Assembly (NCBI RefSeq): GCF_000612585.1
Contig: NZ_JFCA01000001.1
Coordinates: forward strand, 62,001-126,000
Direction of reading: 5' to 3'
DNA: 64,000 nucleotides
Origin: Pseudomonas sp. CHM02
GTDB taxonomy: Bacteria > Pseudomonadota > Gammaproteobacteria > Pseudomonadales > Pseudomonadaceae
A program made the position numbers and the translations under genes. The notes below the pieces were generated by a model. That model had not been told where the DNA came from, searched no databases, and worked only from the letters and a program-made list of their open reading frames with translations. Shown piece by piece: positions 1 through 64,000 of this stretch (position 1 is the stretch's first letter; each line of letters opens with the position of its first letter).

Positions 1-203
1 GGCCGTAAATATCGGCGCAGAACGCGAGTATTCACTCTGCTTTCTGCACTCGCTTCAGGCCTCATGTCACCTGCGCTTGTTACAATCTTGAGCCTTCCAG
101 GGTGGCGAAAGCCCCGTAGGACGGCCTCGCGTCCTGATGAATTGCGATGGTCAGGGCCGGCAGTTTGCCGCATGTCCTCTGTCCAGGCCGCTTTTGGCGG
201 CGT
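1..203 (-). promoter_or_regulatory. 5' leader of rne (RNase E), minus strand
   Basis: This stretch precedes rluC and has no convincing gene. In Pseudomonas rne lies divergent from rluC, so it should be the untranslated leader of rne, whose start lies left of the window. A short hairpin is visible at 118-135 (AGGACG pairing with CGTCCT). RNase E leaders are commonly structured for autoregulation. The assignment to rne is inferred from synteny, because no rne coding sequence is in view. Confidence 0.55.
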
Positions 204-208
204 TCGCG

Positions 209-237
209 ACTATAGCAGCAATGATTAAGTGCTTCAA
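209..237 (-). promoter_or_regulatory. sigma70 promoter for rne
   Basis: On the minus strand TTGAAG (237-232) and TATAGT (214-209) are separated by 17 bp, close to the sigma70 consensus. The predicted start is near 202 and transcription runs off the left end, as expected for rne. Confidence 0.6.
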
Positions 238-266
238 TTCCATAAAAAATTGTTATCATCGCCGCC

Positions 267-1226
267 ATGACGACTACCGCCCCCCAGACCCCCAGCGTCC
301 AGCTGCTCGAGGTCTCGCCGGAATATGCCGGCCAACGCATCGACAATTTTCTCCTGGCCAGGCTCAAAGGCGTGCCCAAGACCTTGATTTACCGCATCTT
401 GCGTAAAGGTGAAGTGCGGGTGAACAAGGGCCGGATCAAGCCCGAGTACAAGTTGCAGGCGGGCGATATCGTTCGCGTGCCGCCGGTGCGCGTGCCTGAG
501 CGTGATGAGCCTGTGCCATTGGCGCAGGGCTTGTTGCAGCGCCTTGAAGCCTCGATTGTCTTCGAAGACAACAAGCTGATCGTGATCAACAAGCCCTGTG
601 GCATTGCGGTTCACGGCGGCAGCGGCCTGAATTTCGGTGTGATCGAAGCCTTTCGTCAGTTGCGCCCGGACGCCAAGGAGTTGGAGTTGGTCCACCGCCT
701 GGACCGCGACACTTCCGGCCTGCTGATGATCGCCAAGAAGCGCAGCATGCTGCGCCACCTGCACACCGCCCTGCGTGGCGATGGCGTGGACAAGCGCTAC
801 ATGGCACTGGTACGCGGTAACTGGGCCAGTTCCGTCAAGAGCGTCCGCGCGCCATTGCAGAAGAGCAACCTGCGTTCCGGCGAGCGCATGGTGGAGGTGG
901 ACGAGGAGGGCAAAGAAGCCCTGACCCTGTTCAAGGTCCTGCGCCGTTTCGGTGACTTTGCCACCATGGTCGAGGCCAAGCCGGTGACCGGCCGTACCCA
1001 CCAGATTCGCGTGCACACCCTGCATGCAGGCCACTGCATCGCTGGCGATACCAAATACGGCGACGAGGATTTCTCCAGGGAAATCCGTGACCTGGGCGGC
1101 AAGCGCCTGTTCCTGCACGCCTACATGCTCACTGTGCCGCTGCCCGATGGCGGCGAATTGAAGCTGCAGGCGCCGGTCGATGAGATGTGGGCCAAGACCG
1201 TGGAGCGTTTGAGTGTCGCACCTTGA
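267..1226 (+). CDS. rluC: 23S rRNA pseudouridine(955/2504/2580) synthase RluC
   Basis: RluC isomerises uridines 955, 2504 and 2580 of 23S rRNA to pseudouridine. The 319-residue product has an N-terminal S4 RNA-binding domain (about residues 20-85) and a RluA-family catalytic domain. The active-site motif HRLDRDTSG includes the catalytic Asp146. The ATG at 267 follows a pyrimidine-rich stretch without a Shine-Dalgarno sequence. The gene overlaps the next phosphatase gene by 14 bp. Its place divergent from the presumed rne agrees with the Pseudomonas order. Length and motifs are typical, so the family call is secure. Confidence 0.96.
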
Positions 1227-1875
1227 TTACAAACTGCTGATTTTCGATTGGGACGGTACCCTGGCCAACTCCATTGGCCGGATTGTCGAATCGATGCACG
1301 CGGCGTCGACCCGCTCGGGATACGCGCTGTGCACGGATCATGCGGTCAAGGGCATCATCGGCCTCGGCTTGCCTGAGGCCATTCGCACCTTGTACCCCGA
1401 GATCAGCGACGCCGAGCTGGCTGCATTCCGAGATCACTACGCCGATCACTACATTGCCCTGGAGGCTACGCCTTCGCCGCTGTTCGATGGTGTGGTGCAG
1501 TCCCTGGACGCCTTGCGGGCCGGCGGTTATCAGCTGGCGGTCGCCACCGGCAAGGCCCGTCGCGGGCTGGACCGGGTGCTCAAGGCCCATGGCTGGGAAG
1601 ATTATTTCGATATCACCCGTGCCGCCGATGAAACTGCCAGCAAGCCTCACCCTCTGATGCTGGAGCAGATCCTGGCCCACTGCGGTGTGTCGCCACGCCA
1701 GGCGTTGATGGTGGGCGATGCTTCCTTCGACCTGATGATGGCGCGCAATGCAGGCATGGACAGCGTTGCGGTCAGCTACGGCGCCCAGGCGGCCGAGGCC
1801 TTGCAGCAATATGAGCCCAGGCTGACGATTGATCATTTTTCCGAATTGCAGGCCTGGCTCGGCCGGGCCCAATAA
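1213..1875 (+). CDS. HAD-superfamily phosphatase, phosphoglycolate phosphatase-like
   Basis: The 220-residue protein belongs to the haloacid dehalogenase superfamily and probably removes phosphate from a small metabolite. Motif I is FDWDGTLAN (nucleophile Asp12, acid Asp14), motif II lies in VATGK, the motif III Lys is in SKPHP and motif IV is VGDASFD. A cap domain sits between motifs I and II. The GTG start at 1213 lies inside the end of rluC, so the two are probably translationally coupled. It matches the gene next to rluC in P. aeruginosa. The true substrate cannot be read from the sequence. Confidence 0.9.
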
Positions 1876-1896
1876 GTCTTTGCTGGGGTTGATGGC

Positions 1897-2880
1897 ATGA
1901 GTGACGAGTGGAAAGCGCCCGAAAAGGCTGAAAGCAGTGATGACAAAAGCTGGAAGCTGCTGGAGAAAACCCTCCTGGCCAGCGTCCAGGAACAGCGCCG
2001 TGCGCGGCGTTGGGGGATTTTCTTCAAGCTGCTGACCTTTACCTGGCTCATCGCCATGCTGGTGCTGTTCAGTCCGCTGATGGACATGGAAAAAAGTGCC
2101 ACCCGTGGCGCCAACTACACCGCCCTGATCGAAGTGCGCGGGGTGATTGCCGACAAGGAATCCGCCAGCGCCGACAATATCGTCAGCAGCCTGCGCGCTG
2201 CATTCGAGGATCCCAAGGTCAAGGGTGTGATCCTGCGCATCAATAGCCCGGGCGGCAGTCCGGTGCAGTCGGGTTATGTGTATGACGAGATTCGCCGTCT
2301 GCGAGGCCTGCACCCGGATACCAAGCTGTATGCGGTGATTTCCGACCTGGGCGCTTCCGGCGCCTATTACATCGCCAGTGCTGCTGACCAGATCTACGCC
2401 GACAAGGCCAGCCTGGTGGGCTCTATTGGTGTAACGGCGGCGGGCTATGGGTTTGTCGGCACCATGGAGAAACTGGGCGTGGAGCGCCGCACCTACACCT
2501 CGGGTGAGCACAAGGCGTTTCTTGATCCATTCCAGCCGCAAAAAGCGGATGAAACCCAGTTCTGGCAGGGCGTGCTCGACACCACCCATCGCCAGTTCAT
2601 CGCCAGCGTGAAGCAAGGGCGCGGTGATCGCCTGAAGGATAAGGACCACCCGGAGCTGTTCTCCGGCCTGGTGTGGTCGGGCGAGCAGGCATTGCCGCTG
2701 GGCTTGATCGATGGCCTGGGCAGTGCCAGTTCGGTGGCGCGGGACGTGATTGGCGAGAAGGAATTGGTGGATTTCACGGTTGAGGAATCGCCGTTCGATC
2801 GCTTCTCCAAGCGACTCGGTGCCAGCGTGGCGGAGAAGCTGGCGTTTTACATGGGCTTCCAAGGCCCATCCCTGCGCTGA
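1897..2880 (+). CDS. sppA: signal peptide peptidase SppA (S49 family, short form)
   Basis: SppA digests cleaved signal peptides in the inner membrane. The 327-residue protein has one membrane anchor (about 44-62) followed by a single S49 domain, as in the short Gram-positive type rather than the doubled E. coli protein. The Ser/Lys dyad is likely Ser154 in GASGAYY and Lys206 in SGEHKAF. A GSIGV segment typical of the family is also present. The gene lies 21 bp after the phosphatase and probably shares its transcript. A REP pair follows. Confidence 0.93.
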   Translation: MSDEWKAPEKAESSDDKSWKLLEKTLLASVQEQRRARRWGIFFKLLTFTWLIAMLVLFSPLMDMEKSATRGANYTALIEVRGVIADKESASADNIVSSLRAAFEDPKVKGVILRINSPGGSPVQSGYVYDEIRRLRGLHPDTKLYAVISDLGASGAYYIASAADQIYADKASLVGSIGVTAAGYGFVGTMEKLGVERRTYTSGEHKAFLDPFQPQKADETQFWQGVLDTTHRQFIASVKQGRGDRLKDKDHPELFSGLVWSGEQALPLGLIDGLGSASSVARDVIGEKELVDFTVEESPFDRFSKRLGASVAEKLAFYMGFQGPSLR

Positions 2881-2907
2881 CATCCTGAGGCTGATATAGC
2901 TCAAAAT

Positions 2908-2989
2908 GTGTGCGGGCTTGCTCGCGAAGGCGGTGGGTCAGGCACAGATGTATTGACTGATGCGCCGCCTTCGCGAGCAAGCCCGCATT
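2908..2989. repeat. paired REP element (GCGGGCTTGCTCGCGAAGGC type)
   Basis: Two inverted copies of a unit with core GCGGGCTTGCTCGCGAAGGC are separated by about 35 bp, between the convergent sppA and maf genes. This paired arrangement is a REPIN. Transcribed, it forms a long stem that could end or protect both messages. Confidence 0.85.
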
Positions 2990-3005
2990 TGGTTATGCGT
3001 TGTTC

Positions 3006-3584
3006 TCAGGGGATTTGCACGCCTTCGGCCAGCAGCATGTCGACCAGCCGAATCAGCGGCAAACCTATCAGGCTGGTCGCATCCGGTCCTTCGGTACTCT
3101 GGAACAGGCTCACACCCAGCCCTTCGGCCTTGAAACTGCCCGCGCAATCATACGGCTGCTCGATCCGCAGGTAGCGCTCGATGCGTTCAGCGTCCAGTTC
3201 GCGCATGTGCACGGTAAACGGTACGCAGTCGACCTGGCAGTGTCCGGTCTCGGTGTTGAGCAGCGCCAATCCGGTGAGGAAGCTGACACGCTTGCCGCTG
3301 GCGGCCAACAGCTGTTCACGGGCATTCTCGGAGGTGTGGGGCTTGCCGATGATCCGGCCTTCGAGCGCGGCCACCTGGTCGGAACCGATAATCAAATGCC
3401 CTGGATGGCTGGTGGCCAGGGCGCGGGCTTTCTGTTCGGCCAGGCGCTTGACCAGCTCGATGGCGGGTTCATTTGCACGGTGGCTTTCGTCGATATCCGG
3501 CGAGCTGCAGATGAACGGCAGGTGCAGGCGGCTCAGCAATTCCCGGCGATAAACCGAGCTGGATGCGAGTAATAAAGGCAGCAT
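3006..3584 (-). CDS. maf: Maf/YceF nucleotide pyrophosphatase
   Basis: Maf proteins hydrolyse non-canonical or modified nucleoside triphosphates to monophosphates (YceF type acts on 7-methyl-GTP). The 192-residue protein starts MLPLLLASSSVYRREL, the family N-terminal signature, and has the SDQVAAL motif with the conserved catalytic Asp. The start at 3584 is chosen over longer upstream extensions because GGAG lies 7 nt before it and the ASSS motif is at its usual distance from the N-terminus. The gene is convergent with sppA and divergent from yceD, as in other Pseudomonas. Confidence 0.93.
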   Translation of the reverse strand: MLPLLLASSSVYRRELLSRLHLPFICSSPDIDESHRANEPAIELVKRLAEQKARALATSHPGHLIIGSDQVAALEGRIIGKPHTSENAREQLLAASGKRVSFLTGLALLNTETGHCQVDCVPFTVHMRELDAERIERYLRIEQPYDCAGSFKAEGLGVSLFQSTEGPDATSLIGLPLIRLVDMLLAEGVQIP

Positions 3585-3652
3585 GGGCGTCTCCTCAAGG
3601 CAGCGGGGGATTCTAGCGGGGCGACCGGCTGACGCACAGGGCCGAATTTCCT

Positions 3653-3680
3653 TTGACATGGCCGGGTGCATCCCTATAAT
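3653..3680 (+). promoter_or_regulatory. near-consensus sigma70 promoter for yceD-rpmF-plsX-fab
   Basis: A perfect TTGACA (3653-3658) is followed 16 bp later by a perfect TATAAT (3675-3680). The expected start is near 3687, only about 3 nt before the yceD ATG at 3690, so the message would be nearly leaderless. Confidence 0.85.
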
Positions 3681-3689
3681 GCTGCGCCT

Positions 3690-4220
3690 ATGTTGAATGA
3701 CCCGATTCCACCTCACGTTGACCCGCGCAAATTGGCTGATCGTGGCACTTCCCTTCAAGGTGAGTTGCTGCTGGCCGATTTGGAGAGACTCTGCGACCCG
3801 CTTTCCGACACTGTCGGTACGGTGCAGGCCAAATTCGTTTTTGAACGAGATGAACGTAAATCTGTGGTCATTCACAGCTTTATCGACACCGAAGTCAAAA
3901 TGGTTTGCCAGCGTTGTCTTGAGCTGGTCACCCTGCCGATCCACAGCGAGTGCAGTTATGCTGTGGTGAAGGAGGGTGCGAATACCCAGTCGTTGCCGAA
4001 AGGTTATGACGTGCTGGAACTGGGCGAAGATCCTTTGGATCTGCATGCACTGATCGAGGAGGAGCTTCTGCTCGCCTTGCCCATTGTGCCTGCTCATCAT
4101 CCGGAAGAATGCCAGCAGCCGGCGGGCCTCGATGACGAGCCCGAACCGAGCGAGGACGAGGTAACGCGGTCCAACCCGTTCAGTGTATTGGCGCAGTTAA
4201 AGCGTGACCCAAACGTTTAG
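3690..4220 (+). CDS. yceD: YceD family protein (DUF177), 23S rRNA accumulation protein
   Basis: DUF177/YceD proteins sit next to rpmF in most bacteria and are linked to 23S rRNA accumulation. The 176-residue product starts MLNDPIPPHVDPR and has a CxxC pair (CQRC) followed by an acidic C-terminal half. A longer frame exists from GTG 3666, but that codon lies in the spacer of the strong promoter, so ATG 3690 is preferred. No Shine-Dalgarno precedes it. rpmF follows 13 bp later. The family call is firm and the molecular role is not. Confidence 0.9.
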   Translation: MLNDPIPPHVDPRKLADRGTSLQGELLLADLERLCDPLSDTVGTVQAKFVFERDERKSVVIHSFIDTEVKMVCQRCLELVTLPIHSECSYAVVKEGANTQSLPKGYDVLELGEDPLDLHALIEEELLLALPIVPAHHPEECQQPAGLDDEPEPSEDEVTRSNPFSVLAQLKRDPNV

Positions 4221-4233
4221 GAGTTAATCAATT

Positions 4234-4416
4234 ATGGCTGTTCAGCAGAACAAAAAATCCCGCTCCGCCCGTGACATGCGCCGTTCGCACGACGCTCTCG
4301 AGGCTAGCACCCTGTCCGTAGAAAAGACCACCGGTGAAGTTCACCTGCGTCACCACGTATCGCCAGAAGGCGTATACCGTGGCCGTAAAGTGATCGACAA
4401 GGGCGCTGACGAGTAA
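4234..4416 (+). CDS. rpmF: 50S ribosomal protein L32
   Basis: This 60-residue basic protein is bL32 of the large ribosomal subunit. It starts [20 protein letters not shown], the standard Pseudomonas L32 N-terminus, and has the family's normal length. AGGAG lies about 10 nt before the ATG. It lies 13 bp after yceD and 4 bp before plsX, linking ribosome supply with phospholipid and fatty-acid synthesis in one transcript. Confidence 0.97.
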
Positions 4417-4420
4417 TCAC

Positions 4421-5431
4421 TTGTCTGCTCTAGTCATCGCGATAGACGCAATGGGCGGGGACTTCGGTCCCCGCAGCATTGTTCAGGCCTGCATTGCCAG
4501 CCTGTCTGCAACACCCTCGCTGCACCTGACCCTTGTCGGTCAACCCTCCTTACTTGAAGAACTGATTGCCAGCCATCCGGCGGTGGATCGCGCGCGCCTG
4601 ACGATTACGCCGGCCAGCGAAACCATCAGCATGGATGACAAGCCGGCGGCAGCCCTGCGGGGCAAACCTGACTCTTCGATGCGGGTGGCCCTGGAACTGC
4701 TGCGTGATGGCAAGGTTCAGGCCTGTGTCAGTGCCGGCAATACCGGGGCCCTGATGGCGTTGTCGCGGTTTGTGCTCAAGACGTTGCCCGGCATTGACCG
4801 ACCCGCGATGGTGGCGGCGATTCCGACGCAGAAAGGCTATTGCCAGTTGCTGGACCTGGGCGCGAACGTCGATTGCAGCGCCGAGCACCTGCTCCAGTTC
4901 GCCGTGATGGGCTCGGTGGCCGCCGAAGCGCTTGGCGTGGCACGGCCGCGCGTTGCGTTGCTGAATATCGGCACTGAAGACATCAAGGGCAACCAGCAGG
5001 TCAAGCTCGCCGCCACCTTGCTGCAAGGTGCGCGCGGCTTGAACTACATCGGTTTTGTCGAGGGTGATGGCCTTTATCGTGGCGAAGCGGACGTGGTGGT
5101 GTGCGACGGATTTGTCGGCAATATCCTGCTCAAATCCAGCGAAGGCCTGGCGACCATGATCGCCACGCGTATCGAGGCGTTGTTCAAGCAGAACCTGGCG
5201 TCGCGCCTGGTCGGGGCCCTGGCGCTGCCATTGATGCGCCGTCTGCAGGCTGACCTGGCCCCGGCGCGGCATAATGGCGCGAGTTTTCTGGGGTTGCAGG
5301 GCATCGTGGTAAAAAGCCATGGTTCGGCCGGCGTCGAGGGCTTTCAAAGCGCGATTGCGCGGGCCCTGATCGAGATCCAGGAAAACCTGCCGCAACGCTT
5401 GCACGGCCGTCTCGAGGACCTGTTGCCTTAG
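4421..5431 (+). CDS. plsX: phosphate acyltransferase PlsX
   Basis: PlsX makes acyl-phosphate from acyl-ACP and phosphate, the first step of the PlsX/PlsY route to phosphatidic acid. The 336-residue protein begins with the family signature [13 protein letters not shown] and has the usual length. Translation appears to start at TTG 4421, only 4 bp after rpmF, and is probably coupled to it because the Shine-Dalgarno is weak. It sits directly before the fab genes. Confidence 0.95.
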
Positions 5432-5499
5432 GCGAATCGGCCCGGGAGTGCTTAAATGTGACCGGCCAGTTCAATTGACCATCCAATCTGTCAGTTTCG

Positions 5500-5529
5500 T
5501 GCGCTCCCACCGTAGGAGTGCGCATTTTT
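5500..5529 (+). terminator. terminator-like hairpin between plsX and fabD
   Basis: TGCGCTCC at the left arm pairs with GGA-GT-GCGCA at the right arm (2-nt bulge), followed by TTTTT. It lies inside an operon, so it may be an attenuator or partial terminator rather than a full stop. Confidence 0.55.
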
Positions 5530-5557
5530 GACGACCAGATCATTAGGGGCTTGTTAC

Positions 5558-6496
5558 ATGTCTACATCCCTCGCATTCGTCTTTCCAGGGCAGGGTTCGC
5601 AGTCCCTCGGCATGTTGGCCGAACTGGGCGCGCAGCATCCGCTGATCCTGGACACCTTCAAGGAAGCTTCCGACGCCCTGGGTTATGACCTGTGGGCACT
5701 GACCCAGCAGGGGCCGGAAGAGCAACTCAATCAAACCGATAAAACCCAGCCGGCCATCTTGACCGCTTCGATCGCCCTGTGGCGCTTGTGGCTGGCGGAA
5801 GGCGGCGCGCGCCCGGCATTCGTGGCCGGTCACAGCCTGGGCGAATACAGCGCGCTGGTGGCGGCGGGCAGCCTGACCCTCGGTGAAGCGGTCAAGCTGG
5901 TCGAGCGTCGTGGCCAGTTGATGCAAGAGGCCGTTCCGGCCGGGCAGGGCGGCATGGCCGCGATCCTGGGCCTGGACGATGCTGTTGTGATTGAGGCGTG
6001 TGCCGAAGCGGCCCAGGGCGAAGTGGTCAGTGCGGTAAACTTCAACTCCCCTGGTCAAGTAGTGATCGCCGGTGCCAAGGCTGCGGTCGAGCGGGCCATC
6101 GAAGGCTGCAAGGCCCGTGGTGCCAAGCGCGCCTTGCCGTTGCCGGTGAGCGTGCCGTCGCACTGCGAGCTGATGCGTCCGGCGGCCGAGCGCTTTGCCG
6201 AGTCCATCGCCGCCATCAATTGGCAGGCGCCGCAGATCCCGTTGGTGCAGAACGTCAGCGCCGCCGTGGCGGCCGACCTCGACACCCTCAAGCGCGACCT
6301 GCTGGAACAGCTCTACAAGCCCGTACGCTGGGTTGAATCGGTCCAGACCCTGGCTGCCAATGGCGCCACCGAGTTGGTCGAGTGCGGCCCGGGCAAAGTC
6401 CTGGCCGGCCTCAACAAGCGTTGCGCCGACGGTGTGTCGACCGCCAACCTGAATACCCCGGATGCCTTCGCTGCCGCTCGCGCGGCACTGGCCTGA
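5558..6496 (+). CDS. fabD: malonyl-CoA:ACP transacylase FabD
   Basis: FabD transfers malonyl groups from CoA to acyl carrier protein, supplying the extender unit for fatty-acid elongation. The 312-residue protein has the N-terminal FPGQGSQ oxyanion motif, the nucleophile Ser93 in GHSLGEYS and the catalytic His in PVSVPSHCE. The ATG at 5558 gives the normal N-terminus. An upstream GTG extension crosses the terminator-like hairpin and is rejected. fabG follows 24 bp later. Confidence 0.97.
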   Translation: MSTSLAFVFPGQGSQSLGMLAELGAQHPLILDTFKEASDALGYDLWALTQQGPEEQLNQTDKTQPAILTASIALWRLWLAEGGARPAFVAGHSLGEYSALVAAGSLTLGEAVKLVERRGQLMQEAVPAGQGGMAAILGLDDAVVIEACAEAAQGEVVSAVNFNSPGQVVIAGAKAAVERAIEGCKARGAKRALPLPVSVPSHCELMRPAAERFAESIAAINWQAPQIPLVQNVSAAVAADLDTLKRDLLEQLYKPVRWVESVQTLAANGATELVECGPGKVLAGLNKRCADGVSTANLNTPDAFAAARAALA

Positions 6497-6520
6497 TTTC
6501 CGCACTTAGGAGAAGCCTGC

Positions 6521-7264
6521 ATGAGTCTGCAAGGTAAAGTTGCACTGGTCACCGGCGCAAGCCGTGGCATTGGCCAGGCCATCGCCCTGGAACTGGGCCG
6601 TCAGGGCGCCGTTGTGATCGGCACCGCCACTTCCGCTTCGGGCGCCGAGCGTATCGCTGCGACCCTGAAGGAAAACGGCGTTCAAGGCACCGGCCTTGAG
6701 CTGAACGTGACCAGCGATGAGTCTGTAGCTGCCGTACTGGCCGAGATCACCGCACAGTTCGGCGCGCCGGCGATTCTGGTAAATAACGCCGGCATCACTC
6801 GCGATAACCTGATGATGCGCATGAAAGACGACGAGTGGTACGACGTGGTCGACACCAACTTGAACAGTCTGTTTCGCCTGTCCAAGGGCGTTTTGCGTGG
6901 CATGACCAAGGCGCGCTGGGGCCGAATTATCAATATTGGCTCCGTAGTGGGTGCCATGGGCAACGCAGGCCAAGTAAACTACGCCTCCGCCAAGGCCGGT
7001 CTGGAAGGTTTCAGCCGTGCACTGGCGCGTGAAGTCGGCTCGCGGTCGATTACGGTCAACTCGGTGGCCCCAGGGTTCATCGACACCGATATGACCCGCG
7101 AACTGCCGGAAGCACAGCGTGAAGCCTTGCTGACGCAGATTCCGCTGGGCCGTCTGGGCCAGGCTCAAGAGATCGCGAATGTGGTCACTTTCCTGGCATC
7201 CGACGGTGCGGCATACGTGACTGGGGCTACAATCCCGGTGAACGGCGGGATGTACATGAGTTAA
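6521..7264 (+). CDS. fabG: 3-oxoacyl-ACP reductase FabG
   Basis: FabG reduces 3-oxoacyl-ACP with NADPH in each elongation cycle. The 247-residue SDR has the cofactor motif TGASRGIG, the NNAG motif and the Ser141-Tyr154-Lys158 triad (IGSVVG, YASAK). AGGAG precedes the ATG. It lies between fabD and acpP in the standard fab cluster, with a longer regulated gap before acpP. Confidence 0.97.
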   Translation: MSLQGKVALVTGASRGIGQAIALELGRQGAVVIGTATSASGAERIAATLKENGVQGTGLELNVTSDESVAAVLAEITAQFGAPAILVNNAGITRDNLMMRMKDDEWYDVVDTNLNSLFRLSKGVLRGMTKARWGRIINIGSVVGAMGNAGQVNYASAKAGLEGFSRALAREVGSRSITVNSVAPGFIDTDMTRELPEAQREALLTQIPLGRLGQAQEIANVVTFLASDGAAYVTGATIPVNGGMYMS

Positions 7265-7338
7265 ATTGTGACGGATCGCTTCAAAAAAATGTCATACGAG
7301 CTGTCTAAAATCCGTTATAAAGCTGCAACTTAATTTAT

Positions 7339-7426
7339 AGGCAGGTGGCCGACCGGGTACTGGGTGAAGCTTTCAGTTGAAAAGCTGAAAAGGCTTTCTA
7401 TACACTTACCCACTGGCCAGCTGCCT
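7339..7426 (+). promoter_or_regulatory. structured 5' leader of acpP
   Basis: AGGCAGGTGGCC (7339-7350) pairs with GGCCAGCTGCCT (7415-7426) at 11 of 12 positions. GGGT/ACCC and inner CTTTCAG-type hairpins can form inside it. The structure ends 14 nt before the acpP Shine-Dalgarno. It may insulate the message or govern access of ribosomes and small RNA. Confidence 0.5.
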
Positions 7427-7434
7427 GAATTTGT

Positions 7435-7454
7435 CCATTAGGAGTTAAACAAGG
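7435..7454 (+). promoter_or_regulatory. acpP ribosome binding site, predicted RgsA target
   Basis: This 20-nt segment carries the acpP Shine-Dalgarno AGGAG. It is complementary to the minus-strand small RNA at 13569-13588 with one mismatch. RgsA is reported to repress acpP in P. aeruginosa, so this is the likely pairing site here. Confidence 0.7.
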
Positions 7455-7455
7455 T

Positions 7456-7692
7456 ATGAGCACCATCGAAGAGCGCGTCAAGAAAATCGTCGCCGAGCAA
7501 CTGGGCGTTAAAGAAGAAGAAGTGGTCAACACTGCTTCCTTCGTAGAAGACCTGGGTGCCGATTCCCTTGACACCGTTGAGCTGGTGATGGCTCTGGAAG
7601 AGGAATTCGAGACCGAAATCCCGGACGAAGAAGCTGAAAAAATCACTACTGTTCAAGCTGCTATCGACTACGTTACTAGCCACCAGGCGTAA
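7456..7692 (+). CDS. acpP: acyl carrier protein
   Basis: AcpP carries growing acyl chains on a 4'-phosphopantetheine arm. The 78-residue acidic protein has the attachment motif GADSLD with Ser37 and the normal four-helix length. AGGAG lies about 10 nt before the ATG. It has its own long leader after fabG and a strong terminator downstream, so it can be expressed above its neighbours. The Shine-Dalgarno region is the predicted target of the small RNA near 13.6 kb. Confidence 0.98.
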
Positions 7693-7721
7693 TAGTTTGT
7701 AGTCGTCGCTTGCTGTCAGGG

Positions 7722-7758
7722 AAAAACCGCACTGCTGTAACGGCGTGCGGTTTTTTCT
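7722..7758 (+). terminator. rho-independent terminator after acpP
   Basis: AAAACCGCAC pairs with GTGCGGTTTT around a 12-nt loop, followed by a T-rich run. It separates acpP from fabF. Confidence 0.9.
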
Positions 7759-7820
7759 TTAGCCCTGATGAAAAGTGAGCGTTGAAGCAAAAGTGTCGTC
7801 ATTAGAAAAAGGAGAGTGCT

Positions 7821-9065
7821 GTGTCGCGTAGACGCGTCGTAGTCACCGGTATGGGTATGTTGTCGCCACTGGGCACGGATGTGCCAAGCAGTTGGCAGGG
7901 CATTCTGGCTGGCCACAGTGGTATCGGTCTGATCGAACACACGGACCTTTCTGCCTATTCCACCCGTTTTGGCGGCTCGGTAAAGGGTTTCAATGTCGAG
8001 GAATATCTCTCGGTAAAAGAGTCCCGCAAACTCGACCTGTTCATTCAATACGGCCTGGCAGCCGGTTTTCAGGCAGTGCGTAACGCCGGCCTGGAAGTCA
8101 CCGACGCCAACCGTGACCGCATCGGCGTGGCCATGGGTTCGGGTATTGGCGGTTTGACCAATATCGAAGAAACCAGCCGCACGTTGCACGATTCCGGCCC
8201 TCGTCGAATTTCACCGTTCTTCGTCCCGGGCTCGATCATCAATATGATTTCCGGTTTCCTGTCCATCCACCTGGGCGCACAGGGACCTAACTACGCCATC
8301 GCCACCGCGTGCACCACCGGCACGCATTGCATTGGCATGGCGGCACGCAACATCGCCTATGACGAAGCCGACGTGATGATCGCCGGCGGCGCCGAAATGG
8401 CCGCCTGCGGACTGGGCATGGGCGGTTTCGGCGCGTCCCGTGCACTATCGACCCGCAACGACGAACCCACCCGTGCCAGTCGTCCGTGGGACAAAGGCCG
8501 TGACGGCTTCGTACTGTCCGACGGTGCCGGAGCCCTGGTGCTGGAAGAGTTGGAGCACGCCAAGGCGCGTGGCGCGACTATCTACGCCGAGCTGATCGGT
8601 TTTGGCATGAGCGGCGACGCCTACCACATGACCTCGCCTCCGTCCGACGGTGCCGGTGCTGCACGTTGCATCACCAACGCCTTGCGCGATGCCAAGGTCA
8701 ATCCGGATCAGGTGCAGTACATCAACGCCCATGGCACGTCGACCCCGACGGGTGATCTGGCGGAGGCCGAAGCCATCAAGTCGGTGTTCGGCGAGCATGC
8801 CTACAAGCTGGCGGTCAGCTCCACCAAGTCCATGACCGGCCACTTGCTGGGTGCGGCGGGCGCGGTCGAAGCGATCTTCAGCGTCATGGCCATCAAGGAC
8901 CAGGTCGCTCCGCCGACCATCAACCTGGATGAGCCGGATGAAGGCTGCGACTTGAACTTCGTGCCTCACGAAGCGCAGCAGATGCCGATCGACGTGGTGA
9001 TCTCCAACTCGTTCGGTTTTGGCGGCACCAACGGCTCCCTGGTGTTCCGCCGGTTCGCCGAGTGA
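7821..9065 (+). CDS. fabF: 3-oxoacyl-ACP synthase II FabF
   Basis: FabF condenses malonyl-ACP with acyl-ACP in chain elongation. The 414-residue thiolase-fold enzyme has the Cys164 nucleophile in ATACTTGTH and the two catalytic histidines in [11 protein letters not shown] and GHLLGAAG. The start is GTG 7821 with AAAGGAG upstream. Its stop overlaps the pabC start in an ATGA-type junction. This is the standard fab cluster position. Confidence 0.97.
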
Positions 9066-9880
9066 TGCGCAGCTGGGTCGACGGTCAGCCAGCGGACAGC
9101 GTGCCCCTGAAAGATCGCGGCCTGGCGTATGGCGATGGGCTGTTCGAAACCATCGCCGTCAGGGGCGGGCAGCCCGTGTTGCTCGACCGCCACCTGCACC
9201 GCCTCGATGAGGGGTGCAGGCGCCTCGCCTTGGTTGCGGATCATGCATTGATCCGCAGCGAAGTGCTGGCCTATGCCGCCGCCCTCGGCGACGGTGTCCT
9301 CAAATTGATCCTGACCCGTGGCGACAGCCTGCGCGGTTACGGCATCAACCTTGGCGCACCGGTGCGCCGCATCTTGCAGGGCAGTCCGCCCGCCACCTAT
9401 CCCCACGCCCATGGAGACGACGGCATCCGCCTGTTTCCATGTGCCACTCGCTTGGCCGAGCAGCCATTGCTGGCCGGTCTCAAGCACCTCAATCGCCTGG
9501 AACAGGTGATCGCCCGCGCCGAATGGCAGGACACCGAACATGCCGAAGGCTTGATGCTGGATCTGTCTGGACGCGTCATCGAGGGGGTATTCAGCAATGT
9601 ATTCCTGGTGCGCAACGGCTTGTTACTAACCGCTGATCTGACGCGTTGCGGGGTGGCCGGGGTGATGCGCGCCGAGATCCTGGCCCAGGCACACACCCTG
9701 GGCATCCCGGTGGCCGTGGCCGACATCGATCTTGAGCAGTTGCAGCAAGCCGACGAAGTCTTTGTGTGCAACAGCGTTTATGGCATTTGGCCGGTGCGCG
9801 GGTACGCTGCGATGAGCTGGTCGGTTGGGCCGCTCACCCGTAAACTGCAGGGCATTGTTCGCGCGCTATTGGAAATTTGA
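9065..9880 (+). CDS. pabC: aminodeoxychorismate lyase PabC
   Basis: PabC releases pyruvate from 4-amino-4-deoxychorismate to give p-aminobenzoate for folate synthesis. The 271-residue PLP enzyme is of the class IV aminotransferase fold, with the start DRGLAYGDGLFET and the PLP lysine expected in GLKHLNRLEQ. The ATG at 9065 overlaps the fabF stop. A GTG 3 nt upstream is the only other candidate. mltG follows almost without gap. Confidence 0.93.
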   Translation: MRSWVDGQPADSVPLKDRGLAYGDGLFETIAVRGGQPVLLDRHLHRLDEGCRRLALVADHALIRSEVLAYAAALGDGVLKLILTRGDSLRGYGINLGAPVRRILQGSPPATYPHAHGDDGIRLFPCATRLAEQPLLAGLKHLNRLEQVIARAEWQDTEHAEGLMLDLSGRVIEGVFSNVFLVRNGLLLTADLTRCGVAGVMRAEILAQAHTLGIPVAVADIDLEQLQQADEVFVCNSVYGIWPVRGYAAMSWSVGPLTRKLQGIVRALLEI

Positions 9881-9881
9881 G

Positions 9882-11027
9882 TTGATACGAAAACTGGTTG
9901 TACTGCTGCTGATCGGTCTGTTCTCGGCGGCTTTGCTGTTGGGCTATTCGGCCTGGAAGTTCGACGCTGCCTTGAAGCAGTCCTTGAACCTGACCCAGGA
10001 GCAATTGCTCGACGTGCCGGCAGGGGCGACCCCCACCGGCACCTTCAATCGCCTGGAAGCCGACGGCGTGCTCGAAGGCGCCTTCTGGTTGCGCCTTTAC
10101 TGGCGCTTCAACCTCGATGGCCAGCCGTTGCACAGTGGCGAATACCGCATGACGCCCGGCATGACGGCGCAGGGCCTGATCGGGCTGTGGCAGCGCGGCG
10201 AAGTGGTGCAATACAGCCTCACCCTGGTCGAAGGCTGGAACTTCCGCCAGGTGCGCTCGGCCCTGGCCAAGCATGAAAAGATCGTGCAGAGCCTTTCGGG
10301 CCTCAGTGACAGTGAAGTCATGGACAAGCTCGGTCATCCCGGCGTGTTTCCCGAAGGGCGGTTCTTCCCGGATACCTACCGCTTCGTGCGTGGCATGACC
10401 GACGTCGAATTCCTGAAGAAAGCCTATAACCGCCTGGACGATGTACTTGCCCAGGAGTGGAGCAAGCGTGTCGCCGATGCGCCGTACACCGACCCTTATC
10501 AAGCGCTGATCATGGCCTCCCTGGTCGAGAAAGAGACCGGCGTACCCGAAGAACGTGGGCAGATCGCCGGGGTATTCGTGCGGCGCCTGAAGGTCGGCAT
10601 GTTGTTGCAGACCGACCCGACCGTTATCTATGGCCTGGGCGAGCGCTATAACGGCAAGTTGACCCGCGCTCACCTCAAGGAAGCCAACCCCTACAACACC
10701 TACATGGTCGCCGGCCTGCCGCCAACGCCCATCGCCATGGTCGGCCGCGAGGCGATCCATGCCGCGTTGAACCCGGTGCCGGGCAGCAGCCTGTATTTTG
10801 TCGCCCGGGGCGACGGCAGCCATATTTTCTCCGATGACCTGGATGCGCATAATGCCGCGGTGCGTGAGTTTCAGCTCAAGCGTCGCGCCGATTACCGCTC
10901 CAGCCCGGCACCGGTGGTGAAGCCAGCGGAAGACGCCGCGCCACCGGCCGATGTGCCTGCGCAAGCGCCGGCTGAAAAGCCGGCCGAGCCCGCGCCGGAC
11001 AACACCGCGCCGCAAAGCCCGCAATAA
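9882..11027 (+). CDS. mltG: endolytic transglycosylase MltG
   Basis: MltG cuts nascent glycan strands near the inner membrane and sets their length. The 381-residue protein has one N-terminal membrane segment, a LysM-like region and the YceG catalytic domain, including the Glu in LVEKETG and the conserved LPPTPI segment. The tail is rich in Pro, Ala and Glu and probably disordered. The start is taken as TTG 9882, 1 nt after the pabC stop, because the longer frame lies wholly inside pabC. Confidence 0.92.
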   Translation: MIRKLVVLLLIGLFSAALLLGYSAWKFDAALKQSLNLTQEQLLDVPAGATPTGTFNRLEADGVLEGAFWLRLYWRFNLDGQPLHSGEYRMTPGMTAQGLIGLWQRGEVVQYSLTLVEGWNFRQVRSALAKHEKIVQSLSGLSDSEVMDKLGHPGVFPEGRFFPDTYRFVRGMTDVEFLKKAYNRLDDVLAQEWSKRVADAPYTDPYQALIMASLVEKETGVPEERGQIAGVFVRRLKVGMLLQTDPTVIYGLGERYNGKLTRAHLKEANPYNTYMVAGLPPTPIAMVGREAIHAALNPVPGSSLYFVARGDGSHIFSDDLDAHNAAVREFQLKRRADYRSSPAPVVKPAEDAAPPADVPAQAPAEKPAEPAPDNTAPQSPQ

Positions 11028-11037
11028 TTCTGACTAA

Positions 11038-12661
<1,624 letters not shown>

Positions 12662-12724
12662 TTTCCGTGGCCGGCGGGTGTATGGTCGGCCAGACACTTT
12701 TCGTGACTGAAGTTGTAGATACCT

Positions 12725-13510
12725 ATGCTTGTAGATTCCCATTGCCACCTTGATCGCCTCGACCTTGCCCAGCACGGCGGCTCCCTTGACGCCGCGCTCG
12801 AAGCCGCACGCCAGCGTGGCGTAGGGCACTTCCTGTGCATTGGCGTCAGCGCGGAAAATGCGTCCGACGTCAAAGCCCTGGCCGAACGTTACGCCGATGT
12901 GGATTGCTCGGTGGGTATCCATCCGCTGGACCTCAAGCCCGGTGAAGCCCCAGCCCTCGACTGGCTGCTGGGTGAACTCAATCACCCGCGCGTCGTGGCC
13001 ATCGGTGAAACCGGTCTGGATTACCACTACGAGCCTGAAGCCGCCGAGTTGCAGCAGGCCTCGTTCCGCCTGCACCTGCAAGCCGCCCGGCAGACCGGCA
13101 AACCGGTGATCGTCCATACCCGTGGCGCCCGCGCCGACACCCTGACCCTGCTGCGCGAAGCCGCGTTGCCGCAGGCCGGTGTGTTGCACTGCTTTACCGA
13201 GGACTGGGACATGGCCAAGGCCGCCCTGGACCTGGGCTTCTACATTTCCCTGTCGGGCATCGTCACCTTCCGCAACGCCGACGCCCTGCGCGATGTTGCA
13301 CGCCAGGTGCCGGCAGACCGCCTGCTGGTGGAAACCGATTCGCCGTACCTGGCGCCGATCCCCCATCGCGGCAAGCCGAACCTGCCCGAGTATGTGCGTG
13401 ATGTGGCGGATTACCTGGCGATGCTGCGCGGCGAGTCCTACGAACGCTTTGCCGAGCAGACGACCGAGAACTTCAAGCGCCTGTTCCCACTGGCTCACGT
13501 AGCCGGCTGA
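12725..13510 (+). CDS. TatD-family metal-dependent hydrolase (YcfH-like)
   Basis: TatD proteins are metal-dependent nucleases of the amidohydrolase fold. The 261-residue protein has metal-binding DSHCHLD at the N-terminus, the EtGLDYHY glutamate, HTRG, HCFTED and the ETDSPYL aspartate in the usual order. It is full length. It would normally be preceded by pilZ, which is missing here. The minus-strand rgsA terminator lies just downstream. Confidence 0.94.
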   Translation: MLVDSHCHLDRLDLAQHGGSLDAALEAARQRGVGHFLCIGVSAENASDVKALAERYADVDCSVGIHPLDLKPGEAPALDWLLGELNHPRVVAIGETGLDYHYEPEAAELQQASFRLHLQAARQTGKPVIVHTRGARADTLTLLREAALPQAGVLHCFTEDWDMAKAALDLGFYISLSGIVTFRNADALRDVARQVPADRLLVETDSPYLAPIPHRGKPNLPEYVRDVADYLAMLRGESYERFAEQTTENFKRLFPLAHVAG

Positions 13511-13528
13511 AGCGGGCAAATCGCAGGC

Positions 13529-13646
13529 AAAAAAAACCCGGGTTCTGGGGGGTGAATCCGGGCTAAGACCATTAGGAGTAAAACAAGGGCACACGGTCCG
13601 TTGGTACCCAGGTCGGCGCTTCACTTGGGGGAGATGTCACGCCGAC
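13529..13646 (-). ncRNA. rgsA: RgsA-type small regulatory RNA
   Basis: On the minus strand an RpoS-like -10 (CAATACT, 13659-13653) predicts a start near 13646. The RNA then forms a 5' hairpin (GTCGGCG with CGCCGAC, arms 13646-13640 and 13618-13612) and ends in a CCCGG/CCGGG hairpin followed by eight U (13536-13529), about 118 nt in all. Nucleotides 13588-13569 are antisense to the acpP ribosome binding site with one mismatch. In P. aeruginosa the RpoS-dependent sRNA RgsA (PA2958.1) lies next to the tatD gene and is reported to repress acpP and fis, so position, size and target agree. The exact 5' end is inferred. Confidence 0.82.
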
Positions 13647-13956
13647 AGTTCAAGTATTGATCAGTATCCGATTCAGTCCAGTCGCGGCTGGTCGTTTTTT
13701 AAACAGATTTGGAATACGCGCGCTTCGCTTGAGTTCTCATCAGGCAGGTGCACGGGTGTCGTTGTTGCGTATTATTTCTGACTGATACCCATAAAAACGT
13801 TGGCGTATTGAAAGTAAAGTGCGTGACGGGGTCACATAGACATTGCCCAACGACCGTTCAGTCGGGATAATCCCTCGCATCGGGTAAATCGTATCGGCAC
13901 GTATCCGTTGCCGTGCGTAACCCTCCCCTATATCGACCTCTGCAGACTTCTTCCTC
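13647..13956. other. intergenic region between rgsA and the TetR gene
   Basis: I see no supported coding sequence here. It should hold the RpoS-type promoter of rgsA (minus strand, -10 at 13659-13653) and the TetR-gene promoter. A weak TTGCCG (13908-13913) with TATCGA 17 bp later is the best plus-strand candidate. The small gene PA2958 found here in P. aeruginosa is not recognisable. Confidence 0.5.
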
Positions 13957-14625
13957 ATGCACAAAGAACCCCGTAAGGTCCGTGAGTTTCGCCGCCGTGA
14001 GCAGGAAATTCTCGACACCGCGCTCAAGCTGTTCCTCGAACAAGGTGAAGACAGCGTCACCGTCGAGATGATTGCGGATGCCGTGGGTATCGGCAAAGGC
14101 ACGATCTACAAGCACTTCAAGTCCAAGGCCGAGATTTACCTGCGCCTGATGCTCGACTACGAGCGCGACTTGAACGAGTTGCTGCATTCGGCTGATGTGG
14201 ACAAGGACAAGGAAGCCCTGTCCCGCGCCTACTTCGAGTTCCGCATGCGTGATCCGCAGCGCTACCGCCTGTTCGACCGCCTGGAAGAGAAGGTGGTCAA
14301 GGGCCATCAGGTGCCGGAGATGGTCGAGGAACTGCACAAGATCCGTGCTTCCAACTTCGAACGCCTGACCCTGCTGATCAAGGGCCGCATCAGTGAAGGC
14401 AAGCTGGAAGATGTGCCGCCGTATTTCCACTACTGCGCTGCCTGGGCTCTGGTGCACGGCGCCGTGGCGCTGTACCACTCGCCGTTCTGGAGCAATGTGC
14501 TGGAGGATCAGGAAGGTTTCTTCCAGTTCCTGATGGACATCGGCGTGCGCATGGGCAACAAGCGCAAGCACAGCGGCGAGCCAGCAGCTATCGAAGCAGC
14601 GCCTGCGCAAAACCCTGCCACGTAA
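13957..14625 (+). CDS. TetR-family transcriptional regulator
   Basis: The 222-residue protein has an N-terminal TetR helix-turn-helix (about residues 10-60, with TVEMIADAVGIGKGTIYKHFKS-like content) and a helical ligand-binding domain. Position and family match P. aeruginosa PA2957. No Shine-Dalgarno is evident before the ATG, which follows a pyrimidine-rich stretch. The C-terminus is a low-complexity Ala/Pro tail. The ligand is unknown. The next gene is 115 bp away and separated by an inverted repeat. Confidence 0.9.
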   Translation: MHKEPRKVREFRRREQEILDTALKLFLEQGEDSVTVEMIADAVGIGKGTIYKHFKSKAEIYLRLMLDYERDLNELLHSADVDKDKEALSRAYFEFRMRDPQRYRLFDRLEEKVVKGHQVPEMVEELHKIRASNFERLTLLIKGRISEGKLEDVPPYFHYCAAWALVHGAVALYHSPFWSNVLEDQEGFFQFLMDIGVRMGNKRKHSGEPAAIEAAPAQNPAT

Positions 14626-14678
14626 TGATTTGCTGCCACCCGTAGTACCCCAGGAATATACTCAGGCATGGACTCTTG

Positions 14679-14708
14679 CTAAAAGCTGATTTTTAAGTCA
14701 GCTTTTAG
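14679..14708. repeat. 11-bp inverted repeat between tetR and moaA-like gene
   Basis: CTAAAAGCTGA and TCAGCTTTTAG form a perfect 11-bp stem with an 8-nt loop. There is no U-run after it, so it is either an unusual terminator or an operator-like palindrome upstream of the radical SAM gene. Confidence 0.6.
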
Positions 14709-14740
14709 CGCGCCCGAACCATCCTCTGCCGGAGTGATCC

Positions 14741-15709
14741 ATGATCGTTGATCGTCAAGGCAGGCGTTTTCGCAATTTGCGGATCAGCCTGACCTCAGCC
14801 TGCAATTACGCGTGTACCTACTGCGTGCCGAACGGCAAGCGGCTGGTGGCTGCCCAGGACGAACTCTCGGCCGAGGCCATGGCCCGTGGCGTGGCTTACC
14901 TGATTGAGGCGGCGGGCATCGAGCGCCTGCGTATCACCGGCGGTGAGCCGCTGGTCAGTCCCAAACTGGAAGCCTTCATGGGCGCCGTGGGGGGGATGGG
15001 TCTCAGTGACATCAGCCTGACCACCAATGGCCAACTGCTGGCGCGCAAGCTGCCATTGCTGGTGGATGCGGGGATCAAGCGCATCAACGTTTCCCTCGAC
15101 ACGCTGGATGCAGACGCGTTCCGCAGCATCGCCCGTGGCGGCGACCTGGCCACTGTGCTCGACGGCATGGACCAGGCCCGCGCTGCCGGGATCAAGATCA
15201 AGGTCAATATGGTGCCGTTGCGTGGCCAGAACCTCGACCAGGTCATGCCGTTGCTCGACTATTGCCTGGCGCGTGGCTACGAGTTGCGCTTCATCGAGTT
15301 GATGCGCATGGGGCACCTGGCCAAGGATTCCAATGCGTTCCTGCAGCAGTTTGTCAGCCTTCAGCAGTTGCTCGGCCTGATCGGCGAGCAGTATGAATAC
15401 CTGCAAGCCAATGCCCCCGTGGACGCCACCGCCGTGCGCTACGAAGTGCCGGGCAAGGGCTTCTTTGGCGTGATCGCCAACGAAAGCGTGCCGTTCTGCC
15501 GTACCTGTTCGCGGTTGCGGTTGTCGTCCACGGGCTGGCTGCATGGCTGCCTGTCGTCGAGCAACCGTCACTACGTCGGCGACCTGCTCGACAAACCGCG
15601 GCATCAAGCACTGCCGGCGCTGCAAGGCCTGTTGATGAAGGCGTTGGGCGATAAGCAGGAAGTGGCCTTCTCTGGCGGTGCCACTATCATGAAGATCATT
15701 GGCGGCTGA
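14741..15709 (+). CDS. moaA: MoaA-like GTP 3',8-cyclase (radical SAM)
   Basis: MoaA starts molybdenum-cofactor synthesis by rearranging GTP with radical SAM chemistry. The 322-residue protein has the N-terminal [4Fe-4S] motif CNYACTYC (Cys21, 25, 28), the TGGEP segment, the second-cluster cysteines in FCRTCSRLRL...C, and a C-terminal double glycine (KIIGG) needed by MoaA. GGAG lies upstream of ATG 14741. No other moa gene is nearby, so this may be a second copy with a special role. Activity as MoaA is likely but not shown. Confidence 0.88.
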   Translation: MIVDRQGRRFRNLRISLTSACNYACTYCVPNGKRLVAAQDELSAEAMARGVAYLIEAAGIERLRITGGEPLVSPKLEAFMGAVGGMGLSDISLTTNGQLLARKLPLLVDAGIKRINVSLDTLDADAFRSIARGGDLATVLDGMDQARAAGIKIKVNMVPLRGQNLDQVMPLLDYCLARGYELRFIELMRMGHLAKDSNAFLQQFVSLQQLLGLIGEQYEYLQANAPVDATAVRYEVPGKGFFGVIANESVPFCRTCSRLRLSSTGWLHGCLSSSNRHYVGDLLDKPRHQALPALQGLLMKALGDKQEVAFSGGATIMKIIGG

Positions 15710-15828
15710 CGCGATTTCCGAACTCAACATAATCCCCACATTTGGTTTTGCGTCGTCTCTGAATGGCCTGGATTCTGCATCTCACGCCCATTCGCCGGTT
15801 TTCCGTCACCGGCTTCTGGAGGATTAGG

Positions 15829-16434
15829 ATGCGTAGTCTGGTGTTGTTGCTGGCGTCGTTGACGCTGAGTGGTTGCATGACCGTCAGCGATATGGCCGAA
15901 GGCACCCGTTATCAGATGAGTGATGCCGGCTTGCTGGACCACAGCGATACCCGTCGTACTGCCTCGATTCGCGTGCAGCCGGACTCCTTTATCTTTATCG
16001 CCCAGGGCGCCTTCGTGCCACCGGGCAGCGCCTATCCGCGACCGAACGTGGTGGCCGAGGAAGCCTTCAATGGTTTTGTCGAATATTTCCCCATGGTGCG
16101 CCGTGCTCGTCAGCCGGAAGGCCTGGAGCAGGCAATGGCCGAAGCCCGTGCGGCGGGGGCTCACTACCTGCTGTACTGCCGCTTCGCCAAGGCTGATGAC
16201 CGTATCGGCAACGCCGACGAGTGGGCCGATCAGGAAGCCCTGGACCGCGTCGGGCTGGACAGCGGCGTCATCCAGATCATGTTGATCGAGACCAGCACCC
16301 AGTATTTGATTGATACTGCCCGTATTCGCAGTCGTGGCGGTTTACTGACGTTTCACGATAACAAGCCACAAGACCTGATTGCCCGCCCGCTGGCGCAGTA
16401 TGCTCGCGGTCTGTTGGGGATGAGTGATCAGTAA
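15829..16434 (+). CDS. DUF4823 family lipoprotein
   Basis: The 201-residue product has a short lipoprotein signal peptide with lipobox LSGC (Cys16), so it should be anchored in the outer membrane. The rest matches the DUF4823 type of soluble periplasmic domain. The start 15829 is preferred because GGAGGATTAGG lies before it and the signal peptide begins there. An upstream in-frame extension has no signal. It lies 16 bp before the DUF1285 gene. Function is unknown. Confidence 0.85.
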
Positions 16435-16450
16435 GGACCAGGAGAACCTC

Positions 16451-17011
16451 ATGACCGATTCCGCCAAGGCCAACGACCTGTTGGCCCAACTGCCCAAAGG
16501 CAAGGGACCGGCACCGGTGCACCTGTGGAACCCGGACTTCTGCGGCCACATCGACATGCGCATCGCCCGCGACGGCACCTGGTTCTACCAGGGCACGCCG
16601 ATCGGGCGTAAGCCAATGGTCAAGCTGTTCTCCAACATCATCCGCCGCGATGGCGATGATTACTTTCTGGTCACTCCCGTGGAAAAGGTCGGCATCACCG
16701 TCGATGATGCGCCGTTTGTCGCGGTAACCCTGGAAGTCGAAGGGCAGGGTGAAGACCAAGTGCTGCGTTTTACCACCAATGTTGACGACCAAGTCGAAGC
16801 CGGCCTGGAACACCCGTTGCGGGTGGTGATCGACCCCGCCACACAGGAACCCGCGCCGTATCTGCGGGTGCGCACCAACCTGGAAGCCCTGGTGCATCGC
16901 AACGCCTTCTACCAATTGGTCGAGCTCGCCGTGAGCCGTCCGATCAACGGTCAGAACTGGCTGGGCGTCTGGAGCGGCGGGGAGTTTTTCCCCATTGGCC
17001 TGGAGCCTTGA
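16451..17011 (+). CDS. DUF1285 domain protein
   Basis: The 186-residue cytosolic protein has the DUF1285 pattern (HLWNPDFCG near the start, then [16 protein letters not shown]). GGAG lies before ATG 16451. It follows the lipoprotein gene by 16 bp and is probably co-transcribed with it. Family members have known folds but no firm function; regulatory or sensory roles have been suggested. No catalytic motif is evident. Confidence 0.85.
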
Positions 17012-17075
17012 GGCTGGTTTTTTCATCTCCCTGAAATAATTCGCTTGCTGCAAATGGGCGCTTTCGGTTATCAAT

Positions 17076-17795
17076 TTGTACATGATTAGACATGTTCGAT
17101 TTGATAAGAAAAAACGCGTCGTCGACGAGCTCATCCGCCGTATCGAGGGTGGGGTGATGGCTGACGGTTTCCTGCTGCCGGGCGAGCACCAACTGGCCGA
17201 AGAGTTTGCGGTCAGCCGCGGCACCCTGCGCGAAGCCCTCGCTGAACTCAAGCGGCGCAATTACATCGCAACCCAGAGCGGCGTCGGCTCTATCGTCACC
17301 TTTGACGGCATGGTGCTCGACCAGCGCAGCGGCTGGGCCCAGGCCCTGGCCGACACCGGTGCGCGGGTGAACACCGATATCCTGTGCCTGGAAGCCGTCA
17401 CCCGCCCGGACCTGTTGAGCCGTTTCGGCAGCGACCAATTCATCGCCCTCGACCGCCGTCGTCGCACCACCGATGGCACCGCCGTTTCCCTGGAGCGCTC
17501 GTTGATGCCCGCCTCCGGAGGCCTGGAGAGCCTGCCGAGCGTGGGCCTGATCGATAACTCCCTGACCATCACCCTGGCCGCCTACGGTTATGTCGGCGCC
17601 GAAGGTGACCAATGGATCGGCGCCGAGCCCCTCAGCGACGAAGATGCCGAGCTGCTCGGTCGCCCAGCAGGCACGGTGTTCCTCAAGGCGTCGCGTACCA
17701 CCTACGACCGTCGCGAGCGTTTCATGGAGCACGTCGAAAGCTTGCTCGACCCACTGCATTTTCGCCTGCACCTCCAGTTTGGACACTCGAAATGA
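17076..17795 (+). CDS. GntR/HutC-type transcriptional regulator (YegW-like)
   Basis: The 239-residue protein has an N-terminal winged helix (about 10-75, with LAEEFAVSRGTLREAL) and a C-terminal UTRA-type ligand domain. Translation starts at TTG 17076 or ATG 17082. Its stop overlaps the start of the hydrolase gene (ATGA), so it heads the operon. A direct repeat ACATG-N5-ACATG overlaps the start and may be an autoregulatory site. With a glycohydrolase and a PfkB kinase downstream, it parallels E. coli yegW in the yegTUVW cluster. Confidence 0.9.
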   Translation: MYMIRHVRFDKKKRVVDELIRRIEGGVMADGFLLPGEHQLAEEFAVSRGTLREALAELKRRNYIATQSGVGSIVTFDGMVLDQRSGWAQALADTGARVNTDILCLEAVTRPDLLSRFGSDQFIALDRRRRTTDGTAVSLERSLMPASGGLESLPSVGLIDNSLTITLAAYGYVGAEGDQWIGAEPLSDEDAELLGRPAGTVFLKASRTTYDRRERFMEHVESLLDPLHFRLHLQFGHSK

Positions 17796-18793
17796 CCCCG
17801 CACCCTCGCGCCCTCGGCGCCTTTTACGGCCTGGCGTTGGGCGATGCCCTGGGCATGCCGACCCAGTCCCTGAGCCGCGAGCAAGTCCGCGCGCGTTTCG
17901 GTGCCATCACCGGCCTGGAAGATGCCGGCGCCGACCAGCCGATCGCGCCGAACATGCCTGCTGGCTCCATCACCGATGACACCGAGCAGGCCATTCTGGT
18001 CGGCGAGTTGCTGGTGGAAGGCCAAGGCAAAATCGAACCCACCGTGCTCGCCCAGCGCCTGATCGACTGGGAAGCGGTGATGCGTGCCAAGGGCTCGCAG
18101 GACCTGCTGGGACCGTCCACCAAGCGTGCGATCGACATGATCCTCGCCGGGCACACGCCTGAAGAGTCCGGCCGCTACGGCACCACCAACGGCGCGGCAA
18201 TGCGCATCACCCCGGTGGGGATTGCCGCCGATGTCAGTGATCCCTCGCAGTTTATCCAGGCGGTGATCCAGGCCTGCCAGGTCACCCATAACACCACCCT
18301 GGGGATCTCCAGTGCAGCGGCGGTGGCGGCGGTGGTGTCGGCCGGCATCAACGGCGCGGACCTGGGCGAAGCGCTGAACATCGGCACCCAGGTTGCCCAG
18401 CAGGCGGAAGGCCACGGTCACTGGATTGCGGGCGGGCGTATTTCCACCCGCATCAGTTGGGCGCGGACCTTGAGCGTCGGCAGCGGCGATAAAGCCCTGT
18501 TCGCCGACCTGCTGTACGAATTGATCGGCACCTCCGTCGCTTCCCAGGAGTCGGTGGTGGTGTCGTTTGCCCTGGCCCAGCAAGTGGCGGTGGGCGAGAT
18601 GAATGCCTTCGAGGCGCTGTGCCTGGCGGCCAGCCTTGGCGGTGACACCGACACCATCGCGGCGATTCTTGGCGCCATGCTCGGTGCGTGCCTGGGCATG
18701 CAGTGCTGGCCAGAAGCGCTGATCGAGCAGGTCAAGCAGGTCAACGGCCTGGATCTGCAGCCGCTGGTCGAAGGGCTGCTGATATTGCGCTGA
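17792..18793 (+). CDS. ADP-ribosylglycohydrolase family protein (YegU-like)
   Basis: The 333-residue protein has the all-helical ARH fold, which hydrolyses N- or O-glycosidic bonds using two Mg ions. Metal ligands are visible in ITDDTEQ (Thr61, Asp62, Asp63) and in GGDTDT (Asp285, Asp287). The start overlaps the GntR stop, and the longer frame from 17612 lies inside that gene. The permease and sugar kinase downstream point to a small nucleoside or ribosylated metabolite as substrate rather than a protein. The precise substrate is unknown. Confidence 0.9.
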   Translation: MTPHPRALGAFYGLALGDALGMPTQSLSREQVRARFGAITGLEDAGADQPIAPNMPAGSITDDTEQAILVGELLVEGQGKIEPTVLAQRLIDWEAVMRAKGSQDLLGPSTKRAIDMILAGHTPEESGRYGTTNGAAMRITPVGIAADVSDPSQFIQAVIQACQVTHNTTLGISSAAAVAAVVSAGINGADLGEALNIGTQVAQQAEGHGHWIAGGRISTRISWARTLSVGSGDKALFADLLYELIGTSVASQESVVVSFALAQQVAVGEMNAFEALCLAASLGGDTDTIAAILGAMLGACLGMQCWPEALIEQVKQVNGLDLQPLVEGLLILR

Positions 18794-18798
18794 AACCC

Positions 18799-18886
18799 GT
18801 AGGAGCCGGCTTGCCGGCGATAGCGATCGGAGAGTTGGCGCCGCAGTGGCTGGGACACCGCCATCGCCGGCAAGTCGGCTCCTACA
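18799..18886. repeat. paired REP element (GTAGGAGCCGGCTTGCCGGCGA type)
   Basis: Two inverted copies of the GTAGGAGCCGGCTTGCCGGCG unit lie between the hydrolase and permease genes, within the presumed operon. It may modulate relative expression by stabilising the upstream message. Confidence 0.9.
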
Positions 18887-18970
18887 AAGGTCGCGTCGAG
18901 TCAGGATGACCGGTCAACGCTTTGATTCTCTGCCACAACCACAACAATACAGGCACTTGGAGCACCCCTC

Positions 18971-20437
18971 ATGAGCACGACTTCTTCCGGCCAAAGCGCC
19001 GGGCAATTGGAAACACGCGGCATCGAACCGGTTCCTGAAGGCGAGTGCAATGGCCACCCGCTGCAACTGTTCTGGGTGTGGTTCGCGGCCAATATCAGCA
19101 TCCTCGGCTTGCCGCTCGGCGCAACATTGGTCGCGTTTCGCGGCCTGGCGATCTGGCAGGCGATCATCGTCGCGATCCTCGGCGCCGCCGGTTCCTTCGC
19201 CGTAGTGGGCATCATCTCCATCGCCGGCCGTCGTGGCCGTGCGCCGAGCCTGACCCTCTCCCGCGCCATCTTCGGCGTGCGCGGCAATATCGGGCCGACG
19301 CTGGTGTCGCTGATGTCGCGCCTGGGCTGGGAAACCGTCAACACCACCACCGCGGCCTTTGTGCTGTTGTCGCTGTGTTCGATCCTGTTCGGGTCGCCGG
19401 TCGAGGCAAAAAGCGCACCGGTGCTCACCCTGATCTTCATCGCCATTTTCGTGCTGCTGACCTTGTCGGTATCCGGCCTGGGCCACGCCACTTTGCTGGT
19501 GATCCAGAAGTGGGCCACCTATGTGTTCGGCGCCTTGAACATCCTGGTCGGCGGCTTCCTCTGTGCCACCATCGACTGGAGCGCAGTGTTCAATGCCACG
19601 CCGGCACCGCTCAGCGCGATGATCATCGGCATCGGCACCATGGCCGCCGGTACCGGTATCGGTTGGGCCAACGCCGGCGCCGACATGTCGCGCTACCAGC
19701 ACCGCAGCGTCAAGGCTGTGCGCCTGGTGGCCTCCGCCGCGTTTGGCGCGGGGATCCCGCTGGTGTTGCTGATCACCCTCGGCGGCCTGCTGTCGGTTGG
19801 CAACAACGACCTGGCCTCGGCCACGGACCCGATCGTCGCGATCCGCGACATGTTGCCGACCTGGATGGCGGTGCCGTACCTGATCACCGCATTCGGCGGG
19901 CTGCTGCTGTCCAACAACCTGTCGGTGTACTCGGCGGGCCTCACCACCCTGACGCTCGGCTTGAAGGTCAAGCGCGTGCATGCGGTGATCGTCGACATCG
20001 TGGCGATTTTCGCCGGTTCGATTTACTTCATGCTGATCGCCGATAGCTTCTACGGCCCGTTCATCACCTTCATTTCGCTGCTGGCGGTGCCGATCACCGC
20101 GTGGGTCGGCATCTTCGTGGTCGACCTGATCCACCGTCACTACTACAGCCCCAAGGACCTGCTGGACGTGAGCCCAAGCAGCGCCTACTGGTATCGCGGC
20201 GGTGTGGAGTGGCGTGCGTTCGGTGCCTGGGCCGTGGCGATCGTGCTGGGCTTCAGCTTCACCACCATCGGCACCACCGCCGAAAACATCTGGTTCGCCG
20301 GGCCTTTGTCCGACTCCTGGCTGGGCCACAACGGCCTGGGCTGGATCGTCACCTTCCTGGTGGCCGGCGGGATTTACGCGGTACTGGGCGGCGCAGCTGA
20401 TCGTCGTCCGGCTTTAGTCGAGAGCCCTAATGTCTAG
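18971..20437 (+). CDS. NCS1-family purine/cytosine-type permease
   Basis: The 488-residue integral membrane protein has about 12 hydrophobic segments and the NCS1 (nucleobase:cation symporter-1) pattern seen in CodB-like proteins, including the GRRGRAPSLTLSRAIFG-like segment after the second helix. It probably imports a nucleobase or nucleoside. Its stop overlaps the kinase start by 8 bp. In E. coli the analogous cluster uses an unrelated nucleoside transporter (YegT), so the transporter has been exchanged while the enzymes are kept. Confidence 0.9.
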   Translation: MSTTSSGQSAGQLETRGIEPVPEGECNGHPLQLFWVWFAANISILGLPLGATLVAFRGLAIWQAIIVAILGAAGSFAVVGIISIAGRRGRAPSLTLSRAIFGVRGNIGPTLVSLMSRLGWETVNTTTAAFVLLSLCSILFGSPVEAKSAPVLTLIFIAIFVLLTLSVSGLGHATLLVIQKWATYVFGALNILVGGFLCATIDWSAVFNATPAPLSAMIIGIGTMAAGTGIGWANAGADMSRYQHRSVKAVRLVASAAFGAGIPLVLLITLGGLLSVGNNDLASATDPIVAIRDMLPTWMAVPYLITAFGGLLLSNNLSVYSAGLTTLTLGLKVKRVHAVIVDIVAIFAGSIYFMLIADSFYGPFITFISLLAVPITAWVGIFVVDLIHRHYYSPKDLLDVSPSSAYWYRGGVEWRAFGAWAVAIVLGFSFTTIGTTAENIWFAGPLSDSWLGHNGLGWIVTFLVAGGIYAVLGGAADRRPALVESPNV

Positions 20438-21347
20438 ATTGCTGCACACCGGCCAGGTCATCGTCGACCTGGTCATGGCCCTCGATACCTTGCCCTCCAC
20501 CGGCAGCGACGTGCTGGCGCAATCGGCCAGCTTTGAAGCCGGCGGCGGCTTCAACGTGATGGCCGCCGCTCGGCGCAACGGGCTGCCAGTGGTCTACCTG
20601 GGGCGTCACGGTAACGGGCGTTTTGGCGACCTGGCGCGCGCGGCGATGCAAGCCGAAGGGGTGGAAATGGCCCAGACGGCCAGCACCGATAAAGACACCG
20701 GTTTGTGTGTATCGCTGACCGAGGCTACCACTGAGCGCACCTTCATTTCCCATATCGGCGCTGAAGGTGACTTGAGTGCCGATGACTTGGCGCGAATGGT
20801 TCCGCAAGCGGACGATTACGTGTATGTCAGCGGCTACAGCCTTTTATTGGAAGGCAAGGCGCAGGCATTGCTCGATTGGGTGCTGGCGCTGCCGCGAGCG
20901 ATCACCGTGGTGTTCGATCCGGGCCCGTTGGTCAAGGCGCCGGATTCGGCGCTGATGATGGCGTTGTTGCCGCGCATCAATATCTGGACCAGTAACGGCC
21001 CGGAAGCCCTGGCATTTACCGGAGCGGGTACGTTGGCGGATGCGCTGATCGATCTCAATCGTCACCTGCCCGTTGATGCTTTGCTAGTGGTGCGGGATGG
21101 ACCGAATGGTTGCTGGGTCAGCCGCAATGGCCAGGCGGAGCATGTGCCGGGTTTCAAGGTAAAAGCGGTGGACAGCAATGGAGCGGGGGATGCCCATGCG
21201 GGGGTGTTTATGGCTGGGTTGGCGCACGGCCTGACGCCGTCTCAAGCGGCACGTCGGGCAAATGCAGCAGCTGCGCTCGCCGTAACGCGCTGGGGCCCGG
21301 CGACCTCCCCAACCACCGCCGAAGTGGACGCTCTATTAGCTGGCTGA
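20430..21347 (+). CDS. PfkB-family sugar/nucleoside kinase (YegV-like)
   Basis: The 305-residue protein belongs to the ribokinase (PfkB) family. It has the N-terminal GGGFN substrate-binding segment and the catalytic motif NGAGDAHAG with the base Asp254. It overlaps the permease gene by 8 bp. In context it probably phosphorylates the sugar or nucleoside released by or spared from the ARH-type hydrolase. The substrate is not identifiable from sequence alone. Confidence 0.9.
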   Translation: MSRLLHTGQVIVDLVMALDTLPSTGSDVLAQSASFEAGGGFNVMAAARRNGLPVVYLGRHGNGRFGDLARAAMQAEGVEMAQTASTDKDTGLCVSLTEATTERTFISHIGAEGDLSADDLARMVPQADDYVYVSGYSLLLEGKAQALLDWVLALPRAITVVFDPGPLVKAPDSALMMALLPRINIWTSNGPEALAFTGAGTLADALIDLNRHLPVDALLVVRDGPNGCWVSRNGQAEHVPGFKVKAVDSNGAGDAHAGVFMAGLAHGLTPSQAARRANAAAALAVTRWGPATSPTTAEVDALLAG

Positions 21348-21360
21348 ACGCGGACAAAAC

Positions 21361-21447
21361 TGTGGAAGCGGGCTTGCTCGCGAAAGCGGAGTGTCAGGTA
21401 AAAATCTGGCACTGATACTCCGCCTTCGCGAGCAAGCCCGCTCCCAC
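21361..21447. repeat. paired REP element (GCGGGCTTGCTCGCGA type)
   Basis: Inverted copies of the GAAGCGGGCTTGCTCGCGAA unit follow the kinase gene and precede the convergent small gene on the minus strand. Confidence 0.85.
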
Positions 21448-21472
21448 GTTATTGGGTTTTGCATTAAGGCTG

Positions 21473-21736
21473 CTAGTTAGTCTCAGATTCCAACTTACGC
21501 GCCTCATCCACGCCCGACGCCGTCAGCTTGATCGGCAGATTCAACGCATACTCACCGGCAGCGTCGGTGGTCACATGCCCATCCTTGATCAGCCCACGGT
21601 CCTGCAGGAACGCCAAGACACTGGCCACCTCTTTTTCGCCGCGGTAGTTATCCAGCACCTCTTTGCCCAGCCCTTGCGGGTGAGCGTGCAGCAGGCGGGT
21701 GAGGACTTCTTTTTCAAGGTTTCTATCGACGTTCAT
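21473..21736 (-). CDS. hypothetical protein, 87 aa, winged-helix-like
   Basis: I do not recognise this family by name. The 87-residue protein is charged and soluble, with no signal or membrane segment. Its pattern of helix, helix, then an EYALNLPIKLTASGVDEARKL tail resembles small winged-helix (YjcQ-like) domains with a terminal helix. It lies on the minus strand, 51 bp after the secreted-protein gene, with which it is probably co-transcribed. Confidence 0.7.
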   Translation of the reverse strand: MNVDRNLEKEVLTRLLHAHPQGLGKEVLDNYRGEKEVASVLAFLQDRGLIKDGHVTTDAAGEYALNLPIKLTASGVDEARKLESETN

Positions 21737-21787
21737 GCGTACCTCTTCACTGGGAAATGATCGGGTGTTCGTCTTGCGTGCGATGGA

Positions 21788-22120
21788 TCAAGGCGCAGGT
21801 TGTTTTGGCGCACCTGGGACGTTGGAGTCATCGCCCTTGTTGATGTTGGGCTGATTGATCGCCGGGCCCATCTTGCCGTTGCCGACGGCAGCCGGTGCCT
21901 GGCGCTGGGTGTCATTACCCTGGGTGCGAGGGTCGGCGCCCGGTTGGATAATCGCGCCGCCATTGGTGTCCAGGCCAGTGCCCATGGATTTCTGCGATTC
22001 GGTGGTGGCGTCAGGCGTTGGGTCGGTTGGCCCGGTGGTCGAGCTGGCGGCAAAGGCGCTCAGCGACGCAGCGGACAACAGGCCGGTGAGGGCGAGGGCA
22101 GCAAACTTGGAATTTTTCAT
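21788..22120 (-). CDS. small secreted proline/glycine-rich protein
   Basis: The 110-residue product starts with a clear Sec signal peptide (MKNSKFAALALTGLLSAASL, cleavage likely after AFA). The mature part is low in hydrophobic residues and rich in Pro, Gly, Asn, Thr and Gln, so it is probably disordered and periplasmic or secreted. GGAG-like sequence precedes the ATG. No function can be assigned. The 87-aa gene follows on the same strand. Confidence 0.75.
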   Translation of the reverse strand: MKNSKFAALALTGLLSAASLSAFAASSTTGPTDPTPDATTESQKSMGTGLDTNGGAIIQPGADPRTQGNDTQRQAPAAVGNGKMGPAINQPNINKGDDSNVPGAPKQPAP

Positions 22121-22310
22121 GAGGGTGTCTCCATATGATTAATGTCCTTACCTACTATTGGTCAGCCCTCGTTTCGTGTTCGTGCCTTGATGGCGACGAA
22201 CGGTCTTGTGCCACCTGTAAGATTTTGTGTGCCAGTGACGATGAAATTGCGCTGCAACTCGTCATGAAAGCGCCTTAGTATGTGTGCTTTGAAATTGCCA
22301 AGGCTCGCCC

Positions 22311-22790
22311 ATGACCATCGAGATTCGCCCCGCCGTGCCCAGCGATGCTGCGCAGATCCTGACGTTCATCACCGAGTTGGCCGAGTACGAGAAGGCCCGT
22401 CATGAAGTGATCGCCAGCGTGGTGGACATCGAGCGCAGCCTGTTCAGCGAGGGCGCCACGGCCCACGGCCTGATCTGCTTGCGCGATGGGTTGCCGATTG
22501 GTTTTGCGGTGTTCTTCTTCAGCTATTCCACGTGGCTGGGCAGCAACTGCCTGTATCTGGAAGACCTCTATATCAACCCCGAACAACGCGGTGGCGGGGC
22601 AGGCAAGAAGCTGTTGCGCCACTTGGCGAAGATCGCTTTCGATAATGGCTGCGGGCGTTTCGAATGGAGCGTGCTGGACTGGAACGAACCGGCGATTGCC
22701 TTCTATAAGTCCATCGGCGCCCAGCCGCAGGAAGAGTGGGTGCGCTATCGCATGGAAGGTGATGCGCTGCGCGACTTTGCCCTGGGCTAG
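22311..22790 (+). CDS. GNAT-family N-acetyltransferase (diamine acetyltransferase-like)
   Basis: The 159-residue protein has the GNAT fold with the acetyl-CoA motif QRGGGAGKKLL and the LYLEDLYINPE strand-loop common to spermidine/spermine N-acetyltransferases, plus the FYKSIGAQ C-terminal segment. It therefore probably acetylates a polyamine or other small amine. It is a single-gene unit ending in a strong terminator. Substrate assignment is by resemblance only. Confidence 0.88.
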   Translation: MTIEIRPAVPSDAAQILTFITELAEYEKARHEVIASVVDIERSLFSEGATAHGLICLRDGLPIGFAVFFFSYSTWLGSNCLYLEDLYINPEQRGGGAGKKLLRHLAKIAFDNGCGRFEWSVLDWNEPAIAFYKSIGAQPQEEWVRYRMEGDALRDFALG

Positions 22791-22820
22791 CCCGCCAGTC
22801 TGTAAACACTGAAGATCAAG

Positions 22821-22855
22821 TGTGGGAGGGGGTAAGCCCCCTCCCACATTTTTTT
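22821..22855 (+). terminator. terminator formed by a GTGGGAGGGGG repeat
   Basis: TGTGGGAGGGGG and CCCCCTCCCACA form a perfect 12-bp stem with a 4-nt loop, followed by a run of seven T. It resembles the compact GTGGGAGGGGG repeat class of Pseudomonas and here ends the acetyltransferase transcript. Confidence 0.88.
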
Positions 22856-22891
22856 GTGTTTTTCTCATAATGTGGGATGCAAATTTATATA

Positions 22892-22905
22892 TTGAGATAT
22901 TTCAA
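22892..22905. promoter_or_regulatory. imperfect palindrome upstream of the SDR-ara operon
   Basis: TTGAGATATTTCAA is palindromic at 12 of 14 positions and sits in the AT-rich promoter region of the SDR-araFGH operon. It is a candidate site for the IclR-type regulator encoded at the operon's end. Confidence 0.4.
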
Positions 22906-22966
22906 ATGATGGGTTTATAGTCGTCTGCATCAGCACTCACTACCAAAAATAAAACAGGTGAAAGCG

Positions 22967-23788
22967 ATGCAGGCACAACCGTTGTCGTTACCCGCCGTAC
23001 CCGAGCCAACCTATGGCGAGCGGCTCAAAGGCAAAGTGGTGATCATCACCGGCGCCGCCCAGGGCATCGGCGAGGCGATCGTCGCGTGCTTCCAGGCTCA
23101 GCAGGCACGGCTGGTCATCGCCGATATCCAGGGCGAAAAGGTCGAGCAGGTCGCCGCCCATTGGCGCGAACGCGGCGCCGAGATCTACGCGCAACCCGTC
23201 GATATCACGTCCAAGGAACAATGGCAGGCGCTGGTCAATGTGGCCATCGAGCACTTCGGCCGTGTGGATGTGCTGGTCAATTGCGCCGGCGTCAACGTGT
23301 TCCGCGACCCGCTGGAGATGACCGACGAGGATTGGCGCCGCTGCTTCGCCATCGACCTCGACGGTGCCTGGTTCGGCTGCCGCACGGTGCTGCCCCACAT
23401 GATCGAGCAGGGCATCGGCAACATCATCAATATTGCCTCCACCCATTCCAGCCACATCATCCCCGGCTGCTTCCCCTATCCCGTGGCCAAGCACGGCCTG
23501 CTCGGCCTTACCCGTGCCCTCGGCATCGAGTACGCACCCAAGGGCATCCGCGTGAATGCCATCGCGCCGGGCTACATCGAAACCCAGCTCAACGTCGACT
23601 ACTGGAACGGTTTCCCCGACCCCCACGCCGAACGCCAACGCGCGTTCGACCTGCACCCGCCCAAGCGCATCGGCCAGCCGATCGAGGTGGCGATGAGCGC
23701 GTTGTTCCTGGCGACCGACGAGGCGCCCTTTATCAATGCCACCTGCCTGATGATCGATGGCGGGCGGTCTGTGATGTACCACGACTAA
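22967..23788 (+). CDS. SDR-family sugar dehydrogenase of the arabinose operon
   Basis: The 273-residue protein is a classical SDR with cofactor motif TGAAQGIG, NCAG motif and catalytic Ser...YPVAK. It probably oxidises L-arabinose or a related sugar at C1, because araFGH follow at once. ATG 22967 is chosen over GTG 22958 because AGGTGA then stands at proper Shine-Dalgarno distance. The operon is SDR-araF-araG-araH, followed after a REP by an IclR gene. The substrate is inferred from context. Confidence 0.85.
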   Translation: MQAQPLSLPAVPEPTYGERLKGKVVIITGAAQGIGEAIVACFQAQQARLVIADIQGEKVEQVAAHWRERGAEIYAQPVDITSKEQWQALVNVAIEHFGRVDVLVNCAGVNVFRDPLEMTDEDWRRCFAIDLDGAWFGCRTVLPHMIEQGIGNIINIASTHSSHIIPGCFPYPVAKHGLLGLTRALGIEYAPKGIRVNAIAPGYIETQLNVDYWNGFPDPHAERQRAFDLHPPKRIGQPIEVAMSALFLATDEAPFINATCLMIDGGRSVMYHD

Positions 23789-23820
23789 GACGTTTTCCAA
23801 TAACAAGAACGAGGTGGTTC

Positions 23821-24801
23821 ATGCTTAAGAAGACACTCGGCACCCTGGCGCTCGCGGTCGCTTTCAGCGGCTTCGTATCGGCCGAAGAAGTGAAGATCGG
23901 TTTCCTGGTCAAACAGGCCGAAGAACCCTGGTTCCAGACCGAATGGGCCTTTGCCGAAAAAGCTGGCAAGGACCAGGGCTTCACCGTGATCAAGATCGCC
24001 GTGCCCGATGGTGAAAAAACCTTGTCCGCCATCGACACCCTGGCCGCAAACGGCGCCAAGGGCTTTGTGATCTGCCCTCCGGACGTGTCCCTCGGCCCGG
24101 CGATCATGGCCAAGGCCAAGCTCAATAACCTCAAAGTGCTGGCGGTGGACGACCGATTTGTCGACGCCAAAGGCAAGCCTATGGAAGATGTGCCCTACGT
24201 TGGCCTCGACGCCTACAAGATCGGTCAGAAACAAGGCGAAGCCATGGCTGCCGAAGCCAGGCATCGCAACTGGGACTGGAAAGAAACCTACGCCGTCATC
24301 AACACCTTCGACGAGCTGGAGACCGGCAAGAAACGCACCGACGGTTCGGTAGAAGGCCTCAAGGCCGCCGGCCTGCCTGCTGACCACATCCTGTTCAGCG
24401 CGCAGAAAACCCTCGACGTGCCGGGCAGCATGGACTCCACCAACTCGGCCCTGGTGAAACTGCCCGGCGGCGCGAAAAACCTGATCATCGGCGGCATGAA
24501 CGACAGCACTGTGCTCGGCGGCGTACGCGCCACCGAAAGCGCCGGTTTCAAGGCGGCGAATGTGATCGGTGTCGGCATCAATGGCACTGACGCCATCGAA
24601 GAACTGAAAAAATCCGACACCGGTTTCTACGGTTCCATGCTGTTGAGCCCTGACGCATCGGGCTACAAAACCGCCAGCGCCATGTTCGAGTGGGTCACCA
24701 AAGGCACCGAGCCCGCCAAGTTCACTGCCCTGGACAACGTCACGCTGATTACCCGCGCCAACTTCAAGGAAGAGTTGAGCAAGATCGGGCTGTGGAAATG
24801 A
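23821..24801 (+). CDS. araF: L-arabinose ABC transporter substrate-binding protein
   Basis: AraF binds L-arabinose in the periplasm. The 326-residue protein has a signal peptide (cleavage near residue 21) and then closely follows E. coli AraF, with the segments [36 protein letters not shown] and [15 protein letters not shown]. Its stop overlaps the araG start. The close match makes arabinose more likely than other pentoses, though galactose binding is also known for this family. Confidence 0.93.
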
Positions 24802-26297
24802 CCGGCGCGGCCTTGCGCTTCAATGGCATCGGCAAGGAATTTCCCGGTGTGAAAGCCCTGGCGCAGATCAGCTTTGAAGCGCGGCCGCGCGAGGTGCATG
24901 CGTTGATGGGCGAGAACGGCGCGGGCAAGTCGACGCTGCTGAAGATCCTCGGCGGCGCCTACCTGCCCAGCAGTGGCACCCTGCAGATCGGCGAGCAGAC
25001 CATGGACTTCAAGTCTGCCGCCGACAGCATCGCCAGTGGCGTGGCGGTGATCCACCAGGAGCTGCATCTGGTGCCGGAGATGACCGTGGCCGAAAACCTT
25101 TTCCTTGGGCATTTGCCGACGCGCTTCGGGGTGGTCAACCGCCGCCAGTTGCGCAAGCAGGCGTTGGCCTGCCTCAAGGGATTGGCGGACGAAATCGATC
25201 CGGAGGAAAAGCTCGGCCGCCTGTCCCTGGGCCAGCGCCAATTGGTGGAAATTGCCAAGGCGTTGTCCCGTGGTGCGCACGTGATTGCGTTCGACGAGCC
25301 CACCAGCAGCTTGTCGGCGCGGGAGATCGACCGCTTGATGGCGATCATCACGCGCCTGCGCGATGAGGGCAAAGTGGTGCTCTACGTGTCTCACCGCATG
25401 GAGGAAGTGTTCCGTATCTGCAATGCCGTCACGGTGTTCAAGGACGGCCGCTACGTGCGCACCTTCGACGACATGAGCGCGCTCACTCACGACCAGTTGG
25501 TGACGTGCATGGTCGGTCGCGATATCCAGGACATCTACGACTACCGGCCGCGTGAACAGGGCGAAGTGGCGCTGAAGGTCGAGGGCTTGCTCGGCCCTGG
25601 CCTGCGTGAACCGGTCAGCCTGAACGTTCACAAGGGCGAGATTCTTGGCCTGTTCGGATTGGTCGGGGCAGGGCGCACGGAGCTGTTCCGGCTGCTGAGC
25701 GGTTTGACCCGCAGCACCGCCGGAAGCCTTGAGCTCTGCGGGCAGACACTGCCGCTGCATTCACCCCGCGATGCCATCGCCGCCGGTGTGCTGCTGTGCC
25801 CGGAAGACCGCAAGAAAGAAGGCATCATCCCGCTGTCCAGCGTGGCCGAGAACATCAATATCAGTGCCCGTGGTGCCCATTCCACATTCGGCTGGCTGCT
25901 GCGCGACGGCTGGGAAAAGACCAACGCCGACCAGCAAATCAAGGCCATGAAGGTCAAGACGCCGAACGCCGAGCAGAAAATCATGTACCTGTCCGGCGGC
26001 AACCAGCAGAAGGCCATTCTCGGCCGCTGGCTGTCGATGCCGATGAAAGTGCTGCTGTTGGACGAGCCGACCCGTGGCATCGATATCGGCGCCAAGTCGG
26101 AGATCTACCAGATCATCCACAACCTGGCGGCCAGTGGCATTGCGGTAATTGTGGTGTCCAGCGACCTGATGGAAGTGATGGGCATCTGCGACCGCATCCT
26201 GGTGATGAGCGAAGGCGCCCTGACCGGCGAACTCACCCGCGACCAGGCGGATGAAGCACGGCTGTTGCAACTGGCTCTCCCGCGGTCGCGGGCTTGA
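24798..26297 (+). CDS. araG: L-arabinose ABC transporter ATP-binding protein
   Basis: AraG energises arabinose import. The 499-residue protein has two tandem ABC domains. The first has Walker [10 protein letters not shown] and signature LSLGQRQ; the second has the degenerate P-loop GLVGAGRTE and LSGGNQQK, as is typical of sugar importers. The ATG overlaps the araF stop. A longer in-frame extension lies within araF and is rejected. Confidence 0.93.
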
Positions 26298-26316
26298 AGA
26301 ATTCGAGGGTGTAGGC

Positions 26317-27282
26317 ATGTCTCAGGTAAAAACTGCAAAGGGCTTCTGGCCGGGTTTCAACCAGCGCAAGTTCCTTGACGATTGGGTGATGCTGCTCGCC
26401 GCGTTGAGCATCTTTGTGCTCAGCGCGCTGTTTATCGATAACTTCCTCTCGCCGCTGAACATGCGCGGGTTGGGCCTGGCGATTTCCACCGTGGGTATTG
26501 CCGCGTGCACCATGTTGTTCTGCCTGGCGTCGGGGCATTTCGACTTGTCGGTAGGCTCGGTGATCGCCTGTGCCGGTGTGGTTGCGGGGATCGTGATCCG
26601 CGACACCGACAGCGTGGTACTCGGCGTCTCGGCGGCGCTGGCCATGGGGCTGGTGGTGGGGCTGATCAACGGTATTGTCATCGCCAAGCTGCGCATCAAC
26701 GCCTTGATCGCGACGTTGGCGACCATGCAGATCGTGCGCGGCCTGGCGTACATCTTTTCCAACGGCAAGGCCGTTGGCGTGATGGACGAAGGTTTCTTCG
26801 TGTTCGGCAACGGCCAACTGATGGGCGTGCCGGTGCCGATCATCATCACTGTACTGTGCTTTGTGTTCTTCGGCTGGCTGCTCAACTACACCACCTACGG
26901 GCGCAACACCATGGCCATCGGTGGCAACCAGGAAGCAGCGTTGCTGGCCGGGGTGAACGTCGATCGCACCAAGATCATCATCTTTGCCGTGCACGGCTTG
27001 ATCGGCGCGTTGGCCGGGGTGATCCTCGCGTCGCGCATGACCTCGGGCCAGCCGATGATTGGCCAGGGCTTCGAGCTGACCGTGATCTCGGCGTGCGTGC
27101 TGGGCGGGGTGTCGCTGAGCGGCGGCATCGGCATGATCCGCCATGTGATTGCCGGGGTGTTGATCCTGGCGATCATCGAGAATGCGATGAACCTGAAGAA
27201 CATCGATACCTTTTACCAATATGTGATCAGGGGGTCGATCCTGCTCCTTGCGGTCATCATCGATCGCATGAAACAGCGCTGA
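26317..27282 (+). CDS. araH: L-arabinose ABC transporter permease
   Basis: AraH forms the membrane channel of the importer. The 321-residue protein has about nine to ten hydrophobic helices and the family segment FDLSVGSVIACAGV plus NALIATLATMQIVRGL. Both ends match AraH-type permeases. It follows araG by 19 bp. A REP pair separates it from the IclR gene. Confidence 0.92.
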   Translation: MSQVKTAKGFWPGFNQRKFLDDWVMLLAALSIFVLSALFIDNFLSPLNMRGLGLAISTVGIAACTMLFCLASGHFDLSVGSVIACAGVVAGIVIRDTDSVVLGVSAALAMGLVVGLINGIVIAKLRINALIATLATMQIVRGLAYIFSNGKAVGVMDEGFFVFGNGQLMGVPVPIIITVLCFVFFGWLLNYTTYGRNTMAIGGNQEAALLAGVNVDRTKIIIFAVHGLIGALAGVILASRMTSGQPMIGQGFELTVISACVLGGVSLSGGIGMIRHVIAGVLILAIIENAMNLKNIDTFYQYVIRGSILLLAVIIDRMKQR

Positions 27283-27292
27283 ATACACCCCC

Positions 27293-27382
27293 TGTAGGAG
27301 CCGGCTTGCCGGCGATAGCGGAATGTCAGATACACCTGCGCTAAGTGACACACCGCCATCGCCGGCAAGCCGGCTCCTACAG
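27293..27382. repeat. paired REP element (GTAGGAGCCGGC type)
   Basis: Two inverted, near-perfect copies of the GTAGGAGCCGGCTTGCCGGCGA unit lie between araH and the IclR gene. A TATAAT (27398-27403) just after it may give the IclR gene its own promoter. Confidence 0.92.
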
Positions 27383-27437
27383 TGAGATTCGTGCGTCTAT
27401 AATGCCGCTCGTTTTCGTACCATCACATAGGCCCGAT

Positions 27438-28241
27438 ATGCAGGAAAACGCTCACCCCCCCGTCAAAGACGCCGCCCCCACCGGCACCCAGACCCTGCTG
27501 CGTGGCTTGGGCGTGGTGCAAGCGGTGGCGGCCGGTGCGCGGGATCTGAAAGAGATCGCCAAGCGCATCGGCACCACCCGCAGCACCACCCATCGCCTGG
27601 CCAGTTGCCTGGTGGAGGAGCGTTACCTGCGCGTGGTGCCGCAGGTCGGCTACCTGCTGGGGCCGAAGTTGATCGAGCTGGGTTTCCAGGCGCGCGAAGA
27701 ACTGCCGCTGGTGACCTTGGCCATCCCGTATCTGGATGAGTTGTCGGCGTTGACTGGCGACACCATCCACTTGGCCATCCGTGAATACGACGACGTGCTT
27801 TACCTGCACAAGAACCCCGGCCGAAATGGCCCGGAAATGCGCTCGCGGGTCGGCCATCGCATGCCGCTGGCGCGTACCGGCATCGGCAAGGCGTTGCTGC
27901 TGGATGACACCGTGGAAGAGTGGCAGCGCCTGTACGAAGTCAGCTTGCCGACGGGTGGGAAGAATCTGCAGTGGCCGCAACACCCGGAGCAATCCTGGGC
28001 ACAGTTCGAGCAGCGCATGCGTGAATATGTGGTGGGCGGTTATGCGTTCGACCTGGAAGACAACGAACCGTCGATCCGTTGCGTGGCGGCACCGGTGCGC
28101 GATGCCAGCCGGCGAATCGTCGCCGGCATCAGCATCGCCAGTACCGTGCCCTACATGCCGCTGGAGAAAATGGCCGAGCTGATCCCTGTGGTCAAACAGG
28201 TCGCAGCCCGGCTGTCAGCGGAGTTGGGCGCGAAGGCCTGA
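27438..28241 (+). CDS. IclR-family regulator of the arabinose operon
   Basis: The 267-residue protein has an IclR winged helix (about 20-75, with DLKEIAKRIGTTRSTTHRL) and a C-terminal effector domain (residues 90-260). Start ATG 27438 is preferred; the longer frame begins within the REP. It follows the SDR-araFGH operon and probably controls it in response to arabinose or a catabolite. That target is inferred from position. Confidence 0.88.
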   Translation: MQENAHPPVKDAAPTGTQTLLRGLGVVQAVAAGARDLKEIAKRIGTTRSTTHRLASCLVEERYLRVVPQVGYLLGPKLIELGFQAREELPLVTLAIPYLDELSALTGDTIHLAIREYDDVLYLHKNPGRNGPEMRSRVGHRMPLARTGIGKALLLDDTVEEWQRLYEVSLPTGGKNLQWPQHPEQSWAQFEQRMREYVVGGYAFDLEDNEPSIRCVAAPVRDASRRIVAGISIASTVPYMPLEKMAELIPVVKQVAARLSAELGAKA

Positions 28242-29294
28242 TCAGACCTTCAGGGTCGCCATGTCGATGACGAAGCGGTATTTCACATCGCCGGCGATCA
28301 TGCGGCTGTAGGCTTCGTTGATGTTGCGGATGTCGAGCATTTCGATGTCGCAGGTAATGCCATGCTCGGCGCAGAAATCCAGGACTTCCTGGGTTTCGGC
28401 AATGCCGCCGATCAAGGAACCGGCCAGCACCTTGCGGCCCAGCACCAGCTTGGCCGCGTTCACCGGTGGGTCCACCGGCTCGATCAGGCCGACCAGGATG
28501 TGCACGCCGTCAAAGCGCAGGACGTCGAGGTAGGGGTTCAGGTCGTGCTGCACCGGAATGGTGTCCAGCAGGAAGTCGAAGCTGCCCGCCGCGGCTTTCA
28601 TCTGCTCGGCATCGGTGGACACGATCACGTGGTCGGCACCCTGGCGACGGCCTTCTTCGGCTTTGCTCGCCGAACGAGTAAACAGGGTCACTTCCGCGCC
28701 CATGGCCTTGGCGAACTTGATGCCCATATGGCCCAGGCCACCCATGCCGAGTACGCCGACTTTATCGCCGGCCTTCACGCCGTAGTGCTTGAGCGGCGAG
28801 TAGGTGGTGATGCCTGCGCACAGGATCGGCGCGGCGCTGGCCAGGTCGAGCGTGGCCGGGATCTTCACCACGAAGTGCTCGCTGACCACGATGCTGTCGG
28901 AATAGCCGCCCATGGTGTTGCTGCCGTCTACACGGTCCGGGGTGGCGTAGGTCATGGTCGGGCCTTCGAGGCAGTATTGCTCCAGGTCCGATGTGCACGC
29001 TTCGCAGTGGCGGCACGAGTCGACCATGCAGCCTACGCCGACCAGGTCGCCGACCTTGTGTGCGGTGACGTTGGCGCCGACGGCAGTGACCTTGCCGACG
29101 ATTTCGTGGCCCGGCATCAGCGGGTACACGGCGATGCCCCATTCGTTGCGGGCCTGGTGAATGTCGGAGTGGCACACGCCGCAGTAAAGGATCTCGATGG
29201 CCACGTCATCGACGCGCGGGCTGCGGCGCTGGAAGGACATGGGGGCGAGGGGAGTGGTGGCCGACTGGGCGGCATAACCGATGGCGGTGTACAT
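28242..29294 (-). CDS. zinc-dependent NAD(P)H alcohol dehydrogenase (YahK-like)
   Basis: The 350-residue enzyme is a medium-chain alcohol dehydrogenase. It has the catalytic zinc ligands in CGVCHSD and PGHE, the structural-zinc cysteines in CRHCEACTSDLEQYC, and the cofactor motif GMGGLGHMG. The residues after the cofactor motif (FTRSASK) suggest NADPH, as in YahK-type aldehyde reductases. Start 29294 gives the family N-terminus MYTAIGYAA. It is divergent from the AraC gene, which may control it. Confidence 0.9.
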   Translation of the reverse strand: MYTAIGYAAQSATTPLAPMSFQRRSPRVDDVAIEILYCGVCHSDIHQARNEWGIAVYPLMPGHEIVGKVTAVGANVTAHKVGDLVGVGCMVDSCRHCEACTSDLEQYCLEGPTMTYATPDRVDGSNTMGGYSDSIVVSEHFVVKIPATLDLASAAPILCAGITTYSPLKHYGVKAGDKVGVLGMGGLGHMGIKFAKAMGAEVTLFTRSASKAEEGRRQGADHVIVSTDAEQMKAAAGSFDFLLDTIPVQHDLNPYLDVLRFDGVHILVGLIEPVDPPVNAAKLVLGRKVLAGSLIGGIAETQEVLDFCAEHGITCDIEMLDIRNINEAYSRMIAGDVKYRFVIDMATLKV

Positions 29295-29476
29295 GGGGGA
29301 AACCTCGCAAAAGCTTGGACGGGTGAGGTGGCGCATTCTGCGCGCCGACCCTGGGAGCGAACATGGCAAATGCTCCGAGTCTCATGCCTATTCGTCCGGG
29401 AGTGCCCCGGGTTTGGATCCATTGGCCGCCAGACCTGCGATGATGTTCTCATCCCTTATTCGCGAAGTTTTTTGCC

Positions 29477-30370
29477 ATGTTGTTGACCCGCCATCTCGAT
29501 GCCAACGCCACGCTGGTTGCCTTGATTGAGGGGCTTACGTCCCGCGACGGTTTTTCGCCCACTCATCTCCCCGGCGTGCAAGTACTGCGCGCCAGCTGCG
29601 ACGTGGCGCGCGGGCCACAGATCTATGAACCGAGCCTGATGTTCGTCGCCCAAGGCAGCAAGCTCGCCTACCTGGGCCCGCGTACGCTGGAGTATGGCGC
29701 CGGGCACTATCTGATCCAGGCGATGCCGGTGCCGTTCGAGTGCGAGACGTTTGCCATGGCGCCGGATGCACCGCTGCTGGGCGTGACGGTGGGCATTGAT
29801 CGCGTCGTGCTGGGCGAGTTGGTGATGGCCATGGGCATTCAGGCCGGGCCGCCGCCGACGGCGCAGACGCTGGAGTCGATGAGCTCGGTGGTGCTCGATG
29901 ACGCGATGCGTGGGTGTGTCGAACGGCTGCTGCAGTGCCTGCACGATCCGCTGGAAAGCCGGATCATGGGCCCGGCGCGGGTGCGGGAATTACTCTTCAC
30001 CGCGTTGCGTGGGCCACAGGCCGATGTGTTGCGCGCATTGGTGGAACAGCAGGGGCAGTTTTCGCGGATCGCCACCTCGTTGAATCACCTGCATGCCCAT
30101 TATGCCGAGCCGCTGAATATCGAGACGCTGGCGGGGTATGCACACATGAGTGCGTCGACGTTTCATGAGCATTTCAAGCGCTGCACCTTGTTGTCGCCGG
30201 TGCAGTACCTCAAGCGTTTGCGGCTGCTCAAGGCCCAGCAATTGCTGCTGGTGGAAGGCATGGGCGTGGCGCAGGCGGCGCATAATGTGGGGTATCAGAG
30301 TACGTCGCAGTTCAGCCGGGAATATAAGCGCTACTTCGAGCGCAACCCAGGCGAAGAGCGCGCCGCCTGA
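29477..30370 (+). CDS. AraC-family transcriptional regulator
   Basis: The 297-residue protein has an N-terminal AraC-type cupin ligand domain (about 20-160) and a C-terminal double helix-turn-helix (about 195-290, with LAGYAHMSASTFHEHFK and VGYQSTSQFSREYKRYF). It is divergent from the alcohol dehydrogenase gene across 182 bp, the usual layout for an aldehyde or alcohol-responsive activator. The effector is not known. Confidence 0.88.
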   Translation: MLLTRHLDANATLVALIEGLTSRDGFSPTHLPGVQVLRASCDVARGPQIYEPSLMFVAQGSKLAYLGPRTLEYGAGHYLIQAMPVPFECETFAMAPDAPLLGVTVGIDRVVLGELVMAMGIQAGPPPTAQTLESMSSVVLDDAMRGCVERLLQCLHDPLESRIMGPARVRELLFTALRGPQADVLRALVEQQGQFSRIATSLNHLHAHYAEPLNIETLAGYAHMSASTFHEHFKRCTLLSPVQYLKRLRLLKAQQLLLVEGMGVAQAAHNVGYQSTSQFSREYKRYFERNPGEERAA

Positions 30371-30383
30371 TCACACGCAAACC

Positions 30384-30469
30384 CTGTAGGAGCCGGCTTG
30401 CCGGCGATGGCGCCCGCAAGATCATTGCAGGACTTGAAGGCCTCATCGCCGGCAAGCCGGCTCCTACAG
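30384..30469. repeat. paired REP element (GTAGGAGCCGGC type)
   Basis: Inverted copies of GTAGGAGCCGGCTTGCCGGCG flank a 40-bp spacer after the AraC gene. Confidence 0.92.
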
Positions 30470-30487
30470 GTTTGGTTGTGTTGGCCA

Positions 30488-30520
30488 CAAAAAAGGCTCC
30501 CATTTGGGAGCCTTTTTTAT
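30488..30520. terminator. bidirectional terminator between AraC gene and ETF-QO
   Basis: AAAAAAGGCTCCC and GGGAGCCTTTTTT form a long stem with a 4-nt loop. A-run and U-run on both sides allow termination of both convergent transcripts. Confidence 0.9.
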
Positions 30521-30533
30521 TCCAGCAGCGGGC

Positions 30534-32198
30534 TTACATATTCGGGTAAGTCGGCCCGCCCGCGCCTTCCGGCGTGACCCACGTGATGTTCTGCGAAGGA
30601 TCCTTGATGTCACAGGTCTTGCAGTGCACGCAGTTCTGGGCGTTGATCTGGAAGCGCTTCTCGCCGTCTTCCTGGGTGATCACTTCATACACGCCGGCCG
30701 GGCAGTAGCGCTGCGCCGGTTCATCGTAGAGCGGCAGGTTGGTGCCGATCGGGATGCTCGGGTCCTTGAGCTTCAAGTGGCACGGTTGCTCTTCTTCGTG
30801 GTTGGTACCGGAGATGAACACCGAGCTCAGCTTGTCGAAGCTCAGCTTGCCGTCGGGTTTTGGGTAGTCGATCTTCTTGCTGTCCTTGGCCAGCTTGAGG
30901 CAGGCGTAGTCCGGCTTGGTGTCGTGCAGGGTGAACGGCATCTTGCCGCCCAGGATATTCTGGTCGAACCAGTTGAAGCCGGCACCGATGATCGGGCCGA
31001 ACTTGTGCATCGCCGGGCCGAAGTTGCGGCTGGCGAACAGTTCTTCGTAGAGCCAGCTGGACTTGAAGCTGTCGACGTAAGCGGTCAGTTCATCACCGCC
31101 TTCGGACTCGGCAAACAAGCGGTCGGCCACGGCGTCGGCGGCGAGCATGCCGGACTTCATCGCGGTGTGGCTGCCTTTGATCTTGGCGAAGTTCAGGGTG
31201 CCAAGGTCGCAACCGATCAGCGCGCCACCTTTGAAGACCATCTTCGGCAACGAGTTCAGGCCGCCTTTGCAGATGGCACGGGCGCCGTAACTGATGCGCT
31301 TGCCGCCTTCGAGGTACTGGGCCAGCACCGGGTGGTGCTTGAGGCGCTGGAACTCATCGAAGGGCGACAGGAAGGTGTTGCTGTAGGACAGGTCGACGAT
31401 CAGGCCGACCACTACCTGGTTGTTTTCCAAGTGATACAGGAACGAGCCACCGGTGTTCTCGGCGCTCATGATGTCCAGAGGCCAACCAGCAGTGTGGACG
31501 ACCAGGCCTGGCTGGTGCTTGGCCGGGTCGATTTCCCAGATTTCCTTCAGGCCGATGCCGTAGTGCTGGGCGTCGGCGTCGCTGTCCAGGTTGAAACGCT
31601 GGATCAGTTGCTTGCCGATATGGCCACGGCAACCTTCGGCGAACAGCGTGTACTTGCCACGCAGTTCCATGCCGGGGGTGTAGACGCCTTCTTTTGGGTG
31701 GCCTTCGCGGTCGACGCCGAGGTCGCCGGTGATGATCCCGCGCACCACGCCGTTTTCGTCGAACAGCGCTTCCTGGGCGGCGAAGCCTGGGTAGACTTCC
31801 ACGCCGAGGTTCTCGGCCTGCTGGGCCAGCCAGCGGCACAGGTTGCCCAGGGAGATGATGTAGTTGCCTTCGTTGTGCATGGTCTTGGGCACAAAGAAGT
31901 CAGGCACCTTGGTGGAGGCTTCGGGGCTGCGCAGTACATAGATGTCATCGCGCACCACGGGAGTGTTGAGCGGGGCGCCGAGTTCTTTCCAGTCCGGGAA
32001 CAGTTCGTTCAGGGCGCGTGGTTCGAACACGGCACCGGAGAGAATATGCGCGCCGACTTCGGAGCCTTTCTCGACCACGCAGACGCTGATTTCCTTACCG
32101 GCTTCGGCGGCCTTCTGCTTCAGTCGGCAGGCGGCAGACAGTCCCGCCGGGCCAGCGCCGACGATGACCACGTCGAATTCCATGTATTCGCGTTCCAC
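30534..32198 (-). CDS. electron transfer flavoprotein-ubiquinone oxidoreductase
   Basis: ETF-QO passes electrons from reduced ETF to ubiquinone at the inner membrane, serving fatty-acid and amino-acid dehydrogenases. The 554-residue protein has an N-terminal FAD motif (VGAGPAGLSAA), a central quinone-binding region, and a C-terminal [4Fe-4S] cluster formed by YCPAG and CVHCKTCDIK. It is divergent from etfBA, as in other Pseudomonas. A TTGGAC-17-TATAAT promoter precedes it with a PsrA-type box abutting the -35. Confidence 0.95.
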   Translation of the reverse strand: MEREYMEFDVVIVGAGPAGLSAACRLKQKAAEAGKEISVCVVEKGSEVGAHILSGAVFEPRALNELFPDWKELGAPLNTPVVRDDIYVLRSPEASTKVPDFFVPKTMHNEGNYIISLGNLCRWLAQQAENLGVEVYPGFAAQEALFDENGVVRGIITGDLGVDREGHPKEGVYTPGMELRGKYTLFAEGCRGHIGKQLIQRFNLDSDADAQHYGIGLKEIWEIDPAKHQPGLVVHTAGWPLDIMSAENTGGSFLYHLENNQVVVGLIVDLSYSNTFLSPFDEFQRLKHHPVLAQYLEGGKRISYGARAICKGGLNSLPKMVFKGGALIGCDLGTLNFAKIKGSHTAMKSGMLAADAVADRLFAESEGGDELTAYVDSFKSSWLYEELFASRNFGPAMHKFGPIIGAGFNWFDQNILGGKMPFTLHDTKPDYACLKLAKDSKKIDYPKPDGKLSFDKLSSVFISGTNHEEEQPCHLKLKDPSIPIGTNLPLYDEPAQRYCPAGVYEVITQEDGEKRFQINAQNCVHCKTCDIKDPSQNITWVTPEGAGGPTYPNM

Positions 32199-32319
32199 AG
32201 GCTATCTCCTACTCAAGGCTCAACAGGCTTTTTTTTCTAATGGGTGGAGGTTCGGTGTCGTAACCATCATCACGGTGCCAAATGGCAGGGGATGACCCAC
32301 CTTTCTCTCTAGGTGGCGC

Positions 32320-32348
32320 ATTATATCTACACCACTGTCAGCGTCCAA
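32320..32348 (-). promoter_or_regulatory. sigma70 promoter of the ETF-QO gene
   Basis: On the minus strand TTGGAC (32348-32343) and a perfect TATAAT (32325-32320) are 17 bp apart. The predicted start near 32313 leaves a 115-nt leader containing a CCACCT/AGGTGG hairpin. Confidence 0.65.
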
Positions 32349-32350
32349 TA

Positions 32351-32364
32351 CAAACGTTTGTTTG
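32351..32364. promoter_or_regulatory. PsrA-type operator
   Basis: CAAAC-GTTT-GTTTG fits the reported PsrA box CAAAC-N4-GTTTG exactly and touches the -35 of the ETF-QO promoter. PsrA is a fatty-acid-sensing TetR regulator of beta-oxidation genes in Pseudomonas. Confidence 0.6.
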
Positions 32365-32423
32365 AATTGCCCGCAGGCTAGGTAAATCAAAGAGGCGCGG
32401 CTTATGACTGGCTATTTTGCCGT

Positions 32424-32451
32424 ATTGACCAGAATAGGTGTTCCGGTCAAT
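32424..32451. promoter_or_regulatory. interrupted palindrome upstream of etfBA
   Basis: ATTGACC-A-GAA and TTC-C-GGTCAAT form 10-bp arms (one A/C mismatch apart) around a 6-bp centre. It overlaps a TTGACC -35-like hexamer, so it may be an operator for the etfBA direction. The rest of the 32199-32721 gap shows no supported gene. Confidence 0.4.
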
Positions 32452-32721
32452 ATACGGTCGGTTTTGCGCTTACCGTAGGCAGACAGCAGGTTTCAAGAGC
32501 ACGTCCAAAAGCAAGACAGGTGACGCGAGCCCGAACGATGGCGCGCAGTTTACACGCTGCGATAAAGAATGACCTCTCAGTCACCACTGACGAACGGTCA
32601 TCATTTCCCGTGAGCAAGGTCATCCGCCGACGTTTTTGGAGGTGCCCTTGTGTGCCGATGAGCATCAACCGCCAGGTTCGCCTAGGCGACTTTCTTTTCA
32701 CCGGAGAGTAACGAGGAATCC

Positions 32722-33471
32722 ATGAAGGTTCTTGTAGCTGTCAAACGCGTTGTCGATTACAACGTGAAAGTTCGCGTCAAGGCGGACAATTCCGGCGTCG
32801 ACCTCGCTAACGTCAAGATGTCGATGAACCCTTTCTGCGAAATCGCCGTGGAAGAAGCCGTACGCCTGAAAGAGAAAGGCGTGGCGACTGAAATCGTCGT
32901 GGTTTCCATCGGCCCTGCCACTGCTCAAGAGCAGCTGCGTACTGCCCTGGCACTGGGCGCCGACCGCGCTATCCTGGTCGAGTCCGCTGAAGAGCTGACC
33001 TCCCTGGCCGTTGCCAAGCTGCTCAAAGCCGTTGTCGACAAGGAACAGCCTCAGCTGGTGATCCTCGGCAAACAGGCGATCGACAGCGACAACAACCAGA
33101 CTGGCCAGATGCTGGCTGCGCTGACCGGTTACGGCCAGGGCACCTTCGCTTCCAAAGTCGAAGTGAGCGGCGACAACGTAGCGGTGACCCGTGAAATCGA
33201 CGGCGGCGCGCAGACCGTTTCCCTGAAACTGCCGGCCATCGTCACCACCGACCTGCGTTTGAACGAGCCGCGCTACGCGTCCCTGCCAAACATCATGAAA
33301 GCCAAGAAGAAGCCGCTTGAGTCGGTCACTCCTGAAGCTTTGGGCGTTTCCACCGCCTCCACCAACAAGACCGTCAAGGTTGAAGCACCGGCTGCACGCA
33401 GCGCGGGCATCAAGGTCAAGTCGGTGGCTGAACTGGTCGAGAAACTGAAAAACGAAGCGAAGGTGATCTGA
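32722..33471 (+). CDS. etfB: electron transfer flavoprotein beta subunit
   Basis: EtfB forms the ETF heterodimer, which collects electrons from acyl-CoA and other dehydrogenases. The 249-residue protein begins [20 protein letters not shown], has the AMP-binding fold and the C-terminal recognition-loop region ([11 protein letters not shown]) that meets dehydrogenases. GAGGAATCC precedes the ATG. etfA follows after 2 bp, so the two are translationally close. Confidence 0.96.
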
Positions 33472-33473
33472 TC

Positions 33474-34397
33474 ATGACTATCCTCGTAATCGCCGAACAC
33501 GATAACAAGGTGCTGGCCCCGGCCACCCTGAACACCGTGGCTGCCGCTGCTAAAATCGGTGGCGACATTCACGTACTGGTTGCCGGCCAGGGCGCCGTGG
33601 CTGAAGCCGCTGCGAAAATTGCGGGCGTGAGCAAAGTCCTGAACGCTGACAATGCCGCCTACGCGCATCAGCTGCCGGAAAACGTCGCTCCGCTGGTCGC
33701 AGAGCTGGGCGCTGGCTACAGCCACATCCTGGCTGCCGCCACCTCCAACGGCAAAAACATCCTGCCACGCGTTGCCGCGCAGCTGGACGTTGACCAGATC
33801 TCCGAGATCATCTCGGTTGAAAGCGCCGACACCTTCAAGCGCCCGATCTACGCCGGTAACGCCATCGCTACCGTACAGTCCAACGCTTCGGTCAAAGTCA
33901 TCACCGTGCGTGCTACCGGTTTCGACCCGGTTGCCGCCGAAGGTGGTTCGGCTGCCGTTGAAGCCGTTGCGGCTGCCCACGACGCGGGCACTTCCAGCTT
34001 CGTAGGCGAAGAGCTGGCCAAGTCGGATCGTCCTGAGCTGACCGCTGCCAAGATCGTCGTTTCCGGCGGGCGTGGCATGCAGAACGGTGACAACTTCAAG
34101 CACCTGTACGCCCTGGCCGACAAGCTGGGCGCTGCGGTCGGCGCCTCCCGCGCGGCCGTTGACGCAGGTTTTGTACCCAACGACATGCAGGTCGGCCAGA
34201 CCGGCAAGATCGTTGCGCCACAGCTGTACATCGCCGTCGGTATCTCCGGCGCGATCCAGCACTTGGCCGGTATGAAAGACTCCAAAGTGATCGTCGCGAT
34301 CAACAAGGACGAAGAAGCCCCGATCTTCCAGGTGGCTGATTACGGCCTGGTGGCGGACTTGTTCGAAGCCGTCCCTGAGTTGGAGAAGCTGGTCTAA
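33474..34397 (+). CDS. etfA: electron transfer flavoprotein alpha subunit
   Basis: EtfA carries most of the FAD-binding site of ETF. The 307-residue protein has an N-terminal adenine-nucleotide-like domain and the C-terminal FAD domain with VSGGRGM and the SGAIQH segment typical of ETF alpha. It lies 2 bp after etfB and is followed by a strong terminator. Confidence 0.96.
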
Positions 34398-34416
34398 TCC
34401 AGTCGCTTCACTTATA

Positions 34417-34449
34417 AAGAGCCCGGTCCTTGTGACCGGGCTTTTTTTT
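34417..34449 (+). terminator. rho-independent terminator after etfA
   Basis: AGCCCGGTC pairs with GACCGGGCT around a short loop, followed by eight T. It ends etfBA before the solute-binding-protein gene. Confidence 0.92.
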
Positions 34450-34467
34450 GACTTGGAGACACACGCC

Positions 34468-35283
34468 ATGGAATTGCGCCCTTGGGCGGTACTGCTGGGC
34501 CTCACATTGCTGCCGACGCTGTCGCTGGCCGCCGGCAAATGCGATCGCCTGGTGATCACCGGCAGCCCGGACGCACCGCCGTTGCTCTGGCGCGACCCGC
34601 AAGACCCCACGCACCTGATCGGCGCGACCGCCGATGTGTTGCAGCAAGTGGGCAAGGACCTCGGGTTGAAAATCGACCTGCTCTACGGCGGCAAACGCTC
34701 CCTGGCCCTGGAAGAAGTGCGCAGCGGGCGCATGGATATCCTCGCCGACGCGCCGCTGAACCTGGGTGAGCTGGAAACCCTCGACTACATCCATCCGGCG
34801 CTGGTGCAGCTCGACTACCTGGTGTGGACGCGCAAGGACTCGACGCTGGCCTATGCCACGGCCGCCGACCTGCACGGGCACAAAGGCGCAGTGTCGGAAC
34901 GTGCGCGTTTGAGTGCTGCTTTCGAAACCTTTGCCGGTGAGCAACTGAGCCTGCAACGCCTGCCGTCGCTGACGCCGGCGTTCCAGAAACTGCTGCTGGG
35001 TGAAGTGGACTACGTGCTCGCCGGGCGTTATTCCGGTATGGCCATGGCGCAGACCCTGGGCATGAGCAATGACCTGGTCGCCCGCGACGTGCCCATCGAC
35101 CAGCCCGGCCTGTACCTGGCGATTTCCCATAACTCGGCCTGCAATGATCCGTGGTTGCGCGGACAGCTCGCCAAAAAGATGACAGAATTGCCCGCGTCCG
35201 GTGTGGCGCAAGCTGCGTTGCAGAGCAATCTGGAGCGCTGGAAGGCGCAATTGCAGCAACCCGTCGGCACCCCAACAAAGTAG
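34468..35283 (+). CDS. periplasmic solute-binding protein, family 3-like
   Basis: The 271-residue protein has a signal peptide (cleavage near LSLAA) and a two-lobed extracellular solute-binding fold of the amino-acid type (SBP_bac_3). No permease or ATPase gene is adjacent, so it may serve an unlinked ABC transporter or act as a sensor. ATG 34468 follows TTGGAGAC. It is 9 bp before a lipoprotein gene and may be co-transcribed with the envelope genes after it. Confidence 0.82.
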   Translation: MELRPWAVLLGLTLLPTLSLAAGKCDRLVITGSPDAPPLLWRDPQDPTHLIGATADVLQQVGKDLGLKIDLLYGGKRSLALEEVRSGRMDILADAPLNLGELETLDYIHPALVQLDYLVWTRKDSTLAYATAADLHGHKGAVSERARLSAAFETFAGEQLSLQRLPSLTPAFQKLLLGEVDYVLAGRYSGMAMAQTLGMSNDLVARDVPIDQPGLYLAISHNSACNDPWLRGQLAKKMTELPASGVAQAALQSNLERWKAQLQQPVGTPTK

Positions 35284-35292
35284 GGATTTTCA

Positions 35293-35655
35293 GTGACTCT
35301 TCGACCTCTTTTCGCGGCCCTCGCCGTTGTCGCTCTGGCGGGATGTGCAGCCGATCCTGCGCCGAATGAACAAATGCGCCTCACCCAGCAAGCCTTGGAG
35401 CAAGCCAGTGCCGTGGGGGCCAACGCGGATGAATCGCCTGAATTGAAACTGGCCGAAGCCAAGTTCGCCCGGGCCAAGTCGAGCATGGCCGACCAATCCT
35501 ACAAAAACGCACGTATGCGTTTCGAGCAAGCCGAACTGGATGCGCGCCTGGCTGAAGCCCAGGTACTGACCCGCAAGAGCCAGGAGCAGTTGAACGTGCT
35601 CAACACCCGCATCACCCGCCTGCGCAAGCAACTGCAGTTGGGAGAAGCCCAATGA
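35293..35655 (+). CDS. DUF4398 family lipoprotein
   Basis: The 120-residue product has a lipoprotein signal with lipobox LAGC (Cys18) and then a helical DUF4398 domain rich in Ala, Glu and Arg, probably coiled coil. It starts at GTG 35293. Its stop overlaps the OmpA-family gene by 4 bp, and such pairs are common in Pseudomonas. The job is probably structural at the outer membrane or cell wall. Confidence 0.82.
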   Translation: MTLRPLFAALAVVALAGCAADPAPNEQMRLTQQALEQASAVGANADESPELKLAEAKFARAKSSMADQSYKNARMRFEQAELDARLAEAQVLTRKSQEQLNVLNTRITRLRKQLQLGEAQ

Positions 35656-36467
35656 GTCCGATGATCCGCGGTTTGAGCTGTGCGGTACTGTTGGGCACCG
35701 CCGTGTTGGGCGGTTGCGCCAGCCATCCCGACAGTGAACAGGCCTTGCAGCAGGCGGGTAACGACTTCCAGCAGGTCAAGGAAGACGCCAACGTGCTGCG
35801 CTTTGCGCCCAAGGACGTGATCCGCGCCGGTGAATCCCTGGCGCGCGCCGACCGTTTGTCCAGCTACTGGGGCAGCGGCGCCGACGTGGTGCATTACGCT
35901 TACCTGAGCCAGCGCTACAGCGCCATCGCCCGCGAACACACCGAGCAGGCGCTCAACCAAGAGCGCGGCGCCAAGCTCGAACTGGAACGCCAGCGCCTGC
36001 AATTGGCCCTGCGTGAAAGCAAGCTGATCAGCGTGCAGCAGCAGGGCAAATGGCTCGAAGAACAGATCGCCAGCCTGGCCACCACCCAGACCGATCGCGG
36101 CCTGGTGATGACCTTGGGCGACGTGCTGTTCGACACCGGTGAAGCGGAGTTGAAAAACTCGGCCAATCGCACGGTGCTGAAAATCGTGCAGTTCCTGCAA
36201 CTGAACCCCAAGCGCGTGGTGCGTATCGAGGGCTACACCGACAGCACGGGCGGCGAGCAGGAAAACCTCAGACTGTCCCGCGACCGTGCGCAGTCGGTGG
36301 CGGACGTGCTGGTGGACCTGGGGATCGACGAAAAACGCATCCAGGTCGAAGGCTACGGCGACCAGTATCCCGTCGAAGCCAACGCCTCCGAGCGGGGCAG
36401 GGCGCAGAACCGTCGGGTGGAAATCGTGTTCTCTGACGAGAAAGGCCAACTCGGCGCCGCGCGCTAA
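35652..36467 (+). CDS. OmpA-family lipoprotein with DUF4398-like N-terminal region
   Basis: The 271-residue protein has a lipobox LGGC (Cys22), a long charged helical region (about 40-140) and a C-terminal OmpA-like peptidoglycan-binding domain (about 155-262, with GYTDSTGGEQENLRLSRDRAQ and NRRVEI). It therefore tethers outer membrane to peptidoglycan. It overlaps the preceding lipoprotein gene by ATGA. The two may form a complex. Confidence 0.9.
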   Translation: MSPMIRGLSCAVLLGTAVLGGCASHPDSEQALQQAGNDFQQVKEDANVLRFAPKDVIRAGESLARADRLSSYWGSGADVVHYAYLSQRYSAIAREHTEQALNQERGAKLELERQRLQLALRESKLISVQQQGKWLEEQIASLATTQTDRGLVMTLGDVLFDTGEAELKNSANRTVLKIVQFLQLNPKRVVRIEGYTDSTGGEQENLRLSRDRAQSVADVLVDLGIDEKRIQVEGYGDQYPVEANASERGRAQNRRVEIVFSDEKGQLGAAR

Positions 36468-36486
36468 GCGCCTGACACAGATCAAA

Positions 36487-36577
36487 CTGTGGGAGCGGGC
36501 TTGCTCGCGAAGGCGGTGTACCAGTCAGTACTTCATGGGCTGGCACACCGCCTTCGCGAGCAAGCCCGCTCCCACAA
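36487..36577. repeat. paired REP element (GTGGGAGCGGGCTTGCTCGC type)
   Basis: Inverted near-perfect copies of GTGGGAGCGGGCTTGCTCGC follow the OmpA-family gene. Confidence 0.92.
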
Positions 36578-36596
36578 TTGTTTGGTGTAGACCCTT

Positions 36597-36666
36597 ACAG
36601 TTTTTACTGTCACTCCCGCCCGTGCTCGACTATTGTGGCAACTGTCCCCGTACACTTCTAAACTGT
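36597..36666. promoter_or_regulatory. ACTGT repeats upstream of the MocR-type gene
   Basis: An inverted pair ACAGT-TTTT-ACTGT (36597-36610) is followed by two direct ACTGT copies at 36641 and 36662, which are 21 bp apart. MocR regulators often bind direct repeats spaced by two helical turns, so this is a candidate autoregulatory site. Confidence 0.5.
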
Positions 36667-36718
36667 GCCGGTATGTTTCACACAAAAATAAAATACCCGT
36701 GAAATCGAGTGCTGCGTC

Positions 36719-38161
36719 ATGACCAATCTGTTGCTTTACCAACGTATCGCCCAGCAACTGGCTGAGGATATCCGGCGCGGTGTCTATCAACCGGGCGAGC
36801 GCGTGCCTTCGGTGCGCAAGATGAGCTCGCAGTTGAACGTAAGCCACGCGACGGTGTTGCAGGCCTACGCCAACCTGGAAGACCAGGGGCTGATCCGGGC
36901 GCGGCCGCAGTCCGGCTATTACGTGCACCAGACGCCCGCGCTCACGGCGCCAACGCCGGACATCGCCCGGGTGGAGCGCCCGGGGCTGGTCACCCGCAGC
37001 AGCATCATCCAGCAAGTGTTGGGCGAGTCGCGCCGCGAAGGTGTGTTCCCGCTGGGCGCCGCCGTGCCGAGCGTGGATTACTTGCCGGTGCGCGCGCTGC
37101 ACCAGCAACTGGCCAAGGTCACGCGCTTCCAGAGCCCACGGGCCTTCAGCTACATGTTCAGCCCCGGTTTCGAACCGCTGCGCCGCCAGGTGGCGATCCG
37201 CATGCGTGATGCGGGCGTGGTGGTGGACCCTTCCGAAGTGGTGATCACCCACGGTTGCGTGGACGCATTGCAGATGTCGCTGCGGGTGCTGACGCGGCCT
37301 GGCGACCTGATTGCCGCTGAATCACCGACCTATTATGGTTTGCTGCAACTGGCCGACCTGCTGGGTCTCAAGGTCATCGAGATCCCCAGCGACCCATCTA
37401 CCGGGATGAGCCTGGAAGCCCTGCAGCTGGCGGCCAACCAATGGTCGATCAAGGCACTGGTGCTGACCACACGCCTGAGCAATCCCCTGGGCGGCACCAT
37501 GCCTGAGGAGCGGCAGAAACAGTTGCTGCGCCTGGCGTCGGATTTCGATATCCAGATTGTCGAAGACGATATCTACGGCGAACTGATGTTCGAACTGGGC
37601 CGCAGCAAGGCCTTGAAAGCCTACGACCGCCTTGACCGAGTGATCTATTGCTCGAGTTTTTCCAAGACGCTGTCCCCCGGCGTGCGCATCGGCTGGATGA
37701 TCGCTGGCAAGTACCAGCAGGAAATCCAGCGCCTGCAGATGTTCAGCACCCACTCCGCGTGCAGTGTCACGCAGATGGGCGTCGCGGCATACCTGGAGAA
37801 CGGCGGATATGACCGGCACCTGCGCTACATCCGCCAGGAATACCGCAAGAACCTCAGCGCCTTCCAGCTGGCAGTGCAGCAGTATTTCCCGGAGGGCACG
37901 CAGATGACCCGCCCGACCGGCGGCTTCATCCTGTGGGTCAGTTTGCCGGGGCGGGTCAATACGCAGGAACTGCACGTGCGTGCCCTGCAACAGGGCATCA
38001 GCATTGCGCCGGGGCTGATCTTCAGCAACACCGAACAGTTCAACCACTGCATTCGCCTCAACTGCGGTACGCCGTGGAACCGCGAGGCAGAGCGGGCGCT
38101 GATGACGCTGGGGATGCTGGCCAGCCAGTTGTGCCAGGAGACCGCGGCGGCTGGCTTTTGA
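36719..38161 (+). CDS. MocR-type regulator (GntR HTH fused to aminotransferase domain)
   Basis: The 480-residue protein has an N-terminal GntR winged helix (about 5-75) and a fold-type I aminotransferase domain (about 105-470). The PLP lysine is Lys316 in SSFSKTLSPG, and the conserved DDIY and RIGW segments are present. Such proteins sense PLP or amino acids and seldom act as aminotransferases. No obvious target gene is adjacent. The ACTGT repeats upstream suggest autoregulation. Confidence 0.92.
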   Translation: MTNLLLYQRIAQQLAEDIRRGVYQPGERVPSVRKMSSQLNVSHATVLQAYANLEDQGLIRARPQSGYYVHQTPALTAPTPDIARVERPGLVTRSSIIQQVLGESRREGVFPLGAAVPSVDYLPVRALHQQLAKVTRFQSPRAFSYMFSPGFEPLRRQVAIRMRDAGVVVDPSEVVITHGCVDALQMSLRVLTRPGDLIAAESPTYYGLLQLADLLGLKVIEIPSDPSTGMSLEALQLAANQWSIKALVLTTRLSNPLGGTMPEERQKQLLRLASDFDIQIVEDDIYGELMFELGRSKALKAYDRLDRVIYCSSFSKTLSPGVRIGWMIAGKYQQEIQRLQMFSTHSACSVTQMGVAAYLENGGYDRHLRYIRQEYRKNLSAFQLAVQQYFPEGTQMTRPTGGFILWVSLPGRVNTQELHVRALQQGISIAPGLIFSNTEQFNHCIRLNCGTPWNREAERALMTLGMLASQLCQETAAAGF

Positions 38162-38265
38162 GACGTGTCTCAGGGGGAAATCCGATAGCGGGCTAATCAC
38201 CGCGCTTGTCATGCCGTGCACAACAAGCGAGCATATGGCCCTCTGCCGTTAATGCTGTAGGCAAT

Positions 38266-38736
38266 ATGACCTCTATTGTTCGCGCTGTTTTGGTGATTGG
38301 CCTGTTAAGCCTGTGTAACGTCAGCACAGTGCTGGCGGCAGCCCCTGTGAGTGAAACCAAGCCTGCTGCCAGCGCCGAGCAAAAGACCCCCGCGAAAAAA
38401 ACGGCGCCCGTGGTCAAGAAAAAAGCCGCCCCGGTCAAGAAACGTGCGGCGAGCAAGTCCAAGTCATCCCGTGAAGTCGCGCAGACACAATTGCCACCAG
38501 CACAGTTGGACCTGTCGCTGCCTTCTGACATGGTCAGGCACTTGCAGCCGATTGGCACCATGCCCAAGCCCAAGAGCGTGCCGCTGCTGCCGCCGATGTT
38601 TGGTGAAAAACCCACTGACAACAGTGCGTTCCAGATCAACGGCCGCCTGCTCAGCAATGAGATGAGGCTGCAGTTGCGCAACGAAGAACGGCGCGATGTA
38701 GAAGGCGCCGCGCTGGATTTCGAATTCAAGCAGTAA
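38266..38736 (+). CDS. secreted lysine/proline-rich hypothetical protein
   Basis: The 156-residue product has a signal peptide (hydrophobic residues 5-24), then a Lys/Ala/Pro tract (about 30-65, with repeated KK-A-P units) and a C-terminal part ending in DFEFKQ. The basic tract may contact nucleic acid, peptidoglycan or membranes. ATG 38266 is chosen since the signal peptide begins there. I do not recognise the family. Confidence 0.72.
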   Translation: MTSIVRAVLVIGLLSLCNVSTVLAAAPVSETKPAASAEQKTPAKKTAPVVKKKAAPVKKRAASKSKSSREVAQTQLPPAQLDLSLPSDMVRHLQPIGTMPKPKSVPLLPPMFGEKPTDNSAFQINGRLLSNEMRLQLRNEERRDVEGAALDFEFKQ

Positions 38737-38829
38737 ACTTTTCCACAAACGTGACGTTGCCCTCCGACCATCTGTCGCAGACTGGTCAGCCACTTTTGTT
38801 TTCTGCGAAAAACCCCTGTTAGGCCATTT

Positions 38830-38845
38830 TAAAACAGCTGTTTTA
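38830..38845. promoter_or_regulatory. perfect 16-bp palindrome upstream of the YkgJ-type gene
   Basis: TAAAACAGCTGTTTTA is a perfect palindrome 53 bp before the gene, with a TACTCT -10-like hexamer just after it (38851-38856). It looks like a dimeric-repressor operator. Confidence 0.55.
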
Positions 38846-38897
38846 GGGCGTACTCTAGCCCGGCCATCCACATTGAGTCGTCGAGGACCTGCTGGTC

Positions 38898-39152
38898 ATG
38901 AATTGCCGTGAAGGCTGTGGCGCCTGCTGCATTGCCCCCTCCATCAGTTCGCCATTACCGGGAATGCCACAGGGCAAACCGGCCGGCGAACGCTGCCTGC
39001 ACCTGTCGGTCGAACAGCTATGCCTGCTGTTCGGGCAACCGGAGCGCCCGGCGGTGTGCAGTGATTTCAAGGCGGATATCGAGGTCTGCGGCACCGACCA
39101 GGCCGATGCGATCCGCTTGATCGGCTGGTGGGAGCACATGACGGCGGCTTGA
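38898..39152 (+). CDS. YkgJ-family cysteine-cluster protein
   Basis: The 84-residue protein has eight cysteines or so in the CxxGCGACC...C...C pattern of the YkgJ (CxxCxxCC zinc/iron-binding) family. It may bind a zinc ion or Fe-S cluster. It is short but of normal length for the family. It lies 41 bp before the START-domain gene. Function is unknown. Confidence 0.85.
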   Translation: MNCREGCGACCIAPSISSPLPGMPQGKPAGERCLHLSVEQLCLLFGQPERPAVCSDFKADIEVCGTDQADAIRLIGWWEHMTAA

Positions 39153-39193
39153 TGGGCTTTACTATCGGAACTTCAACAATAAGGAATACAACA

Positions 39194-39799
39194 ATGGGTT
39201 CGCTGAAACGAATGGCTGTGTTGTGCGGTTTTACGGTGTTGTTTGCTGCCACTGCCCAGGCTGAGGATTGGCAAGTCGCCAAGGACGAAGGCGGTATCAA
39301 GGTGTCCCTGAGCGAAATTGCCGGTTCCAAGTACAAGGCGTATCGCGGTGTGACCGTGATCAACGCGCCTGTGTCAAAAATCGTCGCCCTGCAGGAAGAC
39401 GTGGCCGGTGCCTGTGCCTGGATCCACGAGTGCAAGTCCCAGAAGCTGGTGGACAAGAAAGGTGATGAGAGCTGGACCTACACCCAATTCAAAGCCCCGT
39501 TCCCCGTGACGGACCGCGATTCCTACCTGCATATCACCACGACCAAGGCGGCCGACGGCACGCTGACCCGCAAGCTCGAAGGTGTACCGACCTACAAGCC
39601 TGAAGAAAAAGGCTACGTCCGGGTTGCCCAGGTCAACGGCTTCTGGAAACTCGTGCCAAAAGGCGACAACCAGACCGAAGTGACCTATCAGGTGCACACC
39701 GAGCCAGGTGGCAGCGTGCCTTCGTGGCTGGCCAACAAGTTCGTGGTGGACGCGCCGTTCAACACCTTGAAAGCCTTGAAAGAACACGCTGAAAAATAA
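39194..39799 (+). CDS. periplasmic START-domain protein
   Basis: The 201-residue protein has a signal peptide (cleavage likely near AQA) and a START lipid-binding fold (about 25-195), with the conserved segments INAPVSKIVALQED and WKLVPKGDNQTEVTYQ. START domains hold hydrophobic ligands, so a periplasmic lipid or sterol-like molecule is possible. ATG 39194 follows AAGGAATACAACA. The longer frame overlaps the upstream gene. Confidence 0.85.
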   Translation: MGSLKRMAVLCGFTVLFAATAQAEDWQVAKDEGGIKVSLSEIAGSKYKAYRGVTVINAPVSKIVALQEDVAGACAWIHECKSQKLVDKKGDESWTYTQFKAPFPVTDRDSYLHITTTKAADGTLTRKLEGVPTYKPEEKGYVRVAQVNGFWKLVPKGDNQTEVTYQVHTEPGGSVPSWLANKFVVDAPFNTLKALKEHAEK

Positions 39800-39811
39800 G
39801 CGCAGTTGATC

Positions 39812-39902
39812 CGGTGCCTCCTGACTCGAGTGGAACGTTTGGCGACCCCTCAAGGTCCAGATAGTGGTAAGCCCACACACGGGTTTTATCGAGGAGGCAC
39901 CG
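39812..39902 (+). promoter_or_regulatory. leader stem that hides the ribosome binding site
   Basis: CGGTGCCTCC (39812-39821) is exactly complementary to GGAGGCACCG (39893-39902), which contains the Shine-Dalgarno of the 78-aa gene at 39903. The stem would sequester the site, and a small AAGCCC/GGGTTT hairpin can form in the loop. Confidence 0.6.
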
Positions 39903-40139
39903 ATGCAAAAGTGGCAGATTACCTTCGTTGATGATCACGGCGTGAAGTCCGTCGAGCAGTTCACCTGCGACCAGAAGCCCAGCCTCGAAGATGCGGCACA
40001 CATGATTCGCAACAAGCTGGTGCCCGTCGCCGCCGAACTGGACCTCAATGACCTGGAGGGCCGCAAACCCGAGCCTACGGTCAAGATCCTCAAAGACCAG
40101 AACAGTATCCAGATCCTCGACATCTCTCCCGCCGCCTGA
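39903..40139 (+). CDS. small hypothetical protein, 78 aa
   Basis: This 78-residue acidic cytosolic protein begins MQKWQITFVDDHGVKSVEQF and reads like a small alpha/beta domain. ATG 39903 follows the strong Shine-Dalgarno GAGGAGG. That site is buried in a 10-bp stem, so expression may be regulated after transcription. I do not recognise a named family. Confidence 0.75.
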   Translation: MQKWQITFVDDHGVKSVEQFTCDQKPSLEDAAHMIRNKLVPVAAELDLNDLEGRKPEPTVKILKDQNSIQILDISPAA

Positions 40140-40352
40140 ACATTCCCTGTACACCTTCCAAGCACCTCTGGTGGAGGTGATAGCTTCGCGCTACTCTGCA
40201 AGTGAGATCAGCGAATGAATCGCTAAGGTCTGGTCTTGTCAGCTACATGCTTGTTTTCCAGCGGTGATGTCATTGCCGTAGCCCCCACGCCAGTACGGCG
40301 TGGGCTTCGGGAAGCACGGAAAGTCTATCCATCAATTCGAGGAGCACTTTTC
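40140..40352 (+). promoter_or_regulatory. structured leader of rraB
   Basis: Three stems are visible: CACCTC/GAGGTG (about 40164-40180), CCCACGCC/GGCGTGGG (about 40284-40305), and GCTT-CGGG-AAGC just after it. The last ends about 40 nt before the rraB ATG. This may be a regulated leader for an RNase E inhibitor. Confidence 0.4.
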
Positions 40353-40694
40353 ATGAGCACAGCCTATCAAGAAGACATCAGCACCAACGTTCTGCGCCGC
40401 ATGAAAGAAGGCGGCTTCGACTTCTCGCGTTTTCACCCCATCGAGTTCTACGCCATATTCCCGGATGAGGAACGGGCGCGCAGGGCAGCGGGTGAGTTTC
40501 GTGGGGAATCCCTGAATGCCCAGGTCAGTGCGCGCGACGATGGCGCCTGGTACCTGGAACTGAGCAAAATCATGTTCGCCACCTACGACGGCATAGGAGA
40601 CTTCGAGCAAGACTTCGGGGCGGTGGTCGAGCCGCTGGGCGGGATCATCGAAGGATGGGGCGTCAAGCAGGAGGTGCGTGGGTTACCCATGTAG
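40353..40694 (+). CDS. rraB: ribonuclease E inhibitor RraB family protein
   Basis: RraB proteins bind RNase E and slow its RNA decay. The 113-residue protein has the family features YQEDISTNVLRRMKEGGFDFS, FYAIFPDEERAR and the C-terminal FEQDFGAVVEPLGG segment. AGGAG lies 10 nt before ATG 40353. It has a long structured leader and a hairpin terminator. It is a good match in length and motif, but action on RNase E is assumed from family. Confidence 0.85.
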   Translation: MSTAYQEDISTNVLRRMKEGGFDFSRFHPIEFYAIFPDEERARRAAGEFRGESLNAQVSARDDGAWYLELSKIMFATYDGIGDFEQDFGAVVEPLGGIIEGWGVKQEVRGLPM

Positions 40695-40720
40695 CGGCAA
40701 TTTATGAGCAACACAGCGTA

Positions 40721-40754
40721 TCGGCTGACCTTTTGGGTCGGCCGATTTTGTTTG
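40721..40754 (+). terminator. rho-independent terminator after rraB
   Basis: TCGGCTGACC pairs with GGTCGGCCGA (one G-U pair) around a TTTTG loop, followed by TTTTGTTTG. Confidence 0.85.
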
Positions 40755-40792
40755 TGCCGCGCCCCGACATCGCCACCACCCAATGCACCGCG

Positions 40793-40822
40793 CAAAAAAA
40801 AACCACCCAAGAGGGTGGCTTA
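40793..40822 (-). terminator. orphan minus-strand terminator
   Basis: On the minus strand CCACCC-TCTT-GGGTGG is followed by nine or more U. No annotated minus-strand gene ends here, so it may end an undescribed transcript arising between 40823 and 41100. Confidence 0.65.
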
Positions 40823-41101
40823 AAGGGAAGAGCGGTTCGCTGAAGCGTCAGGACGCATCCTGTTCAGCAGATGGGGCCAATTATCCGCATGCTTGGCCGG
40901 GCAGTGAAATCAACTCTGACTATGCTGTTGATAGGCAAAGCCCGCATTGCGATGAAGCGTGCGGCCATGCGCCGTGCATTCTGCGCACCAGGACGGTGCG
41001 GCCAGTTTGCCGTGGTAATTCAACTCACTGATTTCTAAGTGTTTATGCCGCTGGCACGGGCCTTGCGATGGTTCTTGCGCCCGGGTGACAAGGAGTTCGG
41101 C
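40823..41101. other. intergenic region before the ATP-grasp gene
   Basis: No plus-strand gene is supported. On the minus strand an open frame of 34 codons (ATG near 40970, stop near 40870) could make a small basic hydrophobic peptide beginning MAARFIAMRALP. The orphan terminator downstream supports a minus-strand transcript of either an sRNA or a small peptide. Confidence 0.35.
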
Positions 41102-42511
41102 ATGATCCGCACTTATTACGATGAAATGTACGATGGGGCAGGGCAGGTCCGGCCTCATTACCGCGAGTTCGCCCGCTGGTTGGCTGAAACCCCTGCTGAA
41201 CTGCTGGCTCAACGCCGGCGCGAAGCCGATTTGCTGTTTCACCGCGCCGGGATCACCTTCACGCTCTATGGTGACGAGCAAGGCACCGAGCGTCTGATTC
41301 CCTTCGACACCATCCCACGCAGCATCCCTGCCAGCGAATGGCGGATTGTCGAGCGCGGCTGTATCCAGCGGGTCAAGGCGCTGAACATGTTTCTCGCCGA
41401 CCTGTACCACGAACAACGCATCATCAAGGCCGGCATCATTCCCGCCGAACAGGTGCTGGCCAACGAGCAATACCAGTTGGCGATGCAGGGCCTTGACCTG
41501 CACCGCGACCTGTATTCCCACATCTCCGGGGTCGACCTCGTACGCGATGGCGACGGCACGTACTACGTGCTGGAAGACAACCTGCGCACGCCCAGCGGCG
41601 TCAGCTACATGCTCGAAGACCGCAAGATGATGATGCGCCTGTTCCCCGAACTGTTCGCCGCCCAACGCATCGCGCCCATCGATCACTACCCCAACCTGCT
41701 GCTGGACACCCTGAAAAGCGCGAGCCCCCTGGACAACCCCAGCGTGGTCGTACTGACCCCGGGCCGCTTCAACAGCGCGTTCTTCGAGCATGCCTTCCTG
41801 GCCCGCGAAATGGGCGTGGAACTGGTGGAAGGCGCGGACCTGTTCGTGCGCGATGACCGCGTCTTCATGCGCACCACCGATGGCCCCAAGGCCGTGGACG
41901 TTATCTACCGCCGCCTGGACGACGCGTTCCTCGACCCATTGGCCTTCAATCCTGATTCGATGCTTGGCGTGCCCGGCCTGCTTGCGGCCTATCGCTCGGG
42001 CAATGTGGTACTGGCCAATGCCATCGGCACCGGGGTAGCGGATGACAAGTCGGTGTACCCCTTCGTCACCGAGATGATCCGTTTTTACCTGGACGAAGAA
42101 CCCATCTTGCAGAATGTCCCGACGTTTCAGTGCCGCAAGCCCGACGAACTGTCCCACGTATTGGCGAACCTGCCGGACCTGGTCGTCAAGGAAACCCAAG
42201 GCTCCGGCGGCTACGGCATGCTGGTCGGCCCGGCGTCCACCGCGGCGGAAATCGAAGCCTTCCGCGCCCGTATCAAGGCCAAGCCCCACGCCTATATCGC
42301 TCAGCCGACCCTGTGTTTATCCACCTGCCCGACCTTTGTCGAAAACGGCATTGCGCCCCGCCATATCGACCTGCGCCCGTTCGTGCTGTCCGGCAAGGAA
42401 ACCCGTGTGGTCCCCGGTGGCTTGACCCGCGTGGCATTGCGCGAAGGTTCGCTGGTGGTCAACTCGTCCCAGGGTGGCGGTACCAAAGACACTTGGGTGG
42501 TGGAGGACTGA
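41102..42511 (+). CDS. circularly permuted ATP-grasp protein
   Basis: The 469-residue protein is of the CP-ATPgrasp type (formerly DUF404/DUF407). It begins MIRTYYDEMYDGAGQVRPHY and carries the ATP-grasp segments LPDLVVKETQGSGGYGM and the DLRPFVLSGKE stretch. Such enzymes probably ligate an amino group to a carboxylate, making short peptides or amide tags. ATG 41102 has AAGGAG upstream, so the longer frame is rejected. The alpha-E gene follows immediately and the transglutaminase gene after that. Confidence 0.9.
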   Translation: MIRTYYDEMYDGAGQVRPHYREFARWLAETPAELLAQRRREADLLFHRAGITFTLYGDEQGTERLIPFDTIPRSIPASEWRIVERGCIQRVKALNMFLADLYHEQRIIKAGIIPAEQVLANEQYQLAMQGLDLHRDLYSHISGVDLVRDGDGTYYVLEDNLRTPSGVSYMLEDRKMMMRLFPELFAAQRIAPIDHYPNLLLDTLKSASPLDNPSVVVLTPGRFNSAFFEHAFLAREMGVELVEGADLFVRDDRVFMRTTDGPKAVDVIYRRLDDAFLDPLAFNPDSMLGVPGLLAAYRSGNVVLANAIGTGVADDKSVYPFVTEMIRFYLDEEPILQNVPTFQCRKPDELSHVLANLPDLVVKETQGSGGYGMLVGPASTAAEIEAFRARIKAKPHAYIAQPTLCLSTCPTFVENGIAPRHIDLRPFVLSGKETRVVPGGLTRVALREGSLVVNSSQGGGTKDTWVVED

Positions 42512-42515
42512 TGCC

Positions 42516-43466
42516 ATGCTGAGTAGAACTGCCTCGGATCTGTACTGGATGTCGCGCTACCTGGAACGCGCGGAAAACCTCGCGCGCATGCTCGATGTCA
42601 GCTATTCGCTGTCGCTGATGCCGCAGGACGGACGCGGTGATGGCCTGCATGAACTGGCCATGCCGCTGTTGATCACCGGCACCCTGGACGATTACCGCGA
42701 ACGTCACGGCGAATTGCACGCCGAACGCCTGTTGCACTTCTTTGCCCTGGATGCGGCCAACCCGGCCAGCATCTACAGCTGTCTCGGCGCGGCGCGGGCC
42801 AGTGCCCATGCGGTGCGTGGGCGGATTACCGCCGACATGTGGGAAAACATCAACGCGACCTGGCTGGATATTCGCGACATCGCCCAGCAGGGCCTGAGCC
42901 GCTATGGCATGAGCCGGTTCTGTGAATGGGTCAAGGAGCGCTCCCACCTGTTTCGCGGCGCCACCTACGGCACCATCATGCGCAACGATGCCTTCCGGTT
43001 CATTCGCCTGGGCACCTTTATTGAACGTGCCGACAACACGTTGCGCCTGCTGGACGCTCGCTATGAAATGGCTGGTGATCGTGCCGAAGCGGTCACCGAC
43101 GGCACGGCCCACGCCTACTATCAATGGAGCGCCTTGTTGCGCGCATTGTCGTCGTTCGAGGCCTACACCGAGATCTATCGCGATGCGCCCGGCGCGCGGC
43201 AAGTCGCCGAGTTGTTGCTGTTGCGCGCCGATGTGCCGCGCTCACTGCGTGCCTGCAGCGAAGAGATCGACCAGATCCTGGCCAGCCTGCCTGGCATCAA
43301 CGGCCGCCCGGCCCAGCGCCTGGCCGCCGAGATGGATGCGCGCCTGCGCTTTACCGCGATCGATGAAATTCTCGAGGAAGGCCTGCACGCCTGGCTGACC
43401 GACTTTATCCCCTTGGTCCGCCAGTTGGGCGACGCCATCTACAGTTCCTACCTGGAGGCCGCATGA
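42516..43466 (+). CDS. alpha-E domain protein
   Basis: The 316-residue protein is the all-helical alpha-E domain that partners CP-ATPgrasp in this cassette. It begins MLSRTASDLYWMSRYLERAEN, a conserved segment, and contains an ERADNTLRLLDARYE segment repeated in spirit later. It lies 4 bp after the ATP-grasp gene and overlaps the transglutaminase gene by ATGA. Its role is unknown. It may hold or present the peptide substrate. Confidence 0.9.
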   Translation: MLSRTASDLYWMSRYLERAENLARMLDVSYSLSLMPQDGRGDGLHELAMPLLITGTLDDYRERHGELHAERLLHFFALDAANPASIYSCLGAARASAHAVRGRITADMWENINATWLDIRDIAQQGLSRYGMSRFCEWVKERSHLFRGATYGTIMRNDAFRFIRLGTFIERADNTLRLLDARYEMAGDRAEAVTDGTAHAYYQWSALLRALSSFEAYTEIYRDAPGARQVAELLLLRADVPRSLRACSEEIDQILASLPGINGRPAQRLAAEMDARLRFTAIDEILEEGLHAWLTDFIPLVRQLGDAIYSSYLEAA

Positions 43467-44266
43467 GACTCTCCATCAGCCACGAAACCACCTACCACTA
43501 CGAAGACCAGGTGCGCGCCAGCATCCAGTACCTGCGCCTCACGCCCCACGACAGCGAGCGCCAGCATGTGCTCAGTTGGCAACTCGACCTGCCGCGTCCG
43601 GTGCGTGCCCAGGTGGATCCGTTCGGCAACATCCTGCATGTGCTGACCCTGGATGAACCCCACGATGCCATCATCATCGGCGCCCGTGGCCAAGTGGACA
43701 TCGACGAATTGCGCGAGGCCGAACACGAGAGCCAATCGGCGTTCCCGTTCCTGCGCTGCACCCGCCTGACCGAGCCCGATGAAGCCTTGCGCGGCTTTGC
43801 CGACCAGCATTGCCATCAACGTCGCGACCGCACGGCGTTGATCGACCTGATGCACGCACTGAACCAGGCGATGGTCTACACGCCTGGCGCGACCGAAGTC
43901 GACACCTGCGCCGCCCAGGCTTTTGCCGGCCGTGCGGGCGTGTGCCAGGACCATACTCATGCGTTCCTGGCCTGCGCGCGCAGCCTGGGCATTCCTGCGC
44001 GGTATGTGTCGGGGTATTTGTACACAGAAGACAGCACGCACCTGGCCAGCCACGCCTGGGCCGAAGCCTGGCTGGATGATGCCTGGTACAGCTTTGACGT
44101 GACCAACCAGCTCGCCCGCCCGGAGCGGCATTTGAAACTGGCGGTGGGGCTGGACTATCTCGATGCCTGCCCGGTACGCGGCATGCGCCGTGGTGGCGGG
44201 CATGAGCAGATGCATGCCAAGGTGTTCGTGGCACCGACACCAGTGATTTCCGTCCAGCAGCAATAA
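43463..44266 (+). CDS. transglutaminase-like cysteine peptidase
   Basis: The 267-residue protein has an N-terminal beta domain (Bact_transglu_N-like) and a transglutaminase-fold core. The catalytic triad is visible as Cys in GVCQDHTH, His in SHAWAEAW and Asp in FDVTN. It could cleave or transfer the isopeptide made by the ATP-grasp partner. It overlaps the alpha-E gene, so the three genes are one operon. A REP pair follows. Confidence 0.9.
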   Translation: MRLSISHETTYHYEDQVRASIQYLRLTPHDSERQHVLSWQLDLPRPVRAQVDPFGNILHVLTLDEPHDAIIIGARGQVDIDELREAEHESQSAFPFLRCTRLTEPDEALRGFADQHCHQRRDRTALIDLMHALNQAMVYTPGATEVDTCAAQAFAGRAGVCQDHTHAFLACARSLGIPARYVSGYLYTEDSTHLASHAWAEAWLDDAWYSFDVTNQLARPERHLKLAVGLDYLDACPVRGMRRGGGHEQMHAKVFVAPTPVISVQQQ

Positions 44267-44281
44267 TTCACCACTGATCAA

Positions 44282-44372
44282 CTGTAGGAGCCGGCTTGCC
44301 GGCGATAGCGTCGTTCAGTGACTACATGGGTGACTGACCTGCCTCTATTGCCGGCAAGCCGGCTCCTACAGG
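44282..44372. repeat. paired REP element (GTAGGAGCCGGC type)
   Basis: Inverted copies of CTGTAGGAGCCGGCTTGCCGG follow the transglutaminase gene, between convergent transcripts. Confidence 0.92.
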
Positions 44373-44385
44373 GGCAACGTCAAGA

Positions 44386-45192
44386 TCAGGGGTGTTGCTT
44401 GCGCCCGGCCATATGCTTCAAATACCCCACCAATAAATCCAGCTCACTGTCCGGCAACACACTGGCCGCAAACGCAGGCATCTTCGCCTGTGGCCAATGC
44501 CGCAAACTCTGCGGGTCACGGATATAGCGCTTGAGGAAATCACCGCCAAAATATTCGGTGGGGTTGTAGGGAATATTCAGGTCCGGCCCCACCTGGGCAT
44601 CACCGGCGCCATTGAGACGGTGACACGCCAGGCAGTTTTTCTGGAACAGCGCAAAGCCTTGGTTGATCGGGTTATTGGCCGCCAGTTTCGGGTCGGGCAG
44701 CAGCGCCGGAAAGCGTTCCGCTACGGTCTTCAATTGCTTGATCGCGGAAATCTGGAACGGCCACTGTTCCGGGCTGATGTGCCCGGCTTGCGGGTCGGTC
44801 CACACCAGGTAGAACGGCCCGGCACTCGGTTTACCGTCGGCCAGCGCAGGCCATGGCTGCGTGGGGTCTTCCACCGCCAGCCAGGCGCGGGCACCGTGGT
44901 TTTCCAGCAGTGGCGCAGCCGTGAGTTCGGCGGCGAAACCATCGAGGGCAACGGCCTGCACGTGGCTCTCCGGTTTCAAGCCCGATAGGAGCGCGGCCAG
45001 CGGGACTGCGCGATAGGTCATGGTGCGCTTGTAGGACACGTCTTCGGTGATCTGCACAGTTTGCGCCTGCGGGTGCTTGAGCAAGTCAGCGGTCTGCCAG
45101 GTCTTGGTGCTGTGGTCGAGTTCGACGGTCAATTGCGCCGCCGAAGCGGGAAGGCCGATCAGCAAGGCGAAGAGGACGAGGATGGATTTCAA
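44386..45192 (-). CDS. c-type cytochrome with N-terminal periplasmic domain
   Basis: The 268-residue protein has a Sec signal (MKSILVLFALLIGLPASA) read from TTG 45192, an N-terminal domain of the type that begins molybdopterin or copper-related periplasmic proteins (about 25-170), and a C-terminal class I cytochrome c domain with CLACH heme site and a distal Met in AKMPAF. It is thus a periplasmic electron carrier. The upstream 31-aa membrane protein may be co-expressed. Confidence 0.82.
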   Translation of the reverse strand: MKSILVLFALLIGLPASAAQLTVELDHSTKTWQTADLLKHPQAQTVQITEDVSYKRTMTYRAVPLAALLSGLKPESHVQAVALDGFAAELTAAPLLENHGARAWLAVEDPTQPWPALADGKPSAGPFYLVWTDPQAGHISPEQWPFQISAIKQLKTVAERFPALLPDPKLAANNPINQGFALFQKNCLACHRLNGAGDAQVGPDLNIPYNPTEYFGGDFLKRYIRDPQSLRHWPQAKMPAFAASVLPDSELDLLVGYLKHMAGRKQHP

Positions 45193-45352
45193 GACGCAGG
45201 CCCGACTCAAAGTGGCGATTGGGCTCACGATACCGGAAATTGGCGCGCAAAAAGACAGCCCCTGCAGGACCGCTATGCGCAATGTCCCGGCAGGTGCTGC
45301 CAAAAGCTGCAAACCCGGTGCTGTGAATGCACGGAATGTGGGCGTGGGGTGG

Positions 45353-45448
45353 TCACCCAATGACCTTGGTCAAGTTGGGCAAGATCAGAATCAGTGTGGT
45401 GGCGAACAGAATGAGTCCCGCCTGACGTACTTTCGAATGCTTGAACAT
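45353..45448 (-). CDS. 31-residue single-pass membrane microprotein
   Basis: The frame from ATG 45448 to TGA 45353 encodes 31 residues. The first ten are basic and polar (MFKHSKVRQA), followed by one hydrophobic helix (about residues 11-24) and a polar tail ending VIG. AAAGG lies about 10 nt upstream. The 5' end of the cytochrome c gene lies 160 bp further on the same strand. I do not know a named family. The composition is like respiratory-complex accessory microproteins, but that is only a resemblance. Confidence 0.6.
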   Translation of the reverse strand: MFKHSKVRQAGLILFATTLILILPNLTKVIG

Positions 45449-45763
45449 GGCTGACTGCCTTTTGTTGTTATTCCTGAGCGTCAAATGCGTGCCGGTTTTT
45501 ATTTCAGTATGGCGAGATGACGTGTCGCTTTTCTTACAGCTGCTCCAGCAAAACCCGGCAGCAACTTCCTACTGATTCAACCTTAGAGCCCTCGTTCTTC
45601 GTGGCTTAGACTCATTTCATATCAGCTAATCAATTTTTGAGCTTAAAAAGGCATGAGGCATATAGCCATCTTGGCGCCAATGCCTCGGCTAGACAGCTAA
45701 AACGATTAATCAGGCAATTACCTTAGGAGGCTACCGTTCGTCCGAGCGTGAGGGTCAAAAGCA
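45449..45763. other. intergenic region upstream of the thiolase gene
   Basis: An inverted repeat GAGGCAT...ATGCCTC with inner AGCCA/TGGCG pairing lies at about 45654-45690. A strong Shine-Dalgarno-like TAGGAGG at 45724 has no start codon at normal distance. I see no supported gene in this part. Confidence 0.4.
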
Positions 45764-45844
45764 ATGAGCGCATCCGTCATTGAAACCGTGTCAATCGGGC
45801 CTAAGGTAGAGGCACACATGCACAGCGGTTCGAGGACGTCATGA
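45764..45844 (+). CDS. 26-codon upstream frame overlapping the thiolase start
   Basis: ATG 45764 follows GAGGG by 9 nt and opens a 26-codon frame whose TGA (45842-45844) overlaps the thiolase ATG (45841) in ATGA. Such overlap suggests translational coupling. The peptide has no notable composition and may exist only as a leader. Confidence 0.35.
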
Positions 45845-47046
45845 CCCAAGCTTTGATCTTTGATGCGATACGCACGCCCCGTGGCAAAGGCAAGGCCGAC
45901 GGTGCCTTGCACAGCGTCAAGCCGGTGAACCTGGTGGCGGGGTTGCTCACCGCCCTGGCCCGACGCAGCGACCTCGACACCCATCAAGTCGACGACATCG
46001 TGCTCGGCTGCGTGACCCCGGTGGGTGACCAGGGCGCCGACATTGCCAAGACGGCCGCACTGGTAGCGGACTGGGACATCAGCGTCGCCGGCGTACAGGT
46101 CAACCGCTTCTGTGCTTCGGGCCTGGAGGCGGTCAACCTAGGCGCGATGAAAGTGCGCTCCGGCTTCGAAGACCTGGTGGTGGTCGGTGGCGTCGAGTCC
46201 ATGTCCCGCGTGCCCATGGGCAGCGACGGTGGCGCCTGGGTGCTCGACCCGCAGACCAACATGCACAGCCACTTCACCCCACAGGGCATTGGCGCAGACC
46301 TGATCGCCACGCTGGAAGGTTTCACCCGCGAGGACGTCGACGCCTTTGCCCTGCATTCGCAGCAGAAAGCGGCGAGGGCCCGAGCTGACGGCTCCTTCAA
46401 CAAGTCGCTGATCGCGGTGCAGGACCAGAACGGCATCGTGCTGCTGGACCATGACGAATTCATCCGTGGCGACTCCACCCTAGAAGGCCTTGGCAAGCTC
46501 AAGCCCAGCTTCGAAATGATGGGGCAGATGGGCTTCGATGCCACCGCGTTGCGGGTCTACAGCCATGTGGAGCGCATCAATCACGTACACACACCGGGCA
46601 ACAGCTCCGGCATCGTCGATGGGGCCGCGTTGATGTTGATCGGCTCCGAGGCCAAGGGCCGCGAACTGGGCCTGCAGCCCCGGGCGCGTATTGTCGCCAC
46701 GGCGGTCACCAGTACCGACCCGACCATCATGCTCACCGGCCCCGCGCCCGCCACGCGCAAGGCCCTGGCCAAGGCCGGCCTGCGTGTCGAAGACATCGAT
46801 CTGTTCGAGGTCAACGAAGCGTTTGCCTCGGTGGTGCTCAAGTTTATCAAGGACATGGGCATCGACGCGGCGCGGGTCAATGTGAACGGCGGCTCCATCG
46901 CCATGGGGCATCCGCTGGGCGCCACCGGCTGCGCGATCCTCGGCACCCTGCTCGACGAGCTGGAAGTGCGCCAGCAACGCTATGGCCTGGCCACCTTGTG
47001 TGTCGGCGGTGGCATGGGCATCGCGACCATTATCGAACGCCTCTGA
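45841..47046 (+). CDS. acetyl-CoA C-acyltransferase (thiolase II-type, FadI-like)
   Basis: The 401-residue thiolase cleaves 3-oxoacyl-CoA to acetyl-CoA and a shortened acyl-CoA. It has the nucleophile Cys91 in NRFCASGLE, the GHPLGATG histidine near residue 357 and the second cysteine Cys387 in CVGGGMG. It lies 16 bp before a FadB-like gene, with which it makes a second beta-oxidation complex of the FadI/FadJ kind. An upstream 26-codon frame overlaps its start. Confidence 0.92.
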
Positions 47047-47062
47047 GCCCAAGGAATCTGTC

Positions 47063-49210
47063 ATGACCCAAGCCATTCGTTACGAAAAAGGCCAGGACGG
47101 CATCGTCGTGCTGACCCTCGACATGCCCGGCCAGAGCGCCAACACCATGAACGGCGTGTACCGCGAGGCTATGGCGGCCACGGTCGAGCGCCTGGAGGCG
47201 GAAAAAGACAGCCTTGCCGGGGTGGTGATTACCTCGGCGAAGAAAACGTTTTTTGCCGGTGGCGACCTCAATGAACTGATCAAGGTCGACAAGGCCCACG
47301 CCAAGGCGTTTTACGACAACGTGCGGGTGTTGAAAGCACAGCTGCGTCGTCTGGAAACCCTCGGCAAGCCCGTGGTAGCCGCCATCAATGGCGCGGCCTT
47401 GGGTGGCGGCTGGGAGATTTGCCTGGCCTGTCATTACCGTGTCGCGCTGGACGACAAGTCGGTGCAACTTGGCCTGCCGGAAGTCACCTTGGGCCTGCTG
47501 CCGGGCGGCGGCGGAGTGGTGCGCATGGTGCGCATGCTGGGGCTGGAAAAGGCCTTGCCGTATTTGCTGGAAGGCAAGAAAGTTCGGCCGCAGCAGGCGC
47601 TGCAAGCTGGCTTGATCCACGAGCTGGCGGCGGATCGCGATGAATTGCTGGCCAAGTCCCGCGCCTGGATCCTGGCCAACCCGGACGCCAAGCAGCCATG
47701 GGACAACAAGGCGTACCAGATCCCCGGCGGTACACCGGCGAGCCCGAAAGTTGCGCAGATGCTCGCGATCGCGCCGTCGATTTTGCGCAGTAAAACCAAC
47801 GGCTGTTTCCCGGCCCCCGAGAAGATCCTTTGCGCGGCCGTCGAAGGCGCCCAGGTGGACTTCGACATCGCGCACCTGATCGAGACCCGTTACTTCACTG
47901 AGCTGGTGACGGGGCAGGTGGCGAAAAACATGATCGGCACCTTCTGGTTCCAACTCAACGAGATCAACGCCGGCAGCTCGCGGCCGCAAGGGGTTGCACC
48001 CTACGTCACGCGCAAAGTCGGCGTACTGGGCGCGGGGATGATGGGGGCGGGCATCGCCTATGTCAGCGCCAGCGCGGGCATCGACGTGGTGCTCAAGGAC
48101 ATCAACCTGGCGGCCGCCGAGAAGGGCAAGGCGCATTCGGCGGCGCTGCTGGACAAAAAGGTCAGCCGTGGGCAAATGACTGCCGAGCAGCGTGAAACCA
48201 TCTTGGCGCGCATCTATCCTACGGCCTCCGACGCCGATCTGACGGGTTGCGACCTGATCATCGAGGCGGTGTTCGAAGACCGTGAACTCAAGGCCAAGGT
48301 CTCGGCCGCTGCGCAGAGCGTGGTCGGCGCCGATGCCGTGATCGCCTCCAACACCTCCACTTTACCGATCAGCGGCCTGGCCACGGCGGTGCCGGACCAA
48401 GCCAAGTTCATCGGCCTGCACTTCTTCAGCCCGGTGGACAAGATGCCCCTGGTGGAAATCATCAAGGGCGCGCGCACCAGCGACGAAACCCTGGCTCGCG
48501 GTTTCGATTTCGTCCTGCAAATCAAGAAAACCCCGATTGTGGTCAACGACAGTCGTGGTTTCTTCACCTCGCGGGTGTTCGGCACCTTCACCAATGAAGG
48601 CATCGCCATGCTCGGCGAAGGTGTGGCTGCGCCGATGATCGAGACCGAAGCGCGCAAGGCCGGCATGCCGGTGGGGCCGTTGGCGGTGTCGGATGAAGTT
48701 TCCCTCAGCCTGATGAGCCATATCCGACAGCAGACGGCCAAGGATCTGCAGGCGGAAGGCAAGGGCGTGCCGACACACCCGGCGACGGCGGTGATCGATC
48801 TGTTGGTCAACGAATACAAGCGCGTGGGCAAGGCGGCGGGGGGCGGTTTCTACGAATACCCCAGCGGCGGGCAGAAGTATCTGTGGCCGGAGCTGAAAAG
48901 TCGCTTTGAACGGCCCGATCAACGTATCTCGCCACAGGATGTGCGCGACCGCCTGCTGTTCATCCAGGCCATCGAGACCGTGCGCTGTGTGGAGGAGGGG
49001 GTGTTGATGTCCACGGCGGACGCCAACGTGGGCTCAATCTTTGGCATTGGCTTCGCGGCGTGGAGCGGCGGTGCGTTGCAGTTCATCAACCAGTACGGTT
49101 TGAACGACTTCGTCGCCCGCGCCCGTTACCTGGCCGAGCAATATGGCGAGCGCTTCACACCGCCGGCCTTGTTGCTGCAGAAGGCGGCGCAGGGTGACGT
49201 GTTCCGGTGA
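47063..49210 (+). CDS. 3-hydroxyacyl-CoA dehydrogenase / enoyl-CoA hydratase (FadB/FadJ-like)
   Basis: The 715-residue bifunctional protein has an N-terminal crotonase domain (about 1-190, with the catalytic Glu in LGGGWEICLA and oxyanion GG) and a C-terminal NAD-binding 3-hydroxyacyl-CoA dehydrogenase domain (about 310-690, with GVLGAGMMGAGIA and NTSTLPI). It hydrates enoyl-CoA and oxidises the product, passing 3-oxoacyl-CoA to the thiolase encoded just upstream. The longer frame overlaps the thiolase gene. Confidence 0.92.
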   Translation: MTQAIRYEKGQDGIVVLTLDMPGQSANTMNGVYREAMAATVERLEAEKDSLAGVVITSAKKTFFAGGDLNELIKVDKAHAKAFYDNVRVLKAQLRRLETLGKPVVAAINGAALGGGWEICLACHYRVALDDKSVQLGLPEVTLGLLPGGGGVVRMVRMLGLEKALPYLLEGKKVRPQQALQAGLIHELAADRDELLAKSRAWILANPDAKQPWDNKAYQIPGGTPASPKVAQMLAIAPSILRSKTNGCFPAPEKILCAAVEGAQVDFDIAHLIETRYFTELVTGQVAKNMIGTFWFQLNEINAGSSRPQGVAPYVTRKVGVLGAGMMGAGIAYVSASAGIDVVLKDINLAAAEKGKAHSAALLDKKVSRGQMTAEQRETILARIYPTASDADLTGCDLIIEAVFEDRELKAKVSAAAQSVVGADAVIASNTSTLPISGLATAVPDQAKFIGLHFFSPVDKMPLVEIIKGARTSDETLARGFDFVLQIKKTPIVVNDSRGFFTSRVFGTFTNEGIAMLGEGVAAPMIETEARKAGMPVGPLAVSDEVSLSLMSHIRQQTAKDLQAEGKGVPTHPATAVIDLLVNEYKRVGKAAGGGFYEYPSGGQKYLWPELKSRFERPDQRISPQDVRDRLLFIQAIETVRCVEEGVLMSTADANVGSIFGIGFAAWSGGALQFINQYGLNDFVARARYLAEQYGERFTPPALLLQKAAQGDVFR

Positions 49211-49325
49211 CCAGGTTCCGGTGACGATGTCCCGGTGATCAAGGGGAGGGGGCTTGCCTTGAAGGGGTATTTCAAGGCAGGCTCTGGGGTGTGCAATATT
49301 CCCATCACCGTGTCAGGTATTTTTT

Positions 49326-50048
49326 ATGTCGCTACGCGTCTGTATCCTGGAAACCGATATCCTGCGTCCAGGCTTGATCGATCAATACCAAGGGTACGGG
49401 CAGATGTTCAAGCGCCTGTTCTCCAAGCAGCCGATTCCTGCCGAGTTCGTCGTCTACAACGTGGTGAACGGTGAATACCCGTCCGACGACGAAGTGTTCG
49501 ACGCGTACCTGGTGACCGGCAGCAAGGCCGACTCCTTCGGCAGCGACCCGTGGATCCAGACCCTCAAGACTTATCTGCTCGACCGTTACGAGCGCGGCGA
49601 CAAGCTGCTTGGCATCTGCTTTGGCCATCAGTTGCTGGCGCTGCTGCTGGGCGGCAAGACCGAACGCGCCGGACAGGGCTGGGGCATGGGCATCCATGAC
49701 TACAAGCTCGATGCCAAGGCGCCGTGGATGAGCCCGGAAGTGGAAGAACTGACGCTGTTGATCAGCCACCAGGACCAGGTGACCACACTGCCGGAAAATG
49801 CCACGGTCATCGCCTCCAGCGCGTTTTGCCCGTTCGCGGCGTACCACATTGGTGACCAGGTGCTGTGCTTCCAGGGGCACCCGGAATTTATCCACGATTA
49901 TTCCCGCGAGTTGCTGGAGATTCTTCAGACGACCCTGGGTGAAAAGGTCTACACCAACGGCGTGGCCAGCCTGGAGCGCGACCACCACGGCGTCACCGTG
50001 GCGGAATGGATGATGCGCTTTGTGGCGCACAAGCCCGAGGCCGCGTAG
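49326..50048 (+). CDS. class I glutamine amidotransferase-like protein
   Basis: The 240-residue protein has the class I GATase fold. The triad is Cys98 in GICFGHQ, His185 and Glu187 in FQGHPEF. Freestanding proteins of this type are often gamma-glutamyl hydrolases (PuuD-like or YfdP-like) or partners of unlinked synthetases. No synthetase gene is adjacent. Its stop codon TAG lies within a single REP unit. Confidence 0.85.
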   Translation: MSLRVCILETDILRPGLIDQYQGYGQMFKRLFSKQPIPAEFVVYNVVNGEYPSDDEVFDAYLVTGSKADSFGSDPWIQTLKTYLLDRYERGDKLLGICFGHQLLALLLGGKTERAGQGWGMGIHDYKLDAKAPWMSPEVEELTLLISHQDQVTTLPENATVIASSAFCPFAAYHIGDQVLCFQGHPEFIHDYSRELLEILQTTLGEKVYTNGVASLERDHHGVTVAEWMMRFVAHKPEAA

Positions 50049-50070
50049 GAGCCGGCGTGCCGGCGAAAGC
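50043..50070. repeat. single, variant REP unit
   Basis: GCGTAGGAGCCGGCGTGCCGG is a one-sided, slightly diverged copy of the GTAGGAGCCGGC repeat. It overlaps the end of the amidotransferase gene, which uses the repeat's TAG as its stop codon. Confidence 0.75.
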
Positions 50071-50073
50071 GGT

Positions 50074-51045
50074 CTATAACCAACCCGAACGCTTGAAGCT
50101 CGCCCACAAACCCGTGCAACCCACCGCAATAAACCCGAGCACTGCAAAATAGCCGTAGTGCCATTGCAGCTCGGGCATGTTCTGGAAGTTCATCCCATAA
50201 ATCCCCGCCACCGCGGTGGGGAACGCGAGGATCGCCGCCCACGCGGCGAACTTGCGCTGCACCACGCTCTGGCGCGAAGCCTCCAGTAACACACCGATCT
50301 CGATGGTCTGGCTGGCGATATCGCGCAGGGTGGTGAGGTCTTCCATCTGCCGTGTCACGTGGATCTGCACATCACGGAAATACGGGCGCATGTTCTTGTC
50401 GATAAACGGGAAGCTGAGCTTCTGCAGCTCCTGGCTGATCTCCACCATCGGCGCCACATATCGCTTGAGCCGCAGCACATCGCGACGCAGGCCGTGAAGG
50501 TTCTGGATATCGCGCTCGCTCAGCGAGCTGCAGAGCACGTTGCGCTCCAGCTCATCGATCTCGGCGTGGATCGCTTCGCTCACCGGCTGGTAGTTCTCGG
50601 TGACGAAATCCAGCAGCGCATAGAGTACGAAATCTTCCCCATGCTCCAGCAACAACGGCCGCGCCTCACAACGCTGGCGCACAAAGCCGTAGGACGCTGA
50701 GTGACCGTTACGAGCGGTGATGATGTAGCCATTGCCGGCAAAGATATGGGTCTCGATAAACTCCAGCTTGCCGTTCTCGCGCACCGGTGAGTAGGTGACG
50801 ATAAACAGTGCGTCGCCGAAGGTTTCCAGCTTGGGGCGGCTGTGTTTTTCCAGCGCGTCTTCGATGGCCAACTCATGCAGGTTGAACTGGCGCTGCAAGT
50901 TGGCCAGCTCCTGGGCGTTGGGTTCTTCCAGGCCGATCCATACAAAGTGGTCGGGTTTGGCGGCCCAGGCCGCGCCTTCATCAAGGGTGATATCAGTGAC
51001 TTTCTTACCGGCGCTGTAGACGGCGGCCGCAACAACTCTACCCAT
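50074..51045 (-). CDS. corA: CorA-family magnesium/cobalt transporter
   Basis: CorA forms a pentameric channel for Mg2+ and Co2+. The 323-residue protein has a long soluble N-terminal funnel (about 1-265) and two C-terminal membrane helices with the selectivity motif YGMNF between them. It ends in the basic KRSGWL tail on the cytosolic face. It is convergent with the amidotransferase gene and is a stand-alone gene. A close relative, ZntB, lacks some residues, but the GMN motif fits CorA. Confidence 0.9.
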   Translation of the reverse strand: MGRVVAAAVYSAGKKVTDITLDEGAAWAAKPDHFVWIGLEEPNAQELANLQRQFNLHELAIEDALEKHSRPKLETFGDALFIVTYSPVRENGKLEFIETHIFAGNGYIITARNGHSASYGFVRQRCEARPLLLEHGEDFVLYALLDFVTENYQPVSEAIHAEIDELERNVLCSSLSERDIQNLHGLRRDVLRLKRYVAPMVEISQELQKLSFPFIDKNMRPYFRDVQIHVTRQMEDLTTLRDIASQTIEIGVLLEASRQSVVQRKFAAWAAILAFPTAVAGIYGMNFQNMPELQWHYGYFAVLGFIAVGCTGLWASFKRSGWL

Positions 51046-51135
51046 GGTGCTGATCGCTTCTTATTGGGAGGACAGGTGTTGGGCAGCTTAGCCTGAATGG
51101 CGTTCCCTTGTAGCCGTCGTTGCGCCAGGCTTTTT

Positions 51136-51172
51136 GTAGTGAGCGAGCTTGCTCGCGCTGGGTGCGAAGCGC
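51136..51172. repeat. dispersed repeat (GTAGTGAGCGAGCTTGCTCGC type)
   Basis: The sequence GTAGTGAGCGAGCTTGCTCG contains an inverted core (GAGCGAGC/GCTCGC) and ends in a GGTGCGAAGC segment. It resembles a third class of short Pseudomonas repeat, here between plsC and corA. Confidence 0.6.
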
Positions 51173-51182
51173 CCCCAAACTG

Positions 51183-51923
51183 TCAGAGAGAGGCCGGCGC
51201 CCACGCAGTTTGCAACGCGCGATCCATCTCTTCGATGCACGCCTCCATCTGCGCATGGCAAGCCTGCATCAACGCCGGGATGTCATCCGAAGTCAGGCCA
51301 ACCGTAGGAATCGGCGGCAACGACCGTATCAGCACATCCCCACTGTTCCAGCGATTGAGCTGCATGTGCGTGACGTAATTGCTGACACACACCTGCACAA
51401 TGGGCACACCGGCCGCAATCGCCATATGGAACGCGCCTTTCTTGAACGGCAGCAATCCTTTGCCCAGGTTGCGCGTGCCTTCCGGGAACACCCAGATCGA
51501 CGTGTCCTCATGCTGCAACGTGTGGGTGGTGGTCAGCATCGCGCGGCGTGCCTTGTGCGCATTGCCACGGTCAATCAGCACATTCCCCGCCAGCCAGAAC
51601 AACTGGCCGAACAGCGGCACCCATTTCAGGCTTTTCTTGGCGATGCACACCGTGCGATGTGGCACCACGGTGCCGAACACAAACAGGTCATAGTTGGACT
51701 GGTGGTTGGCGATGATCACGCAGGTGCCGGGCTTGTTGCGCAGCGAGTCCACGTCGGCCTTTACGTTCAGCCGCAGCATCCACATGGCCGGCAGCGCGTA
51801 GAGCCGAGCACACAGGCGGCTGTTGTCCGGGTTGAACGGCCGGCAGAGACCGACCAGCACGCCCAGCACACCGGCGAGCATAAAGTGCAGGCCCATCAAC
51901 AACATACGCAACAGAAAAAGCAT
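51183..51923 (-). CDS. plsC: 1-acyl-sn-glycerol-3-phosphate acyltransferase
   Basis: PlsC adds the second acyl chain to lysophosphatidic acid in phospholipid synthesis. The 246-residue protein has a hydrophobic N-terminus, the catalytic NHQSNYD motif (HX4D) and the glycerol-phosphate-binding FPEGTRN motif. Start 51923 matches the usual MLFLLRML N-terminus, and a longer frame to 51983 is possible. It is a single-gene unit ahead of corA on the same strand. Confidence 0.9.
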   Translation of the reverse strand: MLFLLRMLLMGLHFMLAGVLGVLVGLCRPFNPDNSRLCARLYALPAMWMLRLNVKADVDSLRNKPGTCVIIANHQSNYDLFVFGTVVPHRTVCIAKKSLKWVPLFGQLFWLAGNVLIDRGNAHKARRAMLTTTHTLQHEDTSIWVFPEGTRNLGKGLLPFKKGAFHMAIAAGVPIVQVCVSNYVTHMQLNRWNSGDVLIRSLPPIPTVGLTSDDIPALMQACHAQMEACIEEMDRALQTAWAPASL

Positions 51924-52090
51924 CGACACGGCCCACCGGGACAAAAGGTGGCGCAGTGTACGGTTGTGCACTGTATTCGGCAATTACCCCGGTAGAGGTA
52001 GGAGATAGGCGATGTTTAAGAGCATGTTTCAACATCTGCCGGCACCGGCAAGCTAGAGCGGCTGAAGAAGATTCGGAATCCTGTGTAAGA

Positions 52091-52123
52091 AAAAGCCCGA
52101 CTCAAGGTCGGGCTCTGGCGTAT
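52091..52123 (-). terminator. rho-independent terminator after the crotonase gene
   Basis: On the minus strand AGCCCGAC pairs with GTCGGGCT around a 5-nt loop and is followed by TTTTT. Confidence 0.88.
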
Positions 52124-52135
52124 CAGAAGCAGGAC

Positions 52136-52828
52136 TTAACTCAGGATATGCCCTTGGTCCTGAATGATGGCCTCATCCAAGGCCTCCAACAGCTCCTTGC
52201 GCACCTTCAACTTGGTGTGTTTGTGAGCGTTCATATTGAGCTTCTTCAACTGACGCGCCGCTTCCAGCGCCGCGGCATGCAATTCCTCCGGTGCCACCAC
52301 CTTGTCGAGGAAGCCCGCTTGCAACGCGCCCTGCGGGTCAAACATCTCGGCATTGATCACCGAGCGATGGAACGCCGACCTACGCAGGCGATCACGTGCC
52401 AGTTCGATACCGGCGTGGTGCATGGTCATGCCAATCGCCACTTCGTTCAGGCCAATGCTGAACGGGCCTTCCACCCCAATCCGATAATCCGCCGACAACA
52501 GCAGGAACGCACCCTTGGCCACCGCATGCCCAGGGCACGCCACAATCACCGGGAACGGGTGCGACAACAGGCGACGCGCCAACGTCGAGCCGGAAGTCAC
52601 CAGGCCGATCGCTTCTTTGGGGCCGGCGGTCATCACCTTCAAATCATAACCACCCGACAGAATCCCCGGCGTACCGGTGATCACCACCACCGCCCGGTCC
52701 TTCTCCGCCTGGTCCAGCGCTTCATTAAAGGCACTGACCACGGCAGGAGAAATGGCATTCACCTTGCCGTTGCTCAAGGTCAGGGTCGCGATACCGTCTT
52801 CGAGGTGGTAGGCAATCAACTCACTCAT
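52136..52828 (-). CDS. crotonase-fold protein with a changed active site
   Basis: The 230-residue protein has the enoyl-CoA hydratase fold, with the oxyanion loop GYDLKVM and the second catalytic-glutamate position in GLNEVAIG. The first glutamate position (GGCELA in hydratases) reads AKGAFLLLS here, so it lacks the usual hydratase base pair. It is perhaps an isomerase, hydrolase or non-classical member. A TetR-type palindrome lies 81 bp upstream of the start. It forms a single-gene unit ending in a terminator. Confidence 0.85.
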   Translation of the reverse strand: MSELIAYHLEDGIATLTLSNGKVNAISPAVVSAFNEALDQAEKDRAVVVITGTPGILSGGYDLKVMTAGPKEAIGLVTSGSTLARRLLSHPFPVIVACPGHAVAKGAFLLLSADYRIGVEGPFSIGLNEVAIGMTMHHAGIELARDRLRRSAFHRSVINAEMFDPQGALQAGFLDKVVAPEELHAAALEAARQLKKLNMNAHKHTKLKVRKELLEALDEAIIQDQGHILS

Positions 52829-53081
52829 GACGCGGTTCCTTGTAGGACTTGTTATAGAAGTATGCAGCAGACGTTACCCACCACGCCCGCGCTGGTAAAG
52901 CGCTGTGACTGACTGACCAGTCAGGCTTTTCTCCGGTGCGACGCGCCGTAATGCCCGAAGCAGGGCGTAATCACCGTCCCAGACGTACACCGCCGGTGCC
53001 TGAGAATGGCACAATCACCGCCCCTTGCCGGGCGTTGAGCGGCATAACGGGCTAACCGCATGAATATTCTGAAAAAAACCT
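52829..53081. other. intergenic region between crotonase gene and tRNA-Ser promoter
   Basis: Apart from the TetR-type palindrome at 52909-52924 and the tRNA promoter starting at 53082, I see no supported gene. Several short hairpins are present but none has a U-run. Confidence 0.5.
52909..52924. promoter_or_regulatory. TetR-type palindrome upstream of the crotonase gene
   Basis: CTGACTG-AC-CAGTCAG is a 16-bp near-palindrome, 81 bp upstream of the crotonase start (minus strand). The TGACTG/CAGTCA half-sites resemble operators of TetR-family repressors. Confidence 0.45.
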
Positions 53082-53110
53082 TTGCCATCAGAAAGGCTTT
53101 CGACTACATT
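53082..53110 (+). promoter_or_regulatory. tRNA-Ser promoter
   Basis: TTGCCA (53082-53087) and TACATT (53105-53110) are 17 bp apart. The following discriminator AGCGCGCC is GC-rich, typical of stringently controlled stable-RNA promoters. Confidence 0.7.
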
Positions 53111-53148
53111 AGCGCGCCTCGACAGACTGAACTGGTTTGACGAGATAC

Positions 53149-53238
53149 GGTGAAGTGTCCGAGTGGCTTAAGGAGCACGCCTGGAAAGTGTGTATACAAG
53201 AAATTGTATCGAGAGTTCGAATCTCTCCTTCACCGCCA
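53149..53238 (+). tRNA. tRNA-Ser(GGA)
   Basis: The 90-nt gene starts GGTGAAG and ends CTTCACCGCCA, so the acceptor stem and encoded CCA are intact. The anticodon loop CTGGAAA gives GGA (53183-53185), which reads UCC and UCU serine codons. A long variable arm typical of tRNA-Ser is present. A strong terminator follows. Confidence 0.97.
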
Positions 53239-53251
53239 CATTCGATGTAAA

Positions 53252-53289
53252 CAAAACCCCTGGTTTCGAGAGAAACCAGGGGTTTTGTG
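53252..53289 (+). terminator. terminator after tRNA-Ser
   Basis: AAAACCCCTGGTTT pairs with AAACCAGGGGTTTT around a 6-nt loop, with T-rich sequence after it. Confidence 0.9.
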
Positions 53290-53401
53290 ATTTCTGGGGT
53301 GTGAAAATCTTAACCTTATCAAATCACGGGCTCGGCATATTCAGGCGTCGCCCTATGATTTCCAGCAAGTCGCATTCGCCCCTTAACGGAATTGAAGCGC
53401 T

Positions 53402-53755
53402 TCAGGCTTGTACATACACCCAAGCCCTCAACCCCGAAGCCAACCCTACCTCCACCCGCTTGTAATCCGACACTTCGTACGCATCCGCCGCCGCCAGTTC
53501 CTGCTCCGTAATCTGAAACACCATCCCCTCAACCCTGGCGCCTGCCTCAGCACTCGGCGCGACAATCGGATGGTGAGTCTTGCCGCTGCTCGCCAGCACC
53601 TGTGGGTCAGTGATCTCCACCCAGCTTTGCGAATAGCCCAGCATCGCATCCTGCTGGCCTGTCAGTTCCCGGCCGAAGTTGGCCAGTTGTACGGGTTTGT
53701 CTTGCAGGGTGCCGTAGGAAAACAACAGCACGGGGTAGTCGGTGGAGCGGTTCAT
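53402..53755 (-). CDS. gamma-glutamylcyclotransferase family protein (AIG2-like)
   Basis: The 117-residue protein has the GGCT-like fold with the N-terminal SYGTLQ substrate-binding motif and a Glu in the AADAYE segment at the catalytic position. The family releases 5-oxoproline from gamma-glutamyl compounds, although many small bacterial members are untested. It lies 9 bp after the M24 peptidase gene on the same strand and is probably co-transcribed with it. Confidence 0.85.
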   Translation of the reverse strand: MNRSTDYPVLLFSYGTLQDKPVQLANFGRELTGQQDAMLGYSQSWVEITDPQVLASSGKTHHPIVAPSAEAGARVEGMVFQITEQELAAADAYEVSDYKRVEVGLASGLRAWVYVQA

Positions 53756-53764
53756 TTCAGTTCC

Positions 53765-54424
53765 TTAAGCGAGGAGGTCTTCGTAGAAAGCACCGTAGGG
53801 TTTGCTCGGGTGGGCGATCTGGATTTCCAGGATCCACAGCCCGGCATTCGGGTAGTGCTCGAAATCACCCAGGTCGCCGCCGCGATGGATGGCGTGGGGG
53901 AAGTCGCTGACGCGGTGGCCCTTGATGTCGAGGTTGAGTTGCCAGCCCATGGCCTGGGCTTGTTCTTCGGCATAGCGATAAAGCTCCAGGCCGACGACCT
54001 GGTCGTTTTTCCAGCGGGCCTGTACGCGGTCGAACAGGGCTTTGGCGGCGCTGGCGCAGGCGTGCATGTGCGGGTCGTTGCCGGTGGCGAACGTGGCGCC
54101 GGCATCACCTTCGTGGCCTTGCCAGACGGCGCCCATGTCGATGAAGAAAATGTCGTTGTCGCCCAATACCGGATCGCCGTCGGAGCGTTGTTTGAAGGTT
54201 TTGAGGGTGTTGGCGCCAAAGCGCACCAGCAGTGGGTGCCAGATGCGTTGCATGTCGAGATCGGCGAGGACTTGCTTGCCCAGGTCGCGGGCTTCGGATT
54301 CGAGCATGCCGGGACGGATGCGTTGGGCGAGTTGATCGATGGCTTGCCAGGTCATGGCCTGGGCGTAGCGCATGGATTCGATGCTGTAGGCGGCGCCCAC
54401 GGCTTCTTTGGGTTGTGCGGTCAC
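53765..54424 (-). CDS. M24-family metallopeptidase-like protein
   Basis: The 219-residue protein has the pita-bread fold of M24 aminopeptidases and prolidases. Metal ligands appear in IDMGAVW (Asp), HEGDAGAT (Asp), SDFPHAIH (His) and LEIQI (Glu). It lacks the N-terminal creatinase domain and so resembles short methionine-aminopeptidase-like forms. GTG 54424 is chosen because GAGGAAAA precedes it. The upstream extension enters REP sequence. Its partner gene is the GGCT-like gene downstream. Confidence 0.82.
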   Translation of the reverse strand: MTAQPKEAVGAAYSIESMRYAQAMTWQAIDQLAQRIRPGMLESEARDLGKQVLADLDMQRIWHPLLVRFGANTLKTFKQRSDGDPVLGDNDIFFIDMGAVWQGHEGDAGATFATGNDPHMHACASAAKALFDRVQARWKNDQVVGLELYRYAEEQAQAMGWQLNLDIKGHRVSDFPHAIHRGGDLGDFEHYPNAGLWILEIQIAHPSKPYGAFYEDLLA

Positions 54425-54539
54425 CGGCTTTTCCTCGGGTTGAGCAGCATCGTTCGTTATGCGTTTTACTATATAGCGCGGCGCTGGCCCAGCCAAAGCG
54501 TAAAGCGGCTGTGCGACGACTTTTTCGGCTGAAAACTTC

Positions 54540-54629
54540 TGTAGGAGCTGGCTTGCCGGCGATAGCGGTGGATCAGGTAGCACTAATGTCTGCTGCACCA
54601 CCGCTATCGCCAGCAAGCCGGCTCCTACG
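54540..54629. repeat. paired REP element (GTAGGAGCTGGC variant)
   Basis: Inverted copies of a GTAGGAGCTGGCTTGCCGGCG unit lie between the DUF4337 gene and the M24 gene. The right copy keeps the common GCCGGCTCCTAC end. Confidence 0.88.
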
Positions 54630-54642
54630 TTCGGTGGTTTTT

Positions 54643-55221
54643 TTAGAGATGCAGCCACGCCAGGCCGCCCAGCACCACGGCGGCGGCGCCGGCGGTGTAC
54701 GACAGGCGCTTGAGCCATTCCTTGCGCGTCAGCAACGTGATCGCCGCCAACGAAATCGCGATCTGGATCGCGGTCATCGCCTGGGCCCAGCGGTGATGCT
54801 GGTGCAACGCCTGCTCGGACTTTTCATCCCATTCCTTTGACGTGGCCTCAAGCTTTTCCGCCTGTTTGCGCACGTCTTCCTTCTGGCTCCTGTAGCGCTC
54901 GATCTCGTCCTTGTAATGCGCCACGTCGACACCGGGAATGTGAGTGGCCAGTTCCGCAAGGTTTTGCCGGCTGGATTTGGCTTGGTAGTAGTTCCACTGG
55001 TTGGCGGCTTCGGTCTTGATGATGGCGGCGTTGTTCTTGTCCATCGCCGCTTCGCTTTCGGTGGAGCCGGCCTGGTAGCTGAGCATGGCGCCGAGGGTGG
55101 CCATGAGGGCGGTCATCACGGCGATGCGGCTGGCGAAATTGTCGCCGCGGCCGTGGGCCTGTTCGGTGGTGTGCTCGAGGTGTTTTTCGTGGGGGCTGGG
55201 GACTTCGAAGGCTTCGGACAT
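54643..55221 (-). CDS. DUF4337 family membrane protein
   Basis: The 192-residue protein has one hydrophobic segment near residues 33-50, a long charged helix (about 60-140, coiled-coil-like) and a C-terminal hydrophobic pair (about 145-190, ending WLHL). This is the DUF4337 layout. It is probably an inner-membrane protein with cytosolic helices. Function is unknown. Confidence 0.82.
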   Translation of the reverse strand: MSEAFEVPSPHEKHLEHTTEQAHGRGDNFASRIAVMTALMATLGAMLSYQAGSTESEAAMDKNNAAIIKTEAANQWNYYQAKSSRQNLAELATHIPGVDVAHYKDEIERYRSQKEDVRKQAEKLEATSKEWDEKSEQALHQHHRWAQAMTAIQIAISLAAITLLTRKEWLKRLSYTAGAAAVVLGGLAWLHL

Positions 55222-55275
55222 GGGGGCGTCTGTGAAGGGACTGAGGGACTCTGATTCTTCACCAGCGAAGCTGTC

Positions 55276-56160
55276 TCAACCCTGTACGTAACGCTGCAAA
55301 CCTTCCACCAGGGCGTCGAACATCACGCGGCAGCGCGGGCTGTTGCGCAGGTCTTCGTGCATGGTCACCCACGTGTCCAACTTGATCGAAAAGCCCTCCG
55401 GCAGGACTCGACGCAGACGCGGATCGCGCTTGGCCAGTTGCACCTGGCAGCCGCCGATACCGGCACCGGCGCGGATCAATGCCAGTTGCGCCAAATCGCT
55501 GTCGCTGCTGAGGGCGAAGGCGCTGCGTTCGAAGCCCTTGATGGCCATGCTGCGGATAAACGCATTTTCCTGGTCGAAACCGATCACGGAGTGGCCCGCC
55601 AAGTCGTGTATCTGCAGGGGCAGGCCATGCTGTTGCAGGTAATCGTCGCGGGCATGCAGGCCGACTTCGATCAGGCCAATGCGTCGCGCCAAGAGTTGTT
55701 CCTGGCTTGGCCGGACCATGCGCACGGCGATGTCGGCTTCCAGTTGCAGCAGGTCGCTCAGGCGGTTGGTCAGCACCAGTTCGACCTTGAGGTGCGGGTG
55801 GGTCTGGCGCAATTGCGTGAGGATCGGCGGTAGCACTTCTACCCCGACCACCTCGCTGGCCGACACGCGCACCACGCCGCGCACTTCATCCCCTTGGGCA
55901 GACGCCGCACGCTCAAGCGCCGCCGCCGTGCGTTCCATGGTTTCGGCATGGGCGCGCAGGGTGCGGGCCATCGCCGTGGGCAGCAAACCGGTCGGTGAAC
56001 GGGTAAACAGCACCACGCCCAGCGCCGTTTCCAGCGCGGCAATATGCCGACCGACCGTGGGCTGTGTAATGCCGAGCTGCCGTGCGGCCCCCGACAACGA
56101 TCCTTCCCTGAACACGCCGAGGAACGACCGGTAAAGCTCCCAACCAATATTCGTTGCCAT
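55276..56160 (-). CDS. LysR-family transcriptional regulator
   Basis: The 294-residue protein has an N-terminal LysR winged helix (about 5-65, with LSGAARQLGITQPTVGRHIAALE) and a periplasmic-binding-like effector domain. Start 56160 gives the usual N-terminus. It is divergent from the epimerase-like gene across 93 bp and probably controls that gene and the SDR after it. Confidence 0.9.
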   Translation of the reverse strand: MATNIGWELYRSFLGVFREGSLSGAARQLGITQPTVGRHIAALETALGVVLFTRSPTGLLPTAMARTLRAHAETMERTAAALERAASAQGDEVRGVVRVSASEVVGVEVLPPILTQLRQTHPHLKVELVLTNRLSDLLQLEADIAVRMVRPSQEQLLARRIGLIEVGLHARDDYLQQHGLPLQIHDLAGHSVIGFDQENAFIRSMAIKGFERSAFALSSDSDLAQLALIRAGAGIGGCQVQLAKRDPRLRRVLPEGFSIKLDTWVTMHEDLRNSPRCRVMFDALVEGLQRYVQG

Positions 56161-56253
56161 GCATAAATGTATAGCGACTCGATGGTCTTCGACAATTCCT
56201 CTATAGCTGCGCCACGCAGACAATGTTCTCACCAACCAACGTGGGAGCGTGTG

Positions 56254-57222
56254 ATGAGCAAAGTACTGGTATTGGGTGCAACCGGTGGCATTGGCGGCGA
56301 AATGGCGCGTCAGCTGCATGCGGCGGGTTGGCAGGTGTGCGCGTTGACCCGTGATGTCGACAAGGCCCGTGGCCAGAACGCTGCGTTTACCTGGCTTGAA
56401 GGGGATGCGCTCAAGCGCAAGGACGTGCTGGCAGCGGCCCGAGGCTGTGCAGTGATCGTTCACGCGGTGAACCCGCCAGGCTATCGACGCTGGGCCGAAC
56501 TGGTGCTGCCGATGATCGACAACACCATCGCTGCGGCCATCGCCGAAGGCGCCACCATCGTGTTGCCCGGTACCGTCTACAACTTCGGGCCGGACGCTTT
56601 CCCTTTGCTGCACGAAGACTCTCCCCAGCACCCGAAAACCCGCAAGGGCGCGATCCGTGTGCAACTGGAGCAGCGTTTATATGCAGCTTCAGGCAACGGC
56701 GCACGGGTGCTGATTGTGCGCGCCGGGGATTTTTTCGGCGCCCAGACGGCCAACAGCTGGTTTTCACAAGGCTTGGTCAACGCTGGCAAACCGGTGCACA
56801 GCGTCAATTATCCGGGCGCGCGAGGTGTGGCCCATCAATGGGCGTACCTGCCCGATGTGGCGCGCACAATGGTCGAGTTGCTGGAGCGCCGCGACACCCT
56901 GGAGGCGTTTGCACGTTTTCATATGGCCGGGCATACGGACGCGGATGGTACGCAGATGAGCCGGGCGATCCAGCGCGTGGTGCTGCGCAGGACGGGGCAG
57001 CAGCCGGTCGTCAGAACGTTCCCCTGGTGGCTGCTGAAAATGGTCTCTCCTTTTGTCGCCACCTTCCGCGAAATGCTGGAGATGCGTTACCTGTGGCAAA
57101 CCCCCGTGCTGCTCGATAACACCCGGCTGGTTCAGGTGTTGGGTGCGGAGCCTTGTACGCCGCTGGATGAAGCGGTGGAGACGGCCCTGACCGGTATGGG
57201 CTGCCTGCCGCGGGCATTGTGA
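56254..57222 (+). CDS. NAD-dependent epimerase/dehydratase family protein
   Basis: The 322-residue protein is an extended SDR with cofactor motif GATGGIGG and the TVYNFG segment that holds the active-site Tyr. The longer frame from 56167 precedes the Shine-Dalgarno (GGGAG at about 56243) and is rejected. It is divergent from the LysR gene and followed by another SDR gene, so the three may form a redox unit. The substrate is not known. Confidence 0.87.
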   Translation: MSKVLVLGATGGIGGEMARQLHAAGWQVCALTRDVDKARGQNAAFTWLEGDALKRKDVLAAARGCAVIVHAVNPPGYRRWAELVLPMIDNTIAAAIAEGATIVLPGTVYNFGPDAFPLLHEDSPQHPKTRKGAIRVQLEQRLYAASGNGARVLIVRAGDFFGAQTANSWFSQGLVNAGKPVHSVNYPGARGVAHQWAYLPDVARTMVELLERRDTLEAFARFHMAGHTDADGTQMSRAIQRVVLRRTGQQPVVRTFPWWLLKMVSPFVATFREMLEMRYLWQTPVLLDNTRLVQVLGAEPCTPLDEAVETALTGMGCLPRAL

Positions 57223-57318
57223 AGTTTGGCTCGAAGGGGCATGCGGCATCGGCCTCTACTGGGTAAGGGGCGGAGCGCTGATACTGGGTGGGTTCGTTCA
57301 TTCAGAGGATTACCCTTC

Positions 57319-58167
57319 ATGACGTCTTCAAGTGCAAAACCCGTTTGGTTTATCACCGGCTGCTCCACCGGTTTCGGTCGCTACCTGGCACTGCACACCC
57401 TCAGCCTTGGCTACCCGACCGTCGTCACCGCTCGTGATCCGCTGCAGGTGCAGGACATCGTCACCGATTACGCCGAAAACGCCTTGGTGCTGGCGTTGGA
57501 CGTGACCGACCCGGCCCAGGTGCGTAAGGCGGTAAAAGCCGCTGAAGATCACTTCGGTCACATCGATGTGCTGGTCAACAATGCCGGCATCGGCTATTTC
57601 GGTTCGTTCGAAGAGAGCGAGTTGGACGAAGTACGGCGCATGTTCGAGATCAACGTCTGGGGCCTCAGCGATGTCACCCGTGCCGCGCTGCCGGGTATGC
57701 GTGCCCGGCGTTCCGGCACCGTGGTGAATGTGTCGTCAGTGGGCGGGATCACGGCTTTCCCGACACTGAGTTTTTACAACGCCAGCAAGTTTGCGGTGGA
57801 GGCGATTTCCGAGTCGTTGTCCCAGGAAGTTGCGCCGTTGGGCATCAAGGTGCTGCTGGTGGAACCGAGCGGTTTCCGCACCGACTGGGCCGGTCGCTCC
57901 GCCAATGAAGCTCCCCACGCCATTGCCGACTACCACGCCACCGCCGGCGCGCGCACGGCGTTGTTGCGCAGTATCGACGGCAAGCAAGCCGGTGACCCGG
58001 TGCGTGCAGCGATTGCCATCGTCAACGCCGTGGAGGCCGACCAACCGCCGCTGCGCCTGCTGCTGGGCAAGGCCGCGTTGGCCAATGCCCGCGCCAAGGT
58101 CGAAGCCTTGAACACGGATTTCAATGCGTGGGCCGAGGTGACTGAAGGGGCGGATTTTCCGGAATAA
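57319..58167 (+). CDS. classical SDR oxidoreductase
   Basis: The 282-residue protein has the cofactor motif TGCSTGFG, the NNAG motif and Ser...YNASK catalytic residues. The TGCSTGFGR start is typical of SDRs that act on aromatic or steroid-like ketones or quinones. It lies 96 bp after the epimerase-like gene, so co-transcription is possible. It converges with the tonB gene. Confidence 0.88.
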   Translation: MTSSSAKPVWFITGCSTGFGRYLALHTLSLGYPTVVTARDPLQVQDIVTDYAENALVLALDVTDPAQVRKAVKAAEDHFGHIDVLVNNAGIGYFGSFEESELDEVRRMFEINVWGLSDVTRAALPGMRARRSGTVVNVSSVGGITAFPTLSFYNASKFAVEAISESLSQEVAPLGIKVLLVEPSGFRTDWAGRSANEAPHAIADYHATAGARTALLRSIDGKQAGDPVRAAIAIVNAVEADQPPLRLLLGKAALANARAKVEALNTDFNAWAEVTEGADFPE

Positions 58168-58181
58168 AGGTCGCCCGCACG

Positions 58182-58976
58182 TCATTGCGCAAATACCACC
58201 GGCACTGTAAACCGCGTCTTGCTGCCCTCCGGCGGACGCGGTACCGGGGAGGCGCGGTTGATCATGTCCAGGGTTGCAGTGTCCAGCTCGGTAAAACCGG
58301 CCGAGCGCACGATGCTGGCGCTGAGTACCTTGCCGTTGCTGTCGATTTCAAAGCGCAGATACGCCACGCCCCGGTCACCTCGATCGCGGGCGTTTTGTGG
58401 GTAGCGCTTGTAGCGTTCCAAGTGGGCGAGCAATTCGGCTTCCCATTGCACCTTTTGCGCCGGGTCGGCCATGCCGCGTGAGGATTGGTTCGCGGCGGTG
58501 GTGTCGGCGCTGTGCGCATCGAGTTTGGGCGGTGCCGTGGTGGTCGAAGGGGCCGGCTGTTCTTCCTGCTTTTTAGGGGCGGTCTCGAACTCGGCGGCGT
58601 GTTCCGGCGCGGACGAGTAGCTGCCACGGGCGGCGTCCTGGAGCGGGGACGTGGCGGTTTTGGCCGCGCTCGGGCGGGGCGCCGCCACGACTTTCCTGGG
58701 CACTTCCCTTGGCGGTTTTTCCGACGGCGTATTCAGCTGTTTCTGCACCACTTTGTCCGGCGCCACTTGCAGGTCTTCTTCCACCGCCCGGGCCACGGGG
58801 GCGGCAGCCAATTCGATCATCATCGCTGCGGGGGCGGCTTCGGCCACCGTCACGCTGGGCGTATGCAGCCACCACGCGATAAGACCGGCGTAGACGCTCA
58901 GGGTGATCAGCGTTGCGACACTCCACAGGGCCTTGCGTGGTGGGTTGAGGTAGTCGGGGGCGGTCTTGGAAGTCAT
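58182..58976 (-). CDS. TonB-type energy transducer (HasB-like)
   Basis: The 264-residue protein has an N-terminal membrane anchor (about 17-40), a Pro/Ala/Glu/Lys-rich periplasmic linker (about 60-170), and a C-terminal TonB domain (about 185-264, with AHLERYKRYPQNARDRGDRG and YLRFEI). It energises the nearby outer-membrane receptor. A terminator separates it from that receptor gene, so read-through or its own promoter is needed. HasB is the paralog dedicated to heme receptors. Confidence 0.87.
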   Translation of the reverse strand: MTSKTAPDYLNPPRKALWSVATLITLSVYAGLIAWWLHTPSVTVAEAAPAAMMIELAAAPVARAVEEDLQVAPDKVVQKQLNTPSEKPPREVPRKVVAAPRPSAAKTATSPLQDAARGSYSSAPEHAAEFETAPKKQEEQPAPSTTTAPPKLDAHSADTTAANQSSRGMADPAQKVQWEAELLAHLERYKRYPQNARDRGDRGVAYLRFEIDSNGKVLSASIVRSAGFTELDTATLDMINRASPVPRPPEGSKTRFTVPVVFAQ

Positions 58977-59000
58977 GGGTTCATCAATAGGGATCAACGT

Positions 59001-59029
59001 AAAACGGGATGCCGAACACCGGCATCCCG
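59001..59029 (-). terminator. terminator after the receptor gene
   Basis: On the minus strand CGGGATGCCG pairs with CGGCATCCCG around GTGTT and is followed by TTTT. It lies between the receptor gene and tonB. Confidence 0.8.
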
Positions 59030-59048
59030 CGCTTCAACCAAAGCAAGG

Positions 59049-61787
59049 TCAGAACTTGACGGTCAACCCTGTCCGCAGCGTTCGCCCGGGCGCGGGCATG
59101 AAGCTTTGGGCCAGCGGGTCCAGGTAGTAGACGTTGGTGAGGTTCTGTACCGCGAAGTCCAACTGGGTGCCTTTGACAATTTCGAAGCTGGCGAACAGGT
59201 CGTAGATCGCTGATTTCTGGTAGTACATCTGGTTGGTGGTGATGCCGTCGTTCCACGGTTTGTTCAGCTTGGCGGTGGGCGCGCTGTTGTAGACCATGCG
59301 CCCGCCGAGCACGAGGCGGTTTTCAAACCAGCGGCTGCCCAGGGTGGTGTTGACGGAGTACTTGGGCGGGTTCTGGGTGTTGGTGTAGGAGCCGGGGAAG
59401 CCGCCGTCGACGCAGTTGGGCGTCGGCGTGTCCAGTTCGTCGGTGAGTTTCTTCGCGATGTCCGGGGCGCAGGTCTTGGCGTTCAGGTAGTAGGTGGCGG
59501 AGATGTCGGTGAACACCCGGCCCATGTCATAGCTGGTTTGCAACTCGATACCCTTGACCGTGAAGCTGTCGACGTTCTGCAGGTTGCCGGCAAAGATGTC
59601 GGTGTAGTCACGGGTGATGTAGTTTTCGATCTCGTTGTTGAAGTAGGCAAGTTTGGCGGCGGCAGTGTCGCCTTCGATCAGCACGCTGTTTTGCAGGGTG
59701 CTGGCACCGAACTCCCAGTTCTTGCTGCGCTCGGGCTTGATGCCGTCAGTGGGCACGGCGGCCGTGAACAAACCCAGGGTGGATTCGAACAGGCTCGGCA
59801 TGCGCACGCCTTCGTTGTAGTTGAGGTAGACGAAGCTGTTATCGGTAAGGTTCAGCTTCACGCCAAACGACGGTGCGAAGGCCTGGTCCTGGCGTTCGAT
59901 GGGCGGCGCAAAGGAATAACTGGTTGGCTCGTCATCCGCGTCGAAGGTCGCCGGGCTGGCCTTGCGGTTGTGGTCCTTGCTGTTGAATTCGCTGTAGCGA
60001 CCGCCAGCCGTCAGGGTCAGGCGCTCGATCGGTTTCCATTCCAGCGAGGTCACCAGGCTGCTTTCTTCGCGTTCGCCACTGCGGATAAAACGGTTTTACT
60101 GCAGGTCCGACAACAGCACCGGTGAGTTGTCATCGGGGCCCAGGTCTTCGGTCTGATAGGCGCCGCCGTACGTCCAGGCGAACTTGCCGGCACGGGTGTC
60201 GAAGCGCGAGGTGTTGCTCAGGTCCACGCCCCAGCGCTCGTCCTTGGTGCGGTTGCGCAAGGCATCCTTGTAGGTATCGCCGAGCGGGTCCGCATCGTCC
60301 TCGTGGCCATACAGCGGCGTCACCGTGACCAGGCCGTTGAAGGCTTCGCTCTGGGCTTTGGTGGCCCAGACGTTGGCGCTCAGATCAATCAGCGGGTTGT
60401 CTTCGGGCTTGTAGGTATAGCGTGCGGTGTAGGCGTTGATTCGCATGCTGCCCGGGTCCCATTGCGGCACGCTGCCGCTGGTATTGCGGATGACCTGCGA
60501 CGGCATCACTTCGCCGTATTTGCCATCGGTGTAGCGGTAGGTCAGCTCCAGTTTCTGGTCCGTTGCCGGTTTGATGATGGCTTTGAGCAGCACCGATTCA
60601 GTGTCGGTCGAGGTGTTGAAGACTTCGCTGTCCGGCTTGAAGAATTTCGCCGCGCTGTTGGCCTCCTGGGTGACGTAGATGTACTTGCGGGTGGCCGGGT
60701 CGTATCGACGGACCTGCTGGAACACCTGGTACTTCTTGAAGCCCTTTTTGCCGGCGTAATAGTTGCCGCTCTGGCGCTGGGAATAGGCCGCGACAAAATC
60801 GACTGTGTCGCTGGTACTGGCAAACGCGACGCTGCCGGAATGGGCCGGTGAACCGAGCAGGCCGTTGCTGCCGTGATGCGGCGTGGCCTTGTACGTGTCG
60901 GGTGCATCGACGCTGTTGCTCGACAAGTCGCCTTTGAGGCGCACGCCGTAGGTTTCGCCGTCCTTGAGAATGTCCTTGGGTTGCAGGGTTTTCATCTTGA
61001 CCATGCCACCGATGGCGCCCGCCGCATCGGCGCCGAGGCTGGGGCCTTTATCGACGCTGATTTCGCTGATCAGGTCGGGGTCGATGTAGCTGCGTTGCTG
61101 CATGCCGCTGTAGCCGCGGTAGGCATCGATGGCCTGCTGGCTGCCGTCGATGGTCACCGGCACCCGGCTCTGCCCCTGGATGCCGCGGATGTTCACGTCC
61201 AGCGCGCCGCCATTGCGCGCATCACCGGTTTGCACGCCGGGCACGCCCTTGAGGATGTCGGCGGGGGAGGAGCCGCGGAAGCGGTTGATGGTGTCGCCGG
61301 CGATAAACACGCTGGAGCCTGCCTTGGTGTAGACCTGCGCGGCGGCACCGGTCAGGCGGCTGGTCTGGCCGCCCTTGATGGTCACGGGGCCGAGCATTTC
61401 CGTATCGTCGAGATCCTCCAGGCCGGCGTTGGCGGCATTGCGGCGGCTGAGAATCAGGCTGCGCTGGACGTCGATTTTCCAGTTCACCGGTGCATCGCCC
61501 AGCAGGCGTTGCAGGGCCTGTTCCTGGGTGAAGTTCCCGCGCAAGGCTTGGGCTTGCAGGCCATCCACCAGTCCGGCTTCCAGGCCCAGTTGCAAGTTGG
61601 CCTGGCGTGCAAAGGCGCTCAGTGCGGTGGTCAGCGGTTGTGCGGGAATGTCGAAGAATCGCGTCGCCTGATCACTCGGCGTGCCGCTGGCTTCTGCGGC
61701 CAATGCCAGAGAGGGCTGGAAAATCGCGCTGTGGATGGCAGCGCACAGGATGGCCAGTGCCAACGGTGCAGGTGATCGGTGACCCAT
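59049..61787 (-). pseudogene. TonB-dependent receptor (HasR-like, STN domain), interrupted by an in-frame TAA
   Basis: The frame from ATG 61787 encodes a signal peptide, an STN signalling domain (about 44-114), a plug domain (about 135-250, with RGIQGQSRVPVTIDGSQQ and the DPDLISEISVDKGPS stretch) and the start of a barrel. A TAA at 60098-60096 stops it after 563 residues. The same frame then continues without shift for 348 codons to the true end TVKF* at 59049, so the full product would be 912 positions. The right half carries normal barrel strands and the C-terminal Phe. It is a HasR-type heme receptor by resemblance. One C-to-T change could create the TAA from CAA. Either it is a recent pseudogene, or the base is a sequencing error. 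Confidence 0.85.
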
Positions 61788-61881
61788 GTTTCGTCGCCTT
61801 AGCGTTTGGTATTGCGAGTCATTCGCACTACAAGGAGCTACAAAGACGAACACCAGCGCGATTTTTTTCAGGCCCGCGCAT

Positions 61882-62823
61882 TTATTTTTCAATAATCGGT
61901 TTTTTGTGGCCGATGACTCTCAGCAGCGGCGAATATTCATGCACCTCACCACCGATCGGCGCGACCAGCGCTTGCAAGGCGCGGCGGGTGTCGCGCATGT
62001 CGTAGAGACCGGTCACGCGTTTGTTCGCCAGGGCCGGGTCGTTGATCACGATCCAGCCGTGCTGGTAGCGCTCCAGTTGCTCGACGACCTGAGCGACGCT
62101 GACGTTTTCGAAAAATTGCGTGCCATTGATCCAGCCTGCGACTTCCGTAGGCGCCACTGATGTTTGCGTTGCCTTGCCGCTTTGCCGGTCGATCCACAGG
62201 CGTTGTCCGGCCGTGAGGCGGTACTGTTTGTTCACGCCCACCGTGCCGTCGCGCACTTCCACGGCCAGGCCGTTTTGGCTGCGGGCAACGTCGAAGGCGG
62301 TGCCCAGTACGCGAACCACCGCGTCGTCGCTGCGCACTTCGAACGGGGTCTGGGCGTCATGCACGACGTCGAAAAACACCTCGCCCTGCATCAACGTGAC
62401 CTGGCGCAGCGCGCCGTCGAAGGCCACGTTCACCGCACTGTGCGGTGCCAGCGTCAGGCGGCTGCCGTCGCTCAACGTGACCTCGCGGGTCTGCGCGGTG
62501 GCGGTGCTGTAGTCCGCACGCCACGCGGGGTTGAATACCAGCGCCGCGCCTACCGCCAACATGCTGATACACGCAGCGACCCGCCATGGTCGGTGCGAGC
62601 GGGCCAGACGTGGCCAGTGTGTGCGAGTCGTGGGCGCTTGCTGGTCGAGGGCGTCCATGGCGCGATTGACCTGCGCCCAGGCCTCGAAATGCTCATCGTC
62701 GCTGTGCAGCCAGCGGTCGAAATCGTCGAAGCGTTCCGGTTGGGCCTGCAGGTCCAGCAACCACTGGCCGGCATCTTCCAGGCTGCGTGCCGAAACAGTC
62801 CGGGACGGTTGGGCGTCATGCAT
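61882..62823 (-). CDS. FecR-family anti-sigma factor (HasS-like)
   Basis: The 313-residue protein has a cytosolic sigma-binding N-terminus (about 1-80), one membrane segment (about 90-108) and a periplasmic FecR domain (about 115-210) plus a C-terminal STN-like portion. It should hold the sigma factor inactive until the receptor's STN domain signals. The start overlaps the sigma gene by 8 bp. It precedes the receptor gene, as expected. Confidence 0.9.
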   Translation of the reverse strand: MHDAQPSRTVSARSLEDAGQWLLDLQAQPERFDDFDRWLHSDDEHFEAWAQVNRAMDALDQQAPTTRTHWPRLARSHRPWRVAACISMLAVGAALVFNPAWRADYSTATAQTREVTLSDGSRLTLAPHSAVNVAFDGALRQVTLMQGEVFFDVVHDAQTPFEVRSDDAVVRVLGTAFDVARSQNGLAVEVRDGTVGVNKQYRLTAGQRLWIDRQSGKATQTSVAPTEVAGWINGTQFFENVSVAQVVEQLERYQHGWIVINDPALANKRVTGLYDMRDTRRALQALVAPIGGEVHEYSPLLRVIGHKKPIIEK

Positions 62824-63343
62824 ACGGGCGTTCCTTACTGTGCGCGCCGTGGGTGGCGACGCTCGAGGCCAGGTGAACGATGGCGTCCTTGACCAGGCGA
62901 TGGGCGGTGGAAAGCGAAATATTGAGATGATCGGCGGTTTGCTGCAACGTGAAACCGCCCAGGCGATGCATCTCGACCGCGATACGCATTTGTTCGGGCA
63001 GGCTGGCCAGGGCGGCAGCGATGCGGCTGGCGTCGTCGCCATGCACCACGCGTTGTTCCGGCGACAACTCCTGGCCCGGACGCATCCACTGCGCGGGCAT
63101 TTTCTGCTGGCGTTTCTCGGTGGCCTGGCGGCGCACGGCGTCCAGCGCCAGGTTGCGCACGATCCGGTAAAGGTAGGCCACCGGTTGTTCGACCGGGTCA
63201 TCCGCGTTGCCGCAAAAACGCAGGAACGCGTCCTGCACCACATCTTCGGCGCGTGCGTGATCGCCCACCACAACCTTGGCGTAGTTGATCAGTGCAGGGC
63301 GATGGTCGAGGTAGAGTTGCAGCCTGGCGGCGTTGTCGGTCAC
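62816..63343 (-). CDS. ECF sigma factor (FecI/HasI-like)
   Basis: The 175-residue protein has ECF sigma region 2 (about 12-75, with AEDVVQDAFLRF and AYLYRIVRNLALD) and region 4 (about 115-165, with GGFTLQQTADHLNIS). It would direct transcription of the receptor gene on signal. It starts at GTG 63343. A Fur box lies just upstream, so iron starvation should switch on the locus. Confidence 0.92.
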   Translation of the reverse strand: MTDNAARLQLYLDHRPALINYAKVVVGDHARAEDVVQDAFLRFCGNADDPVEQPVAYLYRIVRNLALDAVRRQATEKRQQKMPAQWMRPGQELSPEQRVVHGDDASRIAAALASLPEQMRIAVEMHRLGGFTLQQTADHLNISLSTAHRLVKDAIVHLASSVATHGAHSKERPYA

Positions 63344-63390
63344 AGCGAAACTCGAAAAGAGATCAGAGCCTGGAGCGCGGCGACGTTAAT

Positions 63391-63412
63391 TTAATTGAGA
63401 GTAATTATCAAT
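63391..63412. promoter_or_regulatory. Fur box upstream of the ECF sigma gene
   Basis: On the minus strand ATTGATAATTACTCTCAATT matches the Pseudomonas Fur-box pattern (GATAAT-like half plus TCTCAATT). It lies 48 bp upstream of the GTG start, where Fur would block transcription when iron is plentiful. Confidence 0.75.
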
Positions 63413-63497
63413 ACCGGGTCGCGACGGTTGCTTGCAGGCAACGTGGGCCGCTATTGTGCTGAATCCTTTTAGTCCTTCGCCCCAGGGATCTGTTGTG

Positions 63498-64000
63498 ATG
63501 AATGCACCGCGTAACGTTGCCCCGATCAAAGCCGTGATTTTCGATATGGATGGGTTGCTGCTGGACACTGAGGGCATCTACACCGAAGTCACACAGATCA
63601 TCGCCGAACGCTACGGTCGCACCTATGACTGGGGCATCAAGCAGCACATTATCGGGCGTGGCGCCCAGGACCTGGCTGACTACGTGGTGAAGGCCCTGGA
63701 TTTGCCGATCACGCCGGCCGAGTTCCTGGAGGTCCGTGAGCCGCTGATGAGCGAGCGCTTCCCCAAGGCATTGGGCATGCCCGGCGCCGAAGCGTTGGTG
63801 CGGCACTTGAAGGCGCACAATATTCCGATTGCCGTGGGCACCAGTTCATCGCGCAATTCGTTTGGTCACAAGACCACCTTGCACCGCGAGTGGTTTGGCC
63901 TGTTCGACACCATTGTCACCGCCGACGACCCTGAAGTCGGCGCTGCTAAACCTGCGCCGGACATCTTCCTCACCGCCGCCCGCCGCCTGGGCGTTGCACC
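63498..64000 (+). CDS. HAD-family phosphatase, partial at the right edge
   Basis: The first 167 codons are present and the gene runs off the window. Motif I is FDMDGLLLDTE (nucleophile and acid Asp) and motif II is the Ser in AVGTSSSR. The motif III Lys is in AAKPAPDIF. The pattern DMDGLLLDTE with a following helical cap is typical of pseudouridine-5'-phosphatase-like (HDHD1) and beta-phosphoglucomutase-like HADs. It diverges from the Fur-controlled sigma gene. Confidence 0.88.
   Translation, partial: MNAPRNVAPIKAVIFDMDGLLLDTEGIYTEVTQIIAERYGRTYDWGIKQHIIGRGAQDLADYVVKALDLPITPAEFLEVREPLMSERFPKALGMPGAEALVRHLKAHNIPIAVGTSSSRNSFGHKTTLHREWFGLFDTIVTADDPEVGAAKPAPDIFLTAARRLGVA

Follow-up and report, generated by a model that had tools for sequence, protein, structure and literature searches.

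RgsA in Pseudomonas sp. CHM02: a long match to the acpP ribosome-binding site and a seed kept across many families

A small RNA gene of Pseudomonas sp. CHM02 lies about 6 kb from acpP and is complementary to the ribosome-binding site of that gene, which raises the questions of whether the match reflects regulation, whether acpP accounts for the conservation of the pairing stretch, and whether the short distance between the two genes has any meaning. We analyzed the locus in a window of 64,000 nucleotides, that is, the whole stretch of DNA under study (contig NZ_JFCA01000001.1, positions 62,001 to 126,000), and followed it through related genomes. The preliminary description, made from the sequence alone, had read the RNA as rgsA, located after tatD and acting on acpP; in P. 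aeruginosa this gene is presumably PA2958.1. The features of the window that carry the argument are the following.

7435-7454, plus strand: target site, the Shine-Dalgarno region of acpP (CCATTAGGAGTTAAACAAGG), complementary to the RgsA seed
7456-7692, plus strand: acpP, acyl carrier protein (NCBIfam NF002149, 153.7 bits, cut-off 106)
12725-13510, plus strand: tatD-family gene, convergent neighbour of rgsA (TIGR00010, 276.1 bits, cut-off 206)
13646-13529, minus strand: RgsA small RNA, predicted transcript of 118 nt from the inferred start to the end of the U run
13529-13562, minus strand: Rho-independent terminator with CCCCCC in the loop (sequence and fold)
13569-13588, minus strand: seed region CCUUGUUUUACUCCUAAUGG with the core ACUCCUAAUGG kept across the order (complementarity to 7435-7454)
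13612-13646, minus strand: 5' hairpin with a C-rich loop (UCCCCCAA; RNA fold)
13652-13659, minus strand: RpoS-type -10 element (CAATACTT; sequence motif)
13681-13676, minus strand: -35-like element CTGGAC (sequence)
13688-13717, minus strand: conserved upstream regulating sequence (URS; from sequence, the URS being described by Gonzalez 2008)
13957-14625, plus strand: TetR-family regulator, divergent neighbour of rgsA (TetR-family matches weak, all under the curated cut-off)

The 5' hairpin, the terminator with eight U and the RpoS-like -10 that had been claimed for this transcript were all recovered at the right coordinates in sequence and fold. The terminator stem runs from 13562 to 13537 and is followed by eight U at 13536-13529, and the predicted fold has two stems ahead of a mostly unpaired seed, the first of them being the 5' hairpin, and ends in the terminator. 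The identity of the RNA as rgsA holds as well. The Rfam covariance model RgsA (RF00628) matches with 190.1 bits against a gathering score of 88.4 (cmscan, E 3.4e-46). This match spans 13538-13731, beyond the predicted transcript, because the Rfam model takes in promoter-side sequence; its extra 87 nt upstream are a discrepancy already described for P. syringae (PMC3709562). The convergent tatD gene and the TetR gene adjoin rgsA as described by Gonzalez 2008, who also places a URS upstream of rgsA (PMC2375449), and the closest named tatD loci, at 98% protein identity, come from P. salomonii, P. edaphica, P. fluorescens, P. reactans and P. libanensis, which places the window in the P. fluorescens group. 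In its Rfam score, its length of about 120 nt, its RpoS-type -10 and URS (both recognized as motifs only), its Rho-independent terminator and its tatD and TetR neighbours, the locus is like RgsA (P16, RF00628) of P. aeruginosa. By synteny, the TetR gene at 13957-14625 would correspond to PA2957, which has been named PvrA (PMC10805311) and which the title of Pan 2020 presents as a regulator of long-chain fatty-acid use.

The pairing with acpP proved equally sound. Of the 20 bases at 13588-13569 on the minus strand, 19 are complementary to 7435-7454, ungapped and with a single mismatch, and the paired stretch covers both AGGAG and AAGG upstream of the acpP start codon (ATG at 7456). The duplex of seed and acpP leader has an energy of -33.7 kcal/mol, whereas 1000 dinucleotide shuffles of the leader average -13.6 kcal/mol (sd 3.0) and reach -24.9 kcal/mol at best. 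The best rival among 108 open-frame starts of the window that bear a Shine-Dalgarno sequence gives -26.9 kcal/mol, in a list where many frames are not genes and with which acpP, having failed the Shine-Dalgarno filter, was compared from outside. The 20-mer CCATTAGGAGTNAAACAAGG, which has one free position, occurs with at most three mismatches at two places only in the 6.66-Mb genome, acpP and rgsA. Given the energy relative to shuffled leaders and the uniqueness in the whole genome, the complementarity is more than chance. For seed and target the predicted mean unpaired probabilities are 0.73 and 0.63, respectively. Another element of the acpP leader is a long stable hairpin, predicted at 7338-7427 on the plus strand just upstream of the ribosome-binding site, whose 3' arm (CCAGCTGCC) is shared by many leaders in Pseudomonadaceae.

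That RgsA acts on acpP is already known, since the repression is in print for P. aeruginosa. In that species RgsA is described as RpoS-dependent and in need of Hfq, Lu 2016 (doi 10.1111/mmi.13458) is cited for a base-pairing mechanism that represses acpP and fis, and Lu 2018 for a repression of rpoS as well (all as given in PMC8395346, PMC9308961 and PMC5686131). Bases 71-77 of RgsA, named as required in PMC9308961, fall within the pairing found here, which involves bases 59-78 when 13646 is counted as base 1. An Hfq CLIP peak is reported at the 3' end of the P. aeruginosa RNA (PMC6890931), and Hfq binding or Hfq-dependent stability is described for P. aeruginosa and P. syringae (PMC6890931, PMC3709562). 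The finding is the orthologue of a published regulator-target pair. It differs from the published system in fis, whose leader in CHM02 is G-rich, lacks AGGAG and pairs more weakly with the seed (-23.9 versus -34.1 kcal/mol for acpP).

The explanation in which we place high confidence takes the locus as RgsA, with an RpoS-driven seed pairing that blocks the Shine-Dalgarno sequence of acpP and a seed that seems older than the strong pairing with this gene. In such a mechanism sigma-S would transcribe RgsA in stationary phase or under stress, the mostly single-stranded seed would pair, with Hfq, across the Shine-Dalgarno sequence of the acpP mRNA, and ribosome loading would be blocked, leaving less acyl carrier protein as growth stops. 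For CHM02 itself the account draws on an RNA gene recognized by homology, on promoter-like and terminator elements and on the 19/20 complementarity, and its other steps are carried over from P. aeruginosa; by this analogy the same regulation of acpP may be expected in this strain of the P. fluorescens group. The complementarity could instead be an accident of a conserved Shine-Dalgarno sequence and play no part in regulation in CHM02. Such an accident would suit the rgsA deletions in P. fluorescens and P. syringae, for which the passages concerned, both from before the acpP report, describe phenotypes under oxidative and heat stress and make no link to acpP (PMC2375449, PMC3709562), and it would suit the lack of covariation described below. 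The extent of the match, its distance in energy from the shuffled leaders, its uniqueness in the genome and the repression published for P. aeruginosa all speak against an accident, which we consider improbable.

How far does RgsA reach beyond this strain? With the Rfam model at E<=0.001, homologues were found in 91 of 391 genomes (CHM02 included) of the sampled order, which we take to be Pseudomonadales in GTDB, and they fall into 35 of 137 genera and 17 of 43 sampled families. Families are labelled here by f and genera by g with a number, f1 being Pseudomonadaceae, and RgsA-negative means not detected under strict filters, which lose weak matches. Only 21 of the 91 genomes pass the Rfam gathering score, so that annotation at this score would miss the other 70. 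The distant matches are mostly convincing by eye: they combine an A/T-rich upstream region (often TTTAAAA-like) with a -10 that in most of them reads AATACTT or nearly so, and the RNA itself has the seed between a 5' loop rich in C and a terminator whose loop is often C-rich too. In the order-wide alignment the majority of rows have the C-rich 5' stretch. In open-access papers we found no earlier report of RgsA outside Pseudomonas.

A class-wide sample of 370 genomes, searched with a model (R1) built from 32 aligned RgsA sequences, gave three matches, all within the order (CHM02, G018 and a partial match in G032); the order is represented among the 370 by only five genomes, of which G033 and G064 had no match under the strict filters. 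Since RNAalifold finds a consensus of only three pairs in the order-wide alignment, R1 is essentially a sequence profile. It is also weaker than the Rfam model for Pseudomonadaceae (8e-11 versus 1.9e-20 for G018), and the absence of RgsA outside the order is therefore provisional. Some genomes carry RgsA-like sequences of other kinds. Second copies in G186 (L192) and G205 (L195) have a different 5' half with a similar seed and terminator, and G032 (L502), counted as RgsA-negative, has a partial RgsA-like 3' end with GGUCUUAACCCG, a terminator with a C-rich loop, an altered seed and no match to the Rfam model.

The pairing stretch is kept throughout most of this range. Of the 91 RgsA genomes, 82 carry CUCCUAAUGGU or a near variant as their seed, as found by a locator that itself requires CTCC...TGGT, and the nine genomes without it include f1g4 and f43g68. 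The located seeds come in six spellings, one of which, CTCCTAATGGT, is found in 61 genomes. An alignment of 32 sequences, picked by hand at about one per genus with second copies and near-duplicates left out, has 11 invariant columns: ACTCCT, three of the TGGT part (T, G and T), and two T in the terminator run. These columns flatter the seed, as the seedless homologues (L147, L150, L157, L183, L189, L191, L198) were omitted, and 82 of 91 is the fair count. In the order-wide alignment the conserved stretch runs on into UGGUCUU. Within Pseudomonadaceae, nhmmer found RgsA in 75 of 80 named loci, with an identical core complement CCATTAGGAGT in 73 and a deviating one in L099 and L100; of the five loci without a match, at least L057 and L069 are incomplete and L108 does carry the core. 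In 38 RgsA-carrying genomes the string GACCATTAGGAG was counted 34 times, 33 times in RgsA-type loci (once in the second copy of G186) and once elsewhere, in G031. On this single occurrence outside RgsA, a long perfect target elsewhere was rejected for the 38 genomes. The reversed control pattern of GACCATTAGGAG occurs 52 times; because it differs in composition, we do not claim that the string is avoided.

Does the acpP leader follow the seed? Covariation of the two would favour regulation of acpP, though it is no necessary mark of it. The leader is readable in 66 named Pseudomonadaceae pairs, has TAGGAGT in every one of them and varies around this motif. The longest contiguous match is 14 bases in one pair, 11 in 42, 10 in two, 9 in three and 7 in 18, which amounts to at least 10 complementary bases in 45 of the 66 pairs and 7-9 in 21; the mismatch-rich pairing in close relatives that the preliminary description had named as its own refutation is thus not what most pairs show. 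In genus g3 of the family, with the acpP leader CCATAGGAGTGAAAACAAGG, the match is shorter than the ungapped 19/20 of CHM02; P. aeruginosa lies outside the named loci. Covariation of the 20-nt region with the acpP leaders, in turn, found no support. The core is fixed in 73 of 75 loci, and within the family an exchange of partners costs nothing (own -26.89 versus permuted -26.81 kcal/mol, p=0.34, 46 unique pairs). Across 32 genera the signal is marginal (own -16.94 versus swapped -16.40 kcal/mol, p=0.08 with a stricter seed locator), a first run with at least two mislocated seeds (G019, G349) having given p=0.02-0.03.

Beyond Pseudomonadaceae, 31 RgsA-positive genera, some of them without a seed, show no advantage in the pairing of their acpP leaders over 30 genera without detected RgsA (p=0.35, 0.20 and 0.22 with three versions of the seed). 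Two motifs are commoner with RgsA in the same genera, AGGAG (26 of 31 versus 16 of 30, p=0.01) and AGGAGT/C (22 of 31 versus 12 of 30, p=0.014), which leaves room for a weaker link to acpP outside f1. Family f1 itself stands out, with mean acpP pairing energies of -24.2 and -27.5 kcal/mol for two long seeds (4 genera). In f1g4 and f43g68 the syntenic RgsA homologue has no seed, yet TTAGGAGT is kept before acpP, which argues that the Shine-Dalgarno sequence of acpP is maintained for its own sake. Read most simply, the comparison points to an old seed, a Shine-Dalgarno sequence suited to it, and an extended strong pairing that is found only in Pseudomonadaceae and is longest in the fluorescens group. 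As the seed is order-wide and seems to predate the strong pairing with acpP, this gene is probably just one among several targets of Shine-Dalgarno type and not what keeps the seed conserved.

A broader form of this idea would make RgsA a general anti-Shine-Dalgarno RNA, in which ACUCCUAAU and the C-rich loops fit a large number of leaders, AGGAG-type or G-rich, the long acpP match of the fluorescens group being a lineage-specific bonus on top of a strong Shine-Dalgarno sequence. RsaE-type RNAs are small RNAs with C-rich anti-Shine-Dalgarno loops, and RgsA would likewise have C-rich single-stranded stretches facing Shine-Dalgarno sequences. That, outside Pseudomonadaceae, acpP leaders fit the seed no better where RgsA was detected than where it was not would agree with such a role, and the fis leader, G-rich though without AGGAG, would fit the C-rich loops. 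Further leaders came from a search for ATTAGGAGT followed by ATG after 2-9 nt, which gave 39 places in 13 of 17 genomes; among the 30 places with loci read, pal/oprL and yajC recur, both identified by eye from protein starts. CATTAGGAGT, with ten bases complementary to the seed, stands before pal/oprL in four of eight Pseudomonadaceae genomes (CHM02, our G000, with loci L326/L368, and three of seven others), TTTAGGAGT stands before pal in two more of the eight, and yajC has ATTAGGAGT in front of it in one genome each of f1, f7 and f9.

These matches are not order-wide: leaders from 66 genomes led us to reject pal and yajC as targets of the order, and outside Pseudomonadaceae no difference between 17 RgsA-positive and 30 negative genomes was found for pal (p=0.16) or yajC (p=0.40). 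When the leaders of acpP, pal, yajC and fis are compared, with the start codons of the latter three picked by a heuristic and a few of them doubtful, acpP is the strongest partner of the seed in 19 of 30 genomes (in 13 of the 23 that lie outside f1) and another of the four beats it in 11. A general anti-Shine-Dalgarno role also has to face the acpP match of CHM02, which is far longer than a Shine-Dalgarno sequence alone and unique in its genome, and the continuation of the conserved stretch into UGGUCUU, which to our knowledge is not part of the anti-Shine-Dalgarno sequence of 16S rRNA. We regard this role as conceivable and somewhat doubtful. Within Pseudomonadaceae only, pal/oprL may be put forward as a weak new candidate target of RgsA; no earlier report of an RgsA-pal link was found in open-access papers.

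The gene order around rgsA bears on the closeness of regulator and target to which the preliminary description had drawn attention. The 6-kb distance is real here but has no evident meaning: leaving the window genome aside, acpP lies less than 10 kb from rgsA at 47 of 92 RgsA places, in 8 families. Where the two are linked, acpP always lies past the 3' end of rgsA and on the other strand, within a fabD-fabG-acpP-fabF-pabC-mltG-tmk-holB block that sometimes has one gene missing from the matches. Linkage is complete in f1 (20 of 20 places), f3, f9, f26, f37 and f41, and is seen at 5 of 6 places in f43 and 7 of 11 in f25, where the remaining four genomes have acpP 13-14 kb away. One could see in these numbers a functional linkage of the small RNA and its target, through local action or shared regulation. 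In nine families, however, no acpP was present in the stretch from 12 kb downstream to 3 kb upstream of rgsA (f2, f7, f14, f15, f16, f19, f29, f31, f36; some stretches ended at contig ends), most of the unlinked families carry the same or a near seed, and the block is conserved as a whole in the linked families. We judge a functional linkage to be very improbable: the spacing of 6 kb comes from a gene order that was inherited and is not required.

A separate observation concerns the other side of rgsA. At 42 of the 92 places a TetR homologue with at least 48% identity is found upstream of rgsA in divergent orientation, no more than about 3 kb away, some matches ending at the edge of the stretch; it is present at all 20 Pseudomonadaceae places and is kept also in families without acpP linkage (f2, f19, f29, f31). 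Gonzalez 2008 describes the TetR neighbour as kept in P. putida KT2440 only (PMC2375449).

For the order as a whole, we lean slightly towards the view that RgsA is an order-wide stress small RNA, present in 17 of 43 families and in none outside the order in our sample, with a nearly fixed seed ACUCCUAAUGGUCUU whose strong pairing with acpP is restricted to Pseudomonadaceae and fullest in the P. fluorescens group; its ancestral target or role would have been other than acpP, with pal/oprL as a candidate. As both RgsA and its acpP target are known, the finding in CHM02 confirms rather than discovers this regulatory pair. What is new is that the pairing stretch is near-identical in many families and that the strong acpP match occurs only in Pseudomonas and close kin. 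The seed of one small RNA can thus stay nearly fixed across families while its reported target keeps little beyond the Shine-Dalgarno sequence, and this raises the testable question of which partner ACUCCUAAUGGUCUU has in the distant relatives.
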